Source: Rickettsia typhi
Lineage (GTDB): Bacteria > Pseudomonadota > Alphaproteobacteria > Rickettsiales > Deianiraeaceae
Assembly (NCBI GenBank): GCA_945881985.1
Contig: CAMCVL010000001.1
Span: forward strand, 124,001 to 188,000
Direction of reading: 5' to 3'
DNA: 64,000 nucleotides
This document shows positions 1-64,000 of this stretch, piece after piece; the first letter of the stretch is position 1; every line of letters starts with the position of its first letter. The notes under the pieces are model-generated. The model was given only the letters and a program-made list of their open reading frames with translations, ran no database searches and had not been told where the DNA came from. The translations under genes were made by a program, and so were the position numbers.

Positions 1-1006
1 GAAAGGTCTCACGGCTGATGTTAAGCGGCAAATCTGGCGAGTCAACAACACCTTTTACAAATCTTAAATACTCTGGCAAGATGTCTGTGTTGTTATCCGT
101 GATAAAGACTCTGTTTGCGTAGAGCTTTACTGATGCCTTTCTGTCGGGTGCGTATAGGTCAAAAGGCTTGCGGGAAGGTACAAACAAAAGATTTGTATAT
201 TCAATACTACCCTCAACCTTATTGTGGATTATAAAAAATGGCTCATCTGCCATGCTTGCGGTTTGCCTGTAGAACTCCTTGTATTCTTCTTCCGTGATTT
301 CCTTTTTGTCCCTTAGCCAAAGTGCTTTTGTGTTGTTGATTGTTTTAATACTGTCAGGCTCCTCCTCAAACTCAATTGGGTATTGAATGTGATTTGAATA
401 AAGCTTTACAATTCTAATAATTTCAAATTTATCAACATATCTATCCGCCTCCTCTGGCTTTAGGTGTAGAGTAATTTGCGTCCCCGTTTTAAAATCCGCA
501 TCTTTTACCTCCTCGTAGCTGTAGCTTGACACACCGTCTGAGCTCCACAAAAATACTCTATCGCTGCCAGCCTTGCGGGTTTTAACTTCTATAAGCTTAC
601 TAACCATAAAGCCAGAGTAAAACCCAACGCCAAACTGCCCTATAAGCCCAGCTGCGTCCCCTCCTTCTTTTAACATTTTAGCAAACTTGCCAGTGCCAGA
701 GTTTGCAATAGTACCAAGATGCTCCGTTAAATCAGCCTCATCCATACCAATACCATAATCCCTTATCGTGATGGTTTTTGCGTCTTGGTCGTATTTTATT
801 TCAATTTTAAAGTCGCCCCCGCCTTTTAAAAGTTCTTGGTCTTTAAGGGATAGATACTTAAGCTTATCCGTTGCATCGCTTGCGTTAGATATAAGCTCAC
901 GCAAAAATATATCCTTGTTTGTGTAAATGGAGTTAATTACAATATTTAAAACCTTTGAAATATCTGCATCAAAGGGCTTAGTTGTTTTGTGTGCTTTTGC
1001 AGCCAT
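1..1006 (-). CDS. htpG: Chaperone protein HtpG (Hsp90), C-terminal part outside window
   Basis: Cytosolic ATP-dependent chaperone of the Hsp90 family. The reading frame is open from an ATG at 1006 down to base 1, so about 335 N-terminal residues of a protein normally near 620-640 are visible. The GHKL ATPase domain is clear: the N-box with RELISNASDA around residues 36-45, the nucleotide-binding DYGIGM near 83-88, and the lid glycines GQFGVGFYS near 123-131. The start of the middle domain follows, with the NISRE motif close to the edge. No Shine-Dalgarno sequence precedes the ATG; the leader is A/T-rich. The identification is certain; only the truncation by the window edge is a limit. Confidence 0.97.
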   Translation of the reverse strand, partial: MAAKAHKTTKPFDADISKVLNIVINSIYTNKDIFLRELISNASDATDKLKYLSLKDQELLKGGGDFKIEIKYDQDAKTITIRDYGIGMDEADLTEHLGTIANSGTGKFAKMLKEGGDAAGLIGQFGVGFYSGFMVSKLIEVKTRKAGSDRVFLWSSDGVSSYSYEEVKDADFKTGTQITLHLKPEEADRYVDKFEIIRIVKLYSNHIQYPIEFEEEPDSIKTINNTKALWLRDKKEITEEEYKEFYRQTASMADEPFFIIHNKVEGSIEYTNLLFVPSRKPFDLYAPDRKASVKLYANRVFITDNNTDILPEYLRFVKGVVDSPDLPLNISRETF

Positions 1007-1429
1007 GTTGCTATATACAAAAATAATCTTAATAACATCAAGATAGCCATTTGTGGCTAACAATATCTATGTAGTTTTTTGTAAAGTTTTTTCAAGGATA
1101 AAATCACTCCTAAATCTATTTCTCTTTATTAATTAAAGTGCCGATTTTTTAATAGTATGGTGCAAAAAAGACTCTTAACTAGCTAAAAGCTGCAATTAAA
1201 TTACCATAAAATAAAACCAAGAGCTTACCCCACAAGGGGTAAGACAACTTAGTGCATGCTTAAGTATTTTTATTTGTTTAAAAATGCCCTGAGGGACATT
1301 ACAAATGTAAAAAAAATAATGCAATGTTTAAAAATTACACAAACTTATAGCCAGCGGTAAAGGGTTTTAAAACCCGCAATTGTGCCGCAAGGCTTTATTG
1401 TAAGTTGTTCTGTAGATGCCTTTATTTTA
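1007..1429. other. Intergenic stretch with no gene seen
   Basis: Between the htpG start and the 3' end of the HTH gene I see no convincing reading frame. It holds one strong hairpin (listed separately at 1224-1243) and a short perfect palindrome, GGGTTTTAAAACCC, near 1367-1380. The rest is featureless A/T-rich sequence that must carry the htpG promoter near 1020-1080. Confidence 0.5.
1224..1243 (-). terminator. Candidate hairpin terminator for the minus strand
   Basis: CTTACCCC-ACAA-GGGGTAAG forms an 8-bp perfect stem with a 4-base loop. Read on the minus strand it is followed by a T-rich tract (TTGGTTTTATTTTA). It lies about 190 bp downstream of the HTH gene stop, so it could end that transcript before htpG. 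The distance from the gene makes this an inference. Confidence 0.45.
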
Positions 1430-1774
1430 TTACACTTGGGTCTCCTGTTTTTTAGCAGGGGCAGATGTAATAATAAGCTCAGCTTTTAAACCTAATGCCT
1501 CAATAACTCTTTTAAGGTTTGTAATACTGATTCTACTTTTGTTATCCTCGTATTTTTTAATTTGCTGGTAGGATATGCCTGTGATAGTTTCAATGTCAAC
1601 TAAGGTCATGGACTTAATTAACCTGATAGATTTTAACAAGCTGCCAATCTTTTTATTATCAAGAATACTTGTAAGGTAAATATTTTGCTCCTCCTCCTGA
1701 GTTTCGTCAGAGGCGGAATGCAACATTTTTACAAGAGTATTGATGTTTGCGGTTTTAGTATCTAAAGCATTCAT
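1430..1774 (-). CDS. XRE/Cro-type helix-turn-helix protein
   Basis: A 114-residue protein with a lambda-repressor-like HTH in its C-terminal half, about residues 44-100. The pattern is IGSLLKSIRLIKSMTLVDIE, then TGISYQQIKKYED and a third helix region ending in IEALGLKAEL. This is the usual layout of XRE DNA-binding domains, where the second and third helices read an operator. The N-terminal 40 residues are acidic and unassigned, and there is no extra ligand or protease domain. It is divergent from a LysR-type gene. The shared intergenic space of about 80-160 bp could hold operators for both. A plasmid, phage or stress-type regulator is possible; targets are unknown. Confidence 0.75.
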   Translation of the reverse strand: MNALDTKTANINTLVKMLHSASDETQEEEQNIYLTSILDNKKIGSLLKSIRLIKSMTLVDIETITGISYQQIKKYEDNKSRISITNLKRVIEALGLKAELIITSAPAKKQETQV

Positions 1775-1933
1775 ATTATGATAGTTACAAATAAAAATAG
1801 ATTAATACAAAAGAGTATAAGTATGCAAATACAATAAAACAATAAAAATATATTGATAGATATAAAAAATTCTATAAGCTATGCTTATATAGTCCCTTAC
1901 AAAAGTTTGATATTATTGATTTTACCTTATTTT

Positions 1934-2860
1934 ATGACAGTCAAAAAAAATAATTTTTACTACAAAACAAATAACCTAGGTAAGTTGCAAGTGTTTATTA
2001 AGATGTACGAGGAGGGTAGTACCGCCATTACGGCACAAGCCTTGGGGATTAGTCAGCCAGCCGTTTCAATGCAAATCAAGGCCACCGAAGACTTAGTTGG
2101 TTGCAAGTTATTTGAAAAAATTGGCACAAAACTTGTTCCAACAACTCACGCTTATAATCTTTACAACTCAATCCATAGGCATATTGGTAAGATTGACTTT
2201 GCTATACATAATTTAAAAACAATAAAGCAGTCGGTTGTAACAAAGGAAATTCGCATATCAGTGCATCACATTTTTGCAACCAGAGTACTAGGCAAATATT
2301 TAAAAAATATAGATTCAAGTGTTAAATTTTTTATACACGACTACTCTAGAGACGAGGCAATAAAAAAACTAAGGTCAAACGAAGTAGATTTTGCAATCTA
2401 CCCTTTTTACAACCAAACTCCATCTTTAGTAAATGATGTTATTGTAAGTTACAAACCTTTGCTTGCAATGCATAAATCAAATCCTTTAGCTACAAAGACA
2501 ATCATTACACCGCAAGATATAGCAAGTCAAAATTTAATTAAAATAAAAAAAGAACTTATCATATTACCATTATTTAATCAATTTGCGGAAGAGTATAAAT
2601 GGCAAAGTAGAATTCAATTTGATACTCCAGACTGGGCTTTGTTAACCCATCTTGTAAGTAACAACCTTGGCATTGCTGTTGTTTCGGAAATGTGCTTGAA
2701 CGATAATACTGAAATTATTTTTAAGGACCTGTCACATATTTTTCCTGCAATAGAATATTCTCTAATCGTTAATTCCTCCGTTATTTACAATGCTTACAAA
2801 ATGGATGTTATAAAGATTTTTTCTCCCGAACTCTTTGCAAAAATAAAACATTTTACCTAA
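1934..2860 (+). CDS. LysR-family transcriptional regulator
   Basis: LysR-type regulator, 308 residues from the ATG at 1934. The frame extends upstream to a TTG at 1853, but that would add a hydrophobic 27-residue leader foreign to the family, and the ATG gives the normal length of about 300. The N-terminal winged HTH spans about residues 16-75 and includes the typical EEGSTAITAQALGISQPAVS and LVGCKLFEK segments. The rest matches a two-lobed periplasmic-binding-like effector domain. It is divergent from the XRE gene. There is no adjacent metabolic gene in the same direction that would indicate its effector, since lysS follows only after about 340 bp. Confidence 0.85.
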   Translation: MTVKKNNFYYKTNNLGKLQVFIKMYEEGSTAITAQALGISQPAVSMQIKATEDLVGCKLFEKIGTKLVPTTHAYNLYNSIHRHIGKIDFAIHNLKTIKQSVVTKEIRISVHHIFATRVLGKYLKNIDSSVKFFIHDYSRDEAIKKLRSNEVDFAIYPFYNQTPSLVNDVIVSYKPLLAMHKSNPLATKTIITPQDIASQNLIKIKKELIILPLFNQFAEEYKWQSRIQFDTPDWALLTHLVSNNLGIAVVSEMCLNDNTEIIFKDLSHIFPAIEYSLIVNSSVIYNAYKMDVIKIFSPELFAKIKHFT

Positions 2861-2885
2861 ATATAAGTTATATATTTTTATTAAG

Positions 2886-3032
2886 AGTCAATATCAATCT
2901 AAGTATTACAATGTAAAATACTTAGATCCTGATGGTGAGTTTATTTTGCAGAGTTTATGCAAGATGTTCAATAAAGATTGGGATATTTTTACAGGCAATT
3001 GGATGGCTAGGGGTAATCATTTATTTAAATAG
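2886..3032 (+). pseudogene. Short open fragment resembling an RHS/toxin-type C-terminal piece
   Basis: An open frame without a credible start encodes about 48 residues. It contains YNVKYLDPDGEF followed by ILQSLCKMFNKDWDIFTG and stops at TAG 3030-3032. The 'YLDPDGEF' element resembles the DPxG motif seen near the end of RHS/YD-repeat cores. That similarity is short and from memory, so it may be coincidence. There is no upstream RHS repeat. If real, it is a gene remnant left between lysR and lysS. The remaining 170 bp to lysS shows nothing recognisable. Confidence 0.25.
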
Positions 3033-3203
3033 TATAGTATTTTTTATGCCACAATAATTAAATATCGCCGAAAATAATGCAAGCATCTCAAAGCTTACAA
3101 GTGGACTGCCCCTTTAAATGTTGAATTAATAGAGATTTTCTTGCAAAAAAAAATAATTGGCTTAAAATCTAAAGATTGACATTAATAATTTTAATTACTT
3201 GAT

Positions 3204-4766
3204 ATGTTTGACTTACAAATTATTGGCGAGGCAAAATCTTGGTGCTTTGAGGAGGCGCGCAAGATACTAAAAAACATTGGGGGCAAAACGCCCCAAAAAG
3301 GTTTTGTGCTTTTTGAAACAGGCTATGGACCATCCGGGCTGCCTCACATTGGCACCTTTGGCGAGGTTGTAAGAACCTGCTTTGTTATCTTTGCTTTTAA
3401 GCAGCTTGCACCCCAAATTCCTGTAAAGCTTATTTGCTTTTCGGATGATTACGATGGCATGCGTAAAGTGCCAGACAATGTGCCAAATAAGGAGTCTTTA
3501 ATACCTCATCTTAAAAAGCCATTAACCTCCGTGCCCGACCCTTTTGGCACTCACCCAAGCTACGGCGAGCATATGAACGCAAGACTTAGAGCATTTTTGG
3601 ACTCCTTTGGTTTTAGCTACGAGTTTGCCTCTGCTACTGAGTACTATAAATCTGGCAAGTTTAACCAGACAATGCTTGCCGTAGTTGCAAAATACGATGA
3701 ACTTATGGATATAATGCTTAAAAACTTAGGTGAGGAACGCCAAGCAACTTACAGCCCTCTTATGCCCATTTCGCCCATTAGTGGCAAGGTTTTAGAGCAG
3801 GGTGTAAGGGGTGTCAACAAGCAAAAAGGCACTGTGTTGTTTGAGGACGAAGACGGCAAAGAATACGAGCTGCCAGTAACGGATGGCAATTGCAAACTGC
3901 AGTGGAAGGTTGACTTTGGTGCTAGGTGGAAGAGCCTTGAGGTGGACTACGAAATCTTTGGTAAAGACCACATGCCAAACGAAAAACTCTATCAAGGTAT
4001 TTGCAAAATATTAGGCGGCAAGGTACCGGTTAATTATTGGTACGAGCTATTTTTAGGCGAGGACGGAGCCAAAATATCCAAAACTAAAGGCAACGGAATA
4101 ACCGTTGACCAGTGGCTTAAATATGCTCCTCAGCAAAGCCTTGCCTTGTTTATGTGGCTTAAGCCAAAGACAGCAAAAAAGCTTTATTTTGATGTAATTC
4201 CTAAGCATGCGGACGAATATTTGCAGTATCTTGAAGGTTTTTTTAAGCAGGAACCTGCCCAGCAAATAGACAACCCAGCATACTACATAAACTTTGGTAA
4301 GCCTGAGCAAGTTAGTCTTGAGGGCATTAATTACTCGCTTTTGCTAAACCTAGCCTCTGCCTGCAACCCAGACAGCGAGGCGGTGCTTTGGGGCTTTGTT
4401 GAAAAATACAATCCAAAGCTCAAAAAAGGCTCTTATAAAATATTGGATGACATGGTTGTGCGTAGCATTAACTACTACAACGATTTTATCAAGCCTAACA
4501 AGATGTTTAAAACCCCTGAGGGCAAACAACAGGAGGCAATTAAAAAGCTTGTAAGTCAGCTTTTGCAACAAGATGATGCGGTAAGCGATGCAAATGCTTA
4601 TCAAAATATAGTCTATGCCGTAGGCATGGAATTTGGTTTTGAGATTAAAGATTGGTTTAAAGCTCTTTACCAAATACTACTGGGGCAGGATAGCGGTCCA
4701 AGGCTTGGCTCCTTTATTAAAATTTTTGGTAGAGACAACTTTATTGCCCTTTGTAATGCAATTTAA
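3204..4766 (+). CDS. lysS: Lysine--tRNA ligase, class I (LysK)
   Basis: Charges tRNA-Lys with lysine in the cytosol. This is the class I (archaeal-type) enzyme rather than the usual bacterial class II form; class I LysRS is typical of alphaproteobacteria and spirochaetes. The Rossmann catalytic core has the HIGH-type signature GLPHIGTFGE with His48-Ile-Gly50. The KMSKS-type loop is KISKT at residues 290-294. The C-terminal region forms the helical anticodon-binding domain. The 520-residue length fits the family. The last 11 bp overlap the likely start of the following acyltransferase gene, suggesting co-transcription. Confidence 0.96.
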   Translation: MFDLQIIGEAKSWCFEEARKILKNIGGKTPQKGFVLFETGYGPSGLPHIGTFGEVVRTCFVIFAFKQLAPQIPVKLICFSDDYDGMRKVPDNVPNKESLIPHLKKPLTSVPDPFGTHPSYGEHMNARLRAFLDSFGFSYEFASATEYYKSGKFNQTMLAVVAKYDELMDIMLKNLGEERQATYSPLMPISPISGKVLEQGVRGVNKQKGTVLFEDEDGKEYELPVTDGNCKLQWKVDFGARWKSLEVDYEIFGKDHMPNEKLYQGICKILGGKVPVNYWYELFLGEDGAKISKTKGNGITVDQWLKYAPQQSLALFMWLKPKTAKKLYFDVIPKHADEYLQYLEGFFKQEPAQQIDNPAYYINFGKPEQVSLEGINYSLLLNLASACNPDSEAVLWGFVEKYNPKLKKGSYKILDDMVVRSINYYNDFIKPNKMFKTPEGKQQEAIKKLVSQLLQQDDAVSDANAYQNIVYAVGMEFGFEIKDWFKALYQILLGQDSGPRLGSFIKIFGRDNFIALCNAI

Positions 4767-5712
4767 GTTTTTAAAAACAGCTATGCAAAAAGCAAAATAT
4801 CTTGGTGAATATCTTGTGTTTAGAGCTATAATGCTTTTTGTGCGGGTGTGTGGAATCGGCGTTTTTAGAATAATCTTGCTATTGTTGTTTTTTTTATTTG
4901 GCTTTGTTCTTTACCCAAAGTTAAAAAAACGCCTAAGGCTTGCAAGATATAATCTTAGCCTTATTGACGCAAATGCAGAGTTTAAAACAATGCGTTTTAT
5001 TAGGTCTTTTGTGCGTTTTTTGGAAGCTTTTGCCGAGATAACAGTCTACAAGCAAAATGTTTTTAAAAAGCCAAAATTCAACCTCGTTATGCACGGGGGA
5101 GAGGTTTTGCAGAGGCTTAAGGACGAAGGGCGGGGCTGCATTATTGTGTCGTTTCACTATGGCAACTGGGAGCTGGCGCCGATGTATTTTCAAAAAACCT
5201 TTGGAATGACAAATTATTTTATTTACAAGGAGCAAAAAAATAAATTAATTGATAATTCTATAAAAAATGCAAGGATGGGCTTGCCAAATGTTTTGCCTTT
5301 AAAAAAGGGTGCAAAGGACATAGCTTCAATACCAAACATTACAAAAGCCGGGGGTAGCGTTTGTGTTTTGATAGACCAAAAGCAACACTTTGGCTCCGAG
5401 CCTGTTAGCTTGTTTGGCAAGCAAGTTAAAATTGGCTTTACCATACAAAAAATTGCAATTAAGCACAACATACCCATCGTTCCTGTTTTTTGTTTTTTGG
5501 ACAGAGGCGGCGACAAAACCCGCTACTCAATGTATATTCACGAGCCAATTCTTGCCTCGGAGCCTGTTACTAAAGACAATCTGACCACTCTCACTCAGCA
5601 AGCAACGCAGCAAATTGCGGATATTGCAAGCAAGCACATCAAGCACGACCCCTATCAATGGTTTTGCCTGATACATCGTTTATTTGGCAATCCGCCGCAA
5701 AACTTTAAGTAA
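4756..5712 (+). CDS. lpxL: Lipid A biosynthesis acyltransferase (LpxL/HtrB family)
   Basis: Inner-membrane acyltransferase that adds a secondary fatty acid to Kdo2-lipid A. It is 318 residues from ATG 4756; ATG 4783 is an alternative start that would not overlap lysS. An N-terminal membrane helix (about residues 20-55) is followed by the catalytic HX4E motif in SFHYGNWE, with His134 and Glu139. A DQK motif follows (VLIDQKQHFG), as in the family. LpxL and LpxM-type paralogues cannot be separated from sequence alone. The start overlaps lysS, and the end overlaps the next permease frame if that gene uses its TTG. Confidence 0.88.
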   Translation: MQFKFLKTAMQKAKYLGEYLVFRAIMLFVRVCGIGVFRIILLLLFFLFGFVLYPKLKKRLRLARYNLSLIDANAEFKTMRFIRSFVRFLEAFAEITVYKQNVFKKPKFNLVMHGGEVLQRLKDEGRGCIIVSFHYGNWELAPMYFQKTFGMTNYFIYKEQKNKLIDNSIKNARMGLPNVLPLKKGAKDIASIPNITKAGGSVCVLIDQKQHFGSEPVSLFGKQVKIGFTIQKIAIKHNIPIVPVFCFLDRGGDKTRYSMYIHEPILASEPVTKDNLTTLTQQATQQIADIASKHIKHDPYQWFCLIHRLFGNPPQNFK

Positions 5713-6529
5713 GATTAAACAAATTTTTTACAAATTTATGCTATTTTTTTTGCTAGTTTTTTGCCTTCTTGCAAGTATTGTTAGCATTTACATCGGCAAG
5801 GAGCAAGTGTTTTACCTTGGGGACGGCATAATTCATTCTTCTGCCATGTTTATTTTGGCTGGCTCTTTTTTTGCAAACTCAAGTGCAAGCTTTGTTTTAA
5901 TGCTTGCGTACTGCCTTTTTACATCTGGTTTTTTAATGCTTATTAAAAACAATGAAGATAAAACGGCGAGTCTTTGTTTATTTGCTTATTTTAGTCTTGT
6001 TGTGTCAAGCTTTATTACTCAGTTTACAAGCAAAATTAATGTGCATGAGTTAATTGAGGGTTATTTTTTAGGTAGCGGTGAATATTCTGCTTTAATTTGC
6101 GGGGTGATGTTTGCGATTTTTGCAATGCTTTTTGCAGTGATGTTTGTTGATAATATCTTGGAAAAACCATCTAAAGCAAAATTTTTACATTCTGCACCTG
6201 TAGTTTTTATAACAAACTTTTTAATTTCCTTTGCAATACTTATCATGGCAAAGCAGCTTGGATTTTTAATTACATCCTGCTTTATAGTAGCCCCCTTTGT
6301 TTTTGCCAGATTTTTTACATCCTGCAATAAAAGAAGTTTTTTGCTAGGCACTTTGCTAACAACAAGCTCAGCACTAATTGGCTATTGGATATGTATGATT
6401 TACAATCTTGTGTTAAACATAACAATTTGCTTTGTAATGTTTATGGTTTTTAGTTTTGGGTTTTTAATTAAAGCCTCAACCCTCGTAGGCTGCAGGGAGT
6501 GCAAAACACCCCCTGTTAGCAAAAACTAA
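5684..6529 (+). CDS. ABC-3-type metal transporter permease (ZnuB-like), divergent
   Basis: Very hydrophobic 281-residue protein with about eight membrane segments. A segment resembling the ABC-3 signature (GDGIIHSSAMF) lies near residues 46-56, where ZnuB/MntB/TroB permeases have GDAxxHxxL. A loop around HELIEGYFLGS matches the 'xLLFGxLL' region of zinc permeases. A role in zinc or manganese uptake is inferred. The frame begins at TTG 5684, inside the acyltransferase gene; ATG 5738 is a plausible shorter start. No ATPase or substrate-binding protein is adjacent, so partners must be elsewhere or the protein has drifted. It converges on the HU gene with one base between stop codons. Confidence 0.55.
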   Translation: MAIRRKTLSKIKQIFYKFMLFFLLVFCLLASIVSIYIGKEQVFYLGDGIIHSSAMFILAGSFFANSSASFVLMLAYCLFTSGFLMLIKNNEDKTASLCLFAYFSLVVSSFITQFTSKINVHELIEGYFLGSGEYSALICGVMFAIFAMLFAVMFVDNILEKPSKAKFLHSAPVVFITNFLISFAILIMAKQLGFLITSCFIVAPFVFARFFTSCNKRSFLLGTLLTTSSALIGYWICMIYNLVLNITICFVMFMVFSFGFLIKASTLVGCRECKTPPVSKN

Positions 6530-6530
6530 A

Positions 6531-6860
6531 TTAAGCATTAATGCCATCCTTTAGTTTTTTGCCAGCGGCAAATCTAACCACTTTTGTAGCAGGAATTTTA
6601 ATTTCCTTACCAGTTGAAGGGTTTCTACCTTTTCTTGCTGCCCTTGTAACAACTTTAAGACCAAACAAGCCAATAAATTGAATTGATTTACCTTTTTTTA
6701 AGCTGTCAAAAACAAAATCAGAGAATGTGTCAAATATTTCCTCAGACTTGTTTTTAGCAAGACCAGAATTTTTAGCTAAGTAGTCAATAAAATCAACTTT
6801 GCCAAGAACATCCTTTTTAGGAGCGGCTTTTGTTGATTTAGCAGCAGCTTTAGTAGCCAT
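6531..6860 (-). CDS. HU/IHF-family DNA-binding protein
   Basis: Nucleoid-associated protein that bends DNA as a dimer. It has 109 residues from ATG 6860; a frame five codons longer exists but lacks support. The family core is intact: the DFIDYLA helix region, the FIGLFGLKVVTRAARKGRNP strand-turn and the DNA-clasping arm GRNPSTGKEIKIPATKV. The core is preceded by an unusual Lys/Ala-rich tail of about 15 residues (ATKAAAKSTKAAPKK). That makes the protein longer than the roughly 90-residue norm and could add non-specific DNA contact. It is monocistronic, with an A/T-rich leader and no Shine-Dalgarno. Confidence 0.9.
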   Translation of the reverse strand: MATKAAAKSTKAAPKKDVLGKVDFIDYLAKNSGLAKNKSEEIFDTFSDFVFDSLKKGKSIQFIGLFGLKVVTRAARKGRNPSTGKEIKIPATKVVRFAAGKKLKDGINA

Positions 6861-7068
6861 ACTACAAAAAAACAATAATAAAATAAATACAAAAACAGCA
6901 ATACACCCAGCCAGATGGCTTTGTATAAGGCTATATAATAAGTTTGTTATACTTTTGCCTTATTTTGCAAGCTTTTTTTTAAATTTTTTACAAAAATCCC
7001 TTATTTAATAAAGTCTTGAGCGATGTTTTTAACTAGTGGTAAAGTTAAGTTCACTAAGGTAAATAAAA

Positions 7069-7191
7069 CCTCCCCTAGCAGGGGAGGAAGCGACAAAGTC
7101 GCAGGTGGGGTTGTTGTTTTAGCAGGTGGGGTTGTTTAGTTTTAGCTTGGATTGCAAATACCCCACCCAACCTCCCCTAAAAGGGGAGGAG
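7069..7191 (-). repeat. Composite palindromic repeat, inverted copy with GCGAC hairpin
   Basis: This copy lies in the opposite orientation to the others. Its arm CCTCCCCTAGCAGGGGAGG (7069-7087) is followed by the inner hairpin GCGAC-AAA-GTCGC (7090-7102) and AGGTGGGGTTG. A spacer containing a partial duplication of the AGCAGGTGGGGTTGTT segment follows. It ends with AATACCCCACCCAACC and the second hairpin CCTCCCCTAAAAGGGGAGG (about 7171-7189). It sits between the divergent HU and pyrG genes. The inner hairpin differs from the GCTAGGC version in most other copies. Confidence 0.85.
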
Positions 7192-7267
7192 ATATCCGTA
7201 TAACACCCTAAAAGGGGAGGGGTTATCTGATGGTCTCCCTAAAAGGGGGGATGTTTTGAAAACCTAA

Positions 7268-7401
7268 CCTCCCCTAGCAGGGGAGGAAGCGACAAAGTCG
7301 CAGGTGGGGTTATGTAAGATAGTCATCTTGGGTCTTTCTTAAAGAGGGGGTACTATCATTATTCTCCATCTCCATTTAGGAGGAGGGCTGGGGCGGGGGT
7401 T
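7268..7401. repeat. Second partial palindromic repeat plus G-rich relative
   Basis: The 44 bp from 7268 to 7311 repeat the first arm and inner hairpin of the 7069 element (CCTCCCCTAGCAGGGGAGG, then GCGAC-AAA-GTCGC, then AGGTGGGGTT). Downstream, about 7366-7401 carries a degenerate hairpin of a related family (CATCTCCATTTAGGAGGAGG, then GCTGGGGCGGGGGTT). Between 7192 and 7267 are two further broken copies of the CCCTAAAAGGGG core. No gene is visible in 6861-7508. Confidence 0.75.
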
Positions 7402-7508
7402 AAAGTATCACCAAACCTCCCTTAACAGGTGTGCTATTAGGGTATTGTTTTGTTTTTTTTGCAAAACGGAGATATTTGACTGAGTATAAACAAAATCAAA
7501 AAATAAAA

Positions 7509-7536
7509 TTGTTTTTTGTTTTTTGCTTGTTATAAT
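7509..7536 (+). promoter_or_regulatory. Likely sigma-70-type promoter of pyrG
   Basis: TTGTTT at 7509-7514 and a perfect TATAAT at 7531-7536 are separated by 16 bp. Transcription would begin near 7543, only about 18 bases before the chosen pyrG ATG, giving a near-leaderless mRNA. That agrees with the missing Shine-Dalgarno. Confidence 0.55.
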
Positions 7537-7560
7537 TTATTTATCTTTATGGTATTGGTT

Positions 7561-9204
7561 ATGACAAAGCACTTAAAAAACACAAAATACATTTTTGTTA
7601 CAGGGGGGGTTGTGTCCTCTTTGGGTAAGGGGGTGGCTACTGCCTCCTTGGGTTATATTTTAAAGTCCATGGGTTATAGCGTTTTTTTAAAAAAGCTTGA
7701 CCCCTACCTTAACATTGACCCCGGCACCATGAACCCCAAGGAACACGGCGAGGTTTTTGTAACTAAGGATGGCATGGAGTCCGACCTTGACCTTGGGCAT
7801 TACGAGAGGTTCACTGGGGTGGATACAAGCATAGACAGCAACATAACAGCTGGCAAAATATATTATAACCTGCTTGAAAAGGAACGCCGCGGCGATTACC
7901 TAGGGCAAACAGTGCAGGTGATTCCTCATGTTACAAATTTAATTAAGGATTTTATCAAACGCAATAATGACAAATACGACTTTTTAATCTGCGAAATTGG
8001 CGGCACAGTAGGCGACATTGAAGCCCTACCTTTTTTTGAAAGCATAAGACAGATTAAATCCGAGCTACCAAGGGAGGATGTGCTTTTTGTTCACCTTACG
8101 CTCATACCTTTTTTGCACGCAACAAAGGAACTTAAAACAAAGCCTACTCAGCACTCTGTAAAGGAGCTTATGTCAATTGGCATAATTCCAGATGTAATTA
8201 TTTGCAGGACGGAGAGGGAGATAGGTGATGACAATCTTGCTAAGATTGCATCTTTTTGCAATGTAAGCAAGGAGTCCGTAATACAAGGTTTTGACACAAA
8301 AAATATATACGACATACCGCTTAGCTACATAAAACAAGGTATTGACAAGGTGCTTTGCAGCAAGCTTAATCTTGGCGAGCAAAAGCCGCAGGTGCAAAGC
8401 TTGCAACAAATTATTGACAGGCAACATAGTATTACAAGCAAAACCAATGTCAAAAAAATTGCCTTAATTGGCAAGTATACCTCTTTGCAGGATTCTTACA
8501 AGTCCTTAACGGAGTCCTTAAAGCACGCTGCATTTAGCCTTGACATTCACCATAGTATTGACTTTGTTGACGCCCGCAAGCTTGACAAAAAAAACGAGGA
8601 AGAGATTGCAAAGGCTCTTAGCGGGTTTGACGGATTTGTTGTACCGGGCGGCTTTGGCACCGATGGGCTTGAGGGCATGATTAAAGCAATAAAACACATA
8701 AGGGAGAACAATCTACCATTTTTAGGCATCTGCCTTGGTATGCAGATGACTGTGATTGAATTTGCCCGCAGTGTTCTTGGCATGGCAAAGGCTCACACAG
8801 AAGAGGTTGTGGGCGATAATGCTGAGTATATAAAGATTGTATCCACCATGGAAAGCTGGGAGAAGGATGGTAAAATTTACAAAAAAGACGCGAAGCTTGG
8901 GGGCTCAATGCGTCTTGGCGAGTATGGAGCAAAAATTGCAAAAGATACTCTTGCTTACAAAATCTACGGGCAGGATGTAATTAGCGAAAGGCATCGCCAC
9001 AGATACGAAGTTGACCTTGCCTTTAAAGACAAGCTTGAAGCCGCGGGGCTTAAGCTCTCTGGCTTATCGGCAGATTCTGGGCTGCCCGAAATTGCAGAGA
9101 TAACAAATCACAAATTTTTTATCGCCGTGCAATACCACCCCGAGTTTAACTCTGGCATTTTAAAGCCAAACCCTTTGTTTGTTGAGTTTATTAAATCTTG
9201 TTAG
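7561..9204 (+). CDS. pyrG: CTP synthase
   Basis: Converts UTP to CTP using glutamine and ATP. It has 547 residues from ATG 7561, close to the usual 545. The longer frame from a TTG at 7516 would add a non-family leader. The synthetase domain opens with YIFVTGGVVSSLGKG (P-loop, about residues 10-24). The C-terminal class I glutamine amidotransferase domain has the nucleophile Cys391 in GICLGMQ and the His526/Glu528 pair in QYHPEF. dcd follows after a 3-bp gap, so the two pyrimidine nucleotide genes form an operon. Confidence 0.97.
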   Translation: MTKHLKNTKYIFVTGGVVSSLGKGVATASLGYILKSMGYSVFLKKLDPYLNIDPGTMNPKEHGEVFVTKDGMESDLDLGHYERFTGVDTSIDSNITAGKIYYNLLEKERRGDYLGQTVQVIPHVTNLIKDFIKRNNDKYDFLICEIGGTVGDIEALPFFESIRQIKSELPREDVLFVHLTLIPFLHATKELKTKPTQHSVKELMSIGIIPDVIICRTEREIGDDNLAKIASFCNVSKESVIQGFDTKNIYDIPLSYIKQGIDKVLCSKLNLGEQKPQVQSLQQIIDRQHSITSKTNVKKIALIGKYTSLQDSYKSLTESLKHAAFSLDIHHSIDFVDARKLDKKNEEEIAKALSGFDGFVVPGGFGTDGLEGMIKAIKHIRENNLPFLGICLGMQMTVIEFARSVLGMAKAHTEEVVGDNAEYIKIVSTMESWEKDGKIYKKDAKLGGSMRLGEYGAKIAKDTLAYKIYGQDVISERHRHRYEVDLAFKDKLEAAGLKLSGLSADSGLPEIAEITNHKFFIAVQYHPEFNSGILKPNPLFVEFIKSC

Positions 9205-9207
9205 TAT

Positions 9208-9777
9208 ATGTCAGTGCTTTGCGATACACAAATAATAGATTATGTTAAAAAATACGATATGATATCGCCGTTTTACGAGCAAAATGTTAGGTCGGCAAAC
9301 GGGGTTGATAAAGTCATATCCTACGGGCTGTCGTCCTACGGCTACGACTCCATGGTGGCAGATGAGTTTAAGATATTTACCAATGTCAACAATAGTATTA
9401 TTGACCCTAAGAGCTTTGACGAAAACTCCTTTGTTGACAAAAAAACAAAGGAATGCATAATCCCCCCAAACAGCTTTGCCCTTGCCAGAACCGTTGAATA
9501 CTTTAAGGTTCCAAGGGACATCTTAGTTATTTGCCTTGGCAAATCCACCTACGCAAGATGTGGCATTATTGTAAATGTTACCCCCTTAGAGCCCGAGTGG
9601 GAGGGGTATGTAACATTAGAGTTTTCAAACACCACCCCGCTACCTGCAAAAATTTATGCTGGCGAGGGTGCCTGCCAGTTTATCTTTTTAAAAGCCGACA
9701 GCCCCTGTGCTAAATCCTACAGGGACAAAAACGGCAAATATCAAGGTCAAACCGGGGTCGTTGGACCAAGAATGTAA
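9208..9777 (+). CDS. dcd: dCTP deaminase
   Basis: Deaminates dCTP to dUTP, feeding dTTP synthesis. It has 189 residues, normal for the homotrimeric Dcd/dUTPase-fold family. The active-site segments GKSTYARCG (111-119) and VTLEF with catalytic Glu138 are present, as are the C-terminal nucleotide-covering residues near [12 protein letters not shown]. No DUT-like fusion is evident, so this should be the monofunctional deaminase. It is co-directional with pyrG, three bases downstream, and followed by a repeat cluster with a terminator-like hairpin. Confidence 0.96.
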
Positions 9778-9833
9778 AATTTTTCTTGACAAAGAGATAA
9801 CTCCTCCCCTTTAAGAACAGCCCAAAGATATCT

Positions 9834-9935
9834 CCTCCCCTTTTAGGGGAGGCTGGGTGGGGTATCTTAATACCAATGAGTATAACAACCCCACCTGCTA
9901 GGCTAAAGCCTAGCCTCCTCCCCTAAGAGGGGAGG
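9834..9935 (+). repeat. Composite palindromic repeat (L-spacer-R), copy B1
   Basis: Left arm CCTCCCCTTTTAGGGGAGG (9834-9852) is followed by CTGGGTGGGGTATC and a spacer. The right arm AACCCCACCT then leads to the inner hairpin GCTAGGC-TAAA-GCCTAGC and CCTCCCCTAAGAGGGGAGG, ending at 9935. The G-rich end of L can pair with the C-rich start of R, so the whole unit can fold into one large structure. It lies between convergent dcd and a lipoprotein gene. Confidence 0.9.
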
Positions 9936-9970
9936 AAGGTTTGCAAAAAATCCCCACTCTCTTGGGTGTT

Positions 9971-10029
9971 TTGCCCCAGCCCTCGCCCCCCTAGCGGCTT
10001 TGCCGCCTAGGGCTGGGGCAATATTTTTT
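9971..10029 (+). terminator. Large hairpin followed by T-run; likely terminator for pyrG-dcd
   Basis: TTGCCCCAGCCCT (9971-9983) pairs with AGGGCTGGGGCAA (10009-10021). Inside is a second stem, CTAGCGGC-TTT-GCCGCCTAG. The right arm runs straight into TATTTTTT, the signature of an intrinsic terminator. The inner module again has a TTT loop, so it also looks like a relative of the palindromic repeats. Confidence 0.6.
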
Positions 10030-10216
10030 GCTTTGCAAAAAATTAATTCTTAATACCATATTTGTATAACAGACCAATTCCAAAACCTCATAAATAGACC
10101 TCCTGCATAACTTATTATACAATCTCCTATCTTAAAATAGACTATACCCTACTGTGCAACTCTACAAAAAATCCCCACTCTCTGCAATACTAGCCCCCAC
10201 CCAGCCCTCTTTTTTT

Positions 10217-10278
10217 AAGAACCGCCCACAGACATCTCCTCCCCTTTAAGAACCGCCCACAGACATCTCCTCCCCTTT
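10217..10278 (+). repeat. Two exact tandem copies of a 31-bp unit
   Basis: AAGAACCGCCCACAGACATC followed by TCCTCCCCTTT occurs at 10217-10247 and again, identical, at 10248-10278. It flanks the left arm of the next composite repeat. The same period of 31 bp recurs near 27610. A longer near-identical block of about 85 bp starting at TCCCCACTCTCTGCAATACT occurs twice, near 10166-10250 and 10436-10522. Confidence 0.85.
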
Positions 10279-10297
10279 AAGGACTGCAAAGATAACT

Positions 10298-10427
10298 CCT
10301 CCCCTTTTAGGGGAGGCTGGGTGGGGTATTGCAATTACAAAAATACATAAAACTCAACAATCTACCCATTAGGATAGCAACCCCACCTGCTAGGCTAAAG
10401 CCTAGCCTCCTCCCCTAAGAGGAGAGG
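10298..10427 (+). repeat. Composite palindromic repeat, copy B2 (long spacer)
   Basis: Left arm CCTCCCCTTTTAGGGGAGG at 10298-10316, GCTGGGTGGGGTATT, then a spacer of about 50 bp. The right arm starts near 10379 and carries the GCTAGGC-TAAA-GCCTAGC inner hairpin, ending with CCTCCCCTAAGAGGAGAGG. One arm base has changed (GGAGAGG for GGGGAGG). Confidence 0.88.
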
Positions 10428-10538
10428 AAGGTTTGCACAAAATCCCCACTCTCTGCAATACTAGCCCCCCACCCAGCCCTCTTTTTTTAAGAACCGCCCA
10501 CAGACATCTCCTCCTCTTTAAGGATGCCACAAATAGCT

Positions 10539-10642
10539 CATCCCCTTTAAGGGGAGGCTGGGTGGGGTAATTACAATCCAAATAATACTAAACAACCCCA
10601 CCTGCTAGGCTAAAGCCTAGCCTCCTCCCCTGCTAGAGGAGG
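10539..10642 (+). repeat. Composite palindromic repeat, copy B3
   Basis: Slightly degenerate left arm (CATCCCCTTTAAGGGGAGG), GCTGGGTGGGGTAAT and a 25-bp spacer. The right arm has the GCTAGGC-TAAA-GCCTAGC hairpin and ends with CCTCCCCTGCTAGAGGAGG. The block from 9778 to 10813 has no supportable gene. Confidence 0.85.
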
Positions 10643-10813
10643 TTTATCAGAGGCGGACTCACCCCAGCCATCCCCGAGTATTTAAAAGTTAATCATGGAT
10701 GGAGAAGGGGAATGGACAATATGCCACAAAATACTTAAGCACAAGGCATGAATTTTTATCTATTTTTTATTTTTACAGGGTGGCAAGTTTATTTTTTACC
10801 CAATATCAGCCAT

Positions 10814-11389
10814 CTAATAATCTTTAATTGGCACGGACTTAAAGATATCTTTTTGCGACTCCAGTATAGAAAGTGCATTTGGATTGAATGTGTTATCTAT
10901 GGGGTCGTCAAAGCTTTCCTTGTTTTGAGCATTGCTTTTTGTTTGTATCAAAAATTGTAAGTATTTAAAATATTTAATTTTATCATCGTTGTAAGTGCTG
11001 CCCTGTTTTAACAAAAGCTCTTGCAAAAAATACGCATTGCCCTCGGTTATTGTTTCGTGTTTTTTTGCCATTGCGTAGTTCATGCCCTCTGGGCTTTCGA
11101 GCATGTTTTTAAAATACATATCGTTTGTCGCAACTATGTCTTCAAAATATTCTGTCTGTAGGTCGTAATACGAAATTTTATCAATATTATCAGATGTTGT
11201 GTAGATGGCATTTAACATGGGCATTGATTCATTTTTATTGTGTTTAAATTTTTTGTTATACTGCTCGTTTGAAGAAATAAAAATACTTTTGTCCTTTCTG
11301 CCACACGAGCTTGTAATTAGGCAGCAAAATATGCACAGTGTAAACAAGGATGCTAATTTTGCTTTACTTTTGCAAAAGCCTTTAATCAT
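10814..11389 (-). CDS. Putative lipoprotein of unknown function
   Basis: Predicted 191-residue exported lipoprotein from ATG 11389. The longer frame starts at a TTG (11461), and the 24 extra residues would displace the signal peptide from the N-terminus. It has a basic start (MIKGFCKSKAK), a hydrophobic core (LASLFTLCIFCCLI) and a lipobox-like TSSC with Cys29 as the lipidation site. The mature part is polar, rich in Asn, Lys and Tyr, and matches no family I recognise. It is divergent from the LPP20-like lipoprotein gene, with about 150 bp of shared upstream region. Function unknown. Confidence 0.6.
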   Translation of the reverse strand: MIKGFCKSKAKLASLFTLCIFCCLITSSCGRKDKSIFISSNEQYNKKFKHNKNESMPMLNAIYTTSDNIDKISYYDLQTEYFEDIVATNDMYFKNMLESPEGMNYAMAKKHETITEGNAYFLQELLLKQGSTYNDDKIKYFKYLQFLIQTKSNAQNKESFDDPIDNTFNPNALSILESQKDIFKSVPIKDY

Positions 11390-11538
11390 ATCAAAAAACA
11401 AATACATATCAAGATAATACTTGTTTTTTACCTTGTTTGCAAGCATAAAATTTACTTGCAATTTTGTAAAATGGTTTTACATTTGTTTAGTATTGCGTCT
11501 TGTTAGTTATCTAAAAATTTTTATTAATTATTTTTTGT

Positions 11539-12195
11539 ATGTTGAATAAATTTGCGATTTGCTTTGCCGTTGCTTCATCTGTTTTGGTAAGCTCTTGTGC
11601 TTACAAAAAGGCAACTTCAACCACCGCAGAGCAGCCTAAGGCTGACCTTGGTGTTTTTGCAAACTTTCCTGCTTGGGTGCTTGACCCTAGAGTACCGGGT
11701 AAGGTTGCCGCAGTTGGTATAAGCTCTGCTTCAAAGGGTGGTATTAAGGTTCAACTTGCTCAGGCCGAGACAGACGCTAGGGCAAACATAGCTCAGCAAC
11801 TTAGAACCGAGCTTTCAAGAATAACAAAGGACTCCCTAAGAAAGGCAAATGTTGATAATACTGAGGCTTTTGAATCTGCTTTTTCACAAGCTACAAAAGA
11901 GGTTGTTAAGGATGTTCCTTTAAGCGGTGCGGTAAGACAAGCATTGTTTGTTGACCCAAAAAACGGAGACCTTTATGTTCATGTAATTATAGATCAGGAA
12001 ATTATTAAAAAATACCTAGAGGAGTCAATGGATACTTACTCTAAGTCAATGCAGGCAGCTGGTGCAACACGCAAAACAATTGACGCAACTGAAAAGGCAA
12101 TGGGCTCTCTTTTTGACGAGCTTGACCTTGAAAGAGCAAAAGGCAAGCAGGATCAAGCTCCTGCAGCTCAATCTCAGGCAGTAGCTGCTAATTAA
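11539..12195 (+). CDS. LPP20-family lipoprotein
   Basis: 218-residue lipoprotein with signal peptide MLNKFAICFAVASSVLVSSC, so Cys20 is the likely lipidated residue. The mature domain begins with FPAWVLDPRVPGKVAAVGIS and continues with alternating helices and strands (AQAETDARANIAQQL ... DLYVHVIIDQEII). This matches the LPP20/LPP20-like periplasmic fold found in many proteobacterial lipoproteins of the outer membrane or its inner face. The C-terminus is an Ala/Gln-rich tail. The precise role is unknown. The gene stands alone, followed by two terminator-like hairpins. Confidence 0.75.
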   Translation: MLNKFAICFAVASSVLVSSCAYKKATSTTAEQPKADLGVFANFPAWVLDPRVPGKVAAVGISSASKGGIKVQLAQAETDARANIAQQLRTELSRITKDSLRKANVDNTEAFESAFSQATKEVVKDVPLSGAVRQALFVDPKNGDLYVHVIIDQEIIKKYLEESMDTYSKSMQAAGATRKTIDATEKAMGSLFDELDLERAKGKQDQAPAAQSQAVAAN

Positions 12196-12251
12196 TTTGG
12201 CAAGTTAAAACAAATTGCTGCAAAGCTAACACCTAGTTTATTATATCCATT

Positions 12252-12338
12252 GCTTCCCTTTAGGGGAGCTTTGGCTTATGGTAAAAACCCTCGTATTTTA
12301 GGCGGTGTGTAAAAAACCATCCCTTTAAGGGGTTTTTA
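12252..12338. terminator. Two hairpins between convergent genes (bidirectional terminator)
   Basis: GCTTCCC-TTTA-GGGGAGC at 12252-12269 is followed by TTTGGCTT. AAAAACC ... GGTTTTT at about 12312-12337 encloses CCCTTTAAGG and has A/T runs on both sides, so it can work in both directions. They lie between the LPP20-like gene (plus) and the uracil-DNA glycosylase gene (minus). The first hairpin shares the CCCTTTAGGGG core of the palindromic repeats. Nothing else is seen in 12196-12501. Confidence 0.55.
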
Positions 12339-12501
12339 TAAATTAACCATCCTCTTTAATGAGTCTTTTTAGTAGGCACTGAGTGTCATAAACCATTTTA
12401 TTTGCAAATGCCATTGTGTTTATGGTAAAAAATCTATTTCTCCGTTCCAAGTTTCACTTAGGGTTAGAGTGGTGTTTTGGCAATGGCATGTTACAGTTGG
12501 G

Positions 12502-13422
12502 CTATGCGTCAAAAAAATTTGCCCTAAGCCACAAGAGGTCAATATACATATCGCGTTTTTTAAAGGGGTTGCGTAACAAGTAAGACGGATGATAAAGACA
12601 GGTAGTTTTGATTTTTTTACCTGCAATTTCGGCTTCAAAAATCTTTTGCCTTGCGGTTGATATACCATCTATACCAAGAATGTTTTTAAGCGGCGAGGAG
12701 CCTATTAGAATAATTTTATCTATGCCCTGCAGCTCTATAAGTTTGCTAATAAATGGTTTACAGGCTTGCATTTCGGCATCGGTTGGGGGGCGGTTTGCGG
12801 GGGGGCGATAAAAAACGCAATTTGTAATTAAAAAATCTTGCTCGCGGTGCAGGCTGATTGCCTTAAAAGCCTCCATCAAAAGCTTGCCGCTACGCCCGCA
12901 AAAAGGCACTCCAGCAAGGTTTTCATCCTCCCCAGGTGCCTCGCCAATAAGCAGTAATTTTGCATTTAGCGAGCCGTCGTAAAAAACCGTTCTTGTATGC
13001 GGCGTTTTTAAAGAGCATCCGTTAAATGATTGCAGTAAATCTTTTAACTCATCGCTTGTTTTGCAAGCGGATATCTGCATCGCCGTTTCGTCAGCCTGCT
13101 GTTTTACAGTTTGATCTTCGGCTTTCATTTCTGTATATGTATCGGTCTCAATGGGATCGGCTTGTTTGCTTGGCTTGTTGTTTAAATGCTGAGCTTGATT
13201 AAGCCCCCCCGCTTTATTTAACTGGGATTGGCTTGGCGTGGCATCCTGTTTTTTCGCCTCCGGGGCGGTAAAGAGCTTTTTAAAGTTTTTGTCAACAGAG
13301 GGAGAGAAGGCAAAGCAATAGTCTTCCTCGTAGCATTCATGCAGGAATGTAAAATACGATAAAAGCTCGTTTTTAATGTCAAGCAGGTCAATGCTTGTTT
13401 TGCCACCTTGCCCACCTTGCAT
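12502..13422 (-). CDS. Uracil-DNA glycosylase, family 4/5-like
   Basis: Removes uracil from DNA in base excision repair. It has 306 residues from ATG 13422, whose ATG overlaps the purM stop as TAATG, so translation is probably coupled. The C-terminal 190 residues hold the domain. Motif A is GEAPGEDEN, with NCVFYRPPANRPP downstream and CLYHPSYLLRN as the motif B region. The spread of Cys residues (before GCSLKTP, in MQACKPF and in TTCLYHPS) fits the 4Fe-4S cluster of this family. The N-terminal 110 residues are low-complexity and acidic/Gln-rich, typical of a flexible extension. Coupling to purM links repair to nucleotide synthesis only by position. Confidence 0.88.
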   Translation of the reverse strand: MQGGQGGKTSIDLLDIKNELLSYFTFLHECYEEDYCFAFSPSVDKNFKKLFTAPEAKKQDATPSQSQLNKAGGLNQAQHLNNKPSKQADPIETDTYTEMKAEDQTVKQQADETAMQISACKTSDELKDLLQSFNGCSLKTPHTRTVFYDGSLNAKLLLIGEAPGEDENLAGVPFCGRSGKLLMEAFKAISLHREQDFLITNCVFYRPPANRPPTDAEMQACKPFISKLIELQGIDKIILIGSSPLKNILGIDGISTARQKIFEAEIAGKKIKTTCLYHPSYLLRNPFKKRDMYIDLLWLRANFFDA

Positions 13423-14426
13423 TAGGCACGGGCAATAACCTCTCCGCAAATAAAGCTACCCTCTATTTTGCTAAGGTAAAAATCGGCATCATCCTTGTTA
13501 CAAACAACAACAAAACCAAGACCTAGGTTAAATACTTTACGCATCTCCGCCTCGTCTACCTCGCCAAGGGCTTGTATGTAGTTAAAAATTTCTGGTCTTT
13601 TTATACTTGCAAAATCAATGCTTATGTCAAGCTCGCTTGGTATAACTCTAATGATGTTATCATAAATGCCGCCGCCGGTAATGTGTGCCAAGGCTTTAAG
13701 GGACGACCTTTTAAGCACGCCCTTAACCTGCTTTACATATATTTTTGTTGGGGTAATTAATACCTCGCCTACGGTTTTACTGCTACTAAGCCTTGGGTCA
13801 ATCTTGTTTATGTCAATACTATTTACCTCCAAGACCTTATTAACAAGAGAATAGCCATTGGAATGCACCCCGCTTGACCCAATGCCAATAATTAAATCCC
13901 CTGCTGCAACAGTGTTTTTAGGCAAAAAATCCTCCTTTTCGCAAAAGCCAATAGCAAAGCCCGCAAGGTCGTAATCCTTGCCGTGGTAAAGCCCGGGCAT
14001 CTCGGCGGTTTCGCCTCCGCTAAGTTCACATTCCGCCTGATTACAGCCCTCAATAATACCCTCAATTATTTGCTTTGATATTGCTGGGTCAAGCTTGCCG
14101 CTTGCGTAGTAATCTAAAAACATTTTAGGCAGTGCTCCATGGCATAAAATGTCGTTAACGCACATTGCCACAAGGTCAACACCAATACTACTATGATTGT
14201 TTGTTTTATTGGCAATTTTAAGTTTTGTACCCACTCCATCGGTGCCGGTGACTAATATTGGATGCTTCATGTCAAGCTCAGACACATCAAAAGCCGCCCC
14301 AAACATGCCTATTGCGGTGCCCTTGTTGCTTTTTGTGGATTTTTTTACAACCATTTCCTTAATCGTATCAACAAAATCATCGCCCGCCTTAATGTCAACG
14401 CCGGAGTCCTTGTATGTAATTGCCAT
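13422..14426 (-). CDS. purM: Phosphoribosylformylglycinamidine cyclo-ligase (AIR synthetase)
   Basis: Fifth step of purine synthesis, closing the imidazole ring with ATP. It has 334 residues from ATG 14426 (MAITYKDSGVDIKAGDDFV), matching the family start; seven more codons exist upstream but are non-conserved. The signature features are the TDGVGTKL segment, the HGALPKMFLDYYASG region and the GGETAEMPGLY loop near residue 150. The protein sits first in a two-gene operon with the glycosylase gene. purK is about 21 kb away, so purine genes are scattered. Confidence 0.96.
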   Translation of the reverse strand: MAITYKDSGVDIKAGDDFVDTIKEMVVKKSTKSNKGTAIGMFGAAFDVSELDMKHPILVTGTDGVGTKLKIANKTNNHSSIGVDLVAMCVNDILCHGALPKMFLDYYASGKLDPAISKQIIEGIIEGCNQAECELSGGETAEMPGLYHGKDYDLAGFAIGFCEKEDFLPKNTVAAGDLIIGIGSSGVHSNGYSLVNKVLEVNSIDINKIDPRLSSSKTVGEVLITPTKIYVKQVKGVLKRSSLKALAHITGGGIYDNIIRVIPSELDISIDFASIKRPEIFNYIQALGEVDEAEMRKVFNLGLGFVVVCNKDDADFYLSKIEGSFICGEVIARA

Positions 14427-14681
14427 AAACAATTGCAAAAATATCACTAAAATATCGTTAAAACTAGATATCTAAACATAGTATATAAATTGCAATATTT
14501 TGCAAGACAAAAATGTTTTTAAATACACTGCAAAAAGACATTATTTTGTTGCAATTTTGTAAATATACTATTAGAATTTAGTTAAAATAATGTTGCATAG
14601 CTTTAAAGCCTTTGCTGTGTGGTGCGTTTATCACATCAACATTCTTGCTGCGGTGTTTTATTTGAGGTTTAGTTTTTAAAA

Positions 14682-16220
14682 ATGAAGGACTCTTGCTTTG
14701 TGTTTATATTTGGTCCAAGCGGCACGCTTGGTGCGTTATTTAGCAAGGAAAGTCTAATTAGTTCAAAATTTTTTAATGCTGGCGGGGATTCTGCAACTAT
14801 TACCGCTATGGAAAACTATCTTTCAACAAATCGCAGAGCTGGTATTAAAATTGTTGTTGACCATGGAGGTCAAAACTTTTTGTCTCGTAGTGCACTTAAA
14901 ACATTAAAGCCAAAATCACTACAAAACTTTTTACGCACAAAGCTACAAACTGACCTTAAGCACACGCCAGAGTCCCTTAAAACAGCAAGGCTTATTAAGT
15001 CCGACCCAGGGGAAAAAACTGACGAATATTTGCTTGCAAATATATCAATTGAAAGCGATGTAAGTGCATTTGTTCAAGCGGCACAGGGTCATAGCAATAA
15101 AATTATTGGATTTTATTCATCGGCTGCCGAGTTAAACGATATATCATCGCCTACGGATATTAAAGACTTATCATCTTTTGATTTGCTAAAAAGGCAATTT
15201 GCTGGCAAAAAAAAATCTATAAAGCCAAAAAATAATCTATATACATATGACGCATCTTCAAGAACCGGCACAACTCAGGCTGGGTCAAAAATGGGTGCAA
15301 AGTCTTGGATTGTAAGCGTTGCTTTTCTTGAAACCTCAGGGCTTAGAACCACCGTAAGTATAGGTAACTCGGTATTGGTGTCCAAGGTTAAAAAAATCTC
15401 GGACAGAAGCTTTAACGAAACTGCACCAATAATAACAGGCGAAATAAACTCCGCTATCCAATATGCCGAAAGAGCCTCCTTGATGTCCAAACAAAACTTA
15501 TTTATGAATGTTTTTGGATCTAAGGACTTTTTATCAAGTATTGAAGCAATATCGCCAGATGTTGGAACGGTAAATCTCTTTTTAATGCAGGACTATATCA
15601 ATATAACAAAAAATCAGGCACTGGCAAAGGAATACAATTACCCTGCTGCCCTTGCCCTTGCTTATAAAATTTACAAAAAACCTTTTATTACTTTTAAGGA
15701 CGGACATGTTAACGACCACCTAATTAAAGAGAATATATACAAAGCTATACTATACATTGGTATCGCTATGTTTGTTGGGGTAAATTCCTTTGCGTTATAT
15801 AACATATTGCCACTTAAAAAAATGAAGGAGGAATACAGAAAGTCTCTTACAGAGGAGGAGCAGGTGCGAAAAAAATTCAACGAAGCAACTGCAAAAGTCA
15901 AAGATGTTAATGTCAGTCGTATGACAGATCTTGTAAATTTATATTCCTCAATTGACAACGCACCAAGTGTTAAAAACTTTTTTAGCGATGTTTCCCAGAT
16001 GTTAAATGCTAGTGAGGAAGTGTCGGTTAGTAAGTTTGTGTTTAACGCCTCTGCCGGCATGCCAAAAGTAATTGTTGTTTTAAGTTTTAAAGACCCGTCA
16101 AAACAAACTTTTTTAATTGAGGCACTAAGGAGCAAGCATCCCGAATACGAAATTAGCATTCAGGAAATTAAAACCGAAAGCAACGAAGCAGTATTAAAAT
16201 TTATTAAACGCACAGCATGA
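14682..16220 (+). CDS. PilM/PilN- or GspL-like bitopic inner-membrane protein
   Basis: 512 residues. About 350 cytoplasmic residues resemble the actin-like fold of PilM/GspL-type pilus assembly proteins, with segments such as IKIVVDHGGQNFL and SGLRTTVSIGNSVLVSK. One membrane helix follows at about 355-377 (AILYIGIAMFVGVNSFALYN). The periplasmic part has a coiled coil (about 385-420) and a small ferredoxin-like C-terminal domain like PilN. I infer the architecture from layout and weak sequence resemblance; no diagnostic motif is conserved. The stop overlaps the next start as ATGA. With the two following genes it looks like a PilMN-PilO-PilP alignment platform. No pilin, ATPase or secretin gene is nearby. 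Confidence 0.45.
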   Translation: MKDSCFVFIFGPSGTLGALFSKESLISSKFFNAGGDSATITAMENYLSTNRRAGIKIVVDHGGQNFLSRSALKTLKPKSLQNFLRTKLQTDLKHTPESLKTARLIKSDPGEKTDEYLLANISIESDVSAFVQAAQGHSNKIIGFYSSAAELNDISSPTDIKDLSSFDLLKRQFAGKKKSIKPKNNLYTYDASSRTGTTQAGSKMGAKSWIVSVAFLETSGLRTTVSIGNSVLVSKVKKISDRSFNETAPIITGEINSAIQYAERASLMSKQNLFMNVFGSKDFLSSIEAISPDVGTVNLFLMQDYINITKNQALAKEYNYPAALALAYKIYKKPFITFKDGHVNDHLIKENIYKAILYIGIAMFVGVNSFALYNILPLKKMKEEYRKSLTEEEQVRKKFNEATAKVKDVNVSRMTDLVNLYSSIDNAPSVKNFFSDVSQMLNASEEVSVSKFVFNASAGMPKVIVVLSFKDPSKQTFLIEALRSKHPEYEISIQEIKTESNEAVLKFIKRTA

Positions 16221-16936
16221 GTATAGAAAAAACGCTTGAAAGCTACAAAAGTAAGTTTTACACATACATGCTTTTTACAATTTTTGTGGTAATTGAATCA
16301 TTTGGGCTCTTGTGGTTTATAAAAAACGAAAAGCTAAAAGTTGCTGCAAAATACGAGCAAACTGCAGCGATGTACGAAAGTGCAAAAAGCGAAATTGAAA
16401 GAATTAACGCATCAATTCAAGCATACAATCAAAACATTGAGGCATGGAACGCAATTCCTCTGTTTAAAAAAGAAGCAAGTAAAAGAGGTAAAAATGATAT
16501 GATAGTTTTTTTAAATTCTCTTGCAAGCTCCTTTGGTATTAGCGATTTTGTAGTTGAGGTTGTACAGCAGAACGCAATGCAAAATTATATAGGTACAGAC
16601 GATGGACTGTATCAAACTCAAACATCAAGCACTTTACCATCTTTATTGGGTGCTGAATCTCTGCAAAATCAAAATTCTTATTACGAAAAGGTCTATTTAA
16701 ATATTAACTTTAAAGCTTTAAACGAGCCTTTGGCATTGATGTTTTTGGACTCGATAAATGACGACCAGATGATATTTGTTACTAAATATGTAAAGCTTGA
16801 GAAGGTGACACCTAATAAGCTTCAAAAAATTACGGATTTTGTGCGTGGCGAGCTGGAAGATGGAACAAGGCATTCATCCTTGCCTGGGCTTGTTATGGCA
16901 AATGTGTATCTTGAATACTATATTATTAGAAAATAA
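16217..16936 (+). CDS. PilO-like bitopic membrane protein
   Basis: 239 residues with a short cytoplasmic N-terminus and one membrane helix (about residues 17-35). A periplasmic coiled coil of about 40 residues (KVAAKYEQTAAMYESAKSEI...) precedes a compact C-terminal alpha/beta region. This is the layout of PilO/GspM proteins, which pair with PilN/GspL through coiled coil and ferredoxin-like domains. It starts inside the stop codon of the upstream gene (ATGA), so the two products are probably made in equal amounts. Sequence identity to any known PilO cannot be judged here. Confidence rests on size, topology and gene order. Confidence 0.45.
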   Translation: MSIEKTLESYKSKFYTYMLFTIFVVIESFGLLWFIKNEKLKVAAKYEQTAAMYESAKSEIERINASIQAYNQNIEAWNAIPLFKKEASKRGKNDMIVFLNSLASSFGISDFVVEVVQQNAMQNYIGTDDGLYQTQTSSTLPSLLGAESLQNQNSYYEKVYLNINFKALNEPLALMFLDSINDDQMIFVTKYVKLEKVTPNKLQKITDFVRGELEDGTRHSSLPGLVMANVYLEYYIIRK

Positions 16937-16960
16937 AATCCTTTGTTGTGTTAAAGCTTT

Positions 16961-17731
16961 ATGCTAAAAAAAAATAAGATTTTGCAAAATTGTTGTCAAA
17001 ACACAGCCTATAGCTTAATTAAAATTTGTTTTGCAGCTCTTTATCTTGGCTTTTTTGGTATTAAGTGCTTTGCTAGCACCGCTCAGATTTTACCAAGTGA
17101 TGTAAATTTAGTGCCGCAAAGTGCTGCTACAAGTCAAAACACCGGCAATCAAGATCTAGCTGGTTACCATCAAAACATTACCACGCAAAATATCTCTAAT
17201 CAATCTAATCAAAACGAAGGTCAGGAGCAAAGTCAATCCGAAAGCCAAGTGATAGACAGAGTACAAATGCTGCAAAAATTTGCAATATATGGCTCAAAAC
17301 ACTTACTCATTAATAATGCTGACAATATTGTTTTAAATGAATATGCTGCTGAGTTTTTGAAAAATGGATTTTTGCAAAAGCAAAAATTTGTTAAACAAAA
17401 TGTTGCGGATAACTTTCAGTTAAAACTTGGATACATTATGTTTTTTGCCGAAACAGGCAGGTGGAGTATAATGCTTAACGGTCGCAAGTACACGCCGCTA
17501 CGCAAAACCGGAGATAACTTTGTAGTTACCAGCGTTACAAAAGATAGGGTAAAAATTTTATATTCACCAAGCGATTCAAACATTAGGTCGTATTTAAAAT
17601 CATCTGCTGACAGCCTACCATTTGGCACAGAGCTAAACCAAAATGGGGATATGGTTGTAGAGCTTAAATCTGGCACTTGTTTTGACCTAGCATCTCTTAG
17701 TATCGCAAAAACCTGTGGCGGTGCCTCTTAA
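16961..17731 (+). CDS. PilP/GspB-like periplasmic protein
   Basis: 256 residues. The N-terminus is basic and hydrophobic (to about residue 45, ending FFGIKCFASTA), consistent with a signal peptide or anchor. A Gln/Asn/Ser-rich linker spans about 50-90. The C-terminal beta-rich domain contains WSIMLNGRKYTPL, close to the 'W-x-V-x-ING-x-x-Y' pattern of PilP/GspC/GspB domains that contact secretins. It is the third gene of the cluster, 24 bp after the PilO-like gene and 11 bp before addB. If the analogy holds it would link the inner-membrane complex to an outer-membrane secretin encoded elsewhere. Confidence 0.4.
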   Translation: MLKKNKILQNCCQNTAYSLIKICFAALYLGFFGIKCFASTAQILPSDVNLVPQSAATSQNTGNQDLAGYHQNITTQNISNQSNQNEGQEQSQSESQVIDRVQMLQKFAIYGSKHLLINNADNIVLNEYAAEFLKNGFLQKQKFVKQNVADNFQLKLGYIMFFAETGRWSIMLNGRKYTPLRKTGDNFVVTSVTKDRVKILYSPSDSNIRSYLKSSADSLPFGTELNQNGDMVVELKSGTCFDLASLSIAKTCGGAS

Positions 17732-17742
17732 AGCTATCTTTT

Positions 17743-20580
17743 ATGGGTAAAATTATTAACATTGCAAAGGGTTGTGGCTTTTTGCAAGAGGCAACAAAAA
17801 CCATTTTGCAAGACCTAAGCTTTGCCGCAGATGACGCTGCTCTTTGTAAAATGGGAGATGTTAAGATATTTTGCACCTCTGGCAAGATTGCCGCCTTAAT
17901 GCAAAAGCAGTTTTTTACCTCTGGCAATTTAATCTTGCCGCAAGTTTATTCCATTGGTCAGCTTGATGAAATAACCTTGGCAAAAATCTTTGGCCTAAAC
18001 ATATCAAGCCTTACTGGAGAAGGCTTTAAGTTAATTAACGATGAGGAGTTTAAGCTTTTAAGCTACAATCTTGCAAAGGTGCATCTAGCAAAAGACATTT
18101 ACGCAATTAAGGGCCGCGATGTAAGTTACGACTTATCAAAAGATAATGCGGATAGTTTTACTTCTTTACCAGAAATTTGTGACTTTGTATCCACCGCTCA
18201 AACCGTTTTTAATGCCACAGATAACAATTTAGATATAGTAAGCCAAATTGCAAAGGCAAGGCAAGTTTTGCAGTCATCTGTGCTTAATGCAAGGCTTGAA
18301 GCCTCGCTTGCAATAGTAATAAAGCTTGGCAATTTACTTGGTGCCTTTTTGCAAAACAATCGGCTTGAAACCAAGTCGCAAAAACGCAGAAAAATTACAG
18401 AGCTTTTTACCTCAATCTTGCAAGACAAGGACGCAAATCACGAGCAGCAAAATATTTACTTTGTGGGGCAAAATGGCGAAAATCCACATTTTAACTCCAT
18501 AGCCATTGCCGCTTTTAACAGTGGTTACAATGTTAAATTTATCACATCTGGGCTTGAGGACGCACTTATTAGCCACCTAAAAAACACAAACAATACCCTC
18601 CCGCAGTTTAGTAAGGCATTGCAGTTTTGCAAAGAACTCAATCTGCAGGAACAAGATATTGTCTTTAAAAATGGCACTAGCCCCACCGGCTTTACATTAA
18701 AGTGTGCCGAGGCTGCAAGTTTAGCTGAGCAAAATTTAGCTATAGCACAAATTGCGGTGCAAAATATTGACAAAAAAGTACTAGTTTTAACCCACAGCTT
18801 AACTACCGCAAGGCAGCTAGAAATTTCCATTTTAAGGCAGGCTGCAAAGCAAGGCGTTGACAATCTTGGCATTTACAATTCCTTTGGGGTAAATCTTGGG
18901 GACACTTGTCAATCTAAGTTAATTAACCATCTTTACAATTGTTTGTTTGATTTTACATCACAAAATTTGTTGCAGCTTTTATCATCTACAGCCTTGGCAA
19001 GTAGCATTTTTGATAAAAGTTTAATCAAGGAACTTGCAAGCCTTGTAAGAAACAATATTGAGCTAAAAAATGCAAAGAGCCTTTCGGCATTTGTGCGTCA
19101 ATTAAATTTTTTGCAACATCGCTCGGTGCAAAGCTTGGCTGCAATTGATGCCATGTTTAACGATATTAAAGAACACGAGTCAACCTTTACCGAGGGCGTA
19201 AAACTTGTTTTTAGTACTCTTGCAAAGCTTGTGGCAAAGCCACTTACGCCAGAGGGTGGCGAGGATATGGTTCAATTTAATAGCTTTTTTAACGATAGAC
19301 TTACTCTACTTAACCCCCTAACCGCCTGCAGTGGCAGCCTAGCAAAGGTTAAAATGCAAGAGGTTTTGTTTATTGTTAAGTGGCTTGCTAAGGACTGGGT
19401 ATTTGTGCGGCAATCTGCCTTGCGGCAACAAGCAAACATTGCAATACTAAGCCTAAAAGAGGCGCGTTATCATAGCTTTGACCTTGTAATAATTGCTGGC
19501 TTTAACGAGGGTGCCTTTGAGAGACAAAGTAGCAATCCCTTGCTAAGTGAGGCAATTAAGCATCATCTAGGGCTTAAAACTCAATCTGATAATTACAAAA
19601 ACACGGCAGCCAGCTTTAAGGACATACTATCTTGCGGCTGTAATGTTGCAATTGCCTTTTACTACAAGCAAAAGAGTATTACGGACAGGCTAAGTGAGTG
19701 CTGCAGTATTATGGATTGTTTTGATTTTGAGGGCGTGAGTTTGGATTTTGCTCCGCAATCTAGCGATAAAACAAGGCAGCCAGCCCAAAAGCTTGATGTT
19801 TTACAGGTGCCAAGGCGTTATAAGCCAATGGTAATTTCGCCAACATCTTTAAGTCTTTTTTTAACAAGCCCAGAGGAGTTTTACCTAAGGCATATCTTAA
19901 GCATTAAAGAGCAACAAACCCTAGACCACTACTTTGGAGCTAATTTAGTTGGTAAGGTTTTACATGGGGCATTAAGTAAATTTACCTTGCACTGCTCCAC
20001 TTTAAGCGGCATGGGGCAGGGGTTAGGCTTGGGTGATGCTAAGGATTATTTTGCAAAAATTTTGCAAGATGAATGGCGTTTGCTTATAAGGCAAAAAAAT
20101 CATGATTATTATATTTTGCTACAAGCGGCACTTTATATTTTTAACGATTTATATAATTTAATTTTTAGCAAGATACTTAATGGCACCTATCTAGCTTTTA
20201 GCGAGGAGGCAAAAAACCTGAGCCTTAGCTACAAAACACAAAGCGGCTTTACAATTAAGGCGATTCCCGACCTATTAATGTTTAACAAGCAAAGCAAGGA
20301 AGCGTGGATTATTGATTACAAGCTATCTTCTCAAAGTAAATCTTTTTTAAATAGCCTGCAAATGCCGCTTTTAAATTTGGTTTTTCAAAAAACAGGTTTT
20401 GGAATATTGCAAATTAGCGGGCAAGATTGCACCTTGCCTCATACCTTGCCTCACTTAGCCTATTACAAAATTGTAAAAGGCGCCCAAAGCATTCATCAGC
20501 AATTTGTGGAGCAAAATCAAGCCCTGACTAACTTTGAAGAATACCTTGAAGACTTTTTACAAAACGAATACCTATCTTAG
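17743..20580 (+). CDS. addB: Double-strand break repair protein AddB (alphaproteobacterial type)
   Basis: 945-residue subunit of the AddAB helicase-nuclease that resects broken ends for RecA. The N-terminal degenerate helicase half opens with the AKGCGFLQEATKTIL and QVYSIGQLDEITL segments typical of alpha AddB. The C-terminal RecB-type PD-(D/E)xK nuclease is intact by eye: His741 in GKVLHGAL, Asp843 in IPDLL, and Asp858/Lys860 in IIDYK. AddA should follow in most alphaproteobacteria, but here the next genes are a lysis cassette on the other strand, so the partner must lie elsewhere. The 11-bp gap from the PilP-like gene suggests co-transcription with that cluster. Confidence 0.88.
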   Translation: MGKIINIAKGCGFLQEATKTILQDLSFAADDAALCKMGDVKIFCTSGKIAALMQKQFFTSGNLILPQVYSIGQLDEITLAKIFGLNISSLTGEGFKLINDEEFKLLSYNLAKVHLAKDIYAIKGRDVSYDLSKDNADSFTSLPEICDFVSTAQTVFNATDNNLDIVSQIAKARQVLQSSVLNARLEASLAIVIKLGNLLGAFLQNNRLETKSQKRRKITELFTSILQDKDANHEQQNIYFVGQNGENPHFNSIAIAAFNSGYNVKFITSGLEDALISHLKNTNNTLPQFSKALQFCKELNLQEQDIVFKNGTSPTGFTLKCAEAASLAEQNLAIAQIAVQNIDKKVLVLTHSLTTARQLEISILRQAAKQGVDNLGIYNSFGVNLGDTCQSKLINHLYNCLFDFTSQNLLQLLSSTALASSIFDKSLIKELASLVRNNIELKNAKSLSAFVRQLNFLQHRSVQSLAAIDAMFNDIKEHESTFTEGVKLVFSTLAKLVAKPLTPEGGEDMVQFNSFFNDRLTLLNPLTACSGSLAKVKMQEVLFIVKWLAKDWVFVRQSALRQQANIAILSLKEARYHSFDLVIIAGFNEGAFERQSSNPLLSEAIKHHLGLKTQSDNYKNTAASFKDILSCGCNVAIAFYYKQKSITDRLSECCSIMDCFDFEGVSLDFAPQSSDKTRQPAQKLDVLQVPRRYKPMVISPTSLSLFLTSPEEFYLRHILSIKEQQTLDHYFGANLVGKVLHGALSKFTLHCSTLSGMGQGLGLGDAKDYFAKILQDEWRLLIRQKNHDYYILLQAALYIFNDLYNLIFSKILNGTYLAFSEEAKNLSLSYKTQSGFTIKAIPDLLMFNKQSKEAWIIDYKLSSQSKSFLNSLQMPLLNLVFQKTGFGILQISGQDCTLPHTLPHLAYYKIVKGAQSIHQQFVEQNQALTNFEEYLEDFLQNEYLS

Positions 20581-20606
20581 CTAGGTATTTAAAGTTATGA
20601 CCATCG

Positions 20607-20625
20607 CCCACCTGCTAGGCTAAAG
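20607..20625 (+). repeat. Truncated right arm of the palindromic repeat, overlapping a gene end
   Basis: CCCACCTGCTAGGCTAAAG matches the start of the right arm of the composite repeat, including half of its inner hairpin, then diverges (TCTATATAAG). The complement of CTA at 20620-20622 is the TAG stop of the endolysin gene. The end of that gene therefore lies inside the repeat remnant. Confidence 0.75.
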
Positions 20626-21186
20626 TCTATATAAGTTAAACTCCTTAACCCTGCGGTTTGTAAGCCCTTTGAGGGGTTTGTTATTTACCTTGTTCCACTT
20701 TAAAAACTCCTGCTCTATTGCCCTGTAATTTTGCGGATTTGCCATAACTAAGCCATAAAGCGTGGACTCTAAAAAAGCACCAATGCCAATGTTGTAAGCA
20801 AGGCTTGTAAGGCTTGCCAGTTGATTTGCATTGCAAAGCGTGCCTAGCCTTTGCCAGATTGGTTCAAAAAAAACACTTATATCTTTTAGTAAAAGCTCCT
20901 CGGCTTTTTGCTTTGTAATAACTACATCTTGCGGCTTGTTATTTTGCTTTATATTATCGGCTTTAAAGCCTTGCATTCTTAAGTAAAGCTCTTTTAGTCT
21001 ATCTTCGTAAGTATCAGCTTTTTTTAAAGGCTCTGATTTTGATGCCTTGTAATTTTTTAAAAAGCTTGTGTTGCCATAGCCAATTGTCAATACTCCTGCG
21101 GGGCATTTGTATGGTTTTAAGGATAGTCCTTCAAAGCTCTTAATAATAGCCGCAGCTATTGTAACAGCCTTATCTTTTTTTTGCAT
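20620..21186 (-). CDS. Phage-type endolysin (T4-like lysozyme, GH24)
   Basis: Muramidase that cleaves peptidoglycan at lysis. It has 188 residues with the E-8aa-C/D-5aa-T triad of this family exactly spaced: Glu19, Cys28 and Thr34 (FEGLSLKPYKCPAGVLTIGYGNT region). The conserved GIGAFLESTL and KGLTNRRVKEFNL segments follow. An insertion of about 50 residues (about 45-95) lengthens the first lobe. There is no signal or SAR anchor, so it should need a holin. The holin gene overlaps its start by 17 bp. The stop codon lies in a palindromic-repeat remnant, so the last residues may differ from the ancestral form. Confidence 0.88.
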   Translation of the reverse strand: MQKKDKAVTIAAAIIKSFEGLSLKPYKCPAGVLTIGYGNTSFLKNYKASKSEPLKKADTYEDRLKELYLRMQGFKADNIKQNNKPQDVVITKQKAEELLLKDISVFFEPIWQRLGTLCNANQLASLTSLAYNIGIGAFLESTLYGLVMANPQNYRAIEQEFLKWNKVNNKPLKGLTNRRVKEFNLYRL

Positions 21187-21703
21187 AGCTTACAAAAGAA
21201 CTAACTCTGTCGCTACCCCTGCGGTAAAACCAAAAGCTTGTGATAAACTCCATCTGCAAAAGCACTGTTTCGGTAAAGGTGGCAAGCCAGTCTGGGCTAT
21301 TTTGCATCTGTGTTTTGTAGATAAAAAAGATAAAAAGTAAAAATAAATAGCTAATAATTGGTCTTGTGGTTGCGGTGATAAAGTTTGCAACGGCAGCCAA
21401 TGCCCCGCCAGATGTAATAAAACCAGTCGCTTTTGTTATGGCGTTAAACCACATCCCCTCGTTTTTTGCCTTTTCCACCTCGCCCTCTGCCATAATTTGC
21501 ATTGTATGCTCTTTTTGAATGTCAAGTTCAAAGCTCCTCTCCGATATTCCAAGCTCGTGGCGTTGCTTTTCAATTTCAAACTTATACTCCATTTTGGACT
21601 TCCACTCCTTTAGCTCTGCATCTTTGTGTTTTTTCTCTTTAAAATAAGAAATTACATCCTGCAGCACGCCGCCGGCTAAGCCCACTATGCTACCTGTTAT
21701 CAT
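21170..21703 (-). CDS. Three-TM holin, phage/gene-transfer-agent type
   Basis: 177 residues. The N-terminus has a short hydrophobic stretch (ITGSIVGLAGGVLQDVISYF), then a charged helical segment of about 70 residues (EWKSKMEYKFEIEKQRHEL...). Two or three membrane helices follow at about 92-160, with RPIISYLFLLFIFFIYK and a C-terminal FITSFWFYRRGSDR. This layout, with the 'RP-I-x-Y' entry and 'xxFWFGxR'-like end, matches the 3TM holin group that includes the family named for gene-transfer-agent release. It would form inner-membrane pores that let the overlapping endolysin out. No capsid, tail or terminase gene is in the window. Confidence 0.7.
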   Translation of the reverse strand: MITGSIVGLAGGVLQDVISYFKEKKHKDAELKEWKSKMEYKFEIEKQRHELGISERSFELDIQKEHTMQIMAEGEVEKAKNEGMWFNAITKATGFITSGGALAAVANFITATTRPIISYLFLLFIFFIYKTQMQNSPDWLATFTETVLLQMEFITSFWFYRRGSDRVSSFVSYAKKR

Positions 21704-21793
21704 AATATATAATTATATAAAAAATTAATTAAAAAAATGGCATTAATGCCGCAAATTTTATCTATCGTAAAGTTTTTAGCTTTAAGCATTTTA

Positions 21794-21821
21794 TTGACAA
21801 AGTAATTTTTTTGTGTAGTAT
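21794..21821 (+). promoter_or_regulatory. Likely sigma-70-type promoter of the ImmA-like gene
   Basis: A perfect TTGACA at 21794-21799 is followed, 16 bp on, by TAGTAT (21816-21821) and further TATATAT. The start codon is about 30 bp downstream of the -10 and is preceded by TTTTTTAGGTTTT, the only gene in the window with even a weak AGG near the start. Confidence 0.6.
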
Positions 21822-21850
21822 ATATATTAAGTATTATTTTTTTAGGTTTT

Positions 21851-22360
21851 ATGAGTAACTGCAAACCAGATTACAAACGCGCAGAACGGGAGGCGTTAGA
21901 TATATTACATCACATGGGATACGACGAACCTCCGGTAAACCCGGTTGAAATAGCTAAAAAGCTAGGATTTGAGGTGCTGGAAGCGATTTTTGAGAGAGAC
22001 GATGTTTCGGGAATGTATGATTATGAAAAAAAAACCATTTATTACAATCACCATGACGCAGCAACAAGACAGCTGTTTACAGTTGCTCACGAGCTTGGTC
22101 ATATATTGCTTCATAAGGAATATGTAAGCAGCAAGGAATATAAAGTACTATTACGCAGTCCTCATAAAGACGATGTATGCGAGCTTGAGGCCGATGCCTT
22201 TGCGGCAAATCTTATGATGCCAAAATTTATGATAGATAGATTTAAATCACTTGGAACAACAAAAAAATTAGCATCTGCATTTTGCGTTTCCTTGCAAGCA
22301 ATGACAAACAGAATAGATTTTTTTAATAGATTTACAAATGAATATGACCAATGGTATTAG
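21851..22360 (+). CDS. ImmA/IrrE-family metallo-endopeptidase
   Basis: 169-residue zinc protease domain. The motif HELGH is at residues 80-84 in FTVAHELGHILLHKE, and the downstream glutamates in CELEADAFAANLMMP (about 110-124) supply the third ligand. The N-terminal helix (AEREALDILHHMGYDEPPVNPVEIAKKLGF) is typical of ImmA proteins. Relatives cleave HTH repressors (ImmR in ICEBs1, DdrO in Deinococcus) to switch on phage, element or stress genes. There is no HTH domain in this protein or beside it. It has its own promoter and overlaps the next gene by 23 bp. It is divergent from the holin/endolysin pair, so lysis genes are possible targets by position only. Confidence 0.88.
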   Translation: MSNCKPDYKRAEREALDILHHMGYDEPPVNPVEIAKKLGFEVLEAIFERDDVSGMYDYEKKTIYYNHHDAATRQLFTVAHELGHILLHKEYVSSKEYKVLLRSPHKDDVCELEADAFAANLMMPKFMIDRFKSLGTTKKLASAFCVSLQAMTNRIDFFNRFTNEYDQWY

Positions 22361-22862
22361 CCCTAAGCAAGTTCTTGAGCCCGAATCGGAAACAAGCTAT
22401 ATTAACAAACTTGTAGACAATGGGCGCAGGGATGCAAATGAACTTCAAAACAAGGAAAAGCTTCTTGAAGAAAAACACTTGGACTCTAAGTTAAAATATA
22501 TTAGCGAAGAATATTTGATAAACAATTGGCGTAATAGACTTGTCTTTGCTCGTGATATTGTATTAGGAGGGTTGATAATAGGTGTCATTGTAAAAAATGC
22601 CCTGCTTGATAATGTAATTGGGCAGCTTGTTGATTTTTTGACGCTTGACAACGGCTATATGAGCCAGTTTGCTCTTGTATCGCTTTTGCTTGGTATTGTG
22701 CCTGTTATAATGTATAGCAAAAAGCTTAAAAAAGAGAGTAAGGAAGCTAAGGGCGATAAAAAAGAAGAAATGGATATAATAAGACAAATAGGTAAAGATT
22801 ATCCATATGGTAAAAAATATGGCAAAAATGAGGAAGAAGATAAAGATAAATTTGATAAATAA
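22338..22862 (+). CDS. Two-TM membrane protein coupled to the ImmA-like protease
   Basis: 174 residues of unknown family. A charged N-terminal region of about 65 residues (helical, rich in Glu/Lys) is followed by two membrane helices at about 73-90 and 109-126. A strongly charged Lys/Glu/Asp-rich tail ends the protein (KEEMDIIRQIGKDYPYGKKYG...). The start lies inside the protease gene (23-bp overlap), with a second in-frame ATG six bases later. The overlap implies translational coupling, so the two proteins probably act together. I infer that the membrane protein could anchor, sense for or be cleaved by the protease. Nothing in the sequence proves which. Confidence 0.6.
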   Translation: MNMTNGISPKQVLEPESETSYINKLVDNGRRDANELQNKEKLLEEKHLDSKLKYISEEYLINNWRNRLVFARDIVLGGLIIGVIVKNALLDNVIGQLVDFLTLDNGYMSQFALVSLLLGIVPVIMYSKKLKKESKEAKGDKKEEMDIIRQIGKDYPYGKKYGKNEEEDKDKFDK

Positions 22863-23055
22863 ATTATCTTAAATGAAAATCCTTTTGTTTAGAAAATGGT
22901 TTTTATTACATTGCTCTATTGTCTCTCTTTGGTAGTTGATAAATGAGAGGTGGCTCTGTTTTATTCTCTTGTTTTGATTGGGTTCATCTTTGCCTCTTTG
23001 AAGATGGTTTAACACCTCTTTACAGCTCCCTTTGGGGTTTGAGATGTATCATTAT

Positions 23056-23132
23056 CCCCCCTCGTCCCTTTAGGGGGAGGGAATGCCAATCTTTCCCCCT
23101 CTCCCTTTAGGGGGAGGGCTGGGGTGGGGGTT
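23056..23132 (+). repeat. G-rich palindromic repeat of a second subfamily
   Basis: CCCCCCTCGTCCCTTTAGGG, then GGAGGG, and a second copy CCCCCTCTCCCTTTAGGGGG with AGGGCTGGGGTGGGGG after it. Weaker copies occur near 7366, 24719 and 27530. The core resembles the left arm of the composite repeats but has longer G and C runs. It lies in the roughly 300 bp before trpS, which shows no gene. Confidence 0.75.
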
Positions 23133-23163
23133 GTTTAGTTTTTAATGTGTAGTGTTTTGTTTT

Positions 23164-24171
23164 ATGTCTAAGATTGTATTTTCGGGCGTGCAGCCAAGTG
23201 GAGTTTTGCATATTGGCAACTATCTAGGGGCAATTAAAAACTGGACAGACATTGTTAGCAAGGCAGAGCAGGGCGATAATTTTATATTCTCGGTTGTGGA
23301 CTTGCACGCCATAACAGTGCATCAAAAACCAGAGGATTTAAAAAAAAGCATCTACAAAACCATTGCAGCCTATATTGCCTGCGGGCTGGACTATGGGGCG
23401 GATAATGTTACTCTTTTTGTGCAGAGCACGGTAAAAGAACATGCCGAGCTTGGGTGGATATTATCTTGCAATACTAACCTTGGCTGGCTTGACCGCATGA
23501 CGCAATACAAAAGCAAAACTCAGGCTAACAAGGAACGCGAGTGCCTTGGATTATACTCCTACCCCGTGCTTATGGCTGCGGATATTTTGCTTTATGGCAC
23601 GCACATAGTGCCAGTGGGCGAGGACCAAGTGCAGCACATTGAGCTAGCGCGCGACATTGCCGAAAAGATGAACTCACTTTACAAAAAACCGCTTTTTACC
23701 GTGCCAAAATACCAGCTTGTTAGCGAGGCAAAAAGGATTATGTCCTTAAAAGACGGGCTAAGTAAGATGAGTAAAAGTGAGCAAGATGATGCTTCAAGAA
23801 TAAATCTTGATGACACGGCGGACATTATAGCAAAAAAAATCAAAAGAGCCGCAACGGACAGCATAACAGGCATCTATATGGCGGAGGGCAGGGCGGCGGT
23901 GAATAACTTAATTGCAATATTTGCTGCCTTTAGCGGGCTAAGCACTCAGCAAGTAAGTGTGCAATACCAATCCTGCCAAACCTCGGTTTTTAAAAGCGAC
24001 TTAACCGAGCTTTTAGTGTCCAAACTGAGCCCTATTGCAAAAGCCATAGCAGGGCTTGAGGGCGACACGGCGACTCTTGACAGAGTTATAAAAAACGGGC
24101 AGCAAAAAGCATCCCAAATAGCAGAGCGAAACATTCGCACCTTAAAGCAAAATATTGGTATTTATTGTTAA
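23164..24171 (+). CDS. trpS: Tryptophan--tRNA ligase
   Basis: Class I aminoacyl-tRNA synthetase charging tRNA-Trp in the cytosol. It has 335 residues from ATG 23164 (MSKIVFSGVQPSGVLHIGN); four extra codons to a TTG are unlikely. The HIGH motif is HIGN near residue 17. The tryptophan/ATP pocket region DLHAITVHQ and the GEDQVQHIELARDIA segment are present, and the mobile loop KMSKS is intact in LSKMSKSEQDD. Length and all blocks are typical of bacterial TrpRS. It is a single gene flanked on both sides by repeat clusters. Confidence 0.97.
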   Translation: MSKIVFSGVQPSGVLHIGNYLGAIKNWTDIVSKAEQGDNFIFSVVDLHAITVHQKPEDLKKSIYKTIAAYIACGLDYGADNVTLFVQSTVKEHAELGWILSCNTNLGWLDRMTQYKSKTQANKERECLGLYSYPVLMAADILLYGTHIVPVGEDQVQHIELARDIAEKMNSLYKKPLFTVPKYQLVSEAKRIMSLKDGLSKMSKSEQDDASRINLDDTADIIAKKIKRAATDSITGIYMAEGRAAVNNLIAIFAAFSGLSTQQVSVQYQSCQTSVFKSDLTELLVSKLSPIAKAIAGLEGDTATLDRVIKNGQQKASQIAERNIRTLKQNIGIYC

Positions 24172-24386
24172 TATCTTTCATTATCAGGTGTTTTTACCAA
24201 GCTCTTTCATAGCTCTTTCATGTCGTAACTGTAAAGACTCTTGCTCTTTGTAAAATCTGCGTAAAACCTCCACTATTTAAAATATTGCCTTGCCCCCTTG
24301 TTCTCAGGCAACCCGCAGATAGCTCATCCCCTTTAAGAGTGACCCGCAAACATTCCCTCCCCTTTTAGAGTGGTATACATATAACT

Positions 24387-24512
24387 CCTCCCCTTTTAGG
24401 GGAGGCTGGGTGGGGTATTTGGGGTATGGGCAACACTTAACAACCCCACCTGCTAAAATGCCAACCCCACCTGCTAGGCTAAAGCCTAGCTTTCCTCCCC
24501 TACTAGGGGAGG
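24387..24512 (+). repeat. Composite palindromic repeat, copy E1
   Basis: Left arm CCTCCCCTTTTAGGGGAGG, GCTGGGTGGGGTATT and a spacer. The start of the right arm is duplicated here: CAACCCCACCTGCTAAAATG is followed by CCAACCCCACCTGCTAGGCT. The inner hairpin GCTAGGC-TAAA-GCCTAGC and TTTCCTCCCCTACTAGGGGA then complete the unit. Confidence 0.88.
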
Positions 24513-24564
24513 TTTATCAGAGGCAGACCCACTCCTCCTATTTAAAGGTAGTCCACAAACATCT

Positions 24565-24670
24565 CCTCCCCTTTTAGGGGAGGTGGGGTGGGGTATTTAA
24601 ATACCAATTAGCATAACAACAACCCCACCTGCTAGGCTAAAGCCTAGCTTTCCTCCCCTATTAGGGGAGG
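24565..24670 (+). repeat. Composite palindromic repeat, copy E2
   Basis: Left arm CCTCCCCTTTTAGGGGAGG, then GTGGGGTGGGGTATTTAA and a spacer similar to copy B1 (ATACCAATTAGCATAACAAC). The right arm has the GCTAGGC-TAAA-GCCTAGC hairpin and ends with TCCTCCCCTATTAGGGGAGG. Confidence 0.88.
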
Positions 24671-25046
24671 TGGGTTTGCACAATATCCCATCCCCTTTTA
24701 GGGAGACCCTCAGATAACTCCTCCCATTTAGAGGCGGGGCTGGGGTTGGGGCTTGTAGATAGGCTTAATTTTAAATTGGATATGGTATAAGGCGGTAATG
24801 AAAAATTATTGTATAACTTTTTTGCAATAAGATAGAACTAGTGTCTTTTTGCTTTGCAGCTTGTTGTAGTAAAGCCATTGCTTACTAATGCAACATCCCG
24901 TGGGGCGGAGTTTGAAAGGTATAATTTTATTGTAAATTTTTTAAATGCTTAGCTAGAACTATAAAATGCTTGAACAGGCCTGAGCCTGAATGTGCCAGAG
25001 CTTTGTATTTTTTAACTAGCAACTAGCCTAGCTACAGCAAATATTT

Positions 25047-26849
25047 TTATTTGTTGCCGTAGCGTTTTCTTTCGTTTTCGGTAAGATATTTTTTACGCAG
25101 CCTTAAAGATTTTGGCGTTACCTCAACATATTCATCGTCTTGAATATAGGACATCATGGACTCCATGGTCATTTGTCTAGGCGGGATTAGGGTTAGTTTT
25201 TCATCTGCACCGGCAGAGCGGATGTTTGTAAGTTGTTTTGCACGAACAACATTAACAACTAGGTCGTTATCTTTGGAGTTTTCACCCACTATCATACCCT
25301 CGTAGACCTTTGTTGTGTCGCCAATAAACATAATACCCCTTTCCTGCAGTGCGTATAAAGAGTAAGCGGTTGCGGTGCCACTCTCATTTGAAATCAAAAC
25401 TCCGCTTTGTCTACCAACAAACTCACCCTTAAATGGCTCGTATCTTGCAAATAGGCGGTTCATTAGCCCTGTGCCTCTTGTGTCGGTTAAAAATTGGTTT
25501 TGGTAGCCAATTAAACATCTTGCAGGTATGTTGTAGATTATTCTAACACGGCCGTCTGTACCCTCACGCATTTCAAGCATATCGCCCTTTCTGCGGTTAA
25601 GCTCGGCAATTACGCCGTTAGAATGCTCAAGGTCAACATCAATAACAACCTCCTCGATAGGCTCAAGTTTTTGCCCGTTTTCCTCTTTAAAGATAACTCT
25701 TGGCTTGGAAATCATAAGCTCAAAGCCTTCTCTACGCATGGTTTCAACCAAAACGCCAAGTTGAAGCTCCCCACGACCCCCAACTTCAAAAGCACCTTCG
25801 CCGCTTTGCTTAACGGTGATTGCAACATTTGTTTCGGCCTCTTTAAGTAGTCTGTCCTTAATAAGGTTTGATGTAACTTTTGTACCCTCTGTGCCTGCAA
25901 AAGGCGAGTTGTTAACCATTATAACAACCGACATAGTAGGGGGGTCAATAGGCGTTGATTTAACAGGTTCGTTGATAACGGTATCGCAGATTGTGTTTGA
26001 CACGGTTGAGTCCTGCATACCAGCAACGGCAACAATGTCACCAGCTATAGCCTCCTCAATTGGCACCATCTCCGTGCCTCTGTAGCCTTGTAATTTTGTA
26101 AGCCTAAATTGCTCAACAACCTTGCCGTTTAGGTCAAGAGACTTAACGCTTTGATTGCTTTTTGCAGTACCTGAGTATACCTTGCCAGTTAAAATTCTAC
26201 CTAAAAATTTATCCGAGTGCAAAAGGGTTACAAGCATTGAAAACGGAGCATCCCTGTCAACCTTTGGTGCAGGAACATGGGCTACAATCTTGTTAAACAA
26301 AGGTTTAAGGTCAATCCTCTCATCGTTAAGCTCATTAACCGCCCAGCCACTACGCCCGGATGCGTAAAGTATAGGAAAGTCCAACTGCTCCTCGCTTGCA
26401 TCCAATGTGCAAAAGAGGTCAAAAATTTCGTTGATAACCTCATCTGGTCTTGCATCGCTTCTGTCAATTTTGTTCACCAAGACAATTGGCCTAATGCCAA
26501 GCTTTAATGCCTTTGAAAGAACAAATTTTGTTTGCGGCAAAGGCCCTTCTGCAGCGTCCACCAAAAGCACTACCCCGTCAACCATTGAGAGTATCCTTTC
26601 AACCTCACCGCCAAAATCCGCATGGCCCGGTGTGTCAATAATATTAATTTTAATATCATCCCAAATTACCGATGTTGGCTTTGCAAGAATCGTAATACCC
26701 CTCTCTTTTTCAAGGTCGTTGCGGTCCATAACCCTCTCCTCAACTTGCTGATTCTCCCTAAAGGTGCCACTTTGTCTAAGCATTGCGTCTACAAGAGTTG
26801 TCTTGCCGTGGTCTACATGGGCGATAATTGCGATGTTTCTAATATCCAT
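25047..26849 (-). CDS. typA: Ribosome-associated GTPase TypA/BipA
   Basis: Translational GTPase of the EF-G/LepA class that binds ribosomes and helps large-subunit assembly and stress responses. At 600 residues it is typical. The G1 motif AHVDHGKTT starts at about residue 10, the switch II DTPGHADFGGEV follows the GITILAK switch I region, and NKID is the G4 motif. The C-terminal domains include the BipA-specific segment near RGIMFIGDTTKVYEGMIVGE. No Shine-Dalgarno is present; the leader is A/T-rich. It is convergent with trpS across a repeat cluster. Confidence 0.97.
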   Translation of the reverse strand: MDIRNIAIIAHVDHGKTTLVDAMLRQSGTFRENQQVEERVMDRNDLEKERGITILAKPTSVIWDDIKINIIDTPGHADFGGEVERILSMVDGVVLLVDAAEGPLPQTKFVLSKALKLGIRPIVLVNKIDRSDARPDEVINEIFDLFCTLDASEEQLDFPILYASGRSGWAVNELNDERIDLKPLFNKIVAHVPAPKVDRDAPFSMLVTLLHSDKFLGRILTGKVYSGTAKSNQSVKSLDLNGKVVEQFRLTKLQGYRGTEMVPIEEAIAGDIVAVAGMQDSTVSNTICDTVINEPVKSTPIDPPTMSVVIMVNNSPFAGTEGTKVTSNLIKDRLLKEAETNVAITVKQSGEGAFEVGGRGELQLGVLVETMRREGFELMISKPRVIFKEENGQKLEPIEEVVIDVDLEHSNGVIAELNRRKGDMLEMREGTDGRVRIIYNIPARCLIGYQNQFLTDTRGTGLMNRLFARYEPFKGEFVGRQSGVLISNESGTATAYSLYALQERGIMFIGDTTKVYEGMIVGENSKDNDLVVNVVRAKQLTNIRSAGADEKLTLIPPRQMTMESMMSYIQDDEYVEVTPKSLRLRKKYLTENERKRYGNK

Positions 26850-26990
26850 TTTATAATTTACAAAAAATTTAATTGCATGACCCGCATTTAGCTTAGCGGT
26901 TCGTAAAACAAATATTATCTTGAAGTTTAAATAATTTGCAAGTAAAATTAATAATTATATAAAATATTTAAAAATACTTACTTTGCAAAA

Positions 26991-27470
26991 GTGATAAAAC
27001 GCAAGGCTCAGTGCATTGTTGATGCAGATTACATATCGGTAATTAATTTAATTACCAACATATCAAGCTATCCATCCTTTGTGCCTTGGTGTAAAAATGT
27101 TAAGCTTACATCTGCCCCCATTGACATTAAAACTTTTTTGCAAAACCAAGGTAATAAGCTAAGCCAAAGCTGTATTTTTTGCTTTGGATACGGGGTTTTT
27201 AATATATCTTACCCCTGCATCAACGAGCTTAGTAAGATGCAAAATGGATACAACCTCTACACTCATGCTGTTAAGTGCAATACTTCCCCCTTTAAAAATC
27301 TTGAAAGCACTTGGCAAATAAATATCCTAGACCAAGCCAAAACCCAGATAATTTTTGAGGTTGAATACGAGCTTAAAAATTTTGTTTTACAAAAAACATC
27401 TGCTATTTATATAGACTCCGTGATGGCAAAAATTACTCAAGCCTTTAAGCAAAAGTTAAGTAAAAGTTAA
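26991..27470 (+). CDS. RatA/Coq10-like START-domain protein
   Basis: 159 residues, starting at a GTG. The whole protein is one START/SRPBCC domain: IVDADYISVINLITNISSYPSFVPWCKNVKL at the N-terminus is the conserved family opening (YPxFVPWC), and the C-terminal helix is DSVMAKITQAFKQKL. Coq10 proteins bind ubiquinone and support respiration; the RatA name comes from a ribosome-association phenotype in E. coli. ubiA is encoded elsewhere in the window, so ubiquinone is made and the Coq10 role is the better guess. It is divergent from typA, and no antitoxin partner (RatB) overlaps it. Confidence 0.78.
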   Translation: MIKRKAQCIVDADYISVINLITNISSYPSFVPWCKNVKLTSAPIDIKTFLQNQGNKLSQSCIFCFGYGVFNISYPCINELSKMQNGYNLYTHAVKCNTSPFKNLESTWQINILDQAKTQIIFEVEYELKNFVLQKTSAIYIDSVMAKITQAFKQKLSKS

Positions 27471-27605
27471 GCAAAAGCTAAACAATATCATTTTTCATTT
27501 TTAAGTATTCTTAAGGCAAAACACTTATTCCCTCTGCCACCTCTCCCTTTAGGAGTAGGGCTGAGGTGGGGGCAATTTACCACACCAAAAACCCCTCCCC
27601 TTTAA

Positions 27606-27760
27606 GGGCAACCCACAGATAACTCCTCCCCTTTAAGAGTAACCCACAGATAACTCCTCCCCTTTAAGGGGAGGCTGGGTGGGGTATTTATAACCCAAGC
27701 AATACCATAACAACCCCACCTGCTAGGCTAAAGCCTAGCATCCTCCCCTGCTAGAGGAGG
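27606..27760 (+). repeat. Composite palindromic repeat with 31-bp tandem lead-in, copy F
   Basis: AACCCACAGATAACTCCTCC occurs at 27610 and again at 27641 (period 31), leading into the left arm at 27656 (CCTCCCCTTTAAGGGGAGG). GCTGGGTGGGGTATT and the spacer TATAACCCAAGCAATACCAT follow. The right arm has the GCTAGGC-TAAA-GCCTAGC hairpin and ends with CCTCCCCTGCTAGAGGAGG at 27760. The interval 27471-28095 contains no gene I can support. Confidence 0.88.
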
Positions 27761-27806
27761 ATTGGTTTGTACAAAAATCTGACTTCCCGCCCCCGCCCCT
27801 TTTTTT

Positions 27807-27863
27807 AGCCAGCTCCGCCTGCTTAGCTTTGCTAAGCAAGGGGGGGGAGGCGGGCTGGCTAGC
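27807..27863. repeat. Long inverted repeat with GCTTAGC-TTT-GCTAAGC core
   Basis: AGCCAGC and CCGCCT on the left pair with AGGCGG and GCTGGCT on the right. The inner stem is GCTTAGC-TTT-GCTAAGC, and a run of G's follows the right inner stem. The layout parallels the 9971 hairpin, with a different inner stem but the same TTT loop. A T-run (CCCCTTTTTTTAG) lies on the left side, so it could terminate minus-strand transcripts. Confidence 0.7.
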
Positions 27864-28095
27864 ATTGCAGAGAGTGGGGCATGTGCAAGAGGGTATGCTT
27901 TAGGATAAAATCATGGAACATCTCTTTTACAACAACGCAGGACACAAGATATGCAGTTGGCTATAATAAATTTAAAACAAAGCTTGATTTAAATTTTTGC
28001 CTTTGGCATTATTGTATTGTTGTATTGTATTGTGGTATTGAAGATTGCAGTTTTTTTGATTTAAGACATACTTATATTTAGTGATATATAATTTT

Positions 28096-29508
28096 ATGGC
28101 TAGCAAAAACCCTAAGCACGAGATACAAAATCAGGTAATTGATTTTTTGCAGACAAACAATCAGCTTAGCCAAGTAGAGCTTGAGGATAGCCTTTTGGAG
28201 CTTGAGTGCGTTAATAACTTTTACCTCTGTCACGCATCGGAGCAAGCAAGGGTTGTTAATTGGTGCGTACTAAGCGGGCAGGTAAATTTTTTGCAGCTTG
28301 CCTTTGACAAGCTCCAGCCCCTTATATTTACATATGTCTCGCAAAGTAGCCTTGAGTTTTTGTTCACGCATATTGATAACGCTAAGTTTGTTGGCTTGTT
28401 TGCAAAGCTTGAGTCCGATGATGCGGTATCGGTGCTTGAAGATCTAGAGATAGACTACAGGCTAAAATTAATATCCCTTTTGCCATCGGGGTTAAGGGTT
28501 AAATACAATAGGCTTATGTCTTACAAAGAGGGTACGGTGGGTAGAATTATGAATGTTGACTTTCCCTCTGTTAGTCTATCGTTTACCGCAAGGGAGACCT
28601 TGGATTATTTAAAGGCATTTCACGACAGGGTGCCAAGTGGCGCCACGGCGGATGATATAACCGATATAGTGGTAACAGACGAAAACGATAGATTTTGCGG
28701 ATTTTTAAGCTTAAGTGAGCTTGTTGTTTTAAGCCAAGAGGAGAGTATTGCAAAGGTGATAGATGCTTCGGTTAAAAGCGTATTGCCAAACGAAAGTCAA
28801 AAAAATATTGCAAAGCTTTTTGCAGATTACGGCTATAGCTGCGTGCCGGTTGTAAATAGATTTAACAAGGTTGTGGGCATAGTGGACAGCCTTGCAATTA
28901 GCGACTTTTTAGAGGAGGAAGCGGAGCTGCAAATTTTGCGTGCCAAGGGTATCTTCTCACCAAAAAACATAGATGATGGCAAGGTAACTAGTGCCATTAA
29001 GTCAAGGTCTTTGTGGCTTTTTATTAACTTGCTAACGGCGATAATGTCCTCTTTTTTTATCTCTTTTTTTGAAGACGAAATTTCAAAGCTTGCCCCCCTT
29101 GCGGTTTTAATGCCAATTGTTGCATCGATGGGTGGTAATGCGGCAAATCAAAGTGCAACGGTTACTGTGCGATTTATCGGCTCAGCGGCTTTTAAAGGCA
29201 TTTACATGAGGCAGTTTAGGCTAGAGTTTATAGTTGCTAGCATCAACGGGCTTATCTTTGCAGCCATAGGTTTTTTAATAGCAATTGCTTGGTACAAAAG
29301 CCTTATTTTAGGGATTGTGCTTGCAATCTCAATGATATTTGCCCTTTTTGCAGCTGGCATTTTTGGCTTTTTGATACCCATGTTTATAATGCATTTTAAA
29401 TTTGCTAAAATTGACCCAGCGGTTGCTTCAACAGTAATTCTTACCACAATAACTGACATTATTGGCTTTGCTGGGTTTTTGCTGCTTTCGCGTTTGTTTA
29501 ATGTTTAA
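28096..29508 (+). CDS. mgtE: Magnesium transporter MgtE
   Basis: Inner-membrane Mg2+ channel. It has 470 residues from ATG 28096; a GTG five codons upstream is possible. The order of domains is complete: an N-terminal helical superfamily domain (about 1-130, with the LESDDAVSVLEDLEIDYRLKLISLLP repeats), a CBS pair (about 135-260, GTVGRIMNVDFPSV ... VVGIVDSLAI), and five membrane helices. The membrane part contains PIVASMGGNAANQSATVTVR, the conserved pore segment. The C-terminus carries the DPAVASTVILTTITDIIGF motif of the family. The stop overlaps the next start as TAATG, so the aminotransferase gene is co-translated. Confidence 0.96.
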   Translation: MASKNPKHEIQNQVIDFLQTNNQLSQVELEDSLLELECVNNFYLCHASEQARVVNWCVLSGQVNFLQLAFDKLQPLIFTYVSQSSLEFLFTHIDNAKFVGLFAKLESDDAVSVLEDLEIDYRLKLISLLPSGLRVKYNRLMSYKEGTVGRIMNVDFPSVSLSFTARETLDYLKAFHDRVPSGATADDITDIVVTDENDRFCGFLSLSELVVLSQEESIAKVIDASVKSVLPNESQKNIAKLFADYGYSCVPVVNRFNKVVGIVDSLAISDFLEEEAELQILRAKGIFSPKNIDDGKVTSAIKSRSLWLFINLLTAIMSSFFISFFEDEISKLAPLAVLMPIVASMGGNAANQSATVTVRFIGSAAFKGIYMRQFRLEFIVASINGLIFAAIGFLIAIAWYKSLILGIVLAISMIFALFAAGIFGFLIPMFIMHFKFAKIDPAVASTVILTTITDIIGFAGFLLLSRLFNV

Positions 29509-30269
29509 TGGACGAGCTCAACAGGGGTTTTAAATACGGGGATGGAATTTTTGAGACCATAAAGATTCTTGACTCAAAGGCTGTCAACTTAGAGCCGCAT
29601 CTTAATCGTCTTAAGCTATCGGCACAAAAGCTAATGCTTGATTTTAACCTTGTAAGCCAAAGTGGTATAGAAGCTTTTTTACAAGAGCAAAAAGCTTGTG
29701 ACGGGGTTTTAAAGATCTATCTTTACAGACATTGTCAAAGCCTTGGCTATTTACCACTAAGCCCACAAGATTGCAGGCACATCTATTGCTACACATCTGG
29801 TTTTGGGGAGCCAGTGAGGGGGCGGCAAAAAGTTTGTGTTTCAAGTGTTCTAAGGTGCAAGTCCATTGTGGGCAGTAAAACATTATCATCGCTTAACTTT
29901 GTTATGGCAAGGCTTGAGGCTCAGCAAAACAATTGTTTTGACGCACTAATGTTAAATGAAGAGGGTCTTGTGTGTGAGTTTTCCTCTGCTAATATCTTTG
30001 TTTTAACAAAGGATGGCTTGCTTAAAACCCCGCCTGCAAATGGCTATATAGTTGAGGGCACCATGAGGGAATATTTAATTAACACAATTACAAAAGGCAC
30101 ACTAGGTCAAGGCGACCATGCCTTTAGGGGTCTTGAGTCTCAAGCATTAGCCGTTTTGCAAGATATTAAATGCGTGCATCAGTGCAGCCTTACCTTGCAA
30201 GATGTAAAGGGGGCGAGTAAAATCTTTTACACAAATGCCATCCGCGGCGTTAATGAGGTTTGTTTGTAG
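29508..30269 (+). CDS. pabC: Class IV PLP aminotransferase, probable aminodeoxychorismate lyase
   Basis: 253-residue fold type IV PLP enzyme. It begins almost directly at the conserved FKYGDGIFETIK segment, so it lacks about 15-20 N-terminal residues usual in the family. The PLP lysine is probably Lys124 in GSKTLSSLNFVMARLEA. LMLNEEGLVCEFSSANIF is the conserved cofactor-binding block. The pattern favours 4-amino-4-deoxychorismate lyase, which makes p-aminobenzoate for folate; folB and folC are in the window. A branched-chain or D-amino-acid aminotransferase cannot be excluded from sequence alone. It is translationally coupled to mgtE and convergent with recO. Confidence 0.7.
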   Translation: MDELNRGFKYGDGIFETIKILDSKAVNLEPHLNRLKLSAQKLMLDFNLVSQSGIEAFLQEQKACDGVLKIYLYRHCQSLGYLPLSPQDCRHIYCYTSGFGEPVRGRQKVCVSSVLRCKSIVGSKTLSSLNFVMARLEAQQNNCFDALMLNEEGLVCEFSSANIFVLTKDGLLKTPPANGYIVEGTMREYLINTITKGTLGQGDHAFRGLESQALAVLQDIKCVHQCSLTLQDVKGASKIFYTNAIRGVNEVCL

Positions 30270-30296
30270 TCTAAGATTAAAAATATTTTTCAATGT

Positions 30297-30869
30297 CTAA
30301 AGGTTAAAGAGTTTATAAAAATCCATGCTTGCAGGAAATTGCTTTTGACTTAAGCCATTTGCCTCTAAATAGGATAAAAACATAGACTTGAGGCTTTTTA
30401 TGTTAAGTTGACTTCTGTCGTTTGCACTTGGCAAATAGCTTGAAATTAAATCTAACTTGAAGTTTAGATAGCAAGCTGTAAAGGAGGTGATGCAGTTTTG
30501 CGATATTAGCATTTTGTAATTTGCAAAGTCCCTAGGACTAGTGTGTGCCTGCATGCTAAGTAATAGCTCGTTTATACTAAAGATTCCTAAGGTTTTGATG
30601 ATGTCGCCGCAATTTGCTAGCCACAAAAAACTCACTTCCTCCAGTTTAACAGGTTTAAAGCTTGAGCTTTGGGATTGTCTTTTACTGGTGATGGCAAAAT
30701 TACCTTCCGTGCCAATTTGCAACAAATTTGCTTGTTTTGAGGTATTGCCAAATTTGCAAATGCAAAGAGCAATACCGCTATCTGGGGTGATTATGTGTAG
30801 TAGTTTATCTTTGTCGCCAAAGTTTTTGCAGTGTATTATGATTCCGCTTACAAGGTCGCTATCTTGCAT
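30297..30869 (-). CDS. recO: DNA repair protein RecO (short)
   Basis: 190 residues from ATG 30869. The N-terminal OB-fold segment SGIIIHCKNFGDKDKLLHIITPDSGI matches the RecO opening, where the protein meets single-stranded DNA and SSB. The helical C-terminal part is present but poorly conserved, and the protein is about 40-50 residues shorter than typical RecO. No zinc-binding cysteines are seen. RecO works with RecR in loading RecA; recR is in the window at 49.7 kb. The frame extends 11 codons upstream, but the ATG chosen fits the family start (MQDSDLVSGIII). Confidence 0.72.
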   Translation of the reverse strand: MQDSDLVSGIIIHCKNFGDKDKLLHIITPDSGIALCICKFGNTSKQANLLQIGTEGNFAITSKRQSQSSSFKPVKLEEVSFLWLANCGDIIKTLGIFSINELLLSMQAHTSPRDFANYKMLISQNCITSFTACYLNFKLDLISSYLPSANDRSQLNIKSLKSMFLSYLEANGLSQKQFPASMDFYKLFNL

Positions 30870-31064
30870 CAATAAATTACAAACAACAAACACGCTGCAC
30901 AAAATATAATCAATAGGTAAAATTAGATAGAGGCAAATGCAAGATAATTATGTAACATTTTATTTTTATGTAAAAAATCAAAGTTTTTTATGCTTTGTAA
31001 AAATAAGTCTTGCAATTTTTTTTATATTACATAGACTTGTTTGATGCTTGATTCAAAGCATTAC

Positions 31065-31158
31065 GGACAGATGGCTGAGCGGCTGAAAGCGCCTTCCTGC
31101 TAAGAAGGTATACGGACCAAAATCTGTATCGAGGGTTCGAATCCCTCTCTGTCCGCCA
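31065..31158 (+). tRNA. tRNA-Ser (GCT)
   Basis: 94 bases including an encoded CCA end. The acceptor stem GGACAGA pairs perfectly with TCTGTCC. The anticodon stem CCTTC/GAAGG encloses CTGCTAA, giving anticodon GCT at 31099-31101. The long variable arm (about TATACGGACCAAAATCTGTAT) and the T arm GAGGG-TTCGAAT-CCCTC are class II features. It precedes topA by 35 bp. Confidence 0.97.
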
Positions 31159-31193
31159 CGAGTGTTGATTGAAATGGGGATTTAAGTGTTGAA

Positions 31194-33503
31194 ATGTCTA
31201 GTAATTTACTGATTGTTGAGTCTCCGTCAAAATGCAAAACAATTAAATCCTACCTTGGTAAGGGTTTTGAGGTAATGGCATCCTTTGGTCATATAAGGGA
31301 GCTTGTGCCAAAGGACGGCTCGGTTGACACGGAAGGGGATTTTACAGCAAAATACCAGACAATTGAAAGATCAGCCCAAAATTTAAAAAAACTTACTGAG
31401 GCAGTAAAGGATGCCAAAACCCTTTACATAGCTACCGACCCAGACCGCGAGGGGGAGTCCATAGGCTGGCATATACTTGAATACTTTAAGGAAAAGCGAG
31501 TGGGGTTAAAGGATAAAACAATTCACAGAATCACCTTTAACGAGATTACAAAAACAGCGGTAACGGAGGCAATTAAAAATCCTAGGCAGATTGATAATAG
31601 CCTTGTTGACGCACAGCAATCTCGCCAGTTTTTGGATTATTTGGTGGGCTTTAACCTCTCGCCAGTTTTGTGGCGTAAGTTGCCTGGTAGCAAGTCCGCT
31701 GGGCGTGTGCAGTCCGTAGCTTTAAGGCTTGTGGTTGAAAGAGAGTTTGAAATTAAGGACTTTAAAGCTCAGGAATACTGGACAATTGACCTTGAAACAA
31801 AAAACGGCATAAAGGCCGAGCTTGAGGTTTTTGACGGCGTAAAGCTTGATAAATTTGCCATACCGAACTCAAAGAGGGCGGAGCAGATTGTTGCCGAGAT
31901 AGAAAAACAGGATTTAAAAATTATTAGCGTTGACAAAAAAAAGACAAAACGCAAGCCTTATCCGCCATTTACAACTTCTACCTTGCAGCAGGATGCTTCA
32001 AGCAAGTTAAACTTTGGGGCAAAAAAAACAATGCTCTTGGCACAAAAACTTTACGAAGCTGGGCATATTACATACATGAGGACGGACTCGCCTAGCATAT
32101 CTGAGGATGGGCTTAAAAAAATCCGTGCTTCGGTTAATGATATTTTTGGCAAGGAATATCTTTCAAAATCAGTTATTCAATATAGTTCAAAGTCCAAAAA
32201 CTCGCAGGAGGCTCACGAGGCAATTAGACCAACAAACCCATCAAATGCACCTGCTGCGATAAATCTAGATAGCGACGAGGTAAGGCTTTACGAGCTTATC
32301 TGGAAGAGGGCACTTGCAAGCCAAGCCTCGGAGGCGGAGTTTGACAGTGTAAAAATTACCATTGCGGACGACTGGGGCAATACAAGCTTTGGTGCTAATG
32401 GTTCCGTGATGAGTTTTGATGGTTTTTTAAAAATCTACGACTATAACGAATCTGCCGATAAGCTACTGCCAAATGTTAAACAGGGTGATAAAATTGAAGC
32501 TAAAAGTATAACTCCTGTGCAGCATTTTACCCAGCCCCCAGCAAGATACAATGAGGCAAGCCTTGTTAAAAAGCTTGAGGAGCTTGGCATAGGTAGACCA
32601 TCAACTTACGCAAGTATAGTGAGTGTAATACAAGAGCGAGGATACACTGAGCTTAACAATAAAAGATTTTTTGCTACAAAAAAAGGCGAGGTGGTGACGG
32701 AGTTTTTAAAGACCTTTTTCCCCAAGTATGTTGAATACAGCTTTACCGCAAAGCTTGAAGACGAGCTTGATGAAATATCAAGCGGGGGGCTTGCAAAGTT
32801 AAAATTTTTGCGTAGTTTTTGGAAGGATTTTAAGAGTAATGTTGACAACATTCAGGCAAAAAAAATGCAGGAAATTGTTGAAGGCATAAAGGACAGGCTT
32901 GAATACATCTTGCTTGAAAAAAACGAGGATGGCACCTACAAAAAAACTTGCCCTAAGTGCTCCAAGGAGCTTGATGTGAGAATAGGTAAATTCGGGCCTT
33001 TTGCATCCTGCTCTGGCTATCCGGAATGCAGTTATATAGCAAAGGCAAATGGGGACGAGGAGGAGCAGGGCGACCAAGGCTCCGGCGGAGAGGTAAATCC
33101 AGACAATATAATTGGCAATCTTGAGGGTTATGGCGATGTGCAGCTTAAGCAGGGTCCTTACGGATTGTACTTGGAATATAAGGACGACAAAGGCAGGGTA
33201 AAAAGAGCCAGCGTGCCAAAGGATAAAAAAAGAGAGGATGTTAATCTTGAGCTTGCTGCAAAGATACTGTCATTGCCACGCTTAGTTGGAATACACCCCG
33301 AAACAAAAAAAGAAATCAAAGCATCAATTGGCCCTTACGGTCCTTATCTTGCGTATAATTCAAAGTTTTACAACATTCCAAAATCCGATACTCAGGATTT
33401 AGTCTACACAATAGGCATTAATCACGCGGTTGAAATTATCGCAAAAAAGGATGCAATGCCACCAAAGGAGGGCTCCCGCTTTAAAAAAAAGAGCGAGAAG
33501 TAG
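31194..33503 (+). CDS. topA: DNA topoisomerase I
   Basis: Relaxes negative supercoils by single-strand passage. It has 769 residues. The Toprim domain opens with LLIVESPSKCKTIKSYLG and contains the acidic DPDREGE motif. The active-site tyrosine is Tyr294 in GHITYMRTDS. The C-terminal region has a single four-cysteine zinc ribbon (CPKCSKELDVRIGKFGPFASC ... C), followed by TopA-C-like repeats (GPYGLYLEYKDDKG, then GPYGPYLAYNSKFY). The DprA-TopA-tRNA neighbourhood seen in some alphaproteobacteria is absent here. It ends with a long A/T-rich interval and no obvious hairpin. Confidence 0.97.
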   Translation: MSSNLLIVESPSKCKTIKSYLGKGFEVMASFGHIRELVPKDGSVDTEGDFTAKYQTIERSAQNLKKLTEAVKDAKTLYIATDPDREGESIGWHILEYFKEKRVGLKDKTIHRITFNEITKTAVTEAIKNPRQIDNSLVDAQQSRQFLDYLVGFNLSPVLWRKLPGSKSAGRVQSVALRLVVEREFEIKDFKAQEYWTIDLETKNGIKAELEVFDGVKLDKFAIPNSKRAEQIVAEIEKQDLKIISVDKKKTKRKPYPPFTTSTLQQDASSKLNFGAKKTMLLAQKLYEAGHITYMRTDSPSISEDGLKKIRASVNDIFGKEYLSKSVIQYSSKSKNSQEAHEAIRPTNPSNAPAAINLDSDEVRLYELIWKRALASQASEAEFDSVKITIADDWGNTSFGANGSVMSFDGFLKIYDYNESADKLLPNVKQGDKIEAKSITPVQHFTQPPARYNEASLVKKLEELGIGRPSTYASIVSVIQERGYTELNNKRFFATKKGEVVTEFLKTFFPKYVEYSFTAKLEDELDEISSGGLAKLKFLRSFWKDFKSNVDNIQAKKMQEIVEGIKDRLEYILLEKNEDGTYKKTCPKCSKELDVRIGKFGPFASCSGYPECSYIAKANGDEEEQGDQGSGGEVNPDNIIGNLEGYGDVQLKQGPYGLYLEYKDDKGRVKRASVPKDKKREDVNLELAAKILSLPRLVGIHPETKKEIKASIGPYGPYLAYNSKFYNIPKSDTQDLVYTIGINHAVEIIAKKDAMPPKEGSRFKKKSEK

Positions 33504-33608
33504 AAAAGTCCTACAAAAATTAATAAAAAATAAAAAAAGTTGATTTTATTTTGCGATTGTTTAAAATCTTGAAAGATTAGTTTTTTCATATTTTTTAAAA
33601 TAAACAAA

Positions 33609-34454
33609 ATGGAACAAAAATTAAATACATCAGACTACCAAAAAGCAGTTGTGGAATTTAATAAATTTGAAGATAGAAGACCTTACGCAAGGTATTTAGC
33701 TGGCTTAGAGATTAAAGATTTGCATAAGTTAATGCAGGATGATGATTTGTTGTCCGATAATTTTGTCAACTCATTCTTTGATCTAAAAAAAAGAAAAAAT
33801 GAAATTAAGTTAACAGATGATGAAATAGAAAACGAGAAAATTTTAGAAAACGAGAAAATTTTGCTGAAGGAAAACCTAAAACAATACACATTTCCATCTT
33901 TAGTAAAAGAAACAAGGGAGGCTATTGCTAGACAAGCTTCAATATCCAGCGTTGTTGACATAGCAAGCCTTGTGGAAGCTGACAACGCTAACTTACAAAA
34001 TGTAGAACAAAACATTAAATCTTACAAGGTCATTAAAGATGTTATTTTAGGTAGCGACTTAAAATCTCTTGACAAAGAAAAGCCAGTAGAATTGGAATTT
34101 TTACGGTTAAATGATAGATTTTATAGTAAATATACAGGCAAAATACAGCAAAAACTTGATATGCTTTACGACAATTGCAAAAAAAATAATAACAAGAATG
34201 CTTATGTTGCGTCTTTAGGCCTTGTGCAATTTCTTGATGAAATTGAAAAACAAATAACATGTAAAAAATTAGATGAAAAAATAACCAAACTTGAAGATAA
34301 AATGCATGTACTGCAAGTAGAAGAAGCATCTGGCATCGAATTGGGAATAGAGAGTTTGAGGATTTCTAAAAATTTCATCGAAGAAATTAAAGACAAATCC
34401 GATATTACCAAAGAACAACAAAATCAAAAGCAAGAAAGTGGCTATCAAAGATAG
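33609..34454 (+). CDS. Predicted coiled-coil cytoplasmic protein of unknown function
   Basis: 281 residues, very rich in Lys, Glu, Asp and Asn, with no signal peptide or membrane helix. Long heptad-like stretches suggest coiled coils at about 60-100 and 215-280 (LDEIEKQITCKKLDEKITKLED). A six-residue motif, ENEKIL, occurs twice in tandem at about residues 74-85 because the DNA holds an 18-bp direct duplication (33828-33845 and 33846-33863, one mismatch). I do not recognise a family. The gene stands alone between topA and a DUF2628-like gene and has the same base composition as its neighbours' A/T-rich flanks. Confidence 0.6.
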   Translation: MEQKLNTSDYQKAVVEFNKFEDRRPYARYLAGLEIKDLHKLMQDDDLLSDNFVNSFFDLKKRKNEIKLTDDEIENEKILENEKILLKENLKQYTFPSLVKETREAIARQASISSVVDIASLVEADNANLQNVEQNIKSYKVIKDVILGSDLKSLDKEKPVELEFLRLNDRFYSKYTGKIQQKLDMLYDNCKKNNNKNAYVASLGLVQFLDEIEKQITCKKLDEKITKLEDKMHVLQVEEASGIELGIESLRISKNFIEEIKDKSDITKEQQNQKQESGYQR

Positions 34455-34689
34455 ATTTATTGATAGCATTTTTTGCATTAATATCATTTTTAATTACAAA
34501 TGGCGACTGGGCACCATTTTTTAATTGCAGCTTTTTCTTTTGTTTTTAAAAATTAGTATTGCACTACAAGTGCGGTTTTGCAGTAAAAAACCCAAAACAA
34601 GTTAAAAATTTTATTTTACTTTACATATCTAAAAAATCTTTTACACTTAAAGTAGTAATTATATTAATATATTGTATTGGCTGCATCAT

Positions 34690-35262
34690 ATGATTTTTGA
34701 GGTCTACGCAAACCCAAAGTTTTTAAAGACGCTAAAGCTAAACGATGTGTCAAATATTTACTTTTTACGCAATGGATTTTTGTATCCTTACTTTTTATTT
34801 GGCTTTAATGCTATATATGCTTTTTACAGGGGCTTTTTTGGTCTGGGGGCAATCTTGGTAATTACCGAGCTTATGCTTGCATCAATCTTGCAAATGTTGC
34901 CGGGGGTTTATTCTGCTTTGCTGGATTTGTCCTTTGGGCTTTTTGTTGGTGCCTTTGCCGGCGATGTTGAAAAATGGTTCTTAAACAAAAGGGGCGTATA
35001 TAAAATAACTCAGGTGCTTGCAAGTAGCAGGGCACTTGCACGCGAGAAGTTTTTTTTGCAGGAACTACCATCCTATCTTGAAAAGCAAATCGCAAGGCAA
35101 GAGGCTTTGGCGGCGCAATCCATGGCTCGCCGTGGCATTAGTGCAAAAAACCCAAGAGCCGTGTCTTTAAGCCAAAGATATAATTCCAAACCTAAGGATT
35201 CCTTAGCTGACGATACTTCTGAAGATATTATTTACAAATACGCTGAGGATGACGATTTTTAA
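34690..35262 (+). CDS. DUF2628-like membrane protein
   Basis: 190 residues from ATG 34690; a TTG at 34672 extends the frame by six codons. The N-terminal half matches the DUF2628 layout: a short polar start, FLRNGFLYPYFLFGFNAIYAFYRGFF, two or three membrane helices, then FAGDVEKWFLNKRGVYKI, where the family has 'N-x-x-R-x-x-L-x-x-RG-Y'. The C-terminal 80 residues are polar and helical (EQALAAQ- and Ser-rich). The function of the family is unknown. It is 20 bp before aroK, so the two may share a transcript. Confidence 0.65.
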   Translation: MIFEVYANPKFLKTLKLNDVSNIYFLRNGFLYPYFLFGFNAIYAFYRGFFGLGAILVITELMLASILQMLPGVYSALLDLSFGLFVGAFAGDVEKWFLNKRGVYKITQVLASSRALAREKFFLQELPSYLEKQIARQEALAAQSMARRGISAKNPRAVSLSQRYNSKPKDSLADDTSEDIIYKYAEDDDF

Positions 35263-35282
35263 CGATATTTTTTATTTACACC

Positions 35283-35885
35283 ATGGAAGGACTAGTGCAA
35301 ATGCTTAACAAAAAAAGCAGTACAAATTTTGAAAACCTGCAAGAACTTAAAAAAGCTATGACAAAGCCAATAGTTTTGCTTGGCATGATGGGCTCTGGCA
35401 AGAGCACCGTTGCAAAGGAGCTATCACGCATCACGGAGTTTAGGCACATTGACATAGACGAGCAAATTGAAATTGCGGAGGGAATGACCGTATCTGAGAT
35501 TTTTGCAAGCAAGGGCGAGGAATATTTTAGGGAGCTTGAGTCAAGAATCTTAAAAGAGGTTGTTGAGGCAAATCCATCTTCGGTGATAATATCCCTTGGC
35601 GGGGGTGCGCCATGTTTTTTTGACAACATGGATTTTATTAATCAAAAATGTATGTCGTTTTTTTTAAATGCAAACCACGACACAATAATACAAAGACTTT
35701 TAAACCCAGAGGAGCAAGCTAAAAGACCCTTGCTTGGCGAAACTCAAACAAAGCTAATAAACGCAATATACAAAATATACGATGATAGATTTGATAGCTA
35801 TCTTAAGGCACAATTTTTTATCAATGGTAACGAGGAGCCTGCCATAGCTGCGGACAAAATCTGGGTAATGGCACAAAGGCAATAA
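35283..35885 (+). CDS. aroK: Shikimate kinase
   Basis: Phosphorylates shikimate at the 3-OH, the fifth step of the chorismate pathway. It has 200 residues. The Walker A motif GMMGSGKST is at residues 34-42, followed by the IDIDEQIE substrate-binding DxD and the GEEYFRELESRIL segment. The SLGGGAP loop and the lid arginine in EQAKRPLLG are in place. The first 27 residues are an extension before the core, and the downstream ATG at M7 is a possible start. aroQ is 20 kb away; the adjacent aroB expected in many proteobacteria is missing. Confidence 0.95.
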   Translation: MEGLVQMLNKKSSTNFENLQELKKAMTKPIVLLGMMGSGKSTVAKELSRITEFRHIDIDEQIEIAEGMTVSEIFASKGEEYFRELESRILKEVVEANPSSVIISLGGGAPCFFDNMDFINQKCMSFFLNANHDTIIQRLLNPEEQAKRPLLGETQTKLINAIYKIYDDRFDSYLKAQFFINGNEEPAIAADKIWVMAQRQ

Positions 35886-35923
35886 TTAAAGTTTTATCTT
35901 TTGTTGAGTTGCTTTGTTAAGCT

Positions 35924-36979
35924 ATGTCTAAAACTTTTTACAAAAACTTATACCAGCAAAGTCTTGGTATAGTTGGCGGGGGTCAGCTTGGCAGAATGAT
36001 GGCATACAGAGCCTCTTTGCTTGGTTTTGTTGTTAGGGTTTATAGCGATGCAGCAAATTCCCCAGCCTCTGTTTTTGCAAACGAGGAGCTTGTTGGTAGT
36101 TATTTTGACGCCCAAGCAATCAACAACTTTGCAAAGAAAAACACCTTTACCACCACGGAGTTTGAAAACATCTCCACAAAAAACCTTGATTCAACAATAA
36201 GCCCCCTGCCATCTGCAATTTTTGAATGCCAAAACAGGCTTAGAGAAAAATCCTTAGCCAAGTCCCTAGGCATCAAAACCCCCATCTTTGCTGAGGTTTT
36301 AACAAAAGATGATGCTGTGAAATTTTTTAATCAAAATGGCAAATTTATTCTAAAAACCACAGAGCTTGGCTACGATGGCAAGGGGCAGTATAAAATCTTA
36401 TCACTAAAAGACATTGAGGCAGTAGAGTTTAACACCCCCTATATTGCCGAGCAGTTTGTAGATTTTGAGCTTGAATTTTCCGTTGTGCTAACAAGGGGCG
36501 AGGATGGTTTGATAGTTTTTTACCCATCGGCAATCAATCAGCACAAAAACGGCATTTTGGATATAAGCATTGTTAAAAAAGATTTTAACCTCACGCCTGC
36601 GGTGCAAAGAGCAAGAGAATACGCCGCCCTCATTGCAAAAACCCTAGCTTACAAGGGAACAATGGCGGTTGAGTTTTTTTTAAACAAGGATAAGTCCGTC
36701 GTTTTTAACGAAATTGCCCCCCGTCCGCACAACTCTGGCCATTACACAATGGATATGTGTAATGTTTGCCAGTTTGAAAATCACATTAGGGCAGTTTGCA
36801 ACCTTCCGCTAATTACGCCTGCCTTGCTTTTTGAGGGCAAGATGCTAAACCTAATTGGGCCACAAAGCCTTGAGCTTCTCAATCGTTATGCGACAAGTTC
36901 AAAGGCAAAGATACATCTTTACAGCAAAGCTGAGGTAAAAGAAGGACGCAAACTTGGGCATATTAATATAATAGATTAA
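35924..36979 (+). CDS. purK: N5-carboxyaminoimidazole ribonucleotide synthase
   Basis: ATP-grasp enzyme that carboxylates AIR in purine synthesis. It has 351 residues. The N-terminal nucleotide fold begins LGIVGGGQLGRMMAYRASLLGF. The ATP-grasp core has KTTELGYDGKGQYKI (phosphate-binding loop) and AEQFVDFELEFSVV. NEIAPRPHNSGHYTMDMC near residue 265-282 is the diagnostic PurK active-site block. The usual partner gene purE is not adjacent. The start is chosen at ATG 35924, with no Shine-Dalgarno. folC follows after 38 bp, in the same direction. Confidence 0.95.
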   Translation: MSKTFYKNLYQQSLGIVGGGQLGRMMAYRASLLGFVVRVYSDAANSPASVFANEELVGSYFDAQAINNFAKKNTFTTTEFENISTKNLDSTISPLPSAIFECQNRLREKSLAKSLGIKTPIFAEVLTKDDAVKFFNQNGKFILKTTELGYDGKGQYKILSLKDIEAVEFNTPYIAEQFVDFELEFSVVLTRGEDGLIVFYPSAINQHKNGILDISIVKKDFNLTPAVQRAREYAALIAKTLAYKGTMAVEFFLNKDKSVVFNEIAPRPHNSGHYTMDMCNVCQFENHIRAVCNLPLITPALLFEGKMLNLIGPQSLELLNRYATSSKAKIHLYSKAEVKEGRKLGHINIID

Positions 36980-37017
36980 TTAGATTAATTTTTTTATTAG
37001 ATTTTTTTTGATAAAAA

Positions 37018-38385
37018 ATGGCTTTAATGCCTCACTGGCCCCTTTACACTGGGGCGGTTAAGTCCATCAGTAATGCAAATGTTAAAAGGGCGCTGGGGCT
37101 TGTGGGGGAGCCGCAAAAAAAACTGCAAAATATTATCCACATAGCTGGCACAAACGGCAAGGGCTCGGCAAGTGCTTATTGCAAGGCAATCTTGGCAGAG
37201 CATGGCTACAAGGTTGCCACCTATACATCCCCGCACCTGCTTGCTTGCAACGAAAGAATCAGCTACCACGGCAGCGATATATCTGACGAAGACCTGTTTT
37301 TACACACCGAAGCCCTCCGCCACGCCTGCGAGCCTTTGGGGCTTGAGCTTACAATCTTTGAGGCAACAACAATAGTTGCAATGCTATATTTTGCAGGCAA
37401 AAATCCAGACTTTTGCATCATTGAAGCTGGCATGGGCGGCCTGCATGACGCAACAAATATTTTTGAGCCCCATCAAGTTTGCTGCCTTTTGCTAATGCCA
37501 GTATCCTTTGACCATGTTAAGTTTTTAGGTCCTAGCAAAACGGACATTGTGGCACACAAAATTGAGCTTGCAATGGGGCAGGTGCCTGTTGTTGCCTCGC
37601 AGCAGTGCCCCGAGGTTTTGGCATACATCAAAGGCTACTGCGAGCATTACGGGGTTAAGGCAATGCTATACGACGAGGATTTTGAAGCAGTGAAGATAGA
37701 GCTTGAAAACGGCGCCTTAGATACAGAGCACTTTTGCCTTGAGCTTGACAAAAAACAGCCTGATAGCTCGGATATTTTGCTGCCAATGCCGCCACTAAAA
37801 GGCGAGCATCAGATGGTAAATCTTGCCACCGCACTTTGCGGCTTGCTTAAATTTGTGCCTGCAGATTTTAGCTTAAAAAAAATTGCAAGCGGCATTACAA
37901 AAACAAAGTGGCCCGGTAGGCTTGAACTTGTTAAAAAGCAGTGGATATTAAATGCCCTACCCCCCCAAAGCATTGTGTATTTTGACGGAGCACACAACGA
38001 GGGCGGGGCGGCGGTTGTTGCTACATTTGCAAAACAGGAGGCATTAAAATATCCTGATTACAAACTTGCATTTTTTATTGGTCGCAGTAAGGATACGGAC
38101 ACAGAGGTTTTTGCACGCCACTTTGCAGGTTTTGCAGATTTTATCTTTGCCATTAGGTCAAAAGGTGAGGTACGCCCCGAAAGTGAGATTGTAATTGAAA
38201 GCCAAATCTTGCAGGCATTAATGCCAAATACCAAGAGTGTAGTTGTTAAAAAGGCAGGGGGGCTAAGGCAGGGTCTTGAGCTTTTAAGGCAAAGTCTTGA
38301 TACAAAGCCATGCATCCTTTTTGTCACAGGCTCGCTCTACCTTGCAAGGGAAATTGCTAACAGTGAGGCTGTGGTGCAAAATTAA
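37018..38385 (+). CDS. folC: Dihydrofolate synthase / folylpolyglutamate synthase
   Basis: Adds glutamate to dihydropteroate and to folates. It has 455 residues of the Mur ligase-like fold. The P-loop HIAGTNGKGSASAYC has the core GTNGKGS at 44-50. Conserved segments follow: TYTSPHLLACNERI (the SPHL motif), EAGMGGLHDATN and FDGAHNEGG (the C-terminal DGAHN motif). The polar C-terminus is normal. It closes a co-directional run (DUF2628-aroK-purK-folC) of folate, purine and aromatic genes, and the tRNA-Ser(TGA) gene follows 137 bp later. Confidence 0.95.
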   Translation: MALMPHWPLYTGAVKSISNANVKRALGLVGEPQKKLQNIIHIAGTNGKGSASAYCKAILAEHGYKVATYTSPHLLACNERISYHGSDISDEDLFLHTEALRHACEPLGLELTIFEATTIVAMLYFAGKNPDFCIIEAGMGGLHDATNIFEPHQVCCLLLMPVSFDHVKFLGPSKTDIVAHKIELAMGQVPVVASQQCPEVLAYIKGYCEHYGVKAMLYDEDFEAVKIELENGALDTEHFCLELDKKQPDSSDILLPMPPLKGEHQMVNLATALCGLLKFVPADFSLKKIASGITKTKWPGRLELVKKQWILNALPPQSIVYFDGAHNEGGAAVVATFAKQEALKYPDYKLAFFIGRSKDTDTEVFARHFAGFADFIFAIRSKGEVRPESEIVIESQILQALMPNTKSVVVKKAGGLRQGLELLRQSLDTKPCILFVTGSLYLAREIANSEAVVQN

Positions 38386-38522
38386 AATTTACAAAAAATC
38401 TTGACAAACTTGCCAAGTAATATAACAATTGATTTGTAAGTTTTGTTAATTTTTTGCCATTACCGCTAGGGCTTAAAAAAAACTTATTGCAATTTATAAA
38501 AATTGCAAAATTTGCAAACACT

Positions 38523-38610
<88 letters not shown>

Positions 38611-38752
38611 CTGATTACAGTAAAACAAATATCCATTGTTACAAAAGTTAGCTTTAGCAACATAATTTTTAAGAATTAATAATCAAAACCCATCCCCTTT
38701 AAGGGAGAATCAAAGATAACCCCTCCCCTTTAAGGGATACCTCCAGATAGCT

Positions 38753-38836
38753 CCTCCCCTTTTAGGGGAGGCTGGGTGGGGTATTTGCAGCCCAAGCAAC
38801 AACATAACAACCCCACCTGCTAGGCTAAAGCCTAGC
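38753..38836 (+). repeat. Composite palindromic repeat, copy G (right arm truncated)
   Basis: Left arm CCTCCCCTTTTAGGGGAGG, GCTGGGTGGGGTATT and a spacer almost identical to copy F (GCAGCCCAAGCAACAACATA). The right arm includes the full GCTAGGC-TAAA-GCCTAGC inner hairpin but stops there and never reaches the second CCTCCCCT hairpin. Two half-arms lie upstream (about 38690-38750). It sits between tRNA-Ser and the 3' end of rnhA. Confidence 0.88.
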
Positions 38837-38892
38837 TTTTTGATATGCTAGGTACGATTGGTGTGTGTATAAAGTATTGGTGGTTTGTGGGA

Positions 38893-39333
38893 TTAGGCAT
38901 CGCCTCTTGCAAGGCTGTCGGCAAGTTCGTTGTACTTGTTGCCAGAGTGCCCCTTAACCCAGTGCCATGTAATTTTAAATTGCTGCACTAGGCTGTCAAG
39001 CTCCATCCAAAGCTCTTTATTTTTTACCTCTGCCTTGGCGGATGTCTTCCATCCGTTTTTCTTCCAAGAGTGTATCCACTTTTCGGTGCCGTCTTTAACA
39101 TAGTTGCTGTCCGTGTAAATTTCAAGCTCGTATTCCTTGTCTTTTATAGCCTTTAGGGCTTCAATTACCGCCCTAAGTTCCATTTTGTTGTTTGTTGTGG
39201 CAGGCTCCTTGCCGCTTAAGTTTTTTTGAGCCTTGTTTTTACCCGATTCCTCAAGTATCAAAACCGCACCCCACCCACCCGGGCCGGGGTTGCCAGAGCA
39301 TGCTCCGTCAGTGTATATAATGATTTTTTTCAT
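38893..39333 (-). CDS. rnhA: Ribonuclease HI
   Basis: Degrades RNA in RNA-DNA hybrids. It has 146 residues from ATG 39333. The DEDD active site is visible: Asp9 in IYTDGACSGNPGPGGWG, Glu in NNKMELRAVIEAL, Asp in IYTDSNYVKDG, and the final Asp in NELADSLARGDA. The basic-protrusion segment (WIHSWKKNGWKTSAKAEVKN) is present, as in E. coli-type RNase HI. It is last in a minus-strand run after the HdaA-like and gamma-carbonic-anhydrase-like genes, with a 27-bp gap. Confidence 0.97.
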   Translation of the reverse strand: MKKIIIYTDGACSGNPGPGGWGAVLILEESGKNKAQKNLSGKEPATTNNKMELRAVIEALKAIKDKEYELEIYTDSNYVKDGTEKWIHSWKKNGWKTSAKAEVKNKELWMELDSLVQQFKITWHWVKGHSGNKYNELADSLARGDA

Positions 39334-39360
39334 AAAATAATACATTAGTAATTTGTCAAA

Positions 39361-39942
39361 TTAAGTTGCAATATCAAGCATCCACTGGTAGCTACGGGGG
39401 CAAGAGGATGGGTTGTAAAGCTCCTCAAGCCCCGAGTTTTTAATAAATATCTTAACATCATCAATGCTTGGTAAGCAAAGCATTGTGCCATTTAAAGACA
39501 TCAACCTTGAGCTAATTTCACTTGGTAAAAGGTTTTGGTTAAAGCTGCCACGATTGCAAAAAATCTGCACGCTTAACTCCCCCCTAATTGCAAGCTCGCA
39601 CAGGTAAAATAGATATGCTTTTGCGATGGATGCTTCGTAGTCTTGGTCGGGGTTTTTGCTGCAAATTATCTGTATGTTTTGTGTGACATCAATTAAATAC
39701 TTTTTTTTCGTGAGGGTCATTTCAAACAACTCCTCTTCGTTTGCAAGATTGCTGTCTATTTTTACAAAAGAGTTTTCACATAAAAGTTTTTGCCCAAGCG
39801 TCAAACCTTCTTCCGCCGTGCCAAAAAAGATTGTTTGCAAGGGCGAGCGTAAAATTAAATTAAAAATACTTGTGTTGTTAAACCTGCTTAAAAGACGATT
39901 GCCCGAGCCTTGTAAGCCGTAAAAATCTATCACCTCTTGCAT
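39361..39942 (-). CDS. Degenerate HdaA/DnaA-like AAA+ protein lacking a P-loop
   Basis: 193 residues. By eye the order of segments follows alphaproteobacterial HdaA, the DnaA-related protein that resets DnaA-ATP after initiation. These are an N-terminal DFYGLQGSGNRLL, LQTIFFGTAEEGLTLGQKLL where Walker A (GPxGSGKTHLA) should be, and a Walker B-like KKKYLIDVTQNI. LLPSEISSRLMSL (the 'LPDLxSRL' sensor region) and CPRSYQWMLDIA (the sensor 2 'RS...LD') follow. The Walker A lysine and glycines are gone, so nucleotide binding looks lost. Alternative: a wholly unrelated protein. Neighbours are rnhA and a gamma-CA-like gene. I judge the family call about even. Confidence 0.42.
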   Translation of the reverse strand: MQEVIDFYGLQGSGNRLLSRFNNTSIFNLILRSPLQTIFFGTAEEGLTLGQKLLCENSFVKIDSNLANEEELFEMTLTKKKYLIDVTQNIQIICSKNPDQDYEASIAKAYLFYLCELAIRGELSVQIFCNRGSFNQNLLPSEISSRLMSLNGTMLCLPSIDDVKIFIKNSGLEELYNPSSCPRSYQWMLDIAT

Positions 39943-39956
39943 AACTTAGCGTAGCA

Positions 39957-40523
39957 TTACTCAACCTCCTTGCACTCGTTTTTATACTCCATTGCAAGAG
40001 TGTAGTAGTTATCGGCAGATGTTTGAATGTAAGCTACCTCCTCAGGTTTTAAGTCACGCATTTTGCGTGCCGGCACGCCGCCCCAAAGCTCACCGCTTTT
40101 AACAATTGTTTTCGGGGTTAAAACGCTCCCAGCTGCAAGCATTGAGCCTTCCTCCATAACGCTTAAATCCATAAGTATGCTACCCATGCCAACAAAGCAA
40201 TTGTCCCTAAGTGTTGCCGCGTGAATTATGCAGTTATGCCCCACGGTTACATTGTTACCAATGATTGCCTTGCCGCCCTCGGCACCTGTTTTGTTAGCTA
40301 GGTGGTTTGGTCTTGTTACATGTATCGTTGTGCCATCCTGTATGTTAGTGTTTTTACCTATTTTTATACAGGATACATCTCCTCTTAAGATACAAAAATA
40401 CCAGATTGCACTACCCTCGCCAATTTCAACATCACCGCTGATAACGGCATTTTGTGCTATAAAGCAAGATGGATTGATGCTAGGTTTTTTATCTTTGTAG
40501 CTAAGAATTAAAGGTTTTTGCAT
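39957..40523 (-). CDS. Gamma-carbonic-anhydrase-like hexapeptide-repeat protein (YrdA family)
   Basis: 188 residues from ATG 40523. A left-handed beta helix is formed by hexapeptide turns such as INPSCFIAQNAVISGDVEIGEGSAIW and IGKNTNIQDGTTIHV. The metal ligands typical of gamma-CAs are seen in TTIHVT and NVTVGHNCIIHAATL (three His). The C-terminal helix (KPEEVAYIQTSADNYYTLAMEYK) is present. Enzymes of this family may hydrate CO2 but often lack activity, so the call is by fold. The gene opens a probable operon with the HdaA-like gene and rnhA, with a gap of 14 bp. Confidence 0.88.
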   Translation of the reverse strand: MQKPLILSYKDKKPSINPSCFIAQNAVISGDVEIGEGSAIWYFCILRGDVSCIKIGKNTNIQDGTTIHVTRPNHLANKTGAEGGKAIIGNNVTVGHNCIIHAATLRDNCFVGMGSILMDLSVMEEGSMLAAGSVLTPKTIVKSGELWGGVPARKMRDLKPEEVAYIQTSADNYYTLAMEYKNECKEVE

Positions 40524-40773
40524 TATTAAAACACAAACAAATATATACAAACAACATTTACAGCCCTAAGCAGCATATTACATTACTTACACTACTATCA
40601 ATTTAGCAATAGACTGCGGGTAAAACATTAACAATATAATGCTATAATGCTATTTTACCAAAGCAAGTTTTTTATTGAATTTTAAAAACGGTAAAAATAC
40701 TTGTAAATTTTCTTATGTTACTTTAAGATTTTGGTATAAACTTTTAATAAAATATTTTTTAAAGATTCTCTCT

Positions 40774-41037
40774 ATGGACTCAAACAAGGCACTGGAAACA
40801 CTAAACGAAAAATGGAAGCTGTCAAAAAATTGTGAATGCTGCGGGGGTAATCATTGGACAATGCAAGATAAATTAACAACCCCAACAAATATTGAAAAAA
40901 CTGGTGAAAGAGTTTCTGTAAAGTTAGGAGAGGGCATAACTCCGCAAATTACAGTAATATGCACAAACTGTGGCAACACAAAAATTTTCAATGCCTTAGT
41001 ATTAGGTTTGATAAAAAGTGATGGTTCCTTTGTTTAG
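40774..41037 (+). CDS. Small zinc-ribbon protein of unknown function
   Basis: 87 residues from ATG 40774. The longer frame from 40675 has a hydrophobic, non-conserved leader. Two CxxC knuckles, Cys20/Cys23 in NCECCGGNHW and Cys63/Cys66 in VICTNCGNTK, frame a beta-hairpin region and make a zinc ribbon. The end FNALVLGLIKSDGSF is hydrophobic. I recognise the general shape from uncharacterised phage or accessory proteins but cannot name the family. The next gene begins three bases after its stop, so the two form a unit. A role in nucleic-acid or protein binding is inferred from the ribbon only. Confidence 0.6.
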   Translation: MDSNKALETLNEKWKLSKNCECCGGNHWTMQDKLTTPTNIEKTGERVSVKLGEGITPQITVICTNCGNTKIFNALVLGLIKSDGSFV

Positions 41038-41040
41038 CAT

Positions 41041-41400
41041 ATGATAAAAAACGATTCAAATTCACAGGTGAGGATTGCTAATACTACTACTGCAAACAAT
41101 CTGAGCATTCAAGGAAATAGCAAAATTGATTTAGATACCCAAACTAAAATTTCACAATTACACAAACAAGTGGAAGATATACAAAGAAAGAAATATATAG
41201 AACTAACTCCATTTACAAATGCTTTAATTGTGGCTCTTGTTGGATTGCTTGGTATAGTTTGGTTTTCTTTTTCAGGTCAACTAGAAGCGAATACCGCGGA
41301 TATAAAAACACTTATTAAATCGGAAAAATATCACGAGCTAGACAAAAGACTTGCAATTCTTGAAAGTTCAAAAATTGACAATCGTCAGTCCCATCGCTAG
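41041..41400 (+). CDS. Small single-TM protein paired with the zinc-ribbon gene
   Basis: 119 residues with a polar, Asn/Thr/Gln-rich N-terminal half. A helical stretch (QTKISQLHKQVEDIQRK) precedes one membrane helix at about 60-78 (NALIVALVGLLGIVWFSFS), and a coiled C-terminus (KSEKYHELDKRLAILES) follows. There are no motifs and no signal peptide. It starts three bases after the zinc-ribbon stop (TAGcatATG). I infer that the two proteins form a membrane-linked module of unknown purpose. The following 160 bp before ubiA's 3' end has no gene. Confidence 0.55.
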   Translation: MIKNDSNSQVRIANTTTANNLSIQGNSKIDLDTQTKISQLHKQVEDIQRKKYIELTPFTNALIVALVGLLGIVWFSFSGQLEANTADIKTLIKSEKYHELDKRLAILESSKIDNRQSHR

Positions 41401-41560
41401 TCCCTTAAGCTTTTAAGGCTAAGATTACAGAGAATTGGGATTTTATGTAGAACTTATGCAATGGGGCAAAAGGAGTTGATAAGATTATTTGAAAATGAAA
41501 AACGCCATTGTATCTATGCCTGTATAAGTTTTAAGAGATTTGTGATTAACTATATCTAGT

Positions 41561-42508
41561 CTACAAAATTAGCATAAAACAAGATTTTGCCTTTGTTATT
41601 GCCACAGCTATAAAGATGCAAAAGATGGTTGAAAGCTCAAAAAACCAAAAGGCACTCATCTTGCCAAATTGCACCAAAATAATACAAGCCAAGCCCACAA
41701 GCCAGCCAGCCCCAGCAAGCAGGTAATACACTTGGCAATATTGATTTAAAACCCCAAAGCTAAAAATGCAAAGCAAACATATTGCAAAAACAATGTACAT
41801 CACCTGATAGAGTTTGCTACCTAAGGTTATAACTGAGGAAAAAGCACCATTTTTTATATCGTCTTCCATGTCCTGAGTTGCATAGATTGTGTCGTATATA
41901 AAAGTCCAGCACAGTGCTGCGGTGTAAAGCAAAAACAAGGATTTGTTTTGCAAAACGGGGTTAAGACACATATAGCCCACAAACAATCCAAGGTTAAACA
42001 CAGCACCTAAAAACAGCTGAGGCAGAGGGTTAAACCTTTTGGTATAAGGGTAGATTGCAATAAGAGGCAGGCTTGCAAGGCACACAATTGCTGCATTGAG
42101 GGGTAAAAAGCAAATTAACCCAAGTCCTAAAACCGCAATAAAAGCAACAAGATAGATTGCATGCTTTTTAGTTAAGGTGCCGCATGCTAAAGGTCTGTTA
42201 ATGGCTCTTGCGGTTTTTTTGTCAAACTCAATATCTGCAATGTCGTTTAACACGCACCCAGCAGATCTGGCAAGTAGGGCACCAAGTAAGATAATAACAA
42301 AATATAATCCACCTTTGCTGCCTTGTAAAGTAAAGTTTGAATTGTTTGCCGCAAAATCGTGCCATCCTGCCACTAGTCCCCAGTAGGCTGGTAAAAATGT
42401 CAAAAAAAAACCTGTAAGCCTGTTAAGTCTTGCAAGCCTTGCACATTGATGCAAAAATGACATTGCTTGCTGCAAACGGATACTTGATATTGCAAAAAAT
42501 TGTTTCAT
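41561..42508 (-). CDS. ubiA: 4-Hydroxybenzoate polyprenyltransferase
   Basis: Integral membrane prenyltransferase that attaches the isoprenoid tail to 4-hydroxybenzoate in ubiquinone synthesis. It has 315 residues from ATG 42508, with eight to nine membrane helices. Both Asp-rich Mg2+/prenyl-diphosphate motifs are intact: LNDIADIEFDKKTARAINRPL near residue 90 and YATQDMEDDIKNGA near 210. The family call is secure; homologous heme O or menaquinone enzymes are less likely given the first motif. It is 35 bp after the mltB start in the divergent-tail arrangement (mltB lies upstream on the same strand), but a shared transcript is not proven. Confidence 0.93.
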   Translation of the reverse strand: MKQFFAISSIRLQQAMSFLHQCARLARLNRLTGFFLTFLPAYWGLVAGWHDFAANNSNFTLQGSKGGLYFVIILLGALLARSAGCVLNDIADIEFDKKTARAINRPLACGTLTKKHAIYLVAFIAVLGLGLICFLPLNAAIVCLASLPLIAIYPYTKRFNPLPQLFLGAVFNLGLFVGYMCLNPVLQNKSLFLLYTAALCWTFIYDTIYATQDMEDDIKNGAFSSVITLGSKLYQVMYIVFAICLLCIFSFGVLNQYCQVYYLLAGAGWLVGLACIILVQFGKMSAFWFFELSTIFCIFIAVAITKAKSCFMLIL

Positions 42509-42543
42509 AGCTTTAAACAAAAGATATTATTTTTCTTAGTTTT

Positions 42544-43677
42544 TTATTTCTGTTCACCACCGGCTAAAAACTGGCTAAACTCGGCAACGGAGGTTGCAAA
42601 ATACAAAGAGCGATTCCAGTCCAGCAGGGTAAAGTAGTTGCCATATGCAACAAGCCCAAGTTTTGTGTTTAGTGATAACTCTTTGTCTGGGGTAATTAAA
42701 TAAGCATCTTCATTTGAGTCGTCCTTAATCTTGCTGCCGGCAAGGCAGATGTTTTGTAAGTCTATATCTTTGTTTTTGGCAATGGGTTTTTTAAACTGCC
42801 AGCCAATTGACATAAGATAGTTTGCCGCAGATGCTAGGGCATCCTTTGGGGTAAAAAGGTCAATAAAGCCGTCGCCGTCAAAGTCCACGGCAAACTTTAA
42901 AAAAGTGCTTGGCATAAATTGCACAAAGCCAAAGGCACCAGCCCAAGAGCCCTGCAAGTTTTGGTCAAGCCCAACATTGTAGTACATTAGTTTTATGAGG
43001 GTTAGTAGCTCATTTTCAAAAAAATCCCTTCTTTTGGATTGCAAGGCAAGCGAGAACAAGGCGTCGCTAATAACATGCTTACCCTTAACCTTACCAAGCC
43101 CGCTCTCCATTGCAAACAAAGCCACTAAAACCTCCTTGTCCACCCCGTATTTTTGCTCTATTTGTAGCAAGGTTTGCAAATTTTGCTGCAAAAAACTTGC
43201 TGCCTCCTGCTTTTTTGATTCCGTCAAAATTTTTGCCCTATATTGCTCGTAGGTCATTTTAACCTCAGGTTGATTTTTATGCTTAACTAAGGCAGCAGGA
43301 GTGTAGCTTAAACCATCTATTACGCCATTTGCAAATCTTTGCTTATCTTTGGACTTAAACATCATTTTCACCTTAAGCTTTAAGCTTGTCTTGTAATTTA
43401 ACACATCTTGCTCGCTTATCACGGCTTCCGCCGTTTTACTACCATCGGTTTGCGTCTTGAACTCCTTAATGCTTTTAGCATTAACCGTAAGGCTTTGGCA
43501 GTTGTCAATCTTAATAAGAGCCTTAAATCTATCAGGCGACACAGGGTACTGATTTTTCACTCCTATTTGTTTAACCACAAAGTCCTCTACTTCCTTATTG
43601 CCATTTTTGTTTTTTGTAATGCCGCAGGAGTGCAAAAACACAGCCCCGCAGAGTATTAAAACAAACCCTATATTCAT
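42544..43677 (-). CDS. mltB: Membrane-bound lytic murein transglycosylase (MltB family, GH103)
   Basis: Cleaves peptidoglycan glycan strands to anhydro-muropeptides at the outer membrane or in the periplasm. It has 377 residues. The N-terminus MNIGFVLILCGAVFLHSCG is a lipoprotein signal with Cys18. The GH103 core is clear: the catalytic Glu in EVLVALFAMESGLGKVKG, then GSWAGAFGFVQFMPSTFLKFAVDFDGDG and DALASAANYL. A Lys-rich stretch of about 120 residues precedes the catalytic domain. It is upstream of ubiA on the minus strand. There is no peptidoglycan-binding domain at the C-terminus. Confidence 0.92.
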   Translation of the reverse strand: MNIGFVLILCGAVFLHSCGITKNKNGNKEVEDFVVKQIGVKNQYPVSPDRFKALIKIDNCQSLTVNAKSIKEFKTQTDGSKTAEAVISEQDVLNYKTSLKLKVKMMFKSKDKQRFANGVIDGLSYTPAALVKHKNQPEVKMTYEQYRAKILTESKKQEAASFLQQNLQTLLQIEQKYGVDKEVLVALFAMESGLGKVKGKHVISDALFSLALQSKRRDFFENELLTLIKLMYYNVGLDQNLQGSWAGAFGFVQFMPSTFLKFAVDFDGDGFIDLFTPKDALASAANYLMSIGWQFKKPIAKNKDIDLQNICLAGSKIKDDSNEDAYLITPDKELSLNTKLGLVAYGNYFTLLDWNRSLYFATSVAEFSQFLAGGEQK

Positions 43678-43770
43678 CCTTTAAAAATACCAAATAATTT
43701 AAGATAAAATCTTCAGCAATGTCATTTAAATTGCAAGTATTTTCATATCTAAGATTACAAAAATACTATT

Positions 43771-44676
43771 TTACAGACTATCAAATAGGTTGCCAGTGTT
43801 GCTGGGTGTCTTATGGTCTATTACCTGCTCAATAAAATATTCGCTTCTTAGGATTTTTTTGTCAAAGTTGTAAAATTGCAATTTTCTAATCTTTACCTTT
43901 AATATATCACCTTTTGAAAACTTCACGGCGGAGCGATTAATCTTTTCCAAAAAAGCATTATCTTCAACCGTTATGTAAAAACTGTCGTTGCCATCATTAA
44001 CAAACCATTTATTACCCTCTTTAAAAGACAAATTTATAAGACTAATATATGTTTCAAATGTTTCTGGAGAATCTATCTCCTCCTCTTTGCTAGAAGGGCA
44101 GGCAAATAATTCAATCTCATCTTTTGTAATATGGCATATCGGAGATTTGTTTTCTTTGTTGACTATTGCCACATCCTCTATACCATCTTTGTTTAAAGGG
44201 GAAAGTAAATCTTCAAAACCCTTGCGTAGCTTGTAGTCTTTATATAGCTCAAGTGCCTTTTTTTCGGCTTTAATCATTTGACCATTTTTATAGACTGAAA
44301 AAGATTTATCTTCGTTTTCAATAATTTTGTCTGGCCTGCCGCCTTTTAAAAATCTAATCAATACAACAACTCCGCCAAAGATAAGGGCAAGCAATTCGGT
44401 GGCATTAACAATTGAATTAGCAAGGTCGCTATTAAACAAATCGGTTACAATTTTAAGTTTGGACTGGTAGCTGGAAAAATTGATTTTAAAACAACCAGTT
44501 TCAAAACTAGCGTGCACCTTTACCTCAGCTTTTGTTCTACCTTCGTTCACTAATTTATCGGCATTTTCAAAGAGGTCGCTTATAGCAACTAATGCAATAG
44601 ATAAGTCTCGTGGATTTATTTCGTTATTCTCCAAAGCCCTCCCGTCGTAAATTAATTGAAAATTTGTGCTACTCAT
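43771..44676 (-). CDS. Conserved-looking membrane-anchored protein of unknown function
   Basis: 301 residues from ATG 44676; a longer frame adds an unlikely leader. The first 100 residues have the pattern FQLIYDGRALENNEINPRDL ... VAISDLFENADKLVNEGRTK ... FETGCFKINF. I have seen this in a widespread hypothetical family but cannot name a function. A membrane or hydrophobic hairpin segment lies at about residues 98-118 (SIVNATELLALIFGGVVVLIRFLKGG). The remaining 180 residues are soluble, beta-rich and charged, ending with VKIRKLQFYNFDKKIL. It is alone on the minus strand. It is a good candidate for an accessory or defence-type gene, but the window gives no partner. Confidence 0.6.
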   Translation of the reverse strand: MSSTNFQLIYDGRALENNEINPRDLSIALVAISDLFENADKLVNEGRTKAEVKVHASFETGCFKINFSSYQSKLKIVTDLFNSDLANSIVNATELLALIFGGVVVLIRFLKGGRPDKIIENEDKSFSVYKNGQMIKAEKKALELYKDYKLRKGFEDLLSPLNKDGIEDVAIVNKENKSPICHITKDEIELFACPSSKEEEIDSPETFETYISLINLSFKEGNKWFVNDGNDSFYITVEDNAFLEKINRSAVKFSKGDILKVKIRKLQFYNFDKKILRSEYFIEQVIDHKTPSNTGNLFDSL

Positions 44677-44822
44677 ATCATCAAATTCATCAAGCAATAT
44701 TTTACCAAAAATACTTTTACAAAATGTATATTCTAAGTTTAAACCTAAGTTGCAAGATGTCAATATTTTTGCAAAGAATGGAATAAAAATGGAATAAGAA
44801 TATATATTTGTTTGGTTATGTG

Positions 44823-45221
44823 TTAAATTGCTCCACTATAACCTGCTGCTTGCCTTGCCTGGTAGGCTTCAAAATATCTGCCGCAGTACCAAAGTGCCTG
44901 AGTCCAGCCAAGGGCATAGTCTTTGTCTTTTGCCATAAAGATGTAGTCCTTGCGGGGCTTCATGATTGACTTGTAGGTATTTAGCTGAATGTAAGATGCA
45001 GCTGTGTCGCAGCCGTCACGCCAGCCAACTCTAAATCCATATGGGCCATCTGGGGCTTTGTTGAAGGCTTTTATTCTGTAAAAATTACCTAGTATAAAGC
45101 GGTATCTTGGCGGGTGGCGAGCAGCTAGGTCTGGGTATTCGTAATCTGGGGGCGGTAAGATTCCATCGCTCATGCAGGAGGTAAGTAGTAAAGCCAAGCA
45201 AATCACCAATTGCCTTATCAT
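44823..45221 (-). CDS. Small lipoprotein of unknown function
   Basis: 132 residues with signal MIRQLVICLALLLTSC, so Cys16 is the lipidation site. The mature part contains the pattern GFRVGWRDGCDTA, a Tyr/Lys-rich middle, YALGWTQALWYCG and a C-terminal QARQAAGYSG. The two Cys (in DGCDTA and WYCG) may form a disulfide. I recall similar short lipoproteins in alphaproteobacteria without a known role. It starts 2 bp after the ispG stop, so it is the last gene of a tonB-atpF'-ispG operon. Confidence 0.6.
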   Translation of the reverse strand: MIRQLVICLALLLTSCMSDGILPPPDYEYPDLAARHPPRYRFILGNFYRIKAFNKAPDGPYGFRVGWRDGCDTAASYIQLNTYKSIMKPRKDYIFMAKDKDYALGWTQALWYCGRYFEAYQARQAAGYSGAI

Positions 45222-45223
45222 AT

Positions 45224-46333
45224 TTAGCTAAAATTTGCATTAACAATTTCTGCAACCTTTTGGGCAAGATCCTCGGTTTTTGCCTTGTCGTAAGGCTTGC
45301 CGTGCAGATAAATTAAGTGCTGCCCGCTTTGTGCCCCAGTGATGCCAATATGCGACCTAGTAGCCTCCCCAATACCATTAACAACGCAGCCAAGTATTGA
45401 TATATCTATGCTGGACTTGATGTGGCAGATAAGGGACTCTATTTTTGCAACCATGCTAATTACATCAAATTGCTGCCTAGCACAAGATGGGCATGAAATT
45501 ATATTTATGCCTCTGTGTCTAAGTTCCAAGGATTTTAAAATGCCCCAAGCAACTTTAACCTCCTCTTCTGGCGGGGCGGAGAGCGAGATTCTTATTGTGT
45601 CGCCAATTCCTTGCATTAAAAGTGTACCTATTGCAACTGATGACTTAATTGTGCCGGCAAAGGCTGGCCCAGCCTCTGTTAAACCAAGATGCAAAGGATA
45701 ATTAATTTGGCCGCTTAATAGCTGATAGGACTTAACCATCAACATTACATCACTTGCTTTTACCGATACTTTTATAAGGTCATGCCCGCAGTCCTCAATA
45801 AGCTTTATGTTTTTAATCGCACTTTCGGCAAGAGCCTCGGGGCAGGGGTTATTATTGTATTTTTGCAGTATCTCGCCCTCTAAAGATCCCACATTTACAC
45901 CTACTCTAATTGGCACTTTTGCCGATATACATGCCTTAACAACCTCTTTAAGTCTGTCCTTTGTGCCTATGTTGCCGGGGTTGATTCTTATACAGGAGGC
46001 TCCAGCCTCAACAGCCTCCAAGGCTCTTTTGTAGTGAAAATGCACATCGGCAATAATCGGCACAGGTGATTTTTTTATAATCTCTGTAAGTGCCATTGTG
46101 GACTCTCTGTCCGGCACCGAAACCCTCATAACCTCCGCCCCAAGCTCGTAGCATCTTTGTATTTGCTCTATGGTTGCATTTACATCGGTTGTTAAGGTGT
46201 TTGTCATGGACTGCACGATAACGGGGGCAGGGCCACCTATAGCAACATTTTGCGATAGATTGTTGTTGCTTTTAAGCTCAATTTGCTTAGTGTGCTTTTT
46301 GATAATTTGCTTATAAGGGTATTTATCTTGCAT
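45224..46333 (-). CDS. ispG: 4-Hydroxy-3-methylbut-2-enyl diphosphate synthase (flavodoxin/ferredoxin)
   Basis: Penultimate enzyme of the MEP isoprenoid pathway, reducing MEcPP to HMBPP with a 4Fe-4S cluster. It has 369 residues. The TIM-barrel half begins PAPVIVQSMTNTLT. The Fe-S domain carries the cysteines in IISCPSCARQQFDV and GCVVNGIGEA, with the conserved Glu of GEA. The central insert of plant or chlamydial GcpE is missing, so it is the standard bacterial type. It sits between the b' stalk gene and the small lipoprotein gene in a minus-strand operon. Confidence 0.96.
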   Translation of the reverse strand: MQDKYPYKQIIKKHTKQIELKSNNNLSQNVAIGGPAPVIVQSMTNTLTTDVNATIEQIQRCYELGAEVMRVSVPDRESTMALTEIIKKSPVPIIADVHFHYKRALEAVEAGASCIRINPGNIGTKDRLKEVVKACISAKVPIRVGVNVGSLEGEILQKYNNNPCPEALAESAIKNIKLIEDCGHDLIKVSVKASDVMLMVKSYQLLSGQINYPLHLGLTEAGPAFAGTIKSSVAIGTLLMQGIGDTIRISLSAPPEEEVKVAWGILKSLELRHRGINIISCPSCARQQFDVISMVAKIESLICHIKSSIDISILGCVVNGIGEATRSHIGITGAQSGQHLIYLHGKPYDKAKTEDLAQKVAEIVNANFS

Positions 46334-46349
46334 CTGTGCGTGCTAGAAA

Positions 46350-46781
46350 TTATTCCTTAATTTTTGAAACAACTTTTGCAGCAAGCTTATCTACTAATGA
46401 CTGATTGTTTTTTAACATTTGCATGCTAAGTTCTTCAAATTTCAAAGATTCCTCTTTAAATAATTTACGATATTCCTCGTCCGCCCTTGCTATGCCTTGC
46501 TGCATTATAAGCTCTGCCTGCTTTTTTGCGTCCTCAATGATTTTATCGGAATCCTGTAGGGACTTTTTGTTTAGCTCTTCAATCATGGCTTCAAGCTCTT
46601 TAATTTTTGCAGAATTTTGTTCCGCCTGCTTAAGGTGCTCTTTAACAAAGGAATCGCGGGTGTTAACAATAAACCCAAGCCTTGGTAAAATCACAAAGCT
46701 ACATAATGCAACAAAGCCACCAAATATCAAAAACATCCAAAACATTTGCGGTAAGTAGGTGGTAAAATCAAGCTGTGGCAT
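46350..46781 (-). CDS. ATP synthase F0 subunit b' (isolated gene)
   Basis: 143 residues from ATG 46781. A short start PQLDFTTYLPQMFWMFLIF leads into one membrane helix (about 12-32). A long charged coiled coil follows, broken only at about KSLQDSDKIIEDAKKQAELI. The opening Pro-Gln-Leu-Asp, the Phe-Trp in the helix and the LPRLGFIVNTRD after it are typical of the b' form that pairs with b in the peripheral stalk. Normally b', b, c and a genes lie together; here the neighbours are ispG and tonB. The gene is either relocated or has its partners elsewhere. Confidence 0.75.
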   Translation of the reverse strand: MPQLDFTTYLPQMFWMFLIFGGFVALCSFVILPRLGFIVNTRDSFVKEHLKQAEQNSAKIKELEAMIEELNKKSLQDSDKIIEDAKKQAELIMQQGIARADEEYRKLFKEESLKFEELSMQMLKNNQSLVDKLAAKVVSKIKE

Positions 46782-46871
46782 GTTAATCAACAAAAATATT
46801 TCTTAAAACACTAGTTATTTTAAAAGCTATATTGGCAATGTCAATAAAATATTTATTTCCATTTTTAAAGT

Positions 46872-47657
46872 CTAAATCAATGTAAAATTCACCGGCACAA
46901 CTATCACAAGCTCGTTTTTTTGTTTTAAAGCGGATGGATTTATGCCATGGTTTATGTCAAAGGTCCATTTTGATATAGCCGAGAGGGCGGAGCTATCGAG
47001 CGACCTGTGGCCGCTACTTTTTAAAACCTCAGCTTTAAAAACCTTGCCATTAGCTGGATTTATGTAAGTGATGATTTCAACCTTGCCGTATAAGCCTCTT
47101 TCTCTGGCCGTTTTAGGGTAGTGGGGTGCCGGATTGTTTGACGAACCTATTGAATAGCTAACAAAGGCATCGTCAGGTATCGTGCTTGATGTTGAATCGG
47201 TCGTTTGAGTGTTATTAGCTGTTGCATTATTGTTATTTACTGTGCTTTGGTTGCTTTGCTTTTGGGGCCTTTGATTTTTATTGTTTTTATCGTTATTTGA
47301 ATTTTGATTTTTTTTAACCGGACTGTGTCCAACTAGATTAAAACCAGACCTTTCGGTGCTGATAATTGCAAGAGAACCAAATTTGTAATGCTGATTACGC
47401 AGCTTGTAAAAAGATATGTAAAATATTATTGCAAAAATGTGTAAAATTACCGCAAATACCGCAAAGGTAAAAAGAGGTTTTTTTGAGCCGAGTCTGTGTA
47501 ATTTTTTAAAATACTTTTTGCATCTATTAAAATTTGTCTTAACAAAGCTGCTCTTTGATGCAATTTTAATTAGATAAAATCTTAATCTGTGTAAGCAGTC
47601 CTGCAAAAGCCGCATTAAAATGTGATATGCAATTTTAAAATGCAACTTTGCAGACAT
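46872..47657 (-). CDS. tonB: TonB-like energy transducer
   Basis: 261 residues. A cytoplasmic start of about 65 residues, longer than usual, precedes one membrane helix (about 65-88, KPLFTFAVFAVILHIFAIIFYI). A Ser/Asn/Gln-rich linker takes the place of the usual Pro-rich spacer. The C-terminal TonB domain begins at NPAPHYPKTARERGLYGKVEIITYINPANGK and contains AEVLKSSGHRSLDSSALSAISKWTF. It would couple inner-membrane proton force to outer-membrane receptors through ExbB/ExbD, which are not in the window. It is first in the operon with atpF' and ispG. Confidence 0.82.
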   Translation of the reverse strand: MSAKLHFKIAYHILMRLLQDCLHRLRFYLIKIASKSSFVKTNFNRCKKYFKKLHRLGSKKPLFTFAVFAVILHIFAIIFYISFYKLRNQHYKFGSLAIISTERSGFNLVGHSPVKKNQNSNNDKNNKNQRPQKQSNQSTVNNNNATANNTQTTDSTSSTIPDDAFVSYSIGSSNNPAPHYPKTARERGLYGKVEIITYINPANGKVFKAEVLKSSGHRSLDSSALSAISKWTFDINHGINPSALKQKNELVIVVPVNFTLI

Positions 47658-47750
47658 AAAATTAACAACTAGCTTTTACTTACTTAAAGTGCAGCCTAAC
47701 ATTTACCCAGTCCTCATCTTGTTTTTACAAGTAGGACAAGAGTTTATGTT

Positions 47751-48395
47751 TTAGGCTATGTCAGTTGCTTTTGTTGCAAGGTAGGATGCAACACCTTCCT
47801 TTGTTGGCTTCATACCTGCCTTGCCAGACTTCCAGTTTGCAGGGCAAACTTCGCCGTGTTTTTCGTTAAATTGCACAGCGTCTACAAGTCTTAAAATTTC
47901 GTCCACGCTTCTGCCAATTGGTAGGTCGTTAACCAAAGAGGATCTAACAACCCCCTTATTGTCAATGATAAAAGTTGCTCTAAATGCAACTTCCTCGTTA
48001 AACAAAACTCCGTAGCTTCTTGCAATGTTTTTTGACAGGTCAGCAACTAAAGGAAACTTAACCTTGTCAATACCACCTTTATCCTTTGGTGTGTTACGCC
48101 AAGCACTGTGAGTGTAAGCGGAGTCAACGCTCACCCCTATAACTTCGCAGTTTTTGGATTTAAAGTCTTCGTATCTGTTGTCAAAAGCTATAATCTCCGA
48201 AGGGCAAACAAATGTAAAGTCCAGCGGGTAAAAAAACAAAACCGCATACTTGCCTTTTATGTGGTCGTGAAACGAGATTTCCTTTATCTCTCCATCGCCC
48301 ATCACAGCCTTTGCCTTAAAGTCTGGGCAAGGTTTTGCAACTGTTGTGGTTACATCCTCAAAAATTGTGTCTTCAAAGTCGTTAAAACTGGTCAT
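47751..48395 (-). CDS. Typical 2-Cys peroxiredoxin
   Basis: Reduces peroxides in the cytosol with a thioredoxin-type partner. It has 214 residues from ATG 48395. The peroxidatic Cys64 is in [12 protein letters not shown], and the resolving Cys184 is in the conserved GEVCPANW near the C-terminus, with the GRSVDEILR segment between them. This is the AhpC/Prx1 (typical 2-Cys) layout. There is no nearby ahpF, so it may rely on thioredoxin. A longer frame to 48428 adds 11 unlikely residues. It stands alone. Confidence 0.95.
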
Positions 48396-48613
48396 AGCGT
48401 AAAATAAAAATAGGTTAATACAAAGCATCTTTTGTTTGATGCTATATAAGATTTAGTGTCGCATTTTAATATTTCAAGTAAAAAAAATATATTTCTCTGG
48501 GGCTTTTGTATTGTTGCCGCTAGGGTAAAATTAATTTTATCTTGAATATAAGATACACTATGTTAAGCTTTTTTGGTTTAAATTTACAAGATAGTATTAA
48601 ATAGATAGTTATT

Positions 48614-49351
48614 ATGGATTTTGTTACTAGGGATTTTTTTACAATACCAGCAATAGACATAAAGGATGGCAAGTGCGTAAGGCTTAGCCAAGGATTACTC
48701 CAAAACACGGAGTTTTTTAATAACAGCCCCCTTAAGCAAGCGGAGTACTTTGTTGGGCTTGGCTTTAAAAGATTGCATATCGTAGATATTGACGGGGCAT
48801 TTGCTGGGAAGCCCGTTAATATGCAAACTATTTTGCAAATTAAAAAAGAGCTTAATATACAAATTGAGTGCGGCGGCGGCGTGCGTAGCAAGGATTCGGT
48901 TAACAAGCTTTTTGACAGCGGTATTGATTTTGTTGTAATTGGCACAAAGGCTATTGAAGACCAAGATTTTGCATTGTGGGCGTGCGACAAATTTGATGGT
49001 AAGATAATTATAGGTGCCGACTTAAAAGGCGAGATGGTTGCAACTCAAGGCTGGGTAAAAAGCACGGCAGTTAGCTACAAAGACCTTGTAAAAACCTATA
49101 ACGGCGTTAATCTTGAGGGCATGTTGGTAACTGACATAGCAAAGGATGGCATGCTGCTTGGACCAAATCTTGAGCTAATGAGTAGCATATCTTTGATAAG
49201 TAAAAACAAAATTATAGCCTCGGGCGGTGTAGCAAAGCTTAGCGATATAGAGGATTTAAGCAAGATTGGCGGCGTTAAGGGCGTTGTTGTTGGCAAGGCT
49301 TTTTACAAAAACACCATTGATCCCTCTGCGGTTAAGTCTTTAAATTTGTAA
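48614..49351 (+). CDS. hisA: Phosphoribosylformimino-5-aminoimidazole carboxamide ribotide isomerase
   Basis: Histidine pathway isomerase, a half-barrel duplication (TIM barrel) of 245 residues. The first catalytic Asp15 is in TIPAIDIKDGKCVRL, followed by the phosphate-binding GGGVRSKDSVNKL. The second half has the ADLKGEMVATQGW block (usually A-x-D-x-R-x-G-x-V-x-T-x-GW; here Lys for Arg) and TDIAKDGMLLGPN and ASGGV. The rest of the his operon is absent from the window, so hisA is isolated. It begins a co-directional run with folB and recR. Confidence 0.9.
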   Translation: MDFVTRDFFTIPAIDIKDGKCVRLSQGLLQNTEFFNNSPLKQAEYFVGLGFKRLHIVDIDGAFAGKPVNMQTILQIKKELNIQIECGGGVRSKDSVNKLFDSGIDFVVIGTKAIEDQDFALWACDKFDGKIIIGADLKGEMVATQGWVKSTAVSYKDLVKTYNGVNLEGMLVTDIAKDGMLLGPNLELMSSISLISKNKIIASGGVAKLSDIEDLSKIGGVKGVVVGKAFYKNTIDPSAVKSLNL

Positions 49352-49361
49352 TTTTAAAAAC

Positions 49362-49718
49362 ATGAAAATTATTCTGGATGACATAGAGCTAAGATGTATT
49401 ATAGGCGTATACCCCAGAGAGAAGCTTGCAAAGCAAAAGCTACTTGTTAAGGTTGAGGTGGAGCTTAATAATCAGTTTAACCAAGATGATTTAAACGACG
49501 ACATAGCAAACACCTTGGACTACAACAAGATAGCCCAAATTGTAAAAGATTTTGAAAACAAGGACACTAATCTTATTGAAACCATAGCAATCAAGTGTTG
49601 TTTTAATATACTTAACTGCGACCCAAAAATTGCAAATTGCAAGGTAAAGGTGCAAAAAATGCATGTAATTAACGGGGTTAAAAGCGTTGCTGCGGAGTAT
49701 TATTTAGCACGCAAATGA
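49362..49718 (+). CDS. folB: Dihydroneopterin aldolase
   Basis: Folate pathway enzyme that cleaves dihydroneopterin. It has 118 residues, the normal size. The family opening MKIILDDIELRCIIGVYPREK, the LDYNKIAQIVKDF helix and the LIETIAIKC segment (active-site Glu) are present. The C-terminal KVKVQKMHVINGVKSVAAEY holds the catalytic Lys region. It follows hisA by 10 bp, and its stop overlaps the recR start (ATGA). Other folate genes in the window are folC and a probable pabC. Confidence 0.9.
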   Translation: MKIILDDIELRCIIGVYPREKLAKQKLLVKVEVELNNQFNQDDLNDDIANTLDYNKIAQIVKDFENKDTNLIETIAIKCCFNILNCDPKIANCKVKVQKMHVINGVKSVAAEYYLARK

Positions 49719-50353
49719 GTATGAATTTTGAAGGTCTGGAGCCTGTTGAAAGATTTGTGTCCCTAGTAAAAAAGCTCCCGCAAATGGGCACTAGGTCCGC
49801 CCAGCGTATAGCCGTTGAGCTTGCAACAAAAAAAGCCAAGATATTACCAATAATAAATGCACTTGAGTCCTTGTTAAACGAGATAAAAACCTGCATCATC
49901 TGCGGCAATATTGACACAAACGAGACATGTGCCATCTGCAAAAATCCTTCCCGAGACCACGGCACAATTTGCATCACTGAGCATGTTGAGGACTTGCTTA
50001 GCATTGAATCCTGCAAGGAGTACAAGGGGGTGTATCATGTTACCTACGGCAATATATCTTATCTTGAAAAAATCCTGCCAGAGCATTTAAACATAGCCTC
50101 AATAACTAAACGCATTGAGGGGCATAACGCTGCAAATCCATCAAGCCCCGTAAAGGAGGTTATCTTTGCAAATGGCACAACGGTCAACGCTCAGCTAACT
50201 GCAAATTACATAAAAAACATCATAAGGGATGCTGGGCTTTTGGTGCCAAAATTTAGCGAGCTTTCAACCGGTGCCCCAATGGGTGCAAGCATTAACTTTT
50301 TGGATTCCGCTACTATGACGGCCGCCATAAAATTTAGACGAAGTTTTGAGTAA
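49715..50353 (+). CDS. recR: Recombination protein RecR
   Basis: Works with RecO/RecF to load RecA at gaps. It has 212 residues. The N-terminal helix-hairpin-helix (KKLPQMGTRSAQRIAVEL) precedes a four-Cys zinc finger (CIICGNIDTNETCAICKNPSRD) and a Toprim domain starting TICITEHVEDLLSIES. The segment where others have 'SPxxGIGPExL' is divergent (NISYLEKILPEHLNI). The start overlaps folB by 4 bp (ATGA); a second ATG six bases later is equally possible. recO is also in the window. Confidence 0.93.
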   Translation: MSMNFEGLEPVERFVSLVKKLPQMGTRSAQRIAVELATKKAKILPIINALESLLNEIKTCIICGNIDTNETCAICKNPSRDHGTICITEHVEDLLSIESCKEYKGVYHVTYGNISYLEKILPEHLNIASITKRIEGHNAANPSSPVKEVIFANGTTVNAQLTANYIKNIIRDAGLLVPKFSELSTGAPMGASINFLDSATMTAAIKFRRSFE

Positions 50354-50434
50354 AAATGGTTTAATGGTTTAAATTTAACTTGATTTTAAAAGCTAGACCT
50401 GCATTATTTATTGATGGTTTTTTAGTTTTGTAAT

Positions 50435-51385
50435 ATGACTTTAAATTGGCATATCCTTAGCGTTAACGACATTACAAATCAAAGACTTGAGGCTATACTC
50501 AACAAGGCATTAAGCTTTGAGGCTGGCTTTAGTTATGCTGGCAAAAATGGCTTAAGTCTTGTTAATTTGTTTTTTGAAAATTCAACCCGCACCTCCCATT
50601 CCTTTGAGGTTGCCGCTTGTAAAAATGGTCTTAACTTTTATAATTTTAACGCCCAAAGTTCATCTGTTGCAAAGGGCGAAAGCATAATGGATACTTTTAT
50701 CACTATAGTGCAGCAAAATCATAGTTTTATTGCCGCAAGGGTGCCAAGTGCTTTGCAGATGGGTTTATTTGCCGATTTTGTTAATAAAAATAACCTAAAA
50801 ACCTGCATAATAAATGCCGGAGATGGTAAAAATGAGCACCCAACCCAAGCAATGGGAGATTTATTGACAATTATGAAGCACTTTAAACTCACCCCAAAAG
50901 ATGTTGTAAACGGCGGATTAAAGGGTTTAAACATTGCCATTGCCGGCGATGTTTTTAACTCGCGGGTCGCAAGGTCTAATATCTATCTTTTGTCGCGTCT
51001 TGGCATGGGGGTGCGGCTTGTTACAAATCCTTTGTTTTACCCAAAGAGTTTGCGTGATTTTTACGAGCAAAAATACAATGCCACCTATCACACAAGCATA
51101 AACAAGGCTCTTGCCGAGTGCGATGTTGTGATGGCACTTAGGTTTCAGACAGAGCGTTTTGATAAAACACAAAGCCAAAGTTGCAACTTTGCAATTAACG
51201 ACTCAAACATTCATTTATTGCAAAAACATTGTGCAATCATGCATCCTGCACCTATCAACAGCGGTTTTGAAATCACTGATGAAATTGCCAATAAGCACCC
51301 AAATTCCTTAATTACCCAGCAAGTTAAGTCCTGCACTAATGTTCGCAGTGCCTGCCTTGCCTTGGCAATTGAGGAGCTTTTTTAA
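50435..51385 (+). CDS. pyrB: Aspartate carbamoyltransferase catalytic subunit
   Basis: Second step of pyrimidine synthesis. It has 316 residues. The carbamoyl-phosphate loop is FENSTRTSHSFE, the K-loop is AKGESIMDT, and AARVPS, NEHPTQAMGD and RFQTERFD supply further substrate contacts. The C-terminal MHPAPINSGFEI stands where many bacteria have HPGPxNRGxEI, a mild divergence. There is no adjacent pyrC or pyrI. The stop TAA overlaps a possible start of the next small gene as TAATG. Confidence 0.95.
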   Translation: MTLNWHILSVNDITNQRLEAILNKALSFEAGFSYAGKNGLSLVNLFFENSTRTSHSFEVAACKNGLNFYNFNAQSSSVAKGESIMDTFITIVQQNHSFIAARVPSALQMGLFADFVNKNNLKTCIINAGDGKNEHPTQAMGDLLTIMKHFKLTPKDVVNGGLKGLNIAIAGDVFNSRVARSNIYLLSRLGMGVRLVTNPLFYPKSLRDFYEQKYNATYHTSINKALAECDVVMALRFQTERFDKTQSQSCNFAINDSNIHLLQKHCAIMHPAPINSGFEITDEIANKHPNSLITQQVKSCTNVRSACLALAIEELF

Positions 51386-51408
51386 TGTATTATTTTATTG
51401 TTTTTTAT

Positions 51409-51699
51409 ATGAACAATTTATCGCAAAACTGGCAAAAATCTATGGCTTGCGTTTTAATGCTATGCGGCATGAGTTTTAGTATTTTAATGCTATGCCTTGC
51501 TGCGTCAAGTATTAAAAATGCTTTCTTTGGCAAAAAATACGGCACTCGTGGCATGCTTTTAAGTAGACAATACGACGAAAAACAGGGTAGTAACCAAGGT
51601 CAAAATGCTAATGACTTAAAAAATAGTGGCTTTAAGGATGGCTCCGATTTTAAATATAAAAATTCAAATAGATATCCAAAGTACGAGTCAGGTAGATAG
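51409..51699 (+). CDS. Small single-TM protein after pyrB
   Basis: 96 residues from ATG 51409; an alternative start at 51385 overlaps the pyrB stop (TAATG) and adds eight hydrophobic residues. One membrane helix (about 13-33, CVLMLCGMSFSILMLCLAAS) is followed by a hydrophilic tail rich in Asn, Lys, Gly and Ser. No family recognised. The coupling to pyrB suggests it is really translated. Its lack of motif leaves the role open. Confidence 0.5.
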   Translation: MNNLSQNWQKSMACVLMLCGMSFSILMLCLAASSIKNAFFGKKYGTRGMLLSRQYDEKQGSNQGQNANDLKNSGFKDGSDFKYKNSNRYPKYESGR

Positions 51700-51832
51700 C
51701 TGCATGGCAAGATAAGCTAGAATCAGTTTTAAATTGTATCTATATAAACACTTGCAATATTTTGTTTTGTGTTTTAAAATTTTTTTGTAAAAATTATCTT
51801 TTAATTTATCCTTGTTATTTGTTTTGCTTACA

Positions 51833-52156
51833 ATGCTTACAAAACTTTTAAAATCAAGTTTGTTTACCCTTGTTGCCTGCGGTGCTCTTGGGGCGTGTCA
51901 AATCAAGTCCATTGGCTATATTAACGACCAAACAAGCGTGCAGGATATGGCAAATGCCTCTTCAAAGTTTAAGTCCGCAACTGCCTGTGCTTACGCTCCT
52001 TTGTTTTTTTATCCACCAATTTACGACTATAACGACAATATAAAAATTGCCCAAGCTGCCGATGCTGCCGGTATTAAAAAAATTGCCTTCATTCAAAACT
52101 CTTCCACAAGTTTTATATTGTACTCAAAGTATTGTATGACAGCTTTTGGTAATTAA
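51833..52156 (+). CDS. TRL-like lipoprotein
   Basis: 107 residues from ATG 51833. The signal peptide MLTKLLKSSLFTLVACGALGAC gives Cys22 as the lipidation site. The mature domain follows the TRL-like family pattern: a Cys in TACAYAPLFF, KIAQAADAAGIKKIAFIQ, then SSTSFILYSKYC near the end, with the two Cys likely paired. The family consists of small outer-membrane lipoproteins of unknown role. It starts a tight plus-strand group with kdsB, murG and pepP (gaps of 10, 2 and 4 bp). Confidence 0.65.
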   Translation: MLTKLLKSSLFTLVACGALGACQIKSIGYINDQTSVQDMANASSKFKSATACAYAPLFFYPPIYDYNDNIKIAQAADAAGIKKIAFIQNSSTSFILYSKYCMTAFGN

Positions 52157-52166
52157 TCCCTGAGTA

Positions 52167-52922
52167 ATGAAGACAATAATAGTCATACCTTCCCGCCTTG
52201 GTTCCACAAGGCTTGCAAACAAGGCTCTTGCCGATATAAACGGCAAAACGATGATAGCAAGAGTGCTTGAAATTTGCAAAAAAACCTGTCTATCTAATGG
52301 TTTTGACCTATTGCTTGCAACCGATAGCAGCCTTATAGCAGACGAGGCAAGAGCTTTAAATGTTGACTTTGCAATGACGCAAAGCGATATCAAAACCGGT
52401 AGCGATAGAATCTACAACGCCCTAGAGCAAAAAAACCTCCTTAATAAATACGATGTGGTAATTAACATGCAGGGCGATGTTCCAAACATTGAGGACAGCA
52501 TTATTACAAACGCAGCAAAGGTGCTAAGTCTAGAACCATCTGCCGATATATCAACCGCCTTTTATAAAATAGACAGGCAAAAAGCGATGGAGCCAAGCAT
52601 AGTTAAGCCAGTTTTGTGCTTTAACAACAGTCAGCAGACTGGTGCAGAGCTTGAAGTTGCTAAAGCTCTTTACTTTACCAGAGCCCTAGCCCCTTACAAC
52701 GCAGAGCAATACTTTGAGCATATCGGTATATATGCTTACAGAATGCAGGCTTTACAAAAATTTGTCTCGCTAAAGCAAGGCGAGCTTGAAAAATACGAAA
52801 GCCTAGAGCAGCTCAGAGCCCTTGAAAACAACATGCAAATTTACGGCTTTGTAACGCCTCACAAGCCTATAAGTGTTGATACACAAGCCGACTTAACCCT
52901 TGCAAGGCAATTTATAGTTTAA
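52167..52922 (+). CDS. kdsB: 3-Deoxy-manno-octulosonate cytidylyltransferase
   Basis: Activates Kdo as CMP-Kdo for LPS core synthesis in the cytosol. It has 251 residues. The nucleotide-binding start is IVIPSRLGSTRLANKALADINGKTMI, followed by LLATDSSLIADEA, KTGSDRIYNALEQ and VINMQGDVPNIED (Mg2+ site), then YEHIGIYAYR-type (here FEHIGIYAYRM) and SLEQLRALENN. All blocks are typical. It is part of the TRL lipoprotein-kdsB-murG-pepP run, with 2 bp to murG. Confidence 0.95.
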   Translation: MKTIIVIPSRLGSTRLANKALADINGKTMIARVLEICKKTCLSNGFDLLLATDSSLIADEARALNVDFAMTQSDIKTGSDRIYNALEQKNLLNKYDVVINMQGDVPNIEDSIITNAAKVLSLEPSADISTAFYKIDRQKAMEPSIVKPVLCFNNSQQTGAELEVAKALYFTRALAPYNAEQYFEHIGIYAYRMQALQKFVSLKQGELEKYESLEQLRALENNMQIYGFVTPHKPISVDTQADLTLARQFIV

Positions 52923-52924
52923 AC

Positions 52925-54010
52925 ATGACAATCTCCCTTGCTAAGCAAAAGCATTATATAGTTACGGCTGGGGGTACTGGGGGGCATATCTTTCCGGCTC
53001 TTAACTTGTGCCAAAGATTGATTGCAAACAAAGGCAAAAACTGCAAAATCACCTTTATAACTGATCAAAGATTTAGCGAGGACTACAAGGCAAAATATCA
53101 AGAGCTTTTTGATACTGGGCTTGTAAAAATTGTAAAATTGCCAATTAAATCCTTTAGTAAAAAGCAGATTTTTCGTTTTAGTTTTGGGCTTTTTAGCGCC
53201 TTAATCAAGGCTTTATTTTTAGTTGCCAGCAAAAAACCAAGATTTATATTTGGTTTTGGCGGTTATGCGTCATTACCAGCCTTGTTTTGGGCTGCGGCAT
53301 TTGGTAAAAACATCTTGCTGCACGAGCAAAACTCTGTTATCGGTAGGGTAAATGAATGGTTCTTGCCCTTTGCCTCACGCATCTTTACAAGCTTTAAAAG
53401 CACTGAGGGCATAAAGCCGGTCTACGCAAAAAAACAAAGTTTTAGTGGAATGATTTTTAGCTTACAGATGCTTGCAAAAAAGCAGATGCTTAGCACTCAA
53501 AGCTTAGGGCCTAGGCTTGCAGGCTCAAAAAATAGTTTTAATATTTTTATAATGGGGGGTAGTCTTGGCACTACTGTTTTTGCATCCAGTCTTGCGGATT
53601 GGCTTTGTCAAATTTTTAAAAACAATCCTGCTTTTGCATCTCTTTACGGGGGCAGAGTGATGGTGTTTCATCAAATTAACAAAAAACACGAGGTAATAAA
53701 GCCGGAGCTTGAACAAATCTACACAAAGGGTGGCATGCAGTGCCTTGTTAGCAGTTTTTTTACAAACCCAGAGGAGATAATGCTTACAAGCGACCTCCTT
53801 GTATCTCGTGCTGGGGCTGGGGCGGTGCTTGAGGCAGCCTTGTTTAATTTGCCTGCAATTTTTGTGCCAATTGCAAACTCGGTTAAAAATCATCAATTAA
53901 AAAATGCTTTACAGGCACAGGCAGCTGGCATTAGCAAGATTGCCGTTATTGAAGAAAAGGATTTTAATCACCAAAATCTTGAGGCAGCAATTAAAAAAAT
54001 TACTACCTAA
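52925..54010 (+). CDS. murG: UDP-GlcNAc-lipid II GlcNAc transferase MurG
   Basis: Peripheral membrane glycosyltransferase that converts lipid I to lipid II in peptidoglycan synthesis. It has 361 residues. The first Rossmann domain has VTAGGTGGHIFPALNLCQ (the GTGGHxxPA loop) and FGFGGYASLPALFWAAAFGKNILLHEQNSVIGRVN. The C-terminal donor domain has MGGSLGTTVFASSL and SRAGAGAVLEAALFNLPAIFVP. murG is usually in the dcw cluster; here it sits between kdsB and pepP, so it has been relocated. Confidence 0.96.
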   Translation: MTISLAKQKHYIVTAGGTGGHIFPALNLCQRLIANKGKNCKITFITDQRFSEDYKAKYQELFDTGLVKIVKLPIKSFSKKQIFRFSFGLFSALIKALFLVASKKPRFIFGFGGYASLPALFWAAAFGKNILLHEQNSVIGRVNEWFLPFASRIFTSFKSTEGIKPVYAKKQSFSGMIFSLQMLAKKQMLSTQSLGPRLAGSKNSFNIFIMGGSLGTTVFASSLADWLCQIFKNNPAFASLYGGRVMVFHQINKKHEVIKPELEQIYTKGGMQCLVSSFFTNPEEIMLTSDLLVSRAGAGAVLEAALFNLPAIFVPIANSVKNHQLKNALQAQAAGISKIAVIEEKDFNHQNLEAAIKKITT

Positions 54011-54014
54011 CAAA

Positions 54015-55661
54015 ATGATGATAAATTTTGAGGAATCCTTGAGGCTGCTTTTGCAAAATCAAGGGCAAGAAACCTGCTTTTTACTAAAAAGTGGTGATGA
54101 ATTTTTGGCGGAGTATCCGGTAGCACGCCTGAACAGGCTTGAAAGGCTCCTTGGTTTTACAGGCTCGGCTGGGGTGGCGATTTTTACCTTTAGAGCAGGG
54201 CGGCTTTGCAAGTATTTTTTAACGGACTCCCGCTATTTGCTGCAAGCACCAAAGCAACTTGATGGCTTTGAGGTAATCAACATGCAAACAAAACCACTTT
54301 TAACTTTTTTGGCGGAAGCTGGCATAAAAACTATTTTAACCAACACAAAGCTTTGCAGTATAAATTTTGCCGAAGCTATTGGGGCGGCTGGCATTGAGTT
54401 AAGTGACAATAATTTAGATGAAGATTTGCTACAAATTAACTATAAAAATATCAGCGGAGAAGAACTTTTGTTTTATAGCGGCGAGGCGGAGGAGGCGGAA
54501 GTTTTTGGTAAAACAAGGGTGCAAAAATTGCAAATTTTGTCTGAGTATATAAAGTTTAAGCAATGCGATGCAATGTTTTTACACGACCCCTTGGATGTTA
54601 ATTATATATTAAACATCAGAGGCAATGATTTTGCCTGCGTGCCAGCTCTTGCCTGCTTTGCTTTTGTTATGGCAAGCGGTGATTTTGTGCTTTTAAAAAA
54701 TAACGACCTATACACCTTGCCGCAATTTTTAGCTAGGGGTTCTAAGGTTTTAATTGGTTCTTCTGCAAGTTTTTATTGCAAGCAGCTTTTGCTGCAAAAC
54801 GGAATAAATCCCTTATTGACAAAAGATAGTTTTGTTGAGGGTTTAAGAAGCGTGAAAAATCAAACAGAGATAGCTCACCAGCTTAAAGCCTGTGTTAAGG
54901 ATAGCTTGGTGCTTAATCAGTTTTTGCAGGACAGAGTGATAAACAGGGCGGATATAGCCCAGCAAACCGAGGCATCCTTGGCAGATGAGCTTTTTGCCAT
55001 GCGTAGTGAAGCGGACGGTTTTTTGCAAAATAGCTTTGATACAATATCGGCTTTTGGGGCAAATGGGGCGGTGGTTCATTACAAGCCAAGTAAAAATCTT
55101 AGTGCAAATCTTAGTGGCGATGGTCTTTATTTGCTTGACAGCGGTGCACATTACAAATACGGAACAACGGACATAACACGCACAGTTCTAATTGGCAAGG
55201 CAAGGCAGGAGTGGATAACAAACTTTACCCTCGTGTTAAAAGGGCATATTGCAATTGCAAGCCTTATTTTTAAGCAAGGCACAAGCGGTGCAGATATTGA
55301 TGCTTTGGCAAGGCAGCATCTTTGGGCTAGTGGTTTGGACTACGGACATGGCACTGGGCATGGCGTGGGTTTTTTGCTATCGGTGCACGAGGGGCCTTGC
55401 GGAATATCAAGGGGATGTAAAATTCCTCTGGTCCCAGGGATGGTAATTTCAAACGAGCCAGGATACTATAAGCAAGATGAATACGGCATAAGGCTTGAAA
55501 ACCTCTTGCTAGTAGAGGATTCTCATCACCAAGGTTTTTTGCAGTTTAAAACAATCACTTTTGTTGATTTTGACGATAGGTTAATTGACTATCAAGCCCT
55601 TGACGCTAAAGAGCTTGATTGGCTTTTAAAATACAGAGGGGAGGTAAAAAATTTAAGATAG
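54015..55661 (+). CDS. pepP: Xaa-Pro aminopeptidase (M24B)
   Basis: Cytosolic metallo-aminopeptidase removing residues before proline. It has 548 residues from ATG 54015. The frame extends 37 codons upstream inside murG, but the ATG pair right after the murG stop is the natural start. Two creatinase N-domains are followed by the pita-bread catalytic domain. The metal ligands are in LLDSGAHYKYGTTDITRT (two Asp), GHGTGHGVGF (His), NEPGYY (Glu) and GIRLENLL (Glu). The three-domain architecture resembles eukaryotic-like aminopeptidase P, common in alphaproteobacteria. Gap to murG is 4 bp. Confidence 0.92.
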   Translation: MMINFEESLRLLLQNQGQETCFLLKSGDEFLAEYPVARLNRLERLLGFTGSAGVAIFTFRAGRLCKYFLTDSRYLLQAPKQLDGFEVINMQTKPLLTFLAEAGIKTILTNTKLCSINFAEAIGAAGIELSDNNLDEDLLQINYKNISGEELLFYSGEAEEAEVFGKTRVQKLQILSEYIKFKQCDAMFLHDPLDVNYILNIRGNDFACVPALACFAFVMASGDFVLLKNNDLYTLPQFLARGSKVLIGSSASFYCKQLLLQNGINPLLTKDSFVEGLRSVKNQTEIAHQLKACVKDSLVLNQFLQDRVINRADIAQQTEASLADELFAMRSEADGFLQNSFDTISAFGANGAVVHYKPSKNLSANLSGDGLYLLDSGAHYKYGTTDITRTVLIGKARQEWITNFTLVLKGHIAIASLIFKQGTSGADIDALARQHLWASGLDYGHGTGHGVGFLLSVHEGPCGISRGCKIPLVPGMVISNEPGYYKQDEYGIRLENLLLVEDSHHQGFLQFKTITFVDFDDRLIDYQALDAKELDWLLKYRGEVKNLR

Positions 55662-55794
55662 TGGTTTTTTCTTGTTTTTTTTATTGACTATTTAAAAATA
55701 ATCAATAGCTTTTATATGTTAAAACTTGTTGAGCCTTGCTAAGGGGGTTTAACTGGCTTGTAAGATTTATTAATATCTTTTTGTTTGTTTTTTT

Positions 55795-56481
55795 ATGAAC
55801 TACATTGCAATAGCTGCATTAGCATTATCTGTTTGCTCTTTTGGGTTTTCCTTCTTTACAACAAAGTATTACACAAATCCTGAGAGGGTTTACAATTCCA
55901 TCATCAAAAACATGGAAAGCAAGCAAAAAAAACAGGTTGAGGAAGTTAAGGAAAAAGCTGCAAAATACATAGAAAAAAACTACGATTCAATCGTTGCTAA
56001 CTCTCCTGTCTACGGCGATGTTAACGCTAAATACACAATAGTTCAGTTCTCTGATTACAACTGCGGTTACTGCAAAGCTGCTCACCAGTATCTTGCTGGC
56101 GTTGTTGCAAAAAGACCAGATATTAAAATTGTTGTAAAAGAGCTCCCTATTTTAGGTAAGGAATCTGCAGATGCTGCAAAAGTTGCCTTGTTTATTTATC
56201 AAAAAAGCCCCGCTAAATATCAGCAATTTCACACTAAAATGCTATCTTCAAAAGCTAGGGAGAGTGCTGTAAAAGTAGCTGTATCTCTTGGGTTTAAAGA
56301 TGCCGAAATTAAAGCAGCAATTGCAAACACTCAATTTGATGGAGATCTAAAAGCAAACTACAAAATTGCTACTGAACTTGGTATTGGTGGTACACCGTCA
56401 TTTATTGTTGGTCAAGAGTTTGTGCCATCCTTTATGCCACCTGAACAATTTGATGCTGTAATTGAGAAAAACTTTAAATAA
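55795..56481 (+). CDS. DsbA-family periplasmic thiol oxidoreductase
   Basis: 228 residues. The N-terminus MNYIAIAALALSVCSFGFSFF is an uncleaved anchor or signal. A coiled region (about 30-65, rich in Lys/Glu) separates it from a thioredoxin fold beginning PVYGDVNAKYTIVQFSDYNCGYCKAAH. The redox motif CGYC is at 90-93, and the cis-Pro loop is GIGGTPSFIVG. This is the DsbA/BdbD-like group common in alphaproteobacteria (com1-like) and should introduce or shuffle disulfides in exported proteins. It stands alone before aroQ. Confidence 0.9.
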   Translation: MNYIAIAALALSVCSFGFSFFTTKYYTNPERVYNSIIKNMESKQKKQVEEVKEKAAKYIEKNYDSIVANSPVYGDVNAKYTIVQFSDYNCGYCKAAHQYLAGVVAKRPDIKIVVKELPILGKESADAAKVALFIYQKSPAKYQQFHTKMLSSKARESAVKVAVSLGFKDAEIKAAIANTQFDGDLKANYKIATELGIGGTPSFIVGQEFVPSFMPPEQFDAVIEKNFK

Positions 56482-56498
56482 TTACCAATATATAAACT

Positions 56499-56945
56499 AT
56501 GCTACCTAGGTTTGCGGTTGTTAATGGTCCAAATCTTAACCTTTTAGGTAAGAGAGAGACTGATAAATACGGCTTTCAAACCCTAGGTCAAATAAACACC
56601 GATTTGCAAAATTACTTTGAAGCAAGGGCTGAGCTTGTGTTTTTTCAGTCCAATCATGAGGGTGATATAGTTGACTTTTTGCATAATTTTACAGGTCAAG
56701 GTTTGGTTCTTAATCTTGGTGCTTACACGCATACATCAATTGCAATTAGAGATGCTTTAACTTATTGCCTATCAATAAATTCAAATCTTAAATGCAAGGC
56801 TGCTGAGGTTCATCTTTCAAATGTTCATGCTAGGGAGGCTTTTAGGCATAGGTCCTACATATCCGACATATCATCTGCTGTTATTGCTGGCTGTGGTGCT
56901 CTTGGTTATAGATTTGCAATTGAGTTTTTAATGCAAAACTCCTAA
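56499..56945 (+). CDS. aroQ: 3-Dehydroquinate dehydratase, type II
   Basis: Third shikimate step; homododecameric. It has 148 residues. The conserved opening VNGPNLNLLGKRETDKYG includes the catalytic lid residues (Arg and Tyr), QSNHEGDIVDFLH follows, LGAYTHTSIAIRDAL has the active-site His region, and HLSNVHAREAFRHRSYIS closes the site. The type II enzyme fits with aroK on the same chromosome. The gene is 17 bp after the DsbA-like gene. Confidence 0.95.
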   Translation: MLPRFAVVNGPNLNLLGKRETDKYGFQTLGQINTDLQNYFEARAELVFFQSNHEGDIVDFLHNFTGQGLVLNLGAYTHTSIAIRDALTYCLSINSNLKCKAAEVHLSNVHAREAFRHRSYISDISSAVIAGCGALGYRFAIEFLMQNS

Positions 56946-57180
56946 AATTACCTTTTATTAAAAGTTATATCAAGTCTATTTTACCAGTGTAAAATTGTAG
57001 TAAAATATTTCTTAGGTAGGTGTGTAAATACTTAAATTTGCAAGTGAGATGGTTTTAATCAATAAATATTTTAATAAAGTATTGAATTAAAAATTTTATC
57101 TTATAGTATTTGTTTGTTGCTTTTGCAATGCCTGTATTTAAGCTATCTGGCTTTTTGTATGATTATAGTTGACTTTACAA

Positions 57181-59823
57181 ATGAGTGATAATAATAAAAT
57201 TGGTGGAAGCATCTTTGATAAAATAAAATCCAACAATCAAGATGTTAAAAAAAATATTGTTAGCGGAGGTAGTATTTTTAACTCAAAAAACAACAAGGTT
57301 ACAATTTCAATTGGCGGCGTAAAAAAAGATGAAGGCAACACAAATAATCAACTGGGTAACGATAAGACAAAATTATTTCAAAATTTTTTATCTCACAAGC
57401 CGGCACCTGTGGCTCCGCAATCTAAAGCTGCCGAGTCCATTGCTCAGCCTAGTGCTATGCAGCCATCATCAGCCAGAGGGCATGTTATGACAAAAGCCGA
57501 CTTTGCAAGTATAAAAAAAAGCATGACTGCCGCTCAGCAGCAGGCACAGGCAGTACAAAAGGCTCAGCAATTGCAAAAAGAGCAGGAAGACAAAGAGGAA
57601 AAGCTTGCTTTGCAAAATGCAAAAGAGCTTGCTAAAAACAAGGATTCTGCAAGTAAAAAAAATAAGCCGCAGGTTATTGAGCTTGATGGCGATGGCTTAA
57701 GTGCAATAAAGTCTTTAAGCGGCATTGAGGATGGGGTGGATGCTTCTCAGTCCTCTGGTGCTTTGCAAATAAAAATCACAGCATCTGGCGACGAGGAAGG
57801 TCATGAGGCTAGTGCATCAAGCGACTTACAAAAAACTGCCAGAGACAACAGGCTTATCAACAAAATACTAAATGAATTTGAATACGAGGAATTTGATGGC
57901 GATGTCAATAGTCTGGAAGAGGGTAAAAACCTTAGGGCGCAGATTGAAAAAATGCGTGATGATACCCTCACTTTTGACGATTACAACGATGTTGCCGACC
58001 TTGTGACGGATGATGTAAAAAAGAAAAAATCTAATGCAAGACGCCACAAGCAGCCAATATTTAAAAAGGCAAAAAATACTGGCGGCGAGCAGGTGCAGCA
58101 AGCCTTTATTAAAAAAACCGCCTTTGTCTACGACTCAATATCGGTGCTTGCAATATCTAAACAAATATCTGTAAAAACCAAGGAGGTTATAAAAACCTTG
58201 CACTCCCTTGGTATAAATGCTGACGAAGATTATGTGATGGATTTTGACACTGCCGAAATTATAACCCATGAGCTTGGGCATGATATCGCTAAGGCAAAAA
58301 ACATCAACGAAGCCCTAGAACACGGATCGGACGGCAATGTTAATCTTGTGTCCTGCTGCCCTGTTGTAACAATTATGGGGCATGTTGACCACGGTAAAAC
58401 AACACTTTTGGACACTATTCGCAAGGCAGATGTTGCTCTTGGTGAGTCCGGCGGCATAACTCAGCACATTGGGGCTTACAAGGTTAAGCTTGATGATGGT
58501 AGGGAGATTACATTTATAGACACCCCGGGGCACGCGGCATTTACCGCAATGAGGTCAAGGGGGGCAAGTTCCACAAATATAGTTATTATTGTTGTTGCAG
58601 CAGATGATGGCATTATGCAGCAAACCGCCGAGGCAATTAGCCATGCAAAGGCTGCTGGCGTGCCAATTATAGTTGCTATCAACAAAATTGACAACCCAGG
58701 TGCCGATGTTGCAAGAGTTAAAAACGAGTTATTGCAATACGACCTAGTGCCAGAGGAGCTTGGGGGCGATGTTATGGTTGTGCCTGTATCTGCAAAACTT
58801 GGCAAAAATATAGATGCACTTTTGGACGCCATACTTCTGCAGGCCGAGGTTTTGGACTTAAAAGCCGATTTAAACTCTAAGCCTTCCGGTGTGGTTTTGG
58901 AGGCAAATATCGACAGCAAGGTAGGCATAGTTGCCACACTTTTGCTGCAAAATGGTACTCTTAAAAAAGGTGATATTATTTTAGCTGGAGACTCTTACGG
59001 TAGGGTAAGAAGCATGATGGACGACACTGGTAAGTCTTACGACCAGATAACGCCGCAAACCCCAGTTCAAGTCTACGGTTTTGGCTCAATACCTCGTGCT
59101 GGAGATAAGTTTTTTTACGCTCAAAGCGACAAGATTGCAAAGCAAGTAACGGACTATAAAAAAGCTGCAATGCTTAAGGCAAAAACCGCCGTTAGACCAA
59201 GTATGTTTGACGCTCAGGCAAAAAAAACCATAAATATTATTATCAAATCCGACTCACAAGGAACAAACGAGGCAATTATTTACTCGGTTGGACAGATGAA
59301 GTTTCATGAAGATATTGCTGTTAAAATTATACACAGCGGTACTGGCAACATTAACGAGTCCGACGCATTGCTAGCTAAAGCAAATGGTGCAAAAATCTTT
59401 GCTTTTAGAGTCGCAGCCGACTCAAAAAGCGACACAATAATCAAGCGTGAAAAACTTGATGCCAGAACATATTCCGTTATCTATGAGCTGCTAAACGAAA
59501 TTGAAAAACTTGCCGAAGACTCAGTTGAAAAACAAATTGAATACGACCTCATCGGTGCAGCAGAGGTGCGTGAGGTTTTTAACATATCAAAACAAGGCAA
59601 GATTGCTGGTTGTTATGTTATTAAGGGCTCAGTTAAGCAAAAGGCTAGGGTTAAGGTTATGCGCGGTACGGAATGCGTATTTGAGGGCAATATTGAAAAC
59701 CTCAAAAGATTCAAGGAAAACGCAAAAGAGGTCAACACTGGCTTTGAATGTGGTATTCAAATTGCCGGCTACGAAGAACTTGTCAAGGGCGATTTAGTTG
59801 AGGTCTACGAGGAAAAAAAGTAA
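57181..59823 (+). CDS. infB: Translation initiation factor IF-2
   Basis: GTPase that places fMet-tRNA on the ribosome. It has 880 residues from ATG 57181 (MSDNNKIGGSIFD); a TTG four codons upstream is unlikely. About 390 residues of low-complexity N-terminus (Lys, Gln, Ala-rich) precede the G domain. G1 is VTIMGHVDHGKTT starting near residue 398, switch II is DTPGHAAF, and G4 is AINKIDNP. The C-terminal domains II-IV are complete, with the KQGKIAGCYVIKGSVKQKARV region typical of domain IV. eptA starts 6 bp after the stop. The expected rbfA and nusA are not next to it. Confidence 0.97.
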   Translation: MSDNNKIGGSIFDKIKSNNQDVKKNIVSGGSIFNSKNNKVTISIGGVKKDEGNTNNQLGNDKTKLFQNFLSHKPAPVAPQSKAAESIAQPSAMQPSSARGHVMTKADFASIKKSMTAAQQQAQAVQKAQQLQKEQEDKEEKLALQNAKELAKNKDSASKKNKPQVIELDGDGLSAIKSLSGIEDGVDASQSSGALQIKITASGDEEGHEASASSDLQKTARDNRLINKILNEFEYEEFDGDVNSLEEGKNLRAQIEKMRDDTLTFDDYNDVADLVTDDVKKKKSNARRHKQPIFKKAKNTGGEQVQQAFIKKTAFVYDSISVLAISKQISVKTKEVIKTLHSLGINADEDYVMDFDTAEIITHELGHDIAKAKNINEALEHGSDGNVNLVSCCPVVTIMGHVDHGKTTLLDTIRKADVALGESGGITQHIGAYKVKLDDGREITFIDTPGHAAFTAMRSRGASSTNIVIIVVAADDGIMQQTAEAISHAKAAGVPIIVAINKIDNPGADVARVKNELLQYDLVPEELGGDVMVVPVSAKLGKNIDALLDAILLQAEVLDLKADLNSKPSGVVLEANIDSKVGIVATLLLQNGTLKKGDIILAGDSYGRVRSMMDDTGKSYDQITPQTPVQVYGFGSIPRAGDKFFYAQSDKIAKQVTDYKKAAMLKAKTAVRPSMFDAQAKKTINIIIKSDSQGTNEAIIYSVGQMKFHEDIAVKIIHSGTGNINESDALLAKANGAKIFAFRVAADSKSDTIIKREKLDARTYSVIYELLNEIEKLAEDSVEKQIEYDLIGAAEVREVFNISKQGKIAGCYVIKGSVKQKARVKVMRGTECVFEGNIENLKRFKENAKEVNTGFECGIQIAGYEELVKGDLVEVYEEKK

Positions 59824-59829
59824 TATTTT

Positions 59830-61560
59830 ATGCCTAAAATAAAGCAAATTTTAAAACAAGTTTTTTGTATTACTGCAATTGCCTTAGCTGCCTTTACACA
59901 TAAAATTATTGCCTTTTTTTTTACAGGCAGGGGTTCTTTAAGTTCTTTAAGTCAAATTAAATTTGCAAGCTTACTTGCCGCTATTCACTTAGTTTTTTAT
60001 GCCTATCCAATAGCTTTGTTTATCTGGGGTGCTGGTGTTGATAGTTTTGCTAGCAAGGTGTTTTTGGTTTTTTTAACTTGCAGTGCTTATTTTGCCTGTG
60101 TTTTTGTCTTTTTTACAATCTTAAACTCCTTGTTTTTTAAGTTTGGCAAAACATTTAAAGTGATTTTATTTGTTTTGCTTGTTGCAAACGGCTTTGCGGA
60201 GTATTTTGTTTTAAACTTCAATACCATCCTAACCCGCGACATGATGGGCAATGTTTTAAATACAAAATATCACGAGGCATCGTCGCTTGTTGACTACAAA
60301 CTTGTATTTTACATTTTGCTTTTTGGAATCTTGCCATTTATTTTTGTAAAAAATATTGCCATTTACAAAAGCAAATTTACTAATAAGCTCGCCTCTTGTC
60401 TAGGTTTGTTTGCGGTTGTTGTGGGTATTGCCTTTGTAAATTCTACGGCTTGGTTTTGGCTTGATGCAAAGGCAAAATACATAGCTGGCCTCGCCGTACC
60501 ATTTAATTACAGTGTTAACGGGGTTAGGGCGTATAGGCAAATTCATAAAAAACCAAAAACTTATAAACTTTTGCCAGATACAAAAAAGCTAAACCTTGCA
60601 ACAAAGGATGCTAAGGTTTTGGTTGTTTTGGTAATTGGCGAGTCTGCAAGGATGCAAAATTTTAGTCTTTACGGGTATGGTCGCAGCACAAATCCACTAC
60701 TTACAAGCCTTAAGTTAAAGGGTGACAAGGTAGATGTTTTGCAAAATCCAACTTCCGGTGCAACTTACACTAGTGCCTCAATTTCTCATATCCTTAGCGC
60801 TGGGGGTTTTGGGGGCGGTAAGCTACAAAACCACGAGCCCCTGCCAAACTACGCTAGGCGGCAAGGTGTCTTTGTTATGTGGCATAGCAACAACTGGGGC
60901 GAGCCAGATATAAGTGTTGACAGCTTTGTTAAAGCATCGCAAATCGCAAAAGACGCCCTTGATGATGGCAGGGTTTTTGAGTTAAATCCAAACGGATCCC
61001 CTTACGACGATGCTTTACACTACAATCTTGCAAAAAAAGTTAGCCACCTTAAAGACAAGGATAAAATTTTTGTTGTCTTGCATCAGGCTGGCAGCCATGG
61101 ACCTTTGTATCATCAAAAATATTCCAAGCTTAATGCCGTCTTTACTCCTGCTTGCAAAAGTGTTGATGTAAAAACAGACTGCACCAAAGACGAGCTTATT
61201 AACTCATATGATAATACCATCGTTCAGACCGATTTTGTTCTTTTTGACTTAATAAAAGAGCTTAAAAAAACATCGCCAGAAAGGGGCGTGGTGATGATTT
61301 ATACCTCCGACCATGGCGAGTCCTTGGGTGAGGGTGGATTTTATTTACACGGCACGCCTTGGGCCTTGGCTCCGGAGTTTCAAAAAAAAGTTCCAATTAT
61401 CATCTGGCAATCGCAAAACTTTGTAAAAATAAATCCGTATTTTGCCGCAGAATTAAAAAAAGTGCAAAACCCAAGCTACAAGCCAAGCCACGACGATATT
61501 TTTTACCTTGTATCTACCGCCCTTGGTTTTGATGCAAAATCTACATTGTCGCAGCTTTAA
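59830..61560 (+). CDS. eptA: Phosphoethanolamine transferase (EptA family)
   Basis: Inner-membrane enzyme that adds phosphoethanolamine to lipid A or LPS, lowering negative charge; relatives give polymyxin resistance. It has 576 residues. About five N-terminal membrane helices (to about 200) are followed by a periplasmic alkaline-phosphatase-like domain. The zinc site includes Glu271 in VIGESARMQNFSLYGYGR, the likely nucleophile Thr312 in TSGATYTSAS, HQAGSHGPLY and YTSDHGESLGEGGFYLHG. All are in family order. Target lipid cannot be decided by sequence. It lies 6 bp after infB. Confidence 0.9.
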   Translation: MPKIKQILKQVFCITAIALAAFTHKIIAFFFTGRGSLSSLSQIKFASLLAAIHLVFYAYPIALFIWGAGVDSFASKVFLVFLTCSAYFACVFVFFTILNSLFFKFGKTFKVILFVLLVANGFAEYFVLNFNTILTRDMMGNVLNTKYHEASSLVDYKLVFYILLFGILPFIFVKNIAIYKSKFTNKLASCLGLFAVVVGIAFVNSTAWFWLDAKAKYIAGLAVPFNYSVNGVRAYRQIHKKPKTYKLLPDTKKLNLATKDAKVLVVLVIGESARMQNFSLYGYGRSTNPLLTSLKLKGDKVDVLQNPTSGATYTSASISHILSAGGFGGGKLQNHEPLPNYARRQGVFVMWHSNNWGEPDISVDSFVKASQIAKDALDDGRVFELNPNGSPYDDALHYNLAKKVSHLKDKDKIFVVLHQAGSHGPLYHQKYSKLNAVFTPACKSVDVKTDCTKDELINSYDNTIVQTDFVLFDLIKELKKTSPERGVVMIYTSDHGESLGEGGFYLHGTPWALAPEFQKKVPIIIWQSQNFVKINPYFAAELKKVQNPSYKPSHDDIFYLVSTALGFDAKSTLSQL

Positions 61561-61668
61561 AAGGAGTAATACATTAAGTAAATTTTTTTGTTGAAAATTA
61601 CAAGACTTGCTACATATTTTAATAAGCAAAAAATTTTATGCCATTGATATTTAATTGATATTTTATTT

Positions 61669-62217
61669 ATGAGTTTTGATAAAAAAGCCTTTGCCTCCAA
61701 GCTGGAGCAAGCAGTAAATAAGCTAAAAGACAATCTTGGCACAATAAACACAAGAATTTCTGCAAACATCCTAAACCCAGTAAAAGTTGATGCTTACGGC
61801 GATTTAAAGCCCTTAAACCAAGTTGCATCGGTTAATGTGTCGGGTACAAATGCTCTTAGCGTGCAGCCGTGGGACAAAAGCCTTGTGTCCTCAATAATAA
61901 AGGCAATACAAACAAGCGGGCTTAACCTCAATCCAATTAGTGACGCTGGGGGGGTTAGGGTGCCAATTCCACCAGTTACCGAGGAACGCCGCAAGGAGCT
62001 TGCAAACCTTACAAAGCAGTATCTTGAGCAGGCAAAGATAGCAATGCGTAACATACGCAACGCCGAAAGAGACTCGCTTAAAGCAATGCAAACGGCAAAA
62101 CAAATATCTGAGGACGATTTTAAAAGGCAGGAAAAAGAATTGCAAAAAATCTTTGACGAACATACTCAAAATACTGAAAAACTTGCCGATGCTAAGGCTA
62201 AGGATATTTTGTCGTAG
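61669..62217 (+). CDS. frr: Ribosome-recycling factor
   Basis: Dissociates the ribosome after termination with EF-G. It has 182 residues. The three-helix bundle and beta domain are typical: the N-terminal helix, ARISANILNPVKVDAYGD-type segment (here NTRISANILNPVKVDAYGDLKPLNQVASV), SVQPWDKSLVSSIIKAI and the long C-terminal helices with VTEERRKELANLTKQYLEQAKIAMRNIRNAERDS motif order. In many genomes frr is with pyrH/tsf; here it lies between eptA and gap. Confidence 0.95.
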   Translation: MSFDKKAFASKLEQAVNKLKDNLGTINTRISANILNPVKVDAYGDLKPLNQVASVNVSGTNALSVQPWDKSLVSSIIKAIQTSGLNLNPISDAGGVRVPIPPVTEERRKELANLTKQYLEQAKIAMRNIRNAERDSLKAMQTAKQISEDDFKRQEKELQKIFDEHTQNTEKLADAKAKDILS

Positions 62218-62244
62218 TTTTACAAATAATTTTTACAAAATTTT

Positions 62245-63267
62245 ATGACAACAAAAATTGCAATCAACGGTCTAGGTCGCATCGGTAGATGTATACTTAG
62301 GGCTTTTTTTGAATACAACTTTGCCGCAAAAGGCATTGAGCTTGTGGCGGTTAATGGTCCTGCAGATATTAATCAGCACATTCACCTGCTTAAATACGAC
62401 TCGGCACACGGCATATTCAAGGCAAACATAAAGGCAATTGGCGAGGATGTAATTGATGTTGATGGTTACAAAATTAGGCTTTTTAGGGAGCGAGACATAT
62501 CTAAAATCAACTGGGCTAGTTGCGGCGTGGATATTGTGCTTGAGTGCACTGGGGCATTTGTGTCAAAGGAAAAAGCCGCTCTGCACCTGCAAAGTGGGGC
62601 AAAAAAAGTTATAATCTCCGCCCCAGCTAAAGAGAAGGATGTTAAAACCATAGTCTACGGAGTAAATCATGGTGAGCTTAATGCTGGTGACGATGTAATA
62701 TCTATAGGCTCATGTACCACAAATTGCCTTGCCCCAATTGCAAAGGTTTTAAACGATGAGTTTGGCATTGTAAATGGTTTTGTTACTACCATACATTCCT
62801 ACACGGGCGACCAGAATGTGTTGGACGGCTCGCATTCCAAGGGGGACATGCGTAGAGCCCGTAGCTGCGGGGTGTCCATGGTTCCAACATCTACTGGTGC
62901 GGCAAAGGCAATAGGGCTTGTAATACCTGCTCTTGCCGGCAAGATGGACGGGCTTGCAGTGCGTGTGCCAACGCAAAATGTATCCCTTGTTGACCTAAGC
63001 GTAAATCTTGCAAAACCTGCCAGCATTACTCAGGTTAACGATGCTATTAAAGCCGCAAGCGAATCCCGTTTAGCTGGCGTTTTGGGCTATGAGTCCGCTC
63101 CTCTTGTGTCAATTGATTTTAATCACGACCCTCGCAGTAGCATTGTTGACATGCTTGAAACCAAGAGTCTTGGCGGCAACTTTGTAAAGCTTATGTCGTG
63201 GTACGACAACGAATGGGCCTTTTCGGTAAGAATGCTAGATGTTTCTTTGTTATTTAGCAAGCTGTAA
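62245..63267 (+). CDS. gap: Glyceraldehyde-3-phosphate dehydrogenase, type I
   Basis: Glycolytic/gluconeogenic enzyme oxidising G3P with NAD(P)+. It has 340 residues. The Rossmann start IAINGLGRIGRCILRAF and the catalytic Cys157 in SIGSCTTNCLAPIAKVL are present. HSYTGDQNVLDGSH, RRARSCGVSMVPTSTGAAKAIG and SWYDNEWAFSVRMLD are the substrate- and cofactor-binding blocks. NAD versus NADP preference is not decided here. Its TAA stop overlaps the ATG of the small membrane peptide gene (TAATG), suggesting translational coupling. Confidence 0.97.
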   Translation: MTTKIAINGLGRIGRCILRAFFEYNFAAKGIELVAVNGPADINQHIHLLKYDSAHGIFKANIKAIGEDVIDVDGYKIRLFRERDISKINWASCGVDIVLECTGAFVSKEKAALHLQSGAKKVIISAPAKEKDVKTIVYGVNHGELNAGDDVISIGSCTTNCLAPIAKVLNDEFGIVNGFVTTIHSYTGDQNVLDGSHSKGDMRRARSCGVSMVPTSTGAAKAIGLVIPALAGKMDGLAVRVPTQNVSLVDLSVNLAKPASITQVNDAIKAASESRLAGVLGYESAPLVSIDFNHDPRSSIVDMLETKSLGGNFVKLMSWYDNEWAFSVRMLDVSLLFSKL

Positions 63268-63398
63268 TGGATGGTATTGTTAAAAATATTGGCTCTTACT
63301 TTGCCGCTTGGCACTTTGAGCCTTGGTGGATTTTTGCCGGCATTGGCTTTGTGATTGTTGTTTTATGGTTTTTGAATAGTTTTTTTAATAAGTTTTAA
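63267..63398 (+). CDS. 43-residue single-TM peptide coupled to gap
   Basis: The ATG at 63267 overlaps the gap stop as TAATG, and the frame ends at TAA 63396-63398. The product starts MDGIVKNIGSYFAAWHFEPW and has one membrane helix (IFAGIGFVIVVLWFLNSFF) ending in NKF. It is too short for family recognition. The strong hydrophobic pattern, aromatic belt (WW, WF) and stop-start overlap make it likely to be translated. Function unknown. Confidence 0.5.
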   Translation: MDGIVKNIGSYFAAWHFEPWWIFAGIGFVIVVLWFLNSFFNKF

Positions 63399-63410
63399 TA
63401 ACTTTTGGCT

Positions 63411-64000
63411 ATGGATTTTGAGGAGATTAAAAAGCTATCCGCTGCAAAGCAGCAAAATGCGACCAATGTCAAAAAAAAACCTTTTTACAAAAGCCCCTTT
63501 GACATCCTGCTTAACAAAGATAAAACATACATGGGGCAGGATGATTTGGAGATTCCATCAATGATGCGTCGCTCCTTTGCCTTTGGGCTTGACATGCTAG
63601 TTGCAACCTCTCTTAGGCTTGCCTGTTTTATGTTTTTACTTCATCTTTATATTAAGCCGGTGTTTTTGTCTATTTCGGCAAAAGCAAAGGCAGTTGGCAT
63701 TGTTAAGGCAAGTGCAGATTTTAACACTAAGCCATTTGCCGATTTTTTGATTAAGGAGCTTTTGGCAAGAGGGCATTTAACGACAATCTTTTTTTGCATT
63801 CTTGCCATTTATTTACTTGGCATTTTATATTATGTTTTTGCTTTTAAGCTTGGTGAATTTAGGTTTTTTAAGTTTTTGCCTTTTTCACACTCAGCATGCA
63901 AACTTGTTGTTGTAGATGCAAAGACCATGCTTTCGGCAAGTCTTTGGCAAAGGTTTGTTAAGTATTATTCTGGTATTTTGCCATTTGTTGCATCTTTGTT
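63411..64000 (+). CDS. RDD-family membrane protein, C-terminus outside window
   Basis: Open from ATG 63411 to the right edge, giving 196 residues. A polar N-terminus of about 52 residues (Lys/Gln/Asn-rich) is followed by RRSFAFGLDMLVATSLRL, which matches the Arg-x-x-Ala/Phe-x-x-x-Asp pattern that opens RDD domains. At least two membrane helices come after it (LACFMFLLHLYI and TTIFFCILAIYLLGILYYVFAF). The later WQRFVKYY fits the conserved tail segment. Most RDD proteins have no known function; some are linked to ion transport. Starting 12 bp after the 43-residue peptide gene, it is probably in the same transcript as gap. Confidence 0.65.
   Translation, partial: MDFEEIKKLSAAKQQNATNVKKKPFYKSPFDILLNKDKTYMGQDDLEIPSMMRRSFAFGLDMLVATSLRLACFMFLLHLYIKPVFLSISAKAKAVGIVKASADFNTKPFADFLIKELLARGHLTTIFFCILAIYLLGILYYVFAFKLGEFRFFKFLPFSHSACKLVVVDAKTMLSASLWQRFVKYYSGILPFVASL

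What the first reader, a model, noticed from the sequence alone, without database searches (positions are those of the whole stretch)
7090..7102. The inner hairpin is a swappable cassette with different stems but a constant TTT-type loop
Within otherwise similar repeat contexts the inner stem differs completely yet stays self-complementary: GCTAGGC-TAAA-GCCTAGC (most copies), GCGAC-AAA-GTCGC (7090 and about 7289; TTT loop on the other strand), GCGGC-TTT-GCCGC (near 9993) and GCTTAGC-TTT-GCTAAGC (27821). Replacing a whole stem while keeping pairing and loop is strong evidence that the structure is what is selected, or that stems are exchanged as units during spread.
Basis: seen in the sequence. 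Interest (0 to 1): 0.7.

Follow-up and report, generated by a model that had tools for sequence, protein, structure and literature searches.

The report
Swappable hairpins in scattered DNA repeats
Short repeated DNA elements scattered between this bacterium's genes keep a fixed frame but carry interchangeable inner hairpins with nearly constant loops, and elements of the same design with dozens of different hairpins occur in distant bacterial phyla, which suggests that the folded shape rather than the sequence is what is kept.

Summary
GCTAGGC-TAAA-GCCTAGC and GCGAC-TTT-GTCGC occupy the same slot of one repeat (AACCCCACC-[hairpin]-CCTCCCC..GGGGAGG; 36 copies sampled, 9 with GCGAC). Copies with near-identical flanks carry different stems, so stems move or arise as units. 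The stems at 9994 and 27821 lie in two other frames with unrelated outer arms. The 27821 frame nevertheless shows the same behaviour: 11 genome copies, three stems, TTT loop in 11 of 11. A relative (G006) has a clean 111-bp version with 9-bp terminal inverted repeats and covarying stems. The frame recurs in Alphaproteobacteria, Clostridia, Cyanobacteria and others. One Asticcacaulis genome has 53 copies with 51 different hairpins (folding z = -17). Loops are biased to C-TNC-G (C-GNA-G on the other strand), and an internal TC/TC mismatch recurs across phyla (11 inserts; shuffles 0.05). Best reading: a MITE/REP-like non-autonomous element whose G-rich strand folds and is recognised by shape. Mobility and the enzyme are inferred: no Y1 transposase and no target duplication were found. 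Alternative-stem subfamilies are known in REPs, so this is a new variant of a known kind.

The parts
7090..7102 (-). Inner hairpin H1, GCGAC type: GCGAC-TTT-GTCGC on the minus strand (AAA loop on plus)
7104..7112 (-). Terminal arm AACCCCACC of the same copy
   Evidence: end of the element defined by comparison with G006 and G008
7069..7087 (-). Hairpin H2, CCTCCCC-TGCTA-GGGGAGG
7125..7133 (-). Extra partial copy of the terminal arm (AACCCCACCTGCTAAAACAAC) in front of the full unit
7160..7190 (-). Opposite end of an element: hairpin H3 CCTCCCCTTTTAGGGGAGG (7171-7189) followed by GGGTGGGGT, the other terminal arm
7268..7311 (-). Second GCGAC copy: H2 7268-7286, H1 7289-7301, terminal arm 7303-7311
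9834..9863 (+). H3 and GGGTGGGG terminal arm upstream of the next copy
9887..9935 (+). GCTAGGC-type copy: arm 9887-9895, H1 GCTAGGC-TAAA-GCCTAGC 9897-9914, H2 9917-9935
10379..10427 (+). GCTAGGC-type copy, H1 10389-10406
10594..10643 (+). GCTAGGC-type copy, H1 10604-10621
24463..24512 (+). GCTAGGC-type copy, H1 24473-24490 (partial extra arm at 24442-24450)
24621..24670 (+). GCTAGGC-type copy, H1 24631-24648
27712..27762 (+). GCTAGGC-type copy, H1 27722-27739
38809..38836 (+). GCTAGGC-type copy lacking H2 (truncated), H1 38819-38836
9971..10021 (+). Different frame (frame 3): TTGCCCCAGCCCT..AGGGCTGGGGCAA outer arms around GCGGC-TTT-GCCGC (9994-10006)
27809..27858 (+). Different frame (frame 2): CCAGCTCCGCC-[TGCTTAGC-TTT-GCTAAGCA 27820-27838]-GGGGGGGGAGGCGGGCTGG; 11 genome copies with three stems

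Best explanation
The inner hairpin is the variable arm of a short non-autonomous repeat (about 80-115 bp; MITE/REP-like). Its ends are the inverted arms AACCCC(A/G)CC and GG(G)TGGGGT(T), with CCTCCCC..GGGGAGG hairpins between them. The element is kept and copied as folded single-stranded DNA, or possibly RNA. A recognising factor reads shape: loop type, closing C-G pair, and in many hosts a tandem G-A mismatch. The stem's base pairs are therefore free to change. New stems arise by exchange between copies through the constant flanks or by template switching, and persist as long as they pair. Shown here: frame, stem exchange between copies, covariation, loop and mismatch bias, recurrence in several phyla. 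Inferred: mobility, a trans-acting enzyme, and single-strand recognition.
For: Same slot with two stems in one genome, and near-identical flanks with different stems. A second frame with three stems and an invariant TTT loop; a third frame with GCTGGC-AAA-GCCAGC and GCTGCC-TTTA-GGCAGC alternatives in G000 and G008. The stem GCTGGC-TTT-GCCAGC followed by a G-run occurs in two frames with different outer arms. A clean 108-111 bp element in G006 with 9-bp inverted ends folds as a closed multi-arm structure, z -7 to -9 as DNA. Covariation 6 pairs, 0/500 shuffles reach the score. Hypervariable but paired inserts: Asticcacaulis 51/53 distinct, z -17; Rhizobium 25/25, z -13.6; G021 z -10; G006 z -11.6. 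Triloops TNC 20/34 against 8.5% expected (P=1.6e-13) and closed by C-G in 32/34; GNA loops on GC stems are known as unusually stable DNA hairpins (PMC4686876). NNN-TC-NN-loop-NN-TC-NNN in 11 inserts from the G006 relative, Clostridia, a cyanobacterium and alphaproteobacteria, against 0.05 in shuffles and 0-2 for any other dinucleotide; a conserved mismatch is not what blind palindrome repair would keep.
Against: No Y1 (IS200/IS605, RAYT) transposase in G000, G006, G008 or in 6 other host genomes, though the assemblies are incomplete. No target-site duplication in 8 copies. No empty site could be shown with aligned flanks. About a fifth of G000 copies carry uncompensated one-arm mutations, so constraint on each single copy is weak. 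The match across phyla is of short motifs and might be convergent.
Confidence: 0.5

Rival explanations
1. The hairpins act as RNA: they are transcribed and serve as terminators, mRNA-end stabilisers or processing sites, and selection on RNA pairing keeps any stem that folds.
For: Copies are intergenic; terminator-like sites in 6500-11000 are 13 against 5.6 expected, and H2 with a T-rich tail is among them. RNA folding is strong. The reported REP preference for gene 3' ends fits (PMC3733652).
Against: The copies at 7.1-7.3 kb lie between divergently transcribed genes (HU-like and CTP synthase). Many hairpins have no T-run. No Rfam family matches. Terminal inverted arms and exact ends are not needed for a terminator.
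Confidence: 0.2
2. No selection on structure: template switching at quasi-palindromes creates and corrects stems, so pairing is a by-product of mutation.
For: The mechanism is documented, creates perfect stems in one event and produces multi-base compensatory changes (PMC8794818). Frame 2 stems change length in both arms at once with no one-sided intermediates among 11 copies.
Against: The conserved TC/TC mismatch (11 inserts) and strand-asymmetric loop TNC with C-G closing would not be preserved by blind correction. One-arm mutations persist uncorrected in G000.
Confidence: 0.15
3. Plain subfamily divergence: the stems are old separate subfamilies and no exchange has taken place.
For: The spacer motif AAGCTAAAAC goes with GCGAC stems (7/9 against 3/27, P=4e-4). 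G008 carries the same GCGAC stem, so it probably predates the split of the two species.
Against: Adjacent copies in the C5 array (L018) have almost identical flanks but different stems, and downstream flanks carry no information on stem type.
Confidence: 0.1

Closest known systems
REP elements (GTAG and CGTC superfamilies) and BIMEs
   Same: Short intergenic palindromes in many copies and several phyla; tandem and mosaic arrays; subfamilies with alternative complementary stems and loops are described (PMC3733652).
   Different: Larger composite frame with terminal inverted arms and two G-rich hairpins; no GTAG or CGTC tag at the hairpin base; no RAYT gene found; the CCTCCCC/GGGGAGG strings do not occur in that paper's text.
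REPINs / RAYT-mobilised REP (TnpA-REP)
   Same: In TnpA-REP of E. coli, upper stem and loop sequence can be swapped while a mismatch bulge is required (PMC8266576), which parallels the variable stem and conserved TC/TC mismatch here.
   Different: Y1 transposase absent from G000, G006 and G008.
Bacterial MITEs (Correia/NEMIS, ERIC, RUP, Nezha)
   Same: 70-300 bp, terminal inverted repeats, no coding capacity, strong secondary structure.
   Different: No target-site duplication seen in 8 copies and no parent transposon identified.
IS200/IS605 end hairpins
   Same: Single-strand hairpins with conserved loops and irregularities next to element ends.
   Different: No transposase, no autonomous copy; several hairpins per element.

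Membership tests
REP (GTAG/CGTC) | 20-40 bp palindrome in many intergenic copies | tested here: met
   H1 and H2 hairpins, 36 sampled copies in G000
REP (GTAG/CGTC) | Unpaired GTAG or CGTC tag at one end of the palindrome | tested here: not met
   No such tag flanking H1 or H2 in the listed G000 and G006 copies, read by eye
REPIN/RAYT | A RAYT (Y1 transposase, PF01797) in the genome | tested here: not met
   0 matches in G000, G006, G008; the control genomes ring; assemblies 86-89% complete
MITE | Terminal inverted repeats on a 70-300 bp non-coding element | tested here: met
   AACCCCACC..GGTGGGGTT, 108-111 bp in G006; AACCCCGCC..GGTGGGGTT in G008
MITE | Target-site duplication | tested here: not met
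   0 of 8 copies have a duplication of 2 bp or more
MITE | Parent transposon with the same ends | not tested
   No search for a full-length element with these ends was made
Structured RNA family | Match to an Rfam model | tested here: not met
   Only tRNAs in the window; no convincing match in 11 loci at relaxed threshold
Intrinsic terminator | GC hairpin followed by a T-run | tested here: inconclusive
   Some H2 copies qualify, many do not

The most novel reading that the evidence does not exclude
A superfamily of non-autonomous hairpin elements, spread across phyla, whose recognition is coded by shape (C-GNA-G loop, tandem G-A mismatch, G-rich frame) rather than by stem sequence. The inner stem is then a freely swappable, near copy-specific cassette, and an unknown enzyme acting on folded single strands moves the elements.
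Probability: 0.3. Interest if true: 0.82.

Novelty: new variant of a known kind. Interest (0 to 1): 0.58.

Why it matters
Covariation of stems is usually read as proof of a functional RNA. These repeats offer many natural stem swaps in a fixed frame, dozens within one genome, with conserved loops and a conserved mismatch that help separate shape selection from mutational palindrome repair. If the frame is one family, it is a short non-coding element shared by very distant bacteria with no known mover, which makes the search for a single-strand-acting enzyme concrete.

Tried and rejected
Rfam at gathering and relaxed thresholds: no family. Y1 transposase in own genome, two relatives and ten other hosts: absent from own genome, both relatives and six others. 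Four hosts do have Y1 matches (G022, G023 and G027 strong, G026 weak); these were not followed up. Synteny of window copies in G008: flanking genes rearranged, no usable empty site. Empty site for a G006 copy in G005: the downstream gene is present and no element lies upstream, but the flank has diverged too far to align. Literature searches for these repeats in Patescibacteria, or for CCTCCCC/GGGGAGG intergenic repeats: nothing relevant. Nearest-neighbour flank analysis did not show a clean subfamily tree.

Full report
Check of the observation. The four hairpins are present at the stated places. In orientation, the element runs AACCCCACC - H1 - H2 (CCTCCCC..GGGGAGG) - linker - H3 (CCTCCCC..GGGGAGG) - GGGTGGGGTATT; at 7 kb it is on the minus strand and elsewhere in the window on the plus strand. 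H1 is GCGAC-TTT-GTCGC at 7090-7102 and 7289-7301, and GCTAGGC-TAAA-GCCTAGC in the seven other window copies. Over the sampled genome regions 36 copies were found: 19 intact GCTAGGC stems, 9 GCGAC stems and 8 copies with one-sided damage (GCTAGAC twice, GCTAGTC, GCCAAGC, CACAGGC twice, CACAGGG, and one heavily decayed).

GCGGC-TTT-GCCGC (9994) and GCTTAGC-TTT-GCTAAGC (27821) do not have AACCCCACC or CCTCCCC arms. They lie in frame 3 (TTGCCCCAGCCCT..AGGGCTGGGGCAA) and frame 2 (CCAGCTCCGCC..GGCGGGCTGG). Frame 2 has 11 genome copies with three different stems, TGCTGGC, TGCAAGC and TGCTTAGC, all fully paired apart from an end base in one copy, all with TTT. Frame 4 (AACACACACGCCC..GGGCGTGTG) carries GCTGGC-AAA-GCCAGC in G000 and both that stem and GCTGCC-TTTA-GGCAGC in its congener G008. 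The stem GCTGGC-TTT-GCCAGC with an adjacent G-run occurs in both frame 2 and frame 4. So the cassette behaviour is real and repeated in independent frames, even though the four stems first named do not share one context.

Unit exchange or subfamilies. The spacer motif AAGCTAAAAC is linked to the GCGAC stem (7 of 9 against 3 of 27, P=4e-4), which points to subfamilies. But downstream flanks do not predict the stem (20 of 36 nearest neighbours agree, shuffles 22). In the C5 array, copies L018:966 and L018:690 have nearly identical downstream flanks, and L018:966 and L011:565 nearly identical upstream flanks, with entirely different stems. This is direct evidence that stems have been exchanged, or replaced, as units.

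Definition of the element from relatives. G006 (same family, another genus) has a clean element of 108-111 bp with 9-bp inverted ends AACCCCACC/GGTGGGGTT, H1, H2, H3 and a fourth hairpin H4. It folds as a closed multi-arm structure on either strand (DNA z -8.7 and -7.2). On six copies, 35 pairs, 95.7% of cells pair; 6 pairs have double changes; the covariation score is 0.164 against 0.086 in shuffles (0 of 500) and at most 0.051 when the pairing is slid. In H4 the outer and inner pairs covary around a GA/GA internal mismatch and a GAAT loop that are constant in all but one decayed copy. G008 has AACCCCGCC-TGCGACTTTGTCGCA-TCCTCCCC..GGTGGGGTT, the same GCGAC stem as G000.

Spread in other bacteria. 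In viral contigs it gave 39 against 5 for the reversed control; in nine chosen genomes or records the reversed control gave zero. Many short inserts (CCCCAACC and similar) only lengthen H2. Among 48 distinct inserts of 13 nt or more, 27 hold a perfect stem of at least 5 bp against 2.5 in shuffles. One Asticcacaulis genome has 53 copies and 51 distinct inserts, most built as ACC-stem-GGT. Inside it, sets with a constant loop and changing stems are visible, such as TGAAGAA loops on GCCA, GAGCC, GCGC and GTCCA stems.

Loop and mismatch. Of 34 triloop hairpins in the pooled set, 20 have TNC loops (8.5% expected, P=1.6e-13) and 32 are closed by C-G; the home family alone has TTT and TTC triloops, all closed by C-G. 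TNC is GNA on the other strand, the loop class known to make unusually stable DNA mini-hairpins such as GCGAAGC (PMC4686876). The motif NNN-TC-NN-loop-NN-TC-NNN with variable paired bases occurs in 11 distinct inserts from the G006 relative, Clostridia, a cyanobacterium, Rhizobium and Asticcacaulis. Shuffles give 0.05, and every other dinucleotide gives 0 except GC with 2. A kept mismatch between changing pairs argues for recognition of shape and against pure palindrome repair.

Mechanism. The most likely account is a MITE/REP-like non-autonomous element, recognised as a folded strand, in which stem sequence is free. A parallel is E. coli TnpA-REP, which tolerates swapped upper stems and loops but needs the mismatch bulge (PMC8266576). 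The steps not shown are mobility and the enzyme: no Y1 transposase, no target duplication, no clean empty site. Source of new stems: exchange through the constant flanks is supported by example; template switching is a documented way to make new perfect stems (PMC8794818) and remains possible.

Novelty. Alternative complementary stems within REP families are already described (PMC3733652). Not found described here are the composite frame, its recurrence across phyla, the near copy-specific stems in Asticcacaulis, and the joint loop and mismatch rule; the paper library searched is open-access only, so an earlier description in a subscription journal is possible. Whether the frame is homologous across phyla or convergent is open.

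Noticed in passing
window 10194-10281, 10466-10551, 24300-24390, 27580-27660: 31-bp tandem units (CTCCTCCCCTTTAAGAACCGCCCACAGACAT) fill the linker between H2 and H3 in variable number, like half-hairpins; reminiscent of modular BOX elements.
   Followed up: no
window 10023-10043: An ATTTTTTGC-TTT-GCAAAAAAT hairpin sits beside the frame 3 palindrome here and in L009, L025 and L029.
   Followed up: no
window 7122-7133 and 24442-24462; L022 536-575: One to two extra partial copies of AACCCCACCTGC(T)AAAA placed directly in front of the full unit.
   Followed up: no
G008 contigs 9, 17, 20, 21, 25, 45, 51 (first 150 bases): Related repeats sit at many contig ends, so copy numbers in this draft genome are probably underestimates.
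   Followed up: partly
L033 (G006 contig 9): A 290-bp tandem duplication carries the element and its flank twice.
   Followed up: no
L246, L259, L261, L280 (Caulobacterales-type copies): The tip of H2 is also exchanged while staying paired (GGC-AAA-GCC, GAC-GA-GTC, ATC-AAA-GAT).
   Followed up: no
window 6531-9204: The finding's copies lie between divergent genes for an HU-like DNA-binding protein and CTP synthase.
   Followed up: partly
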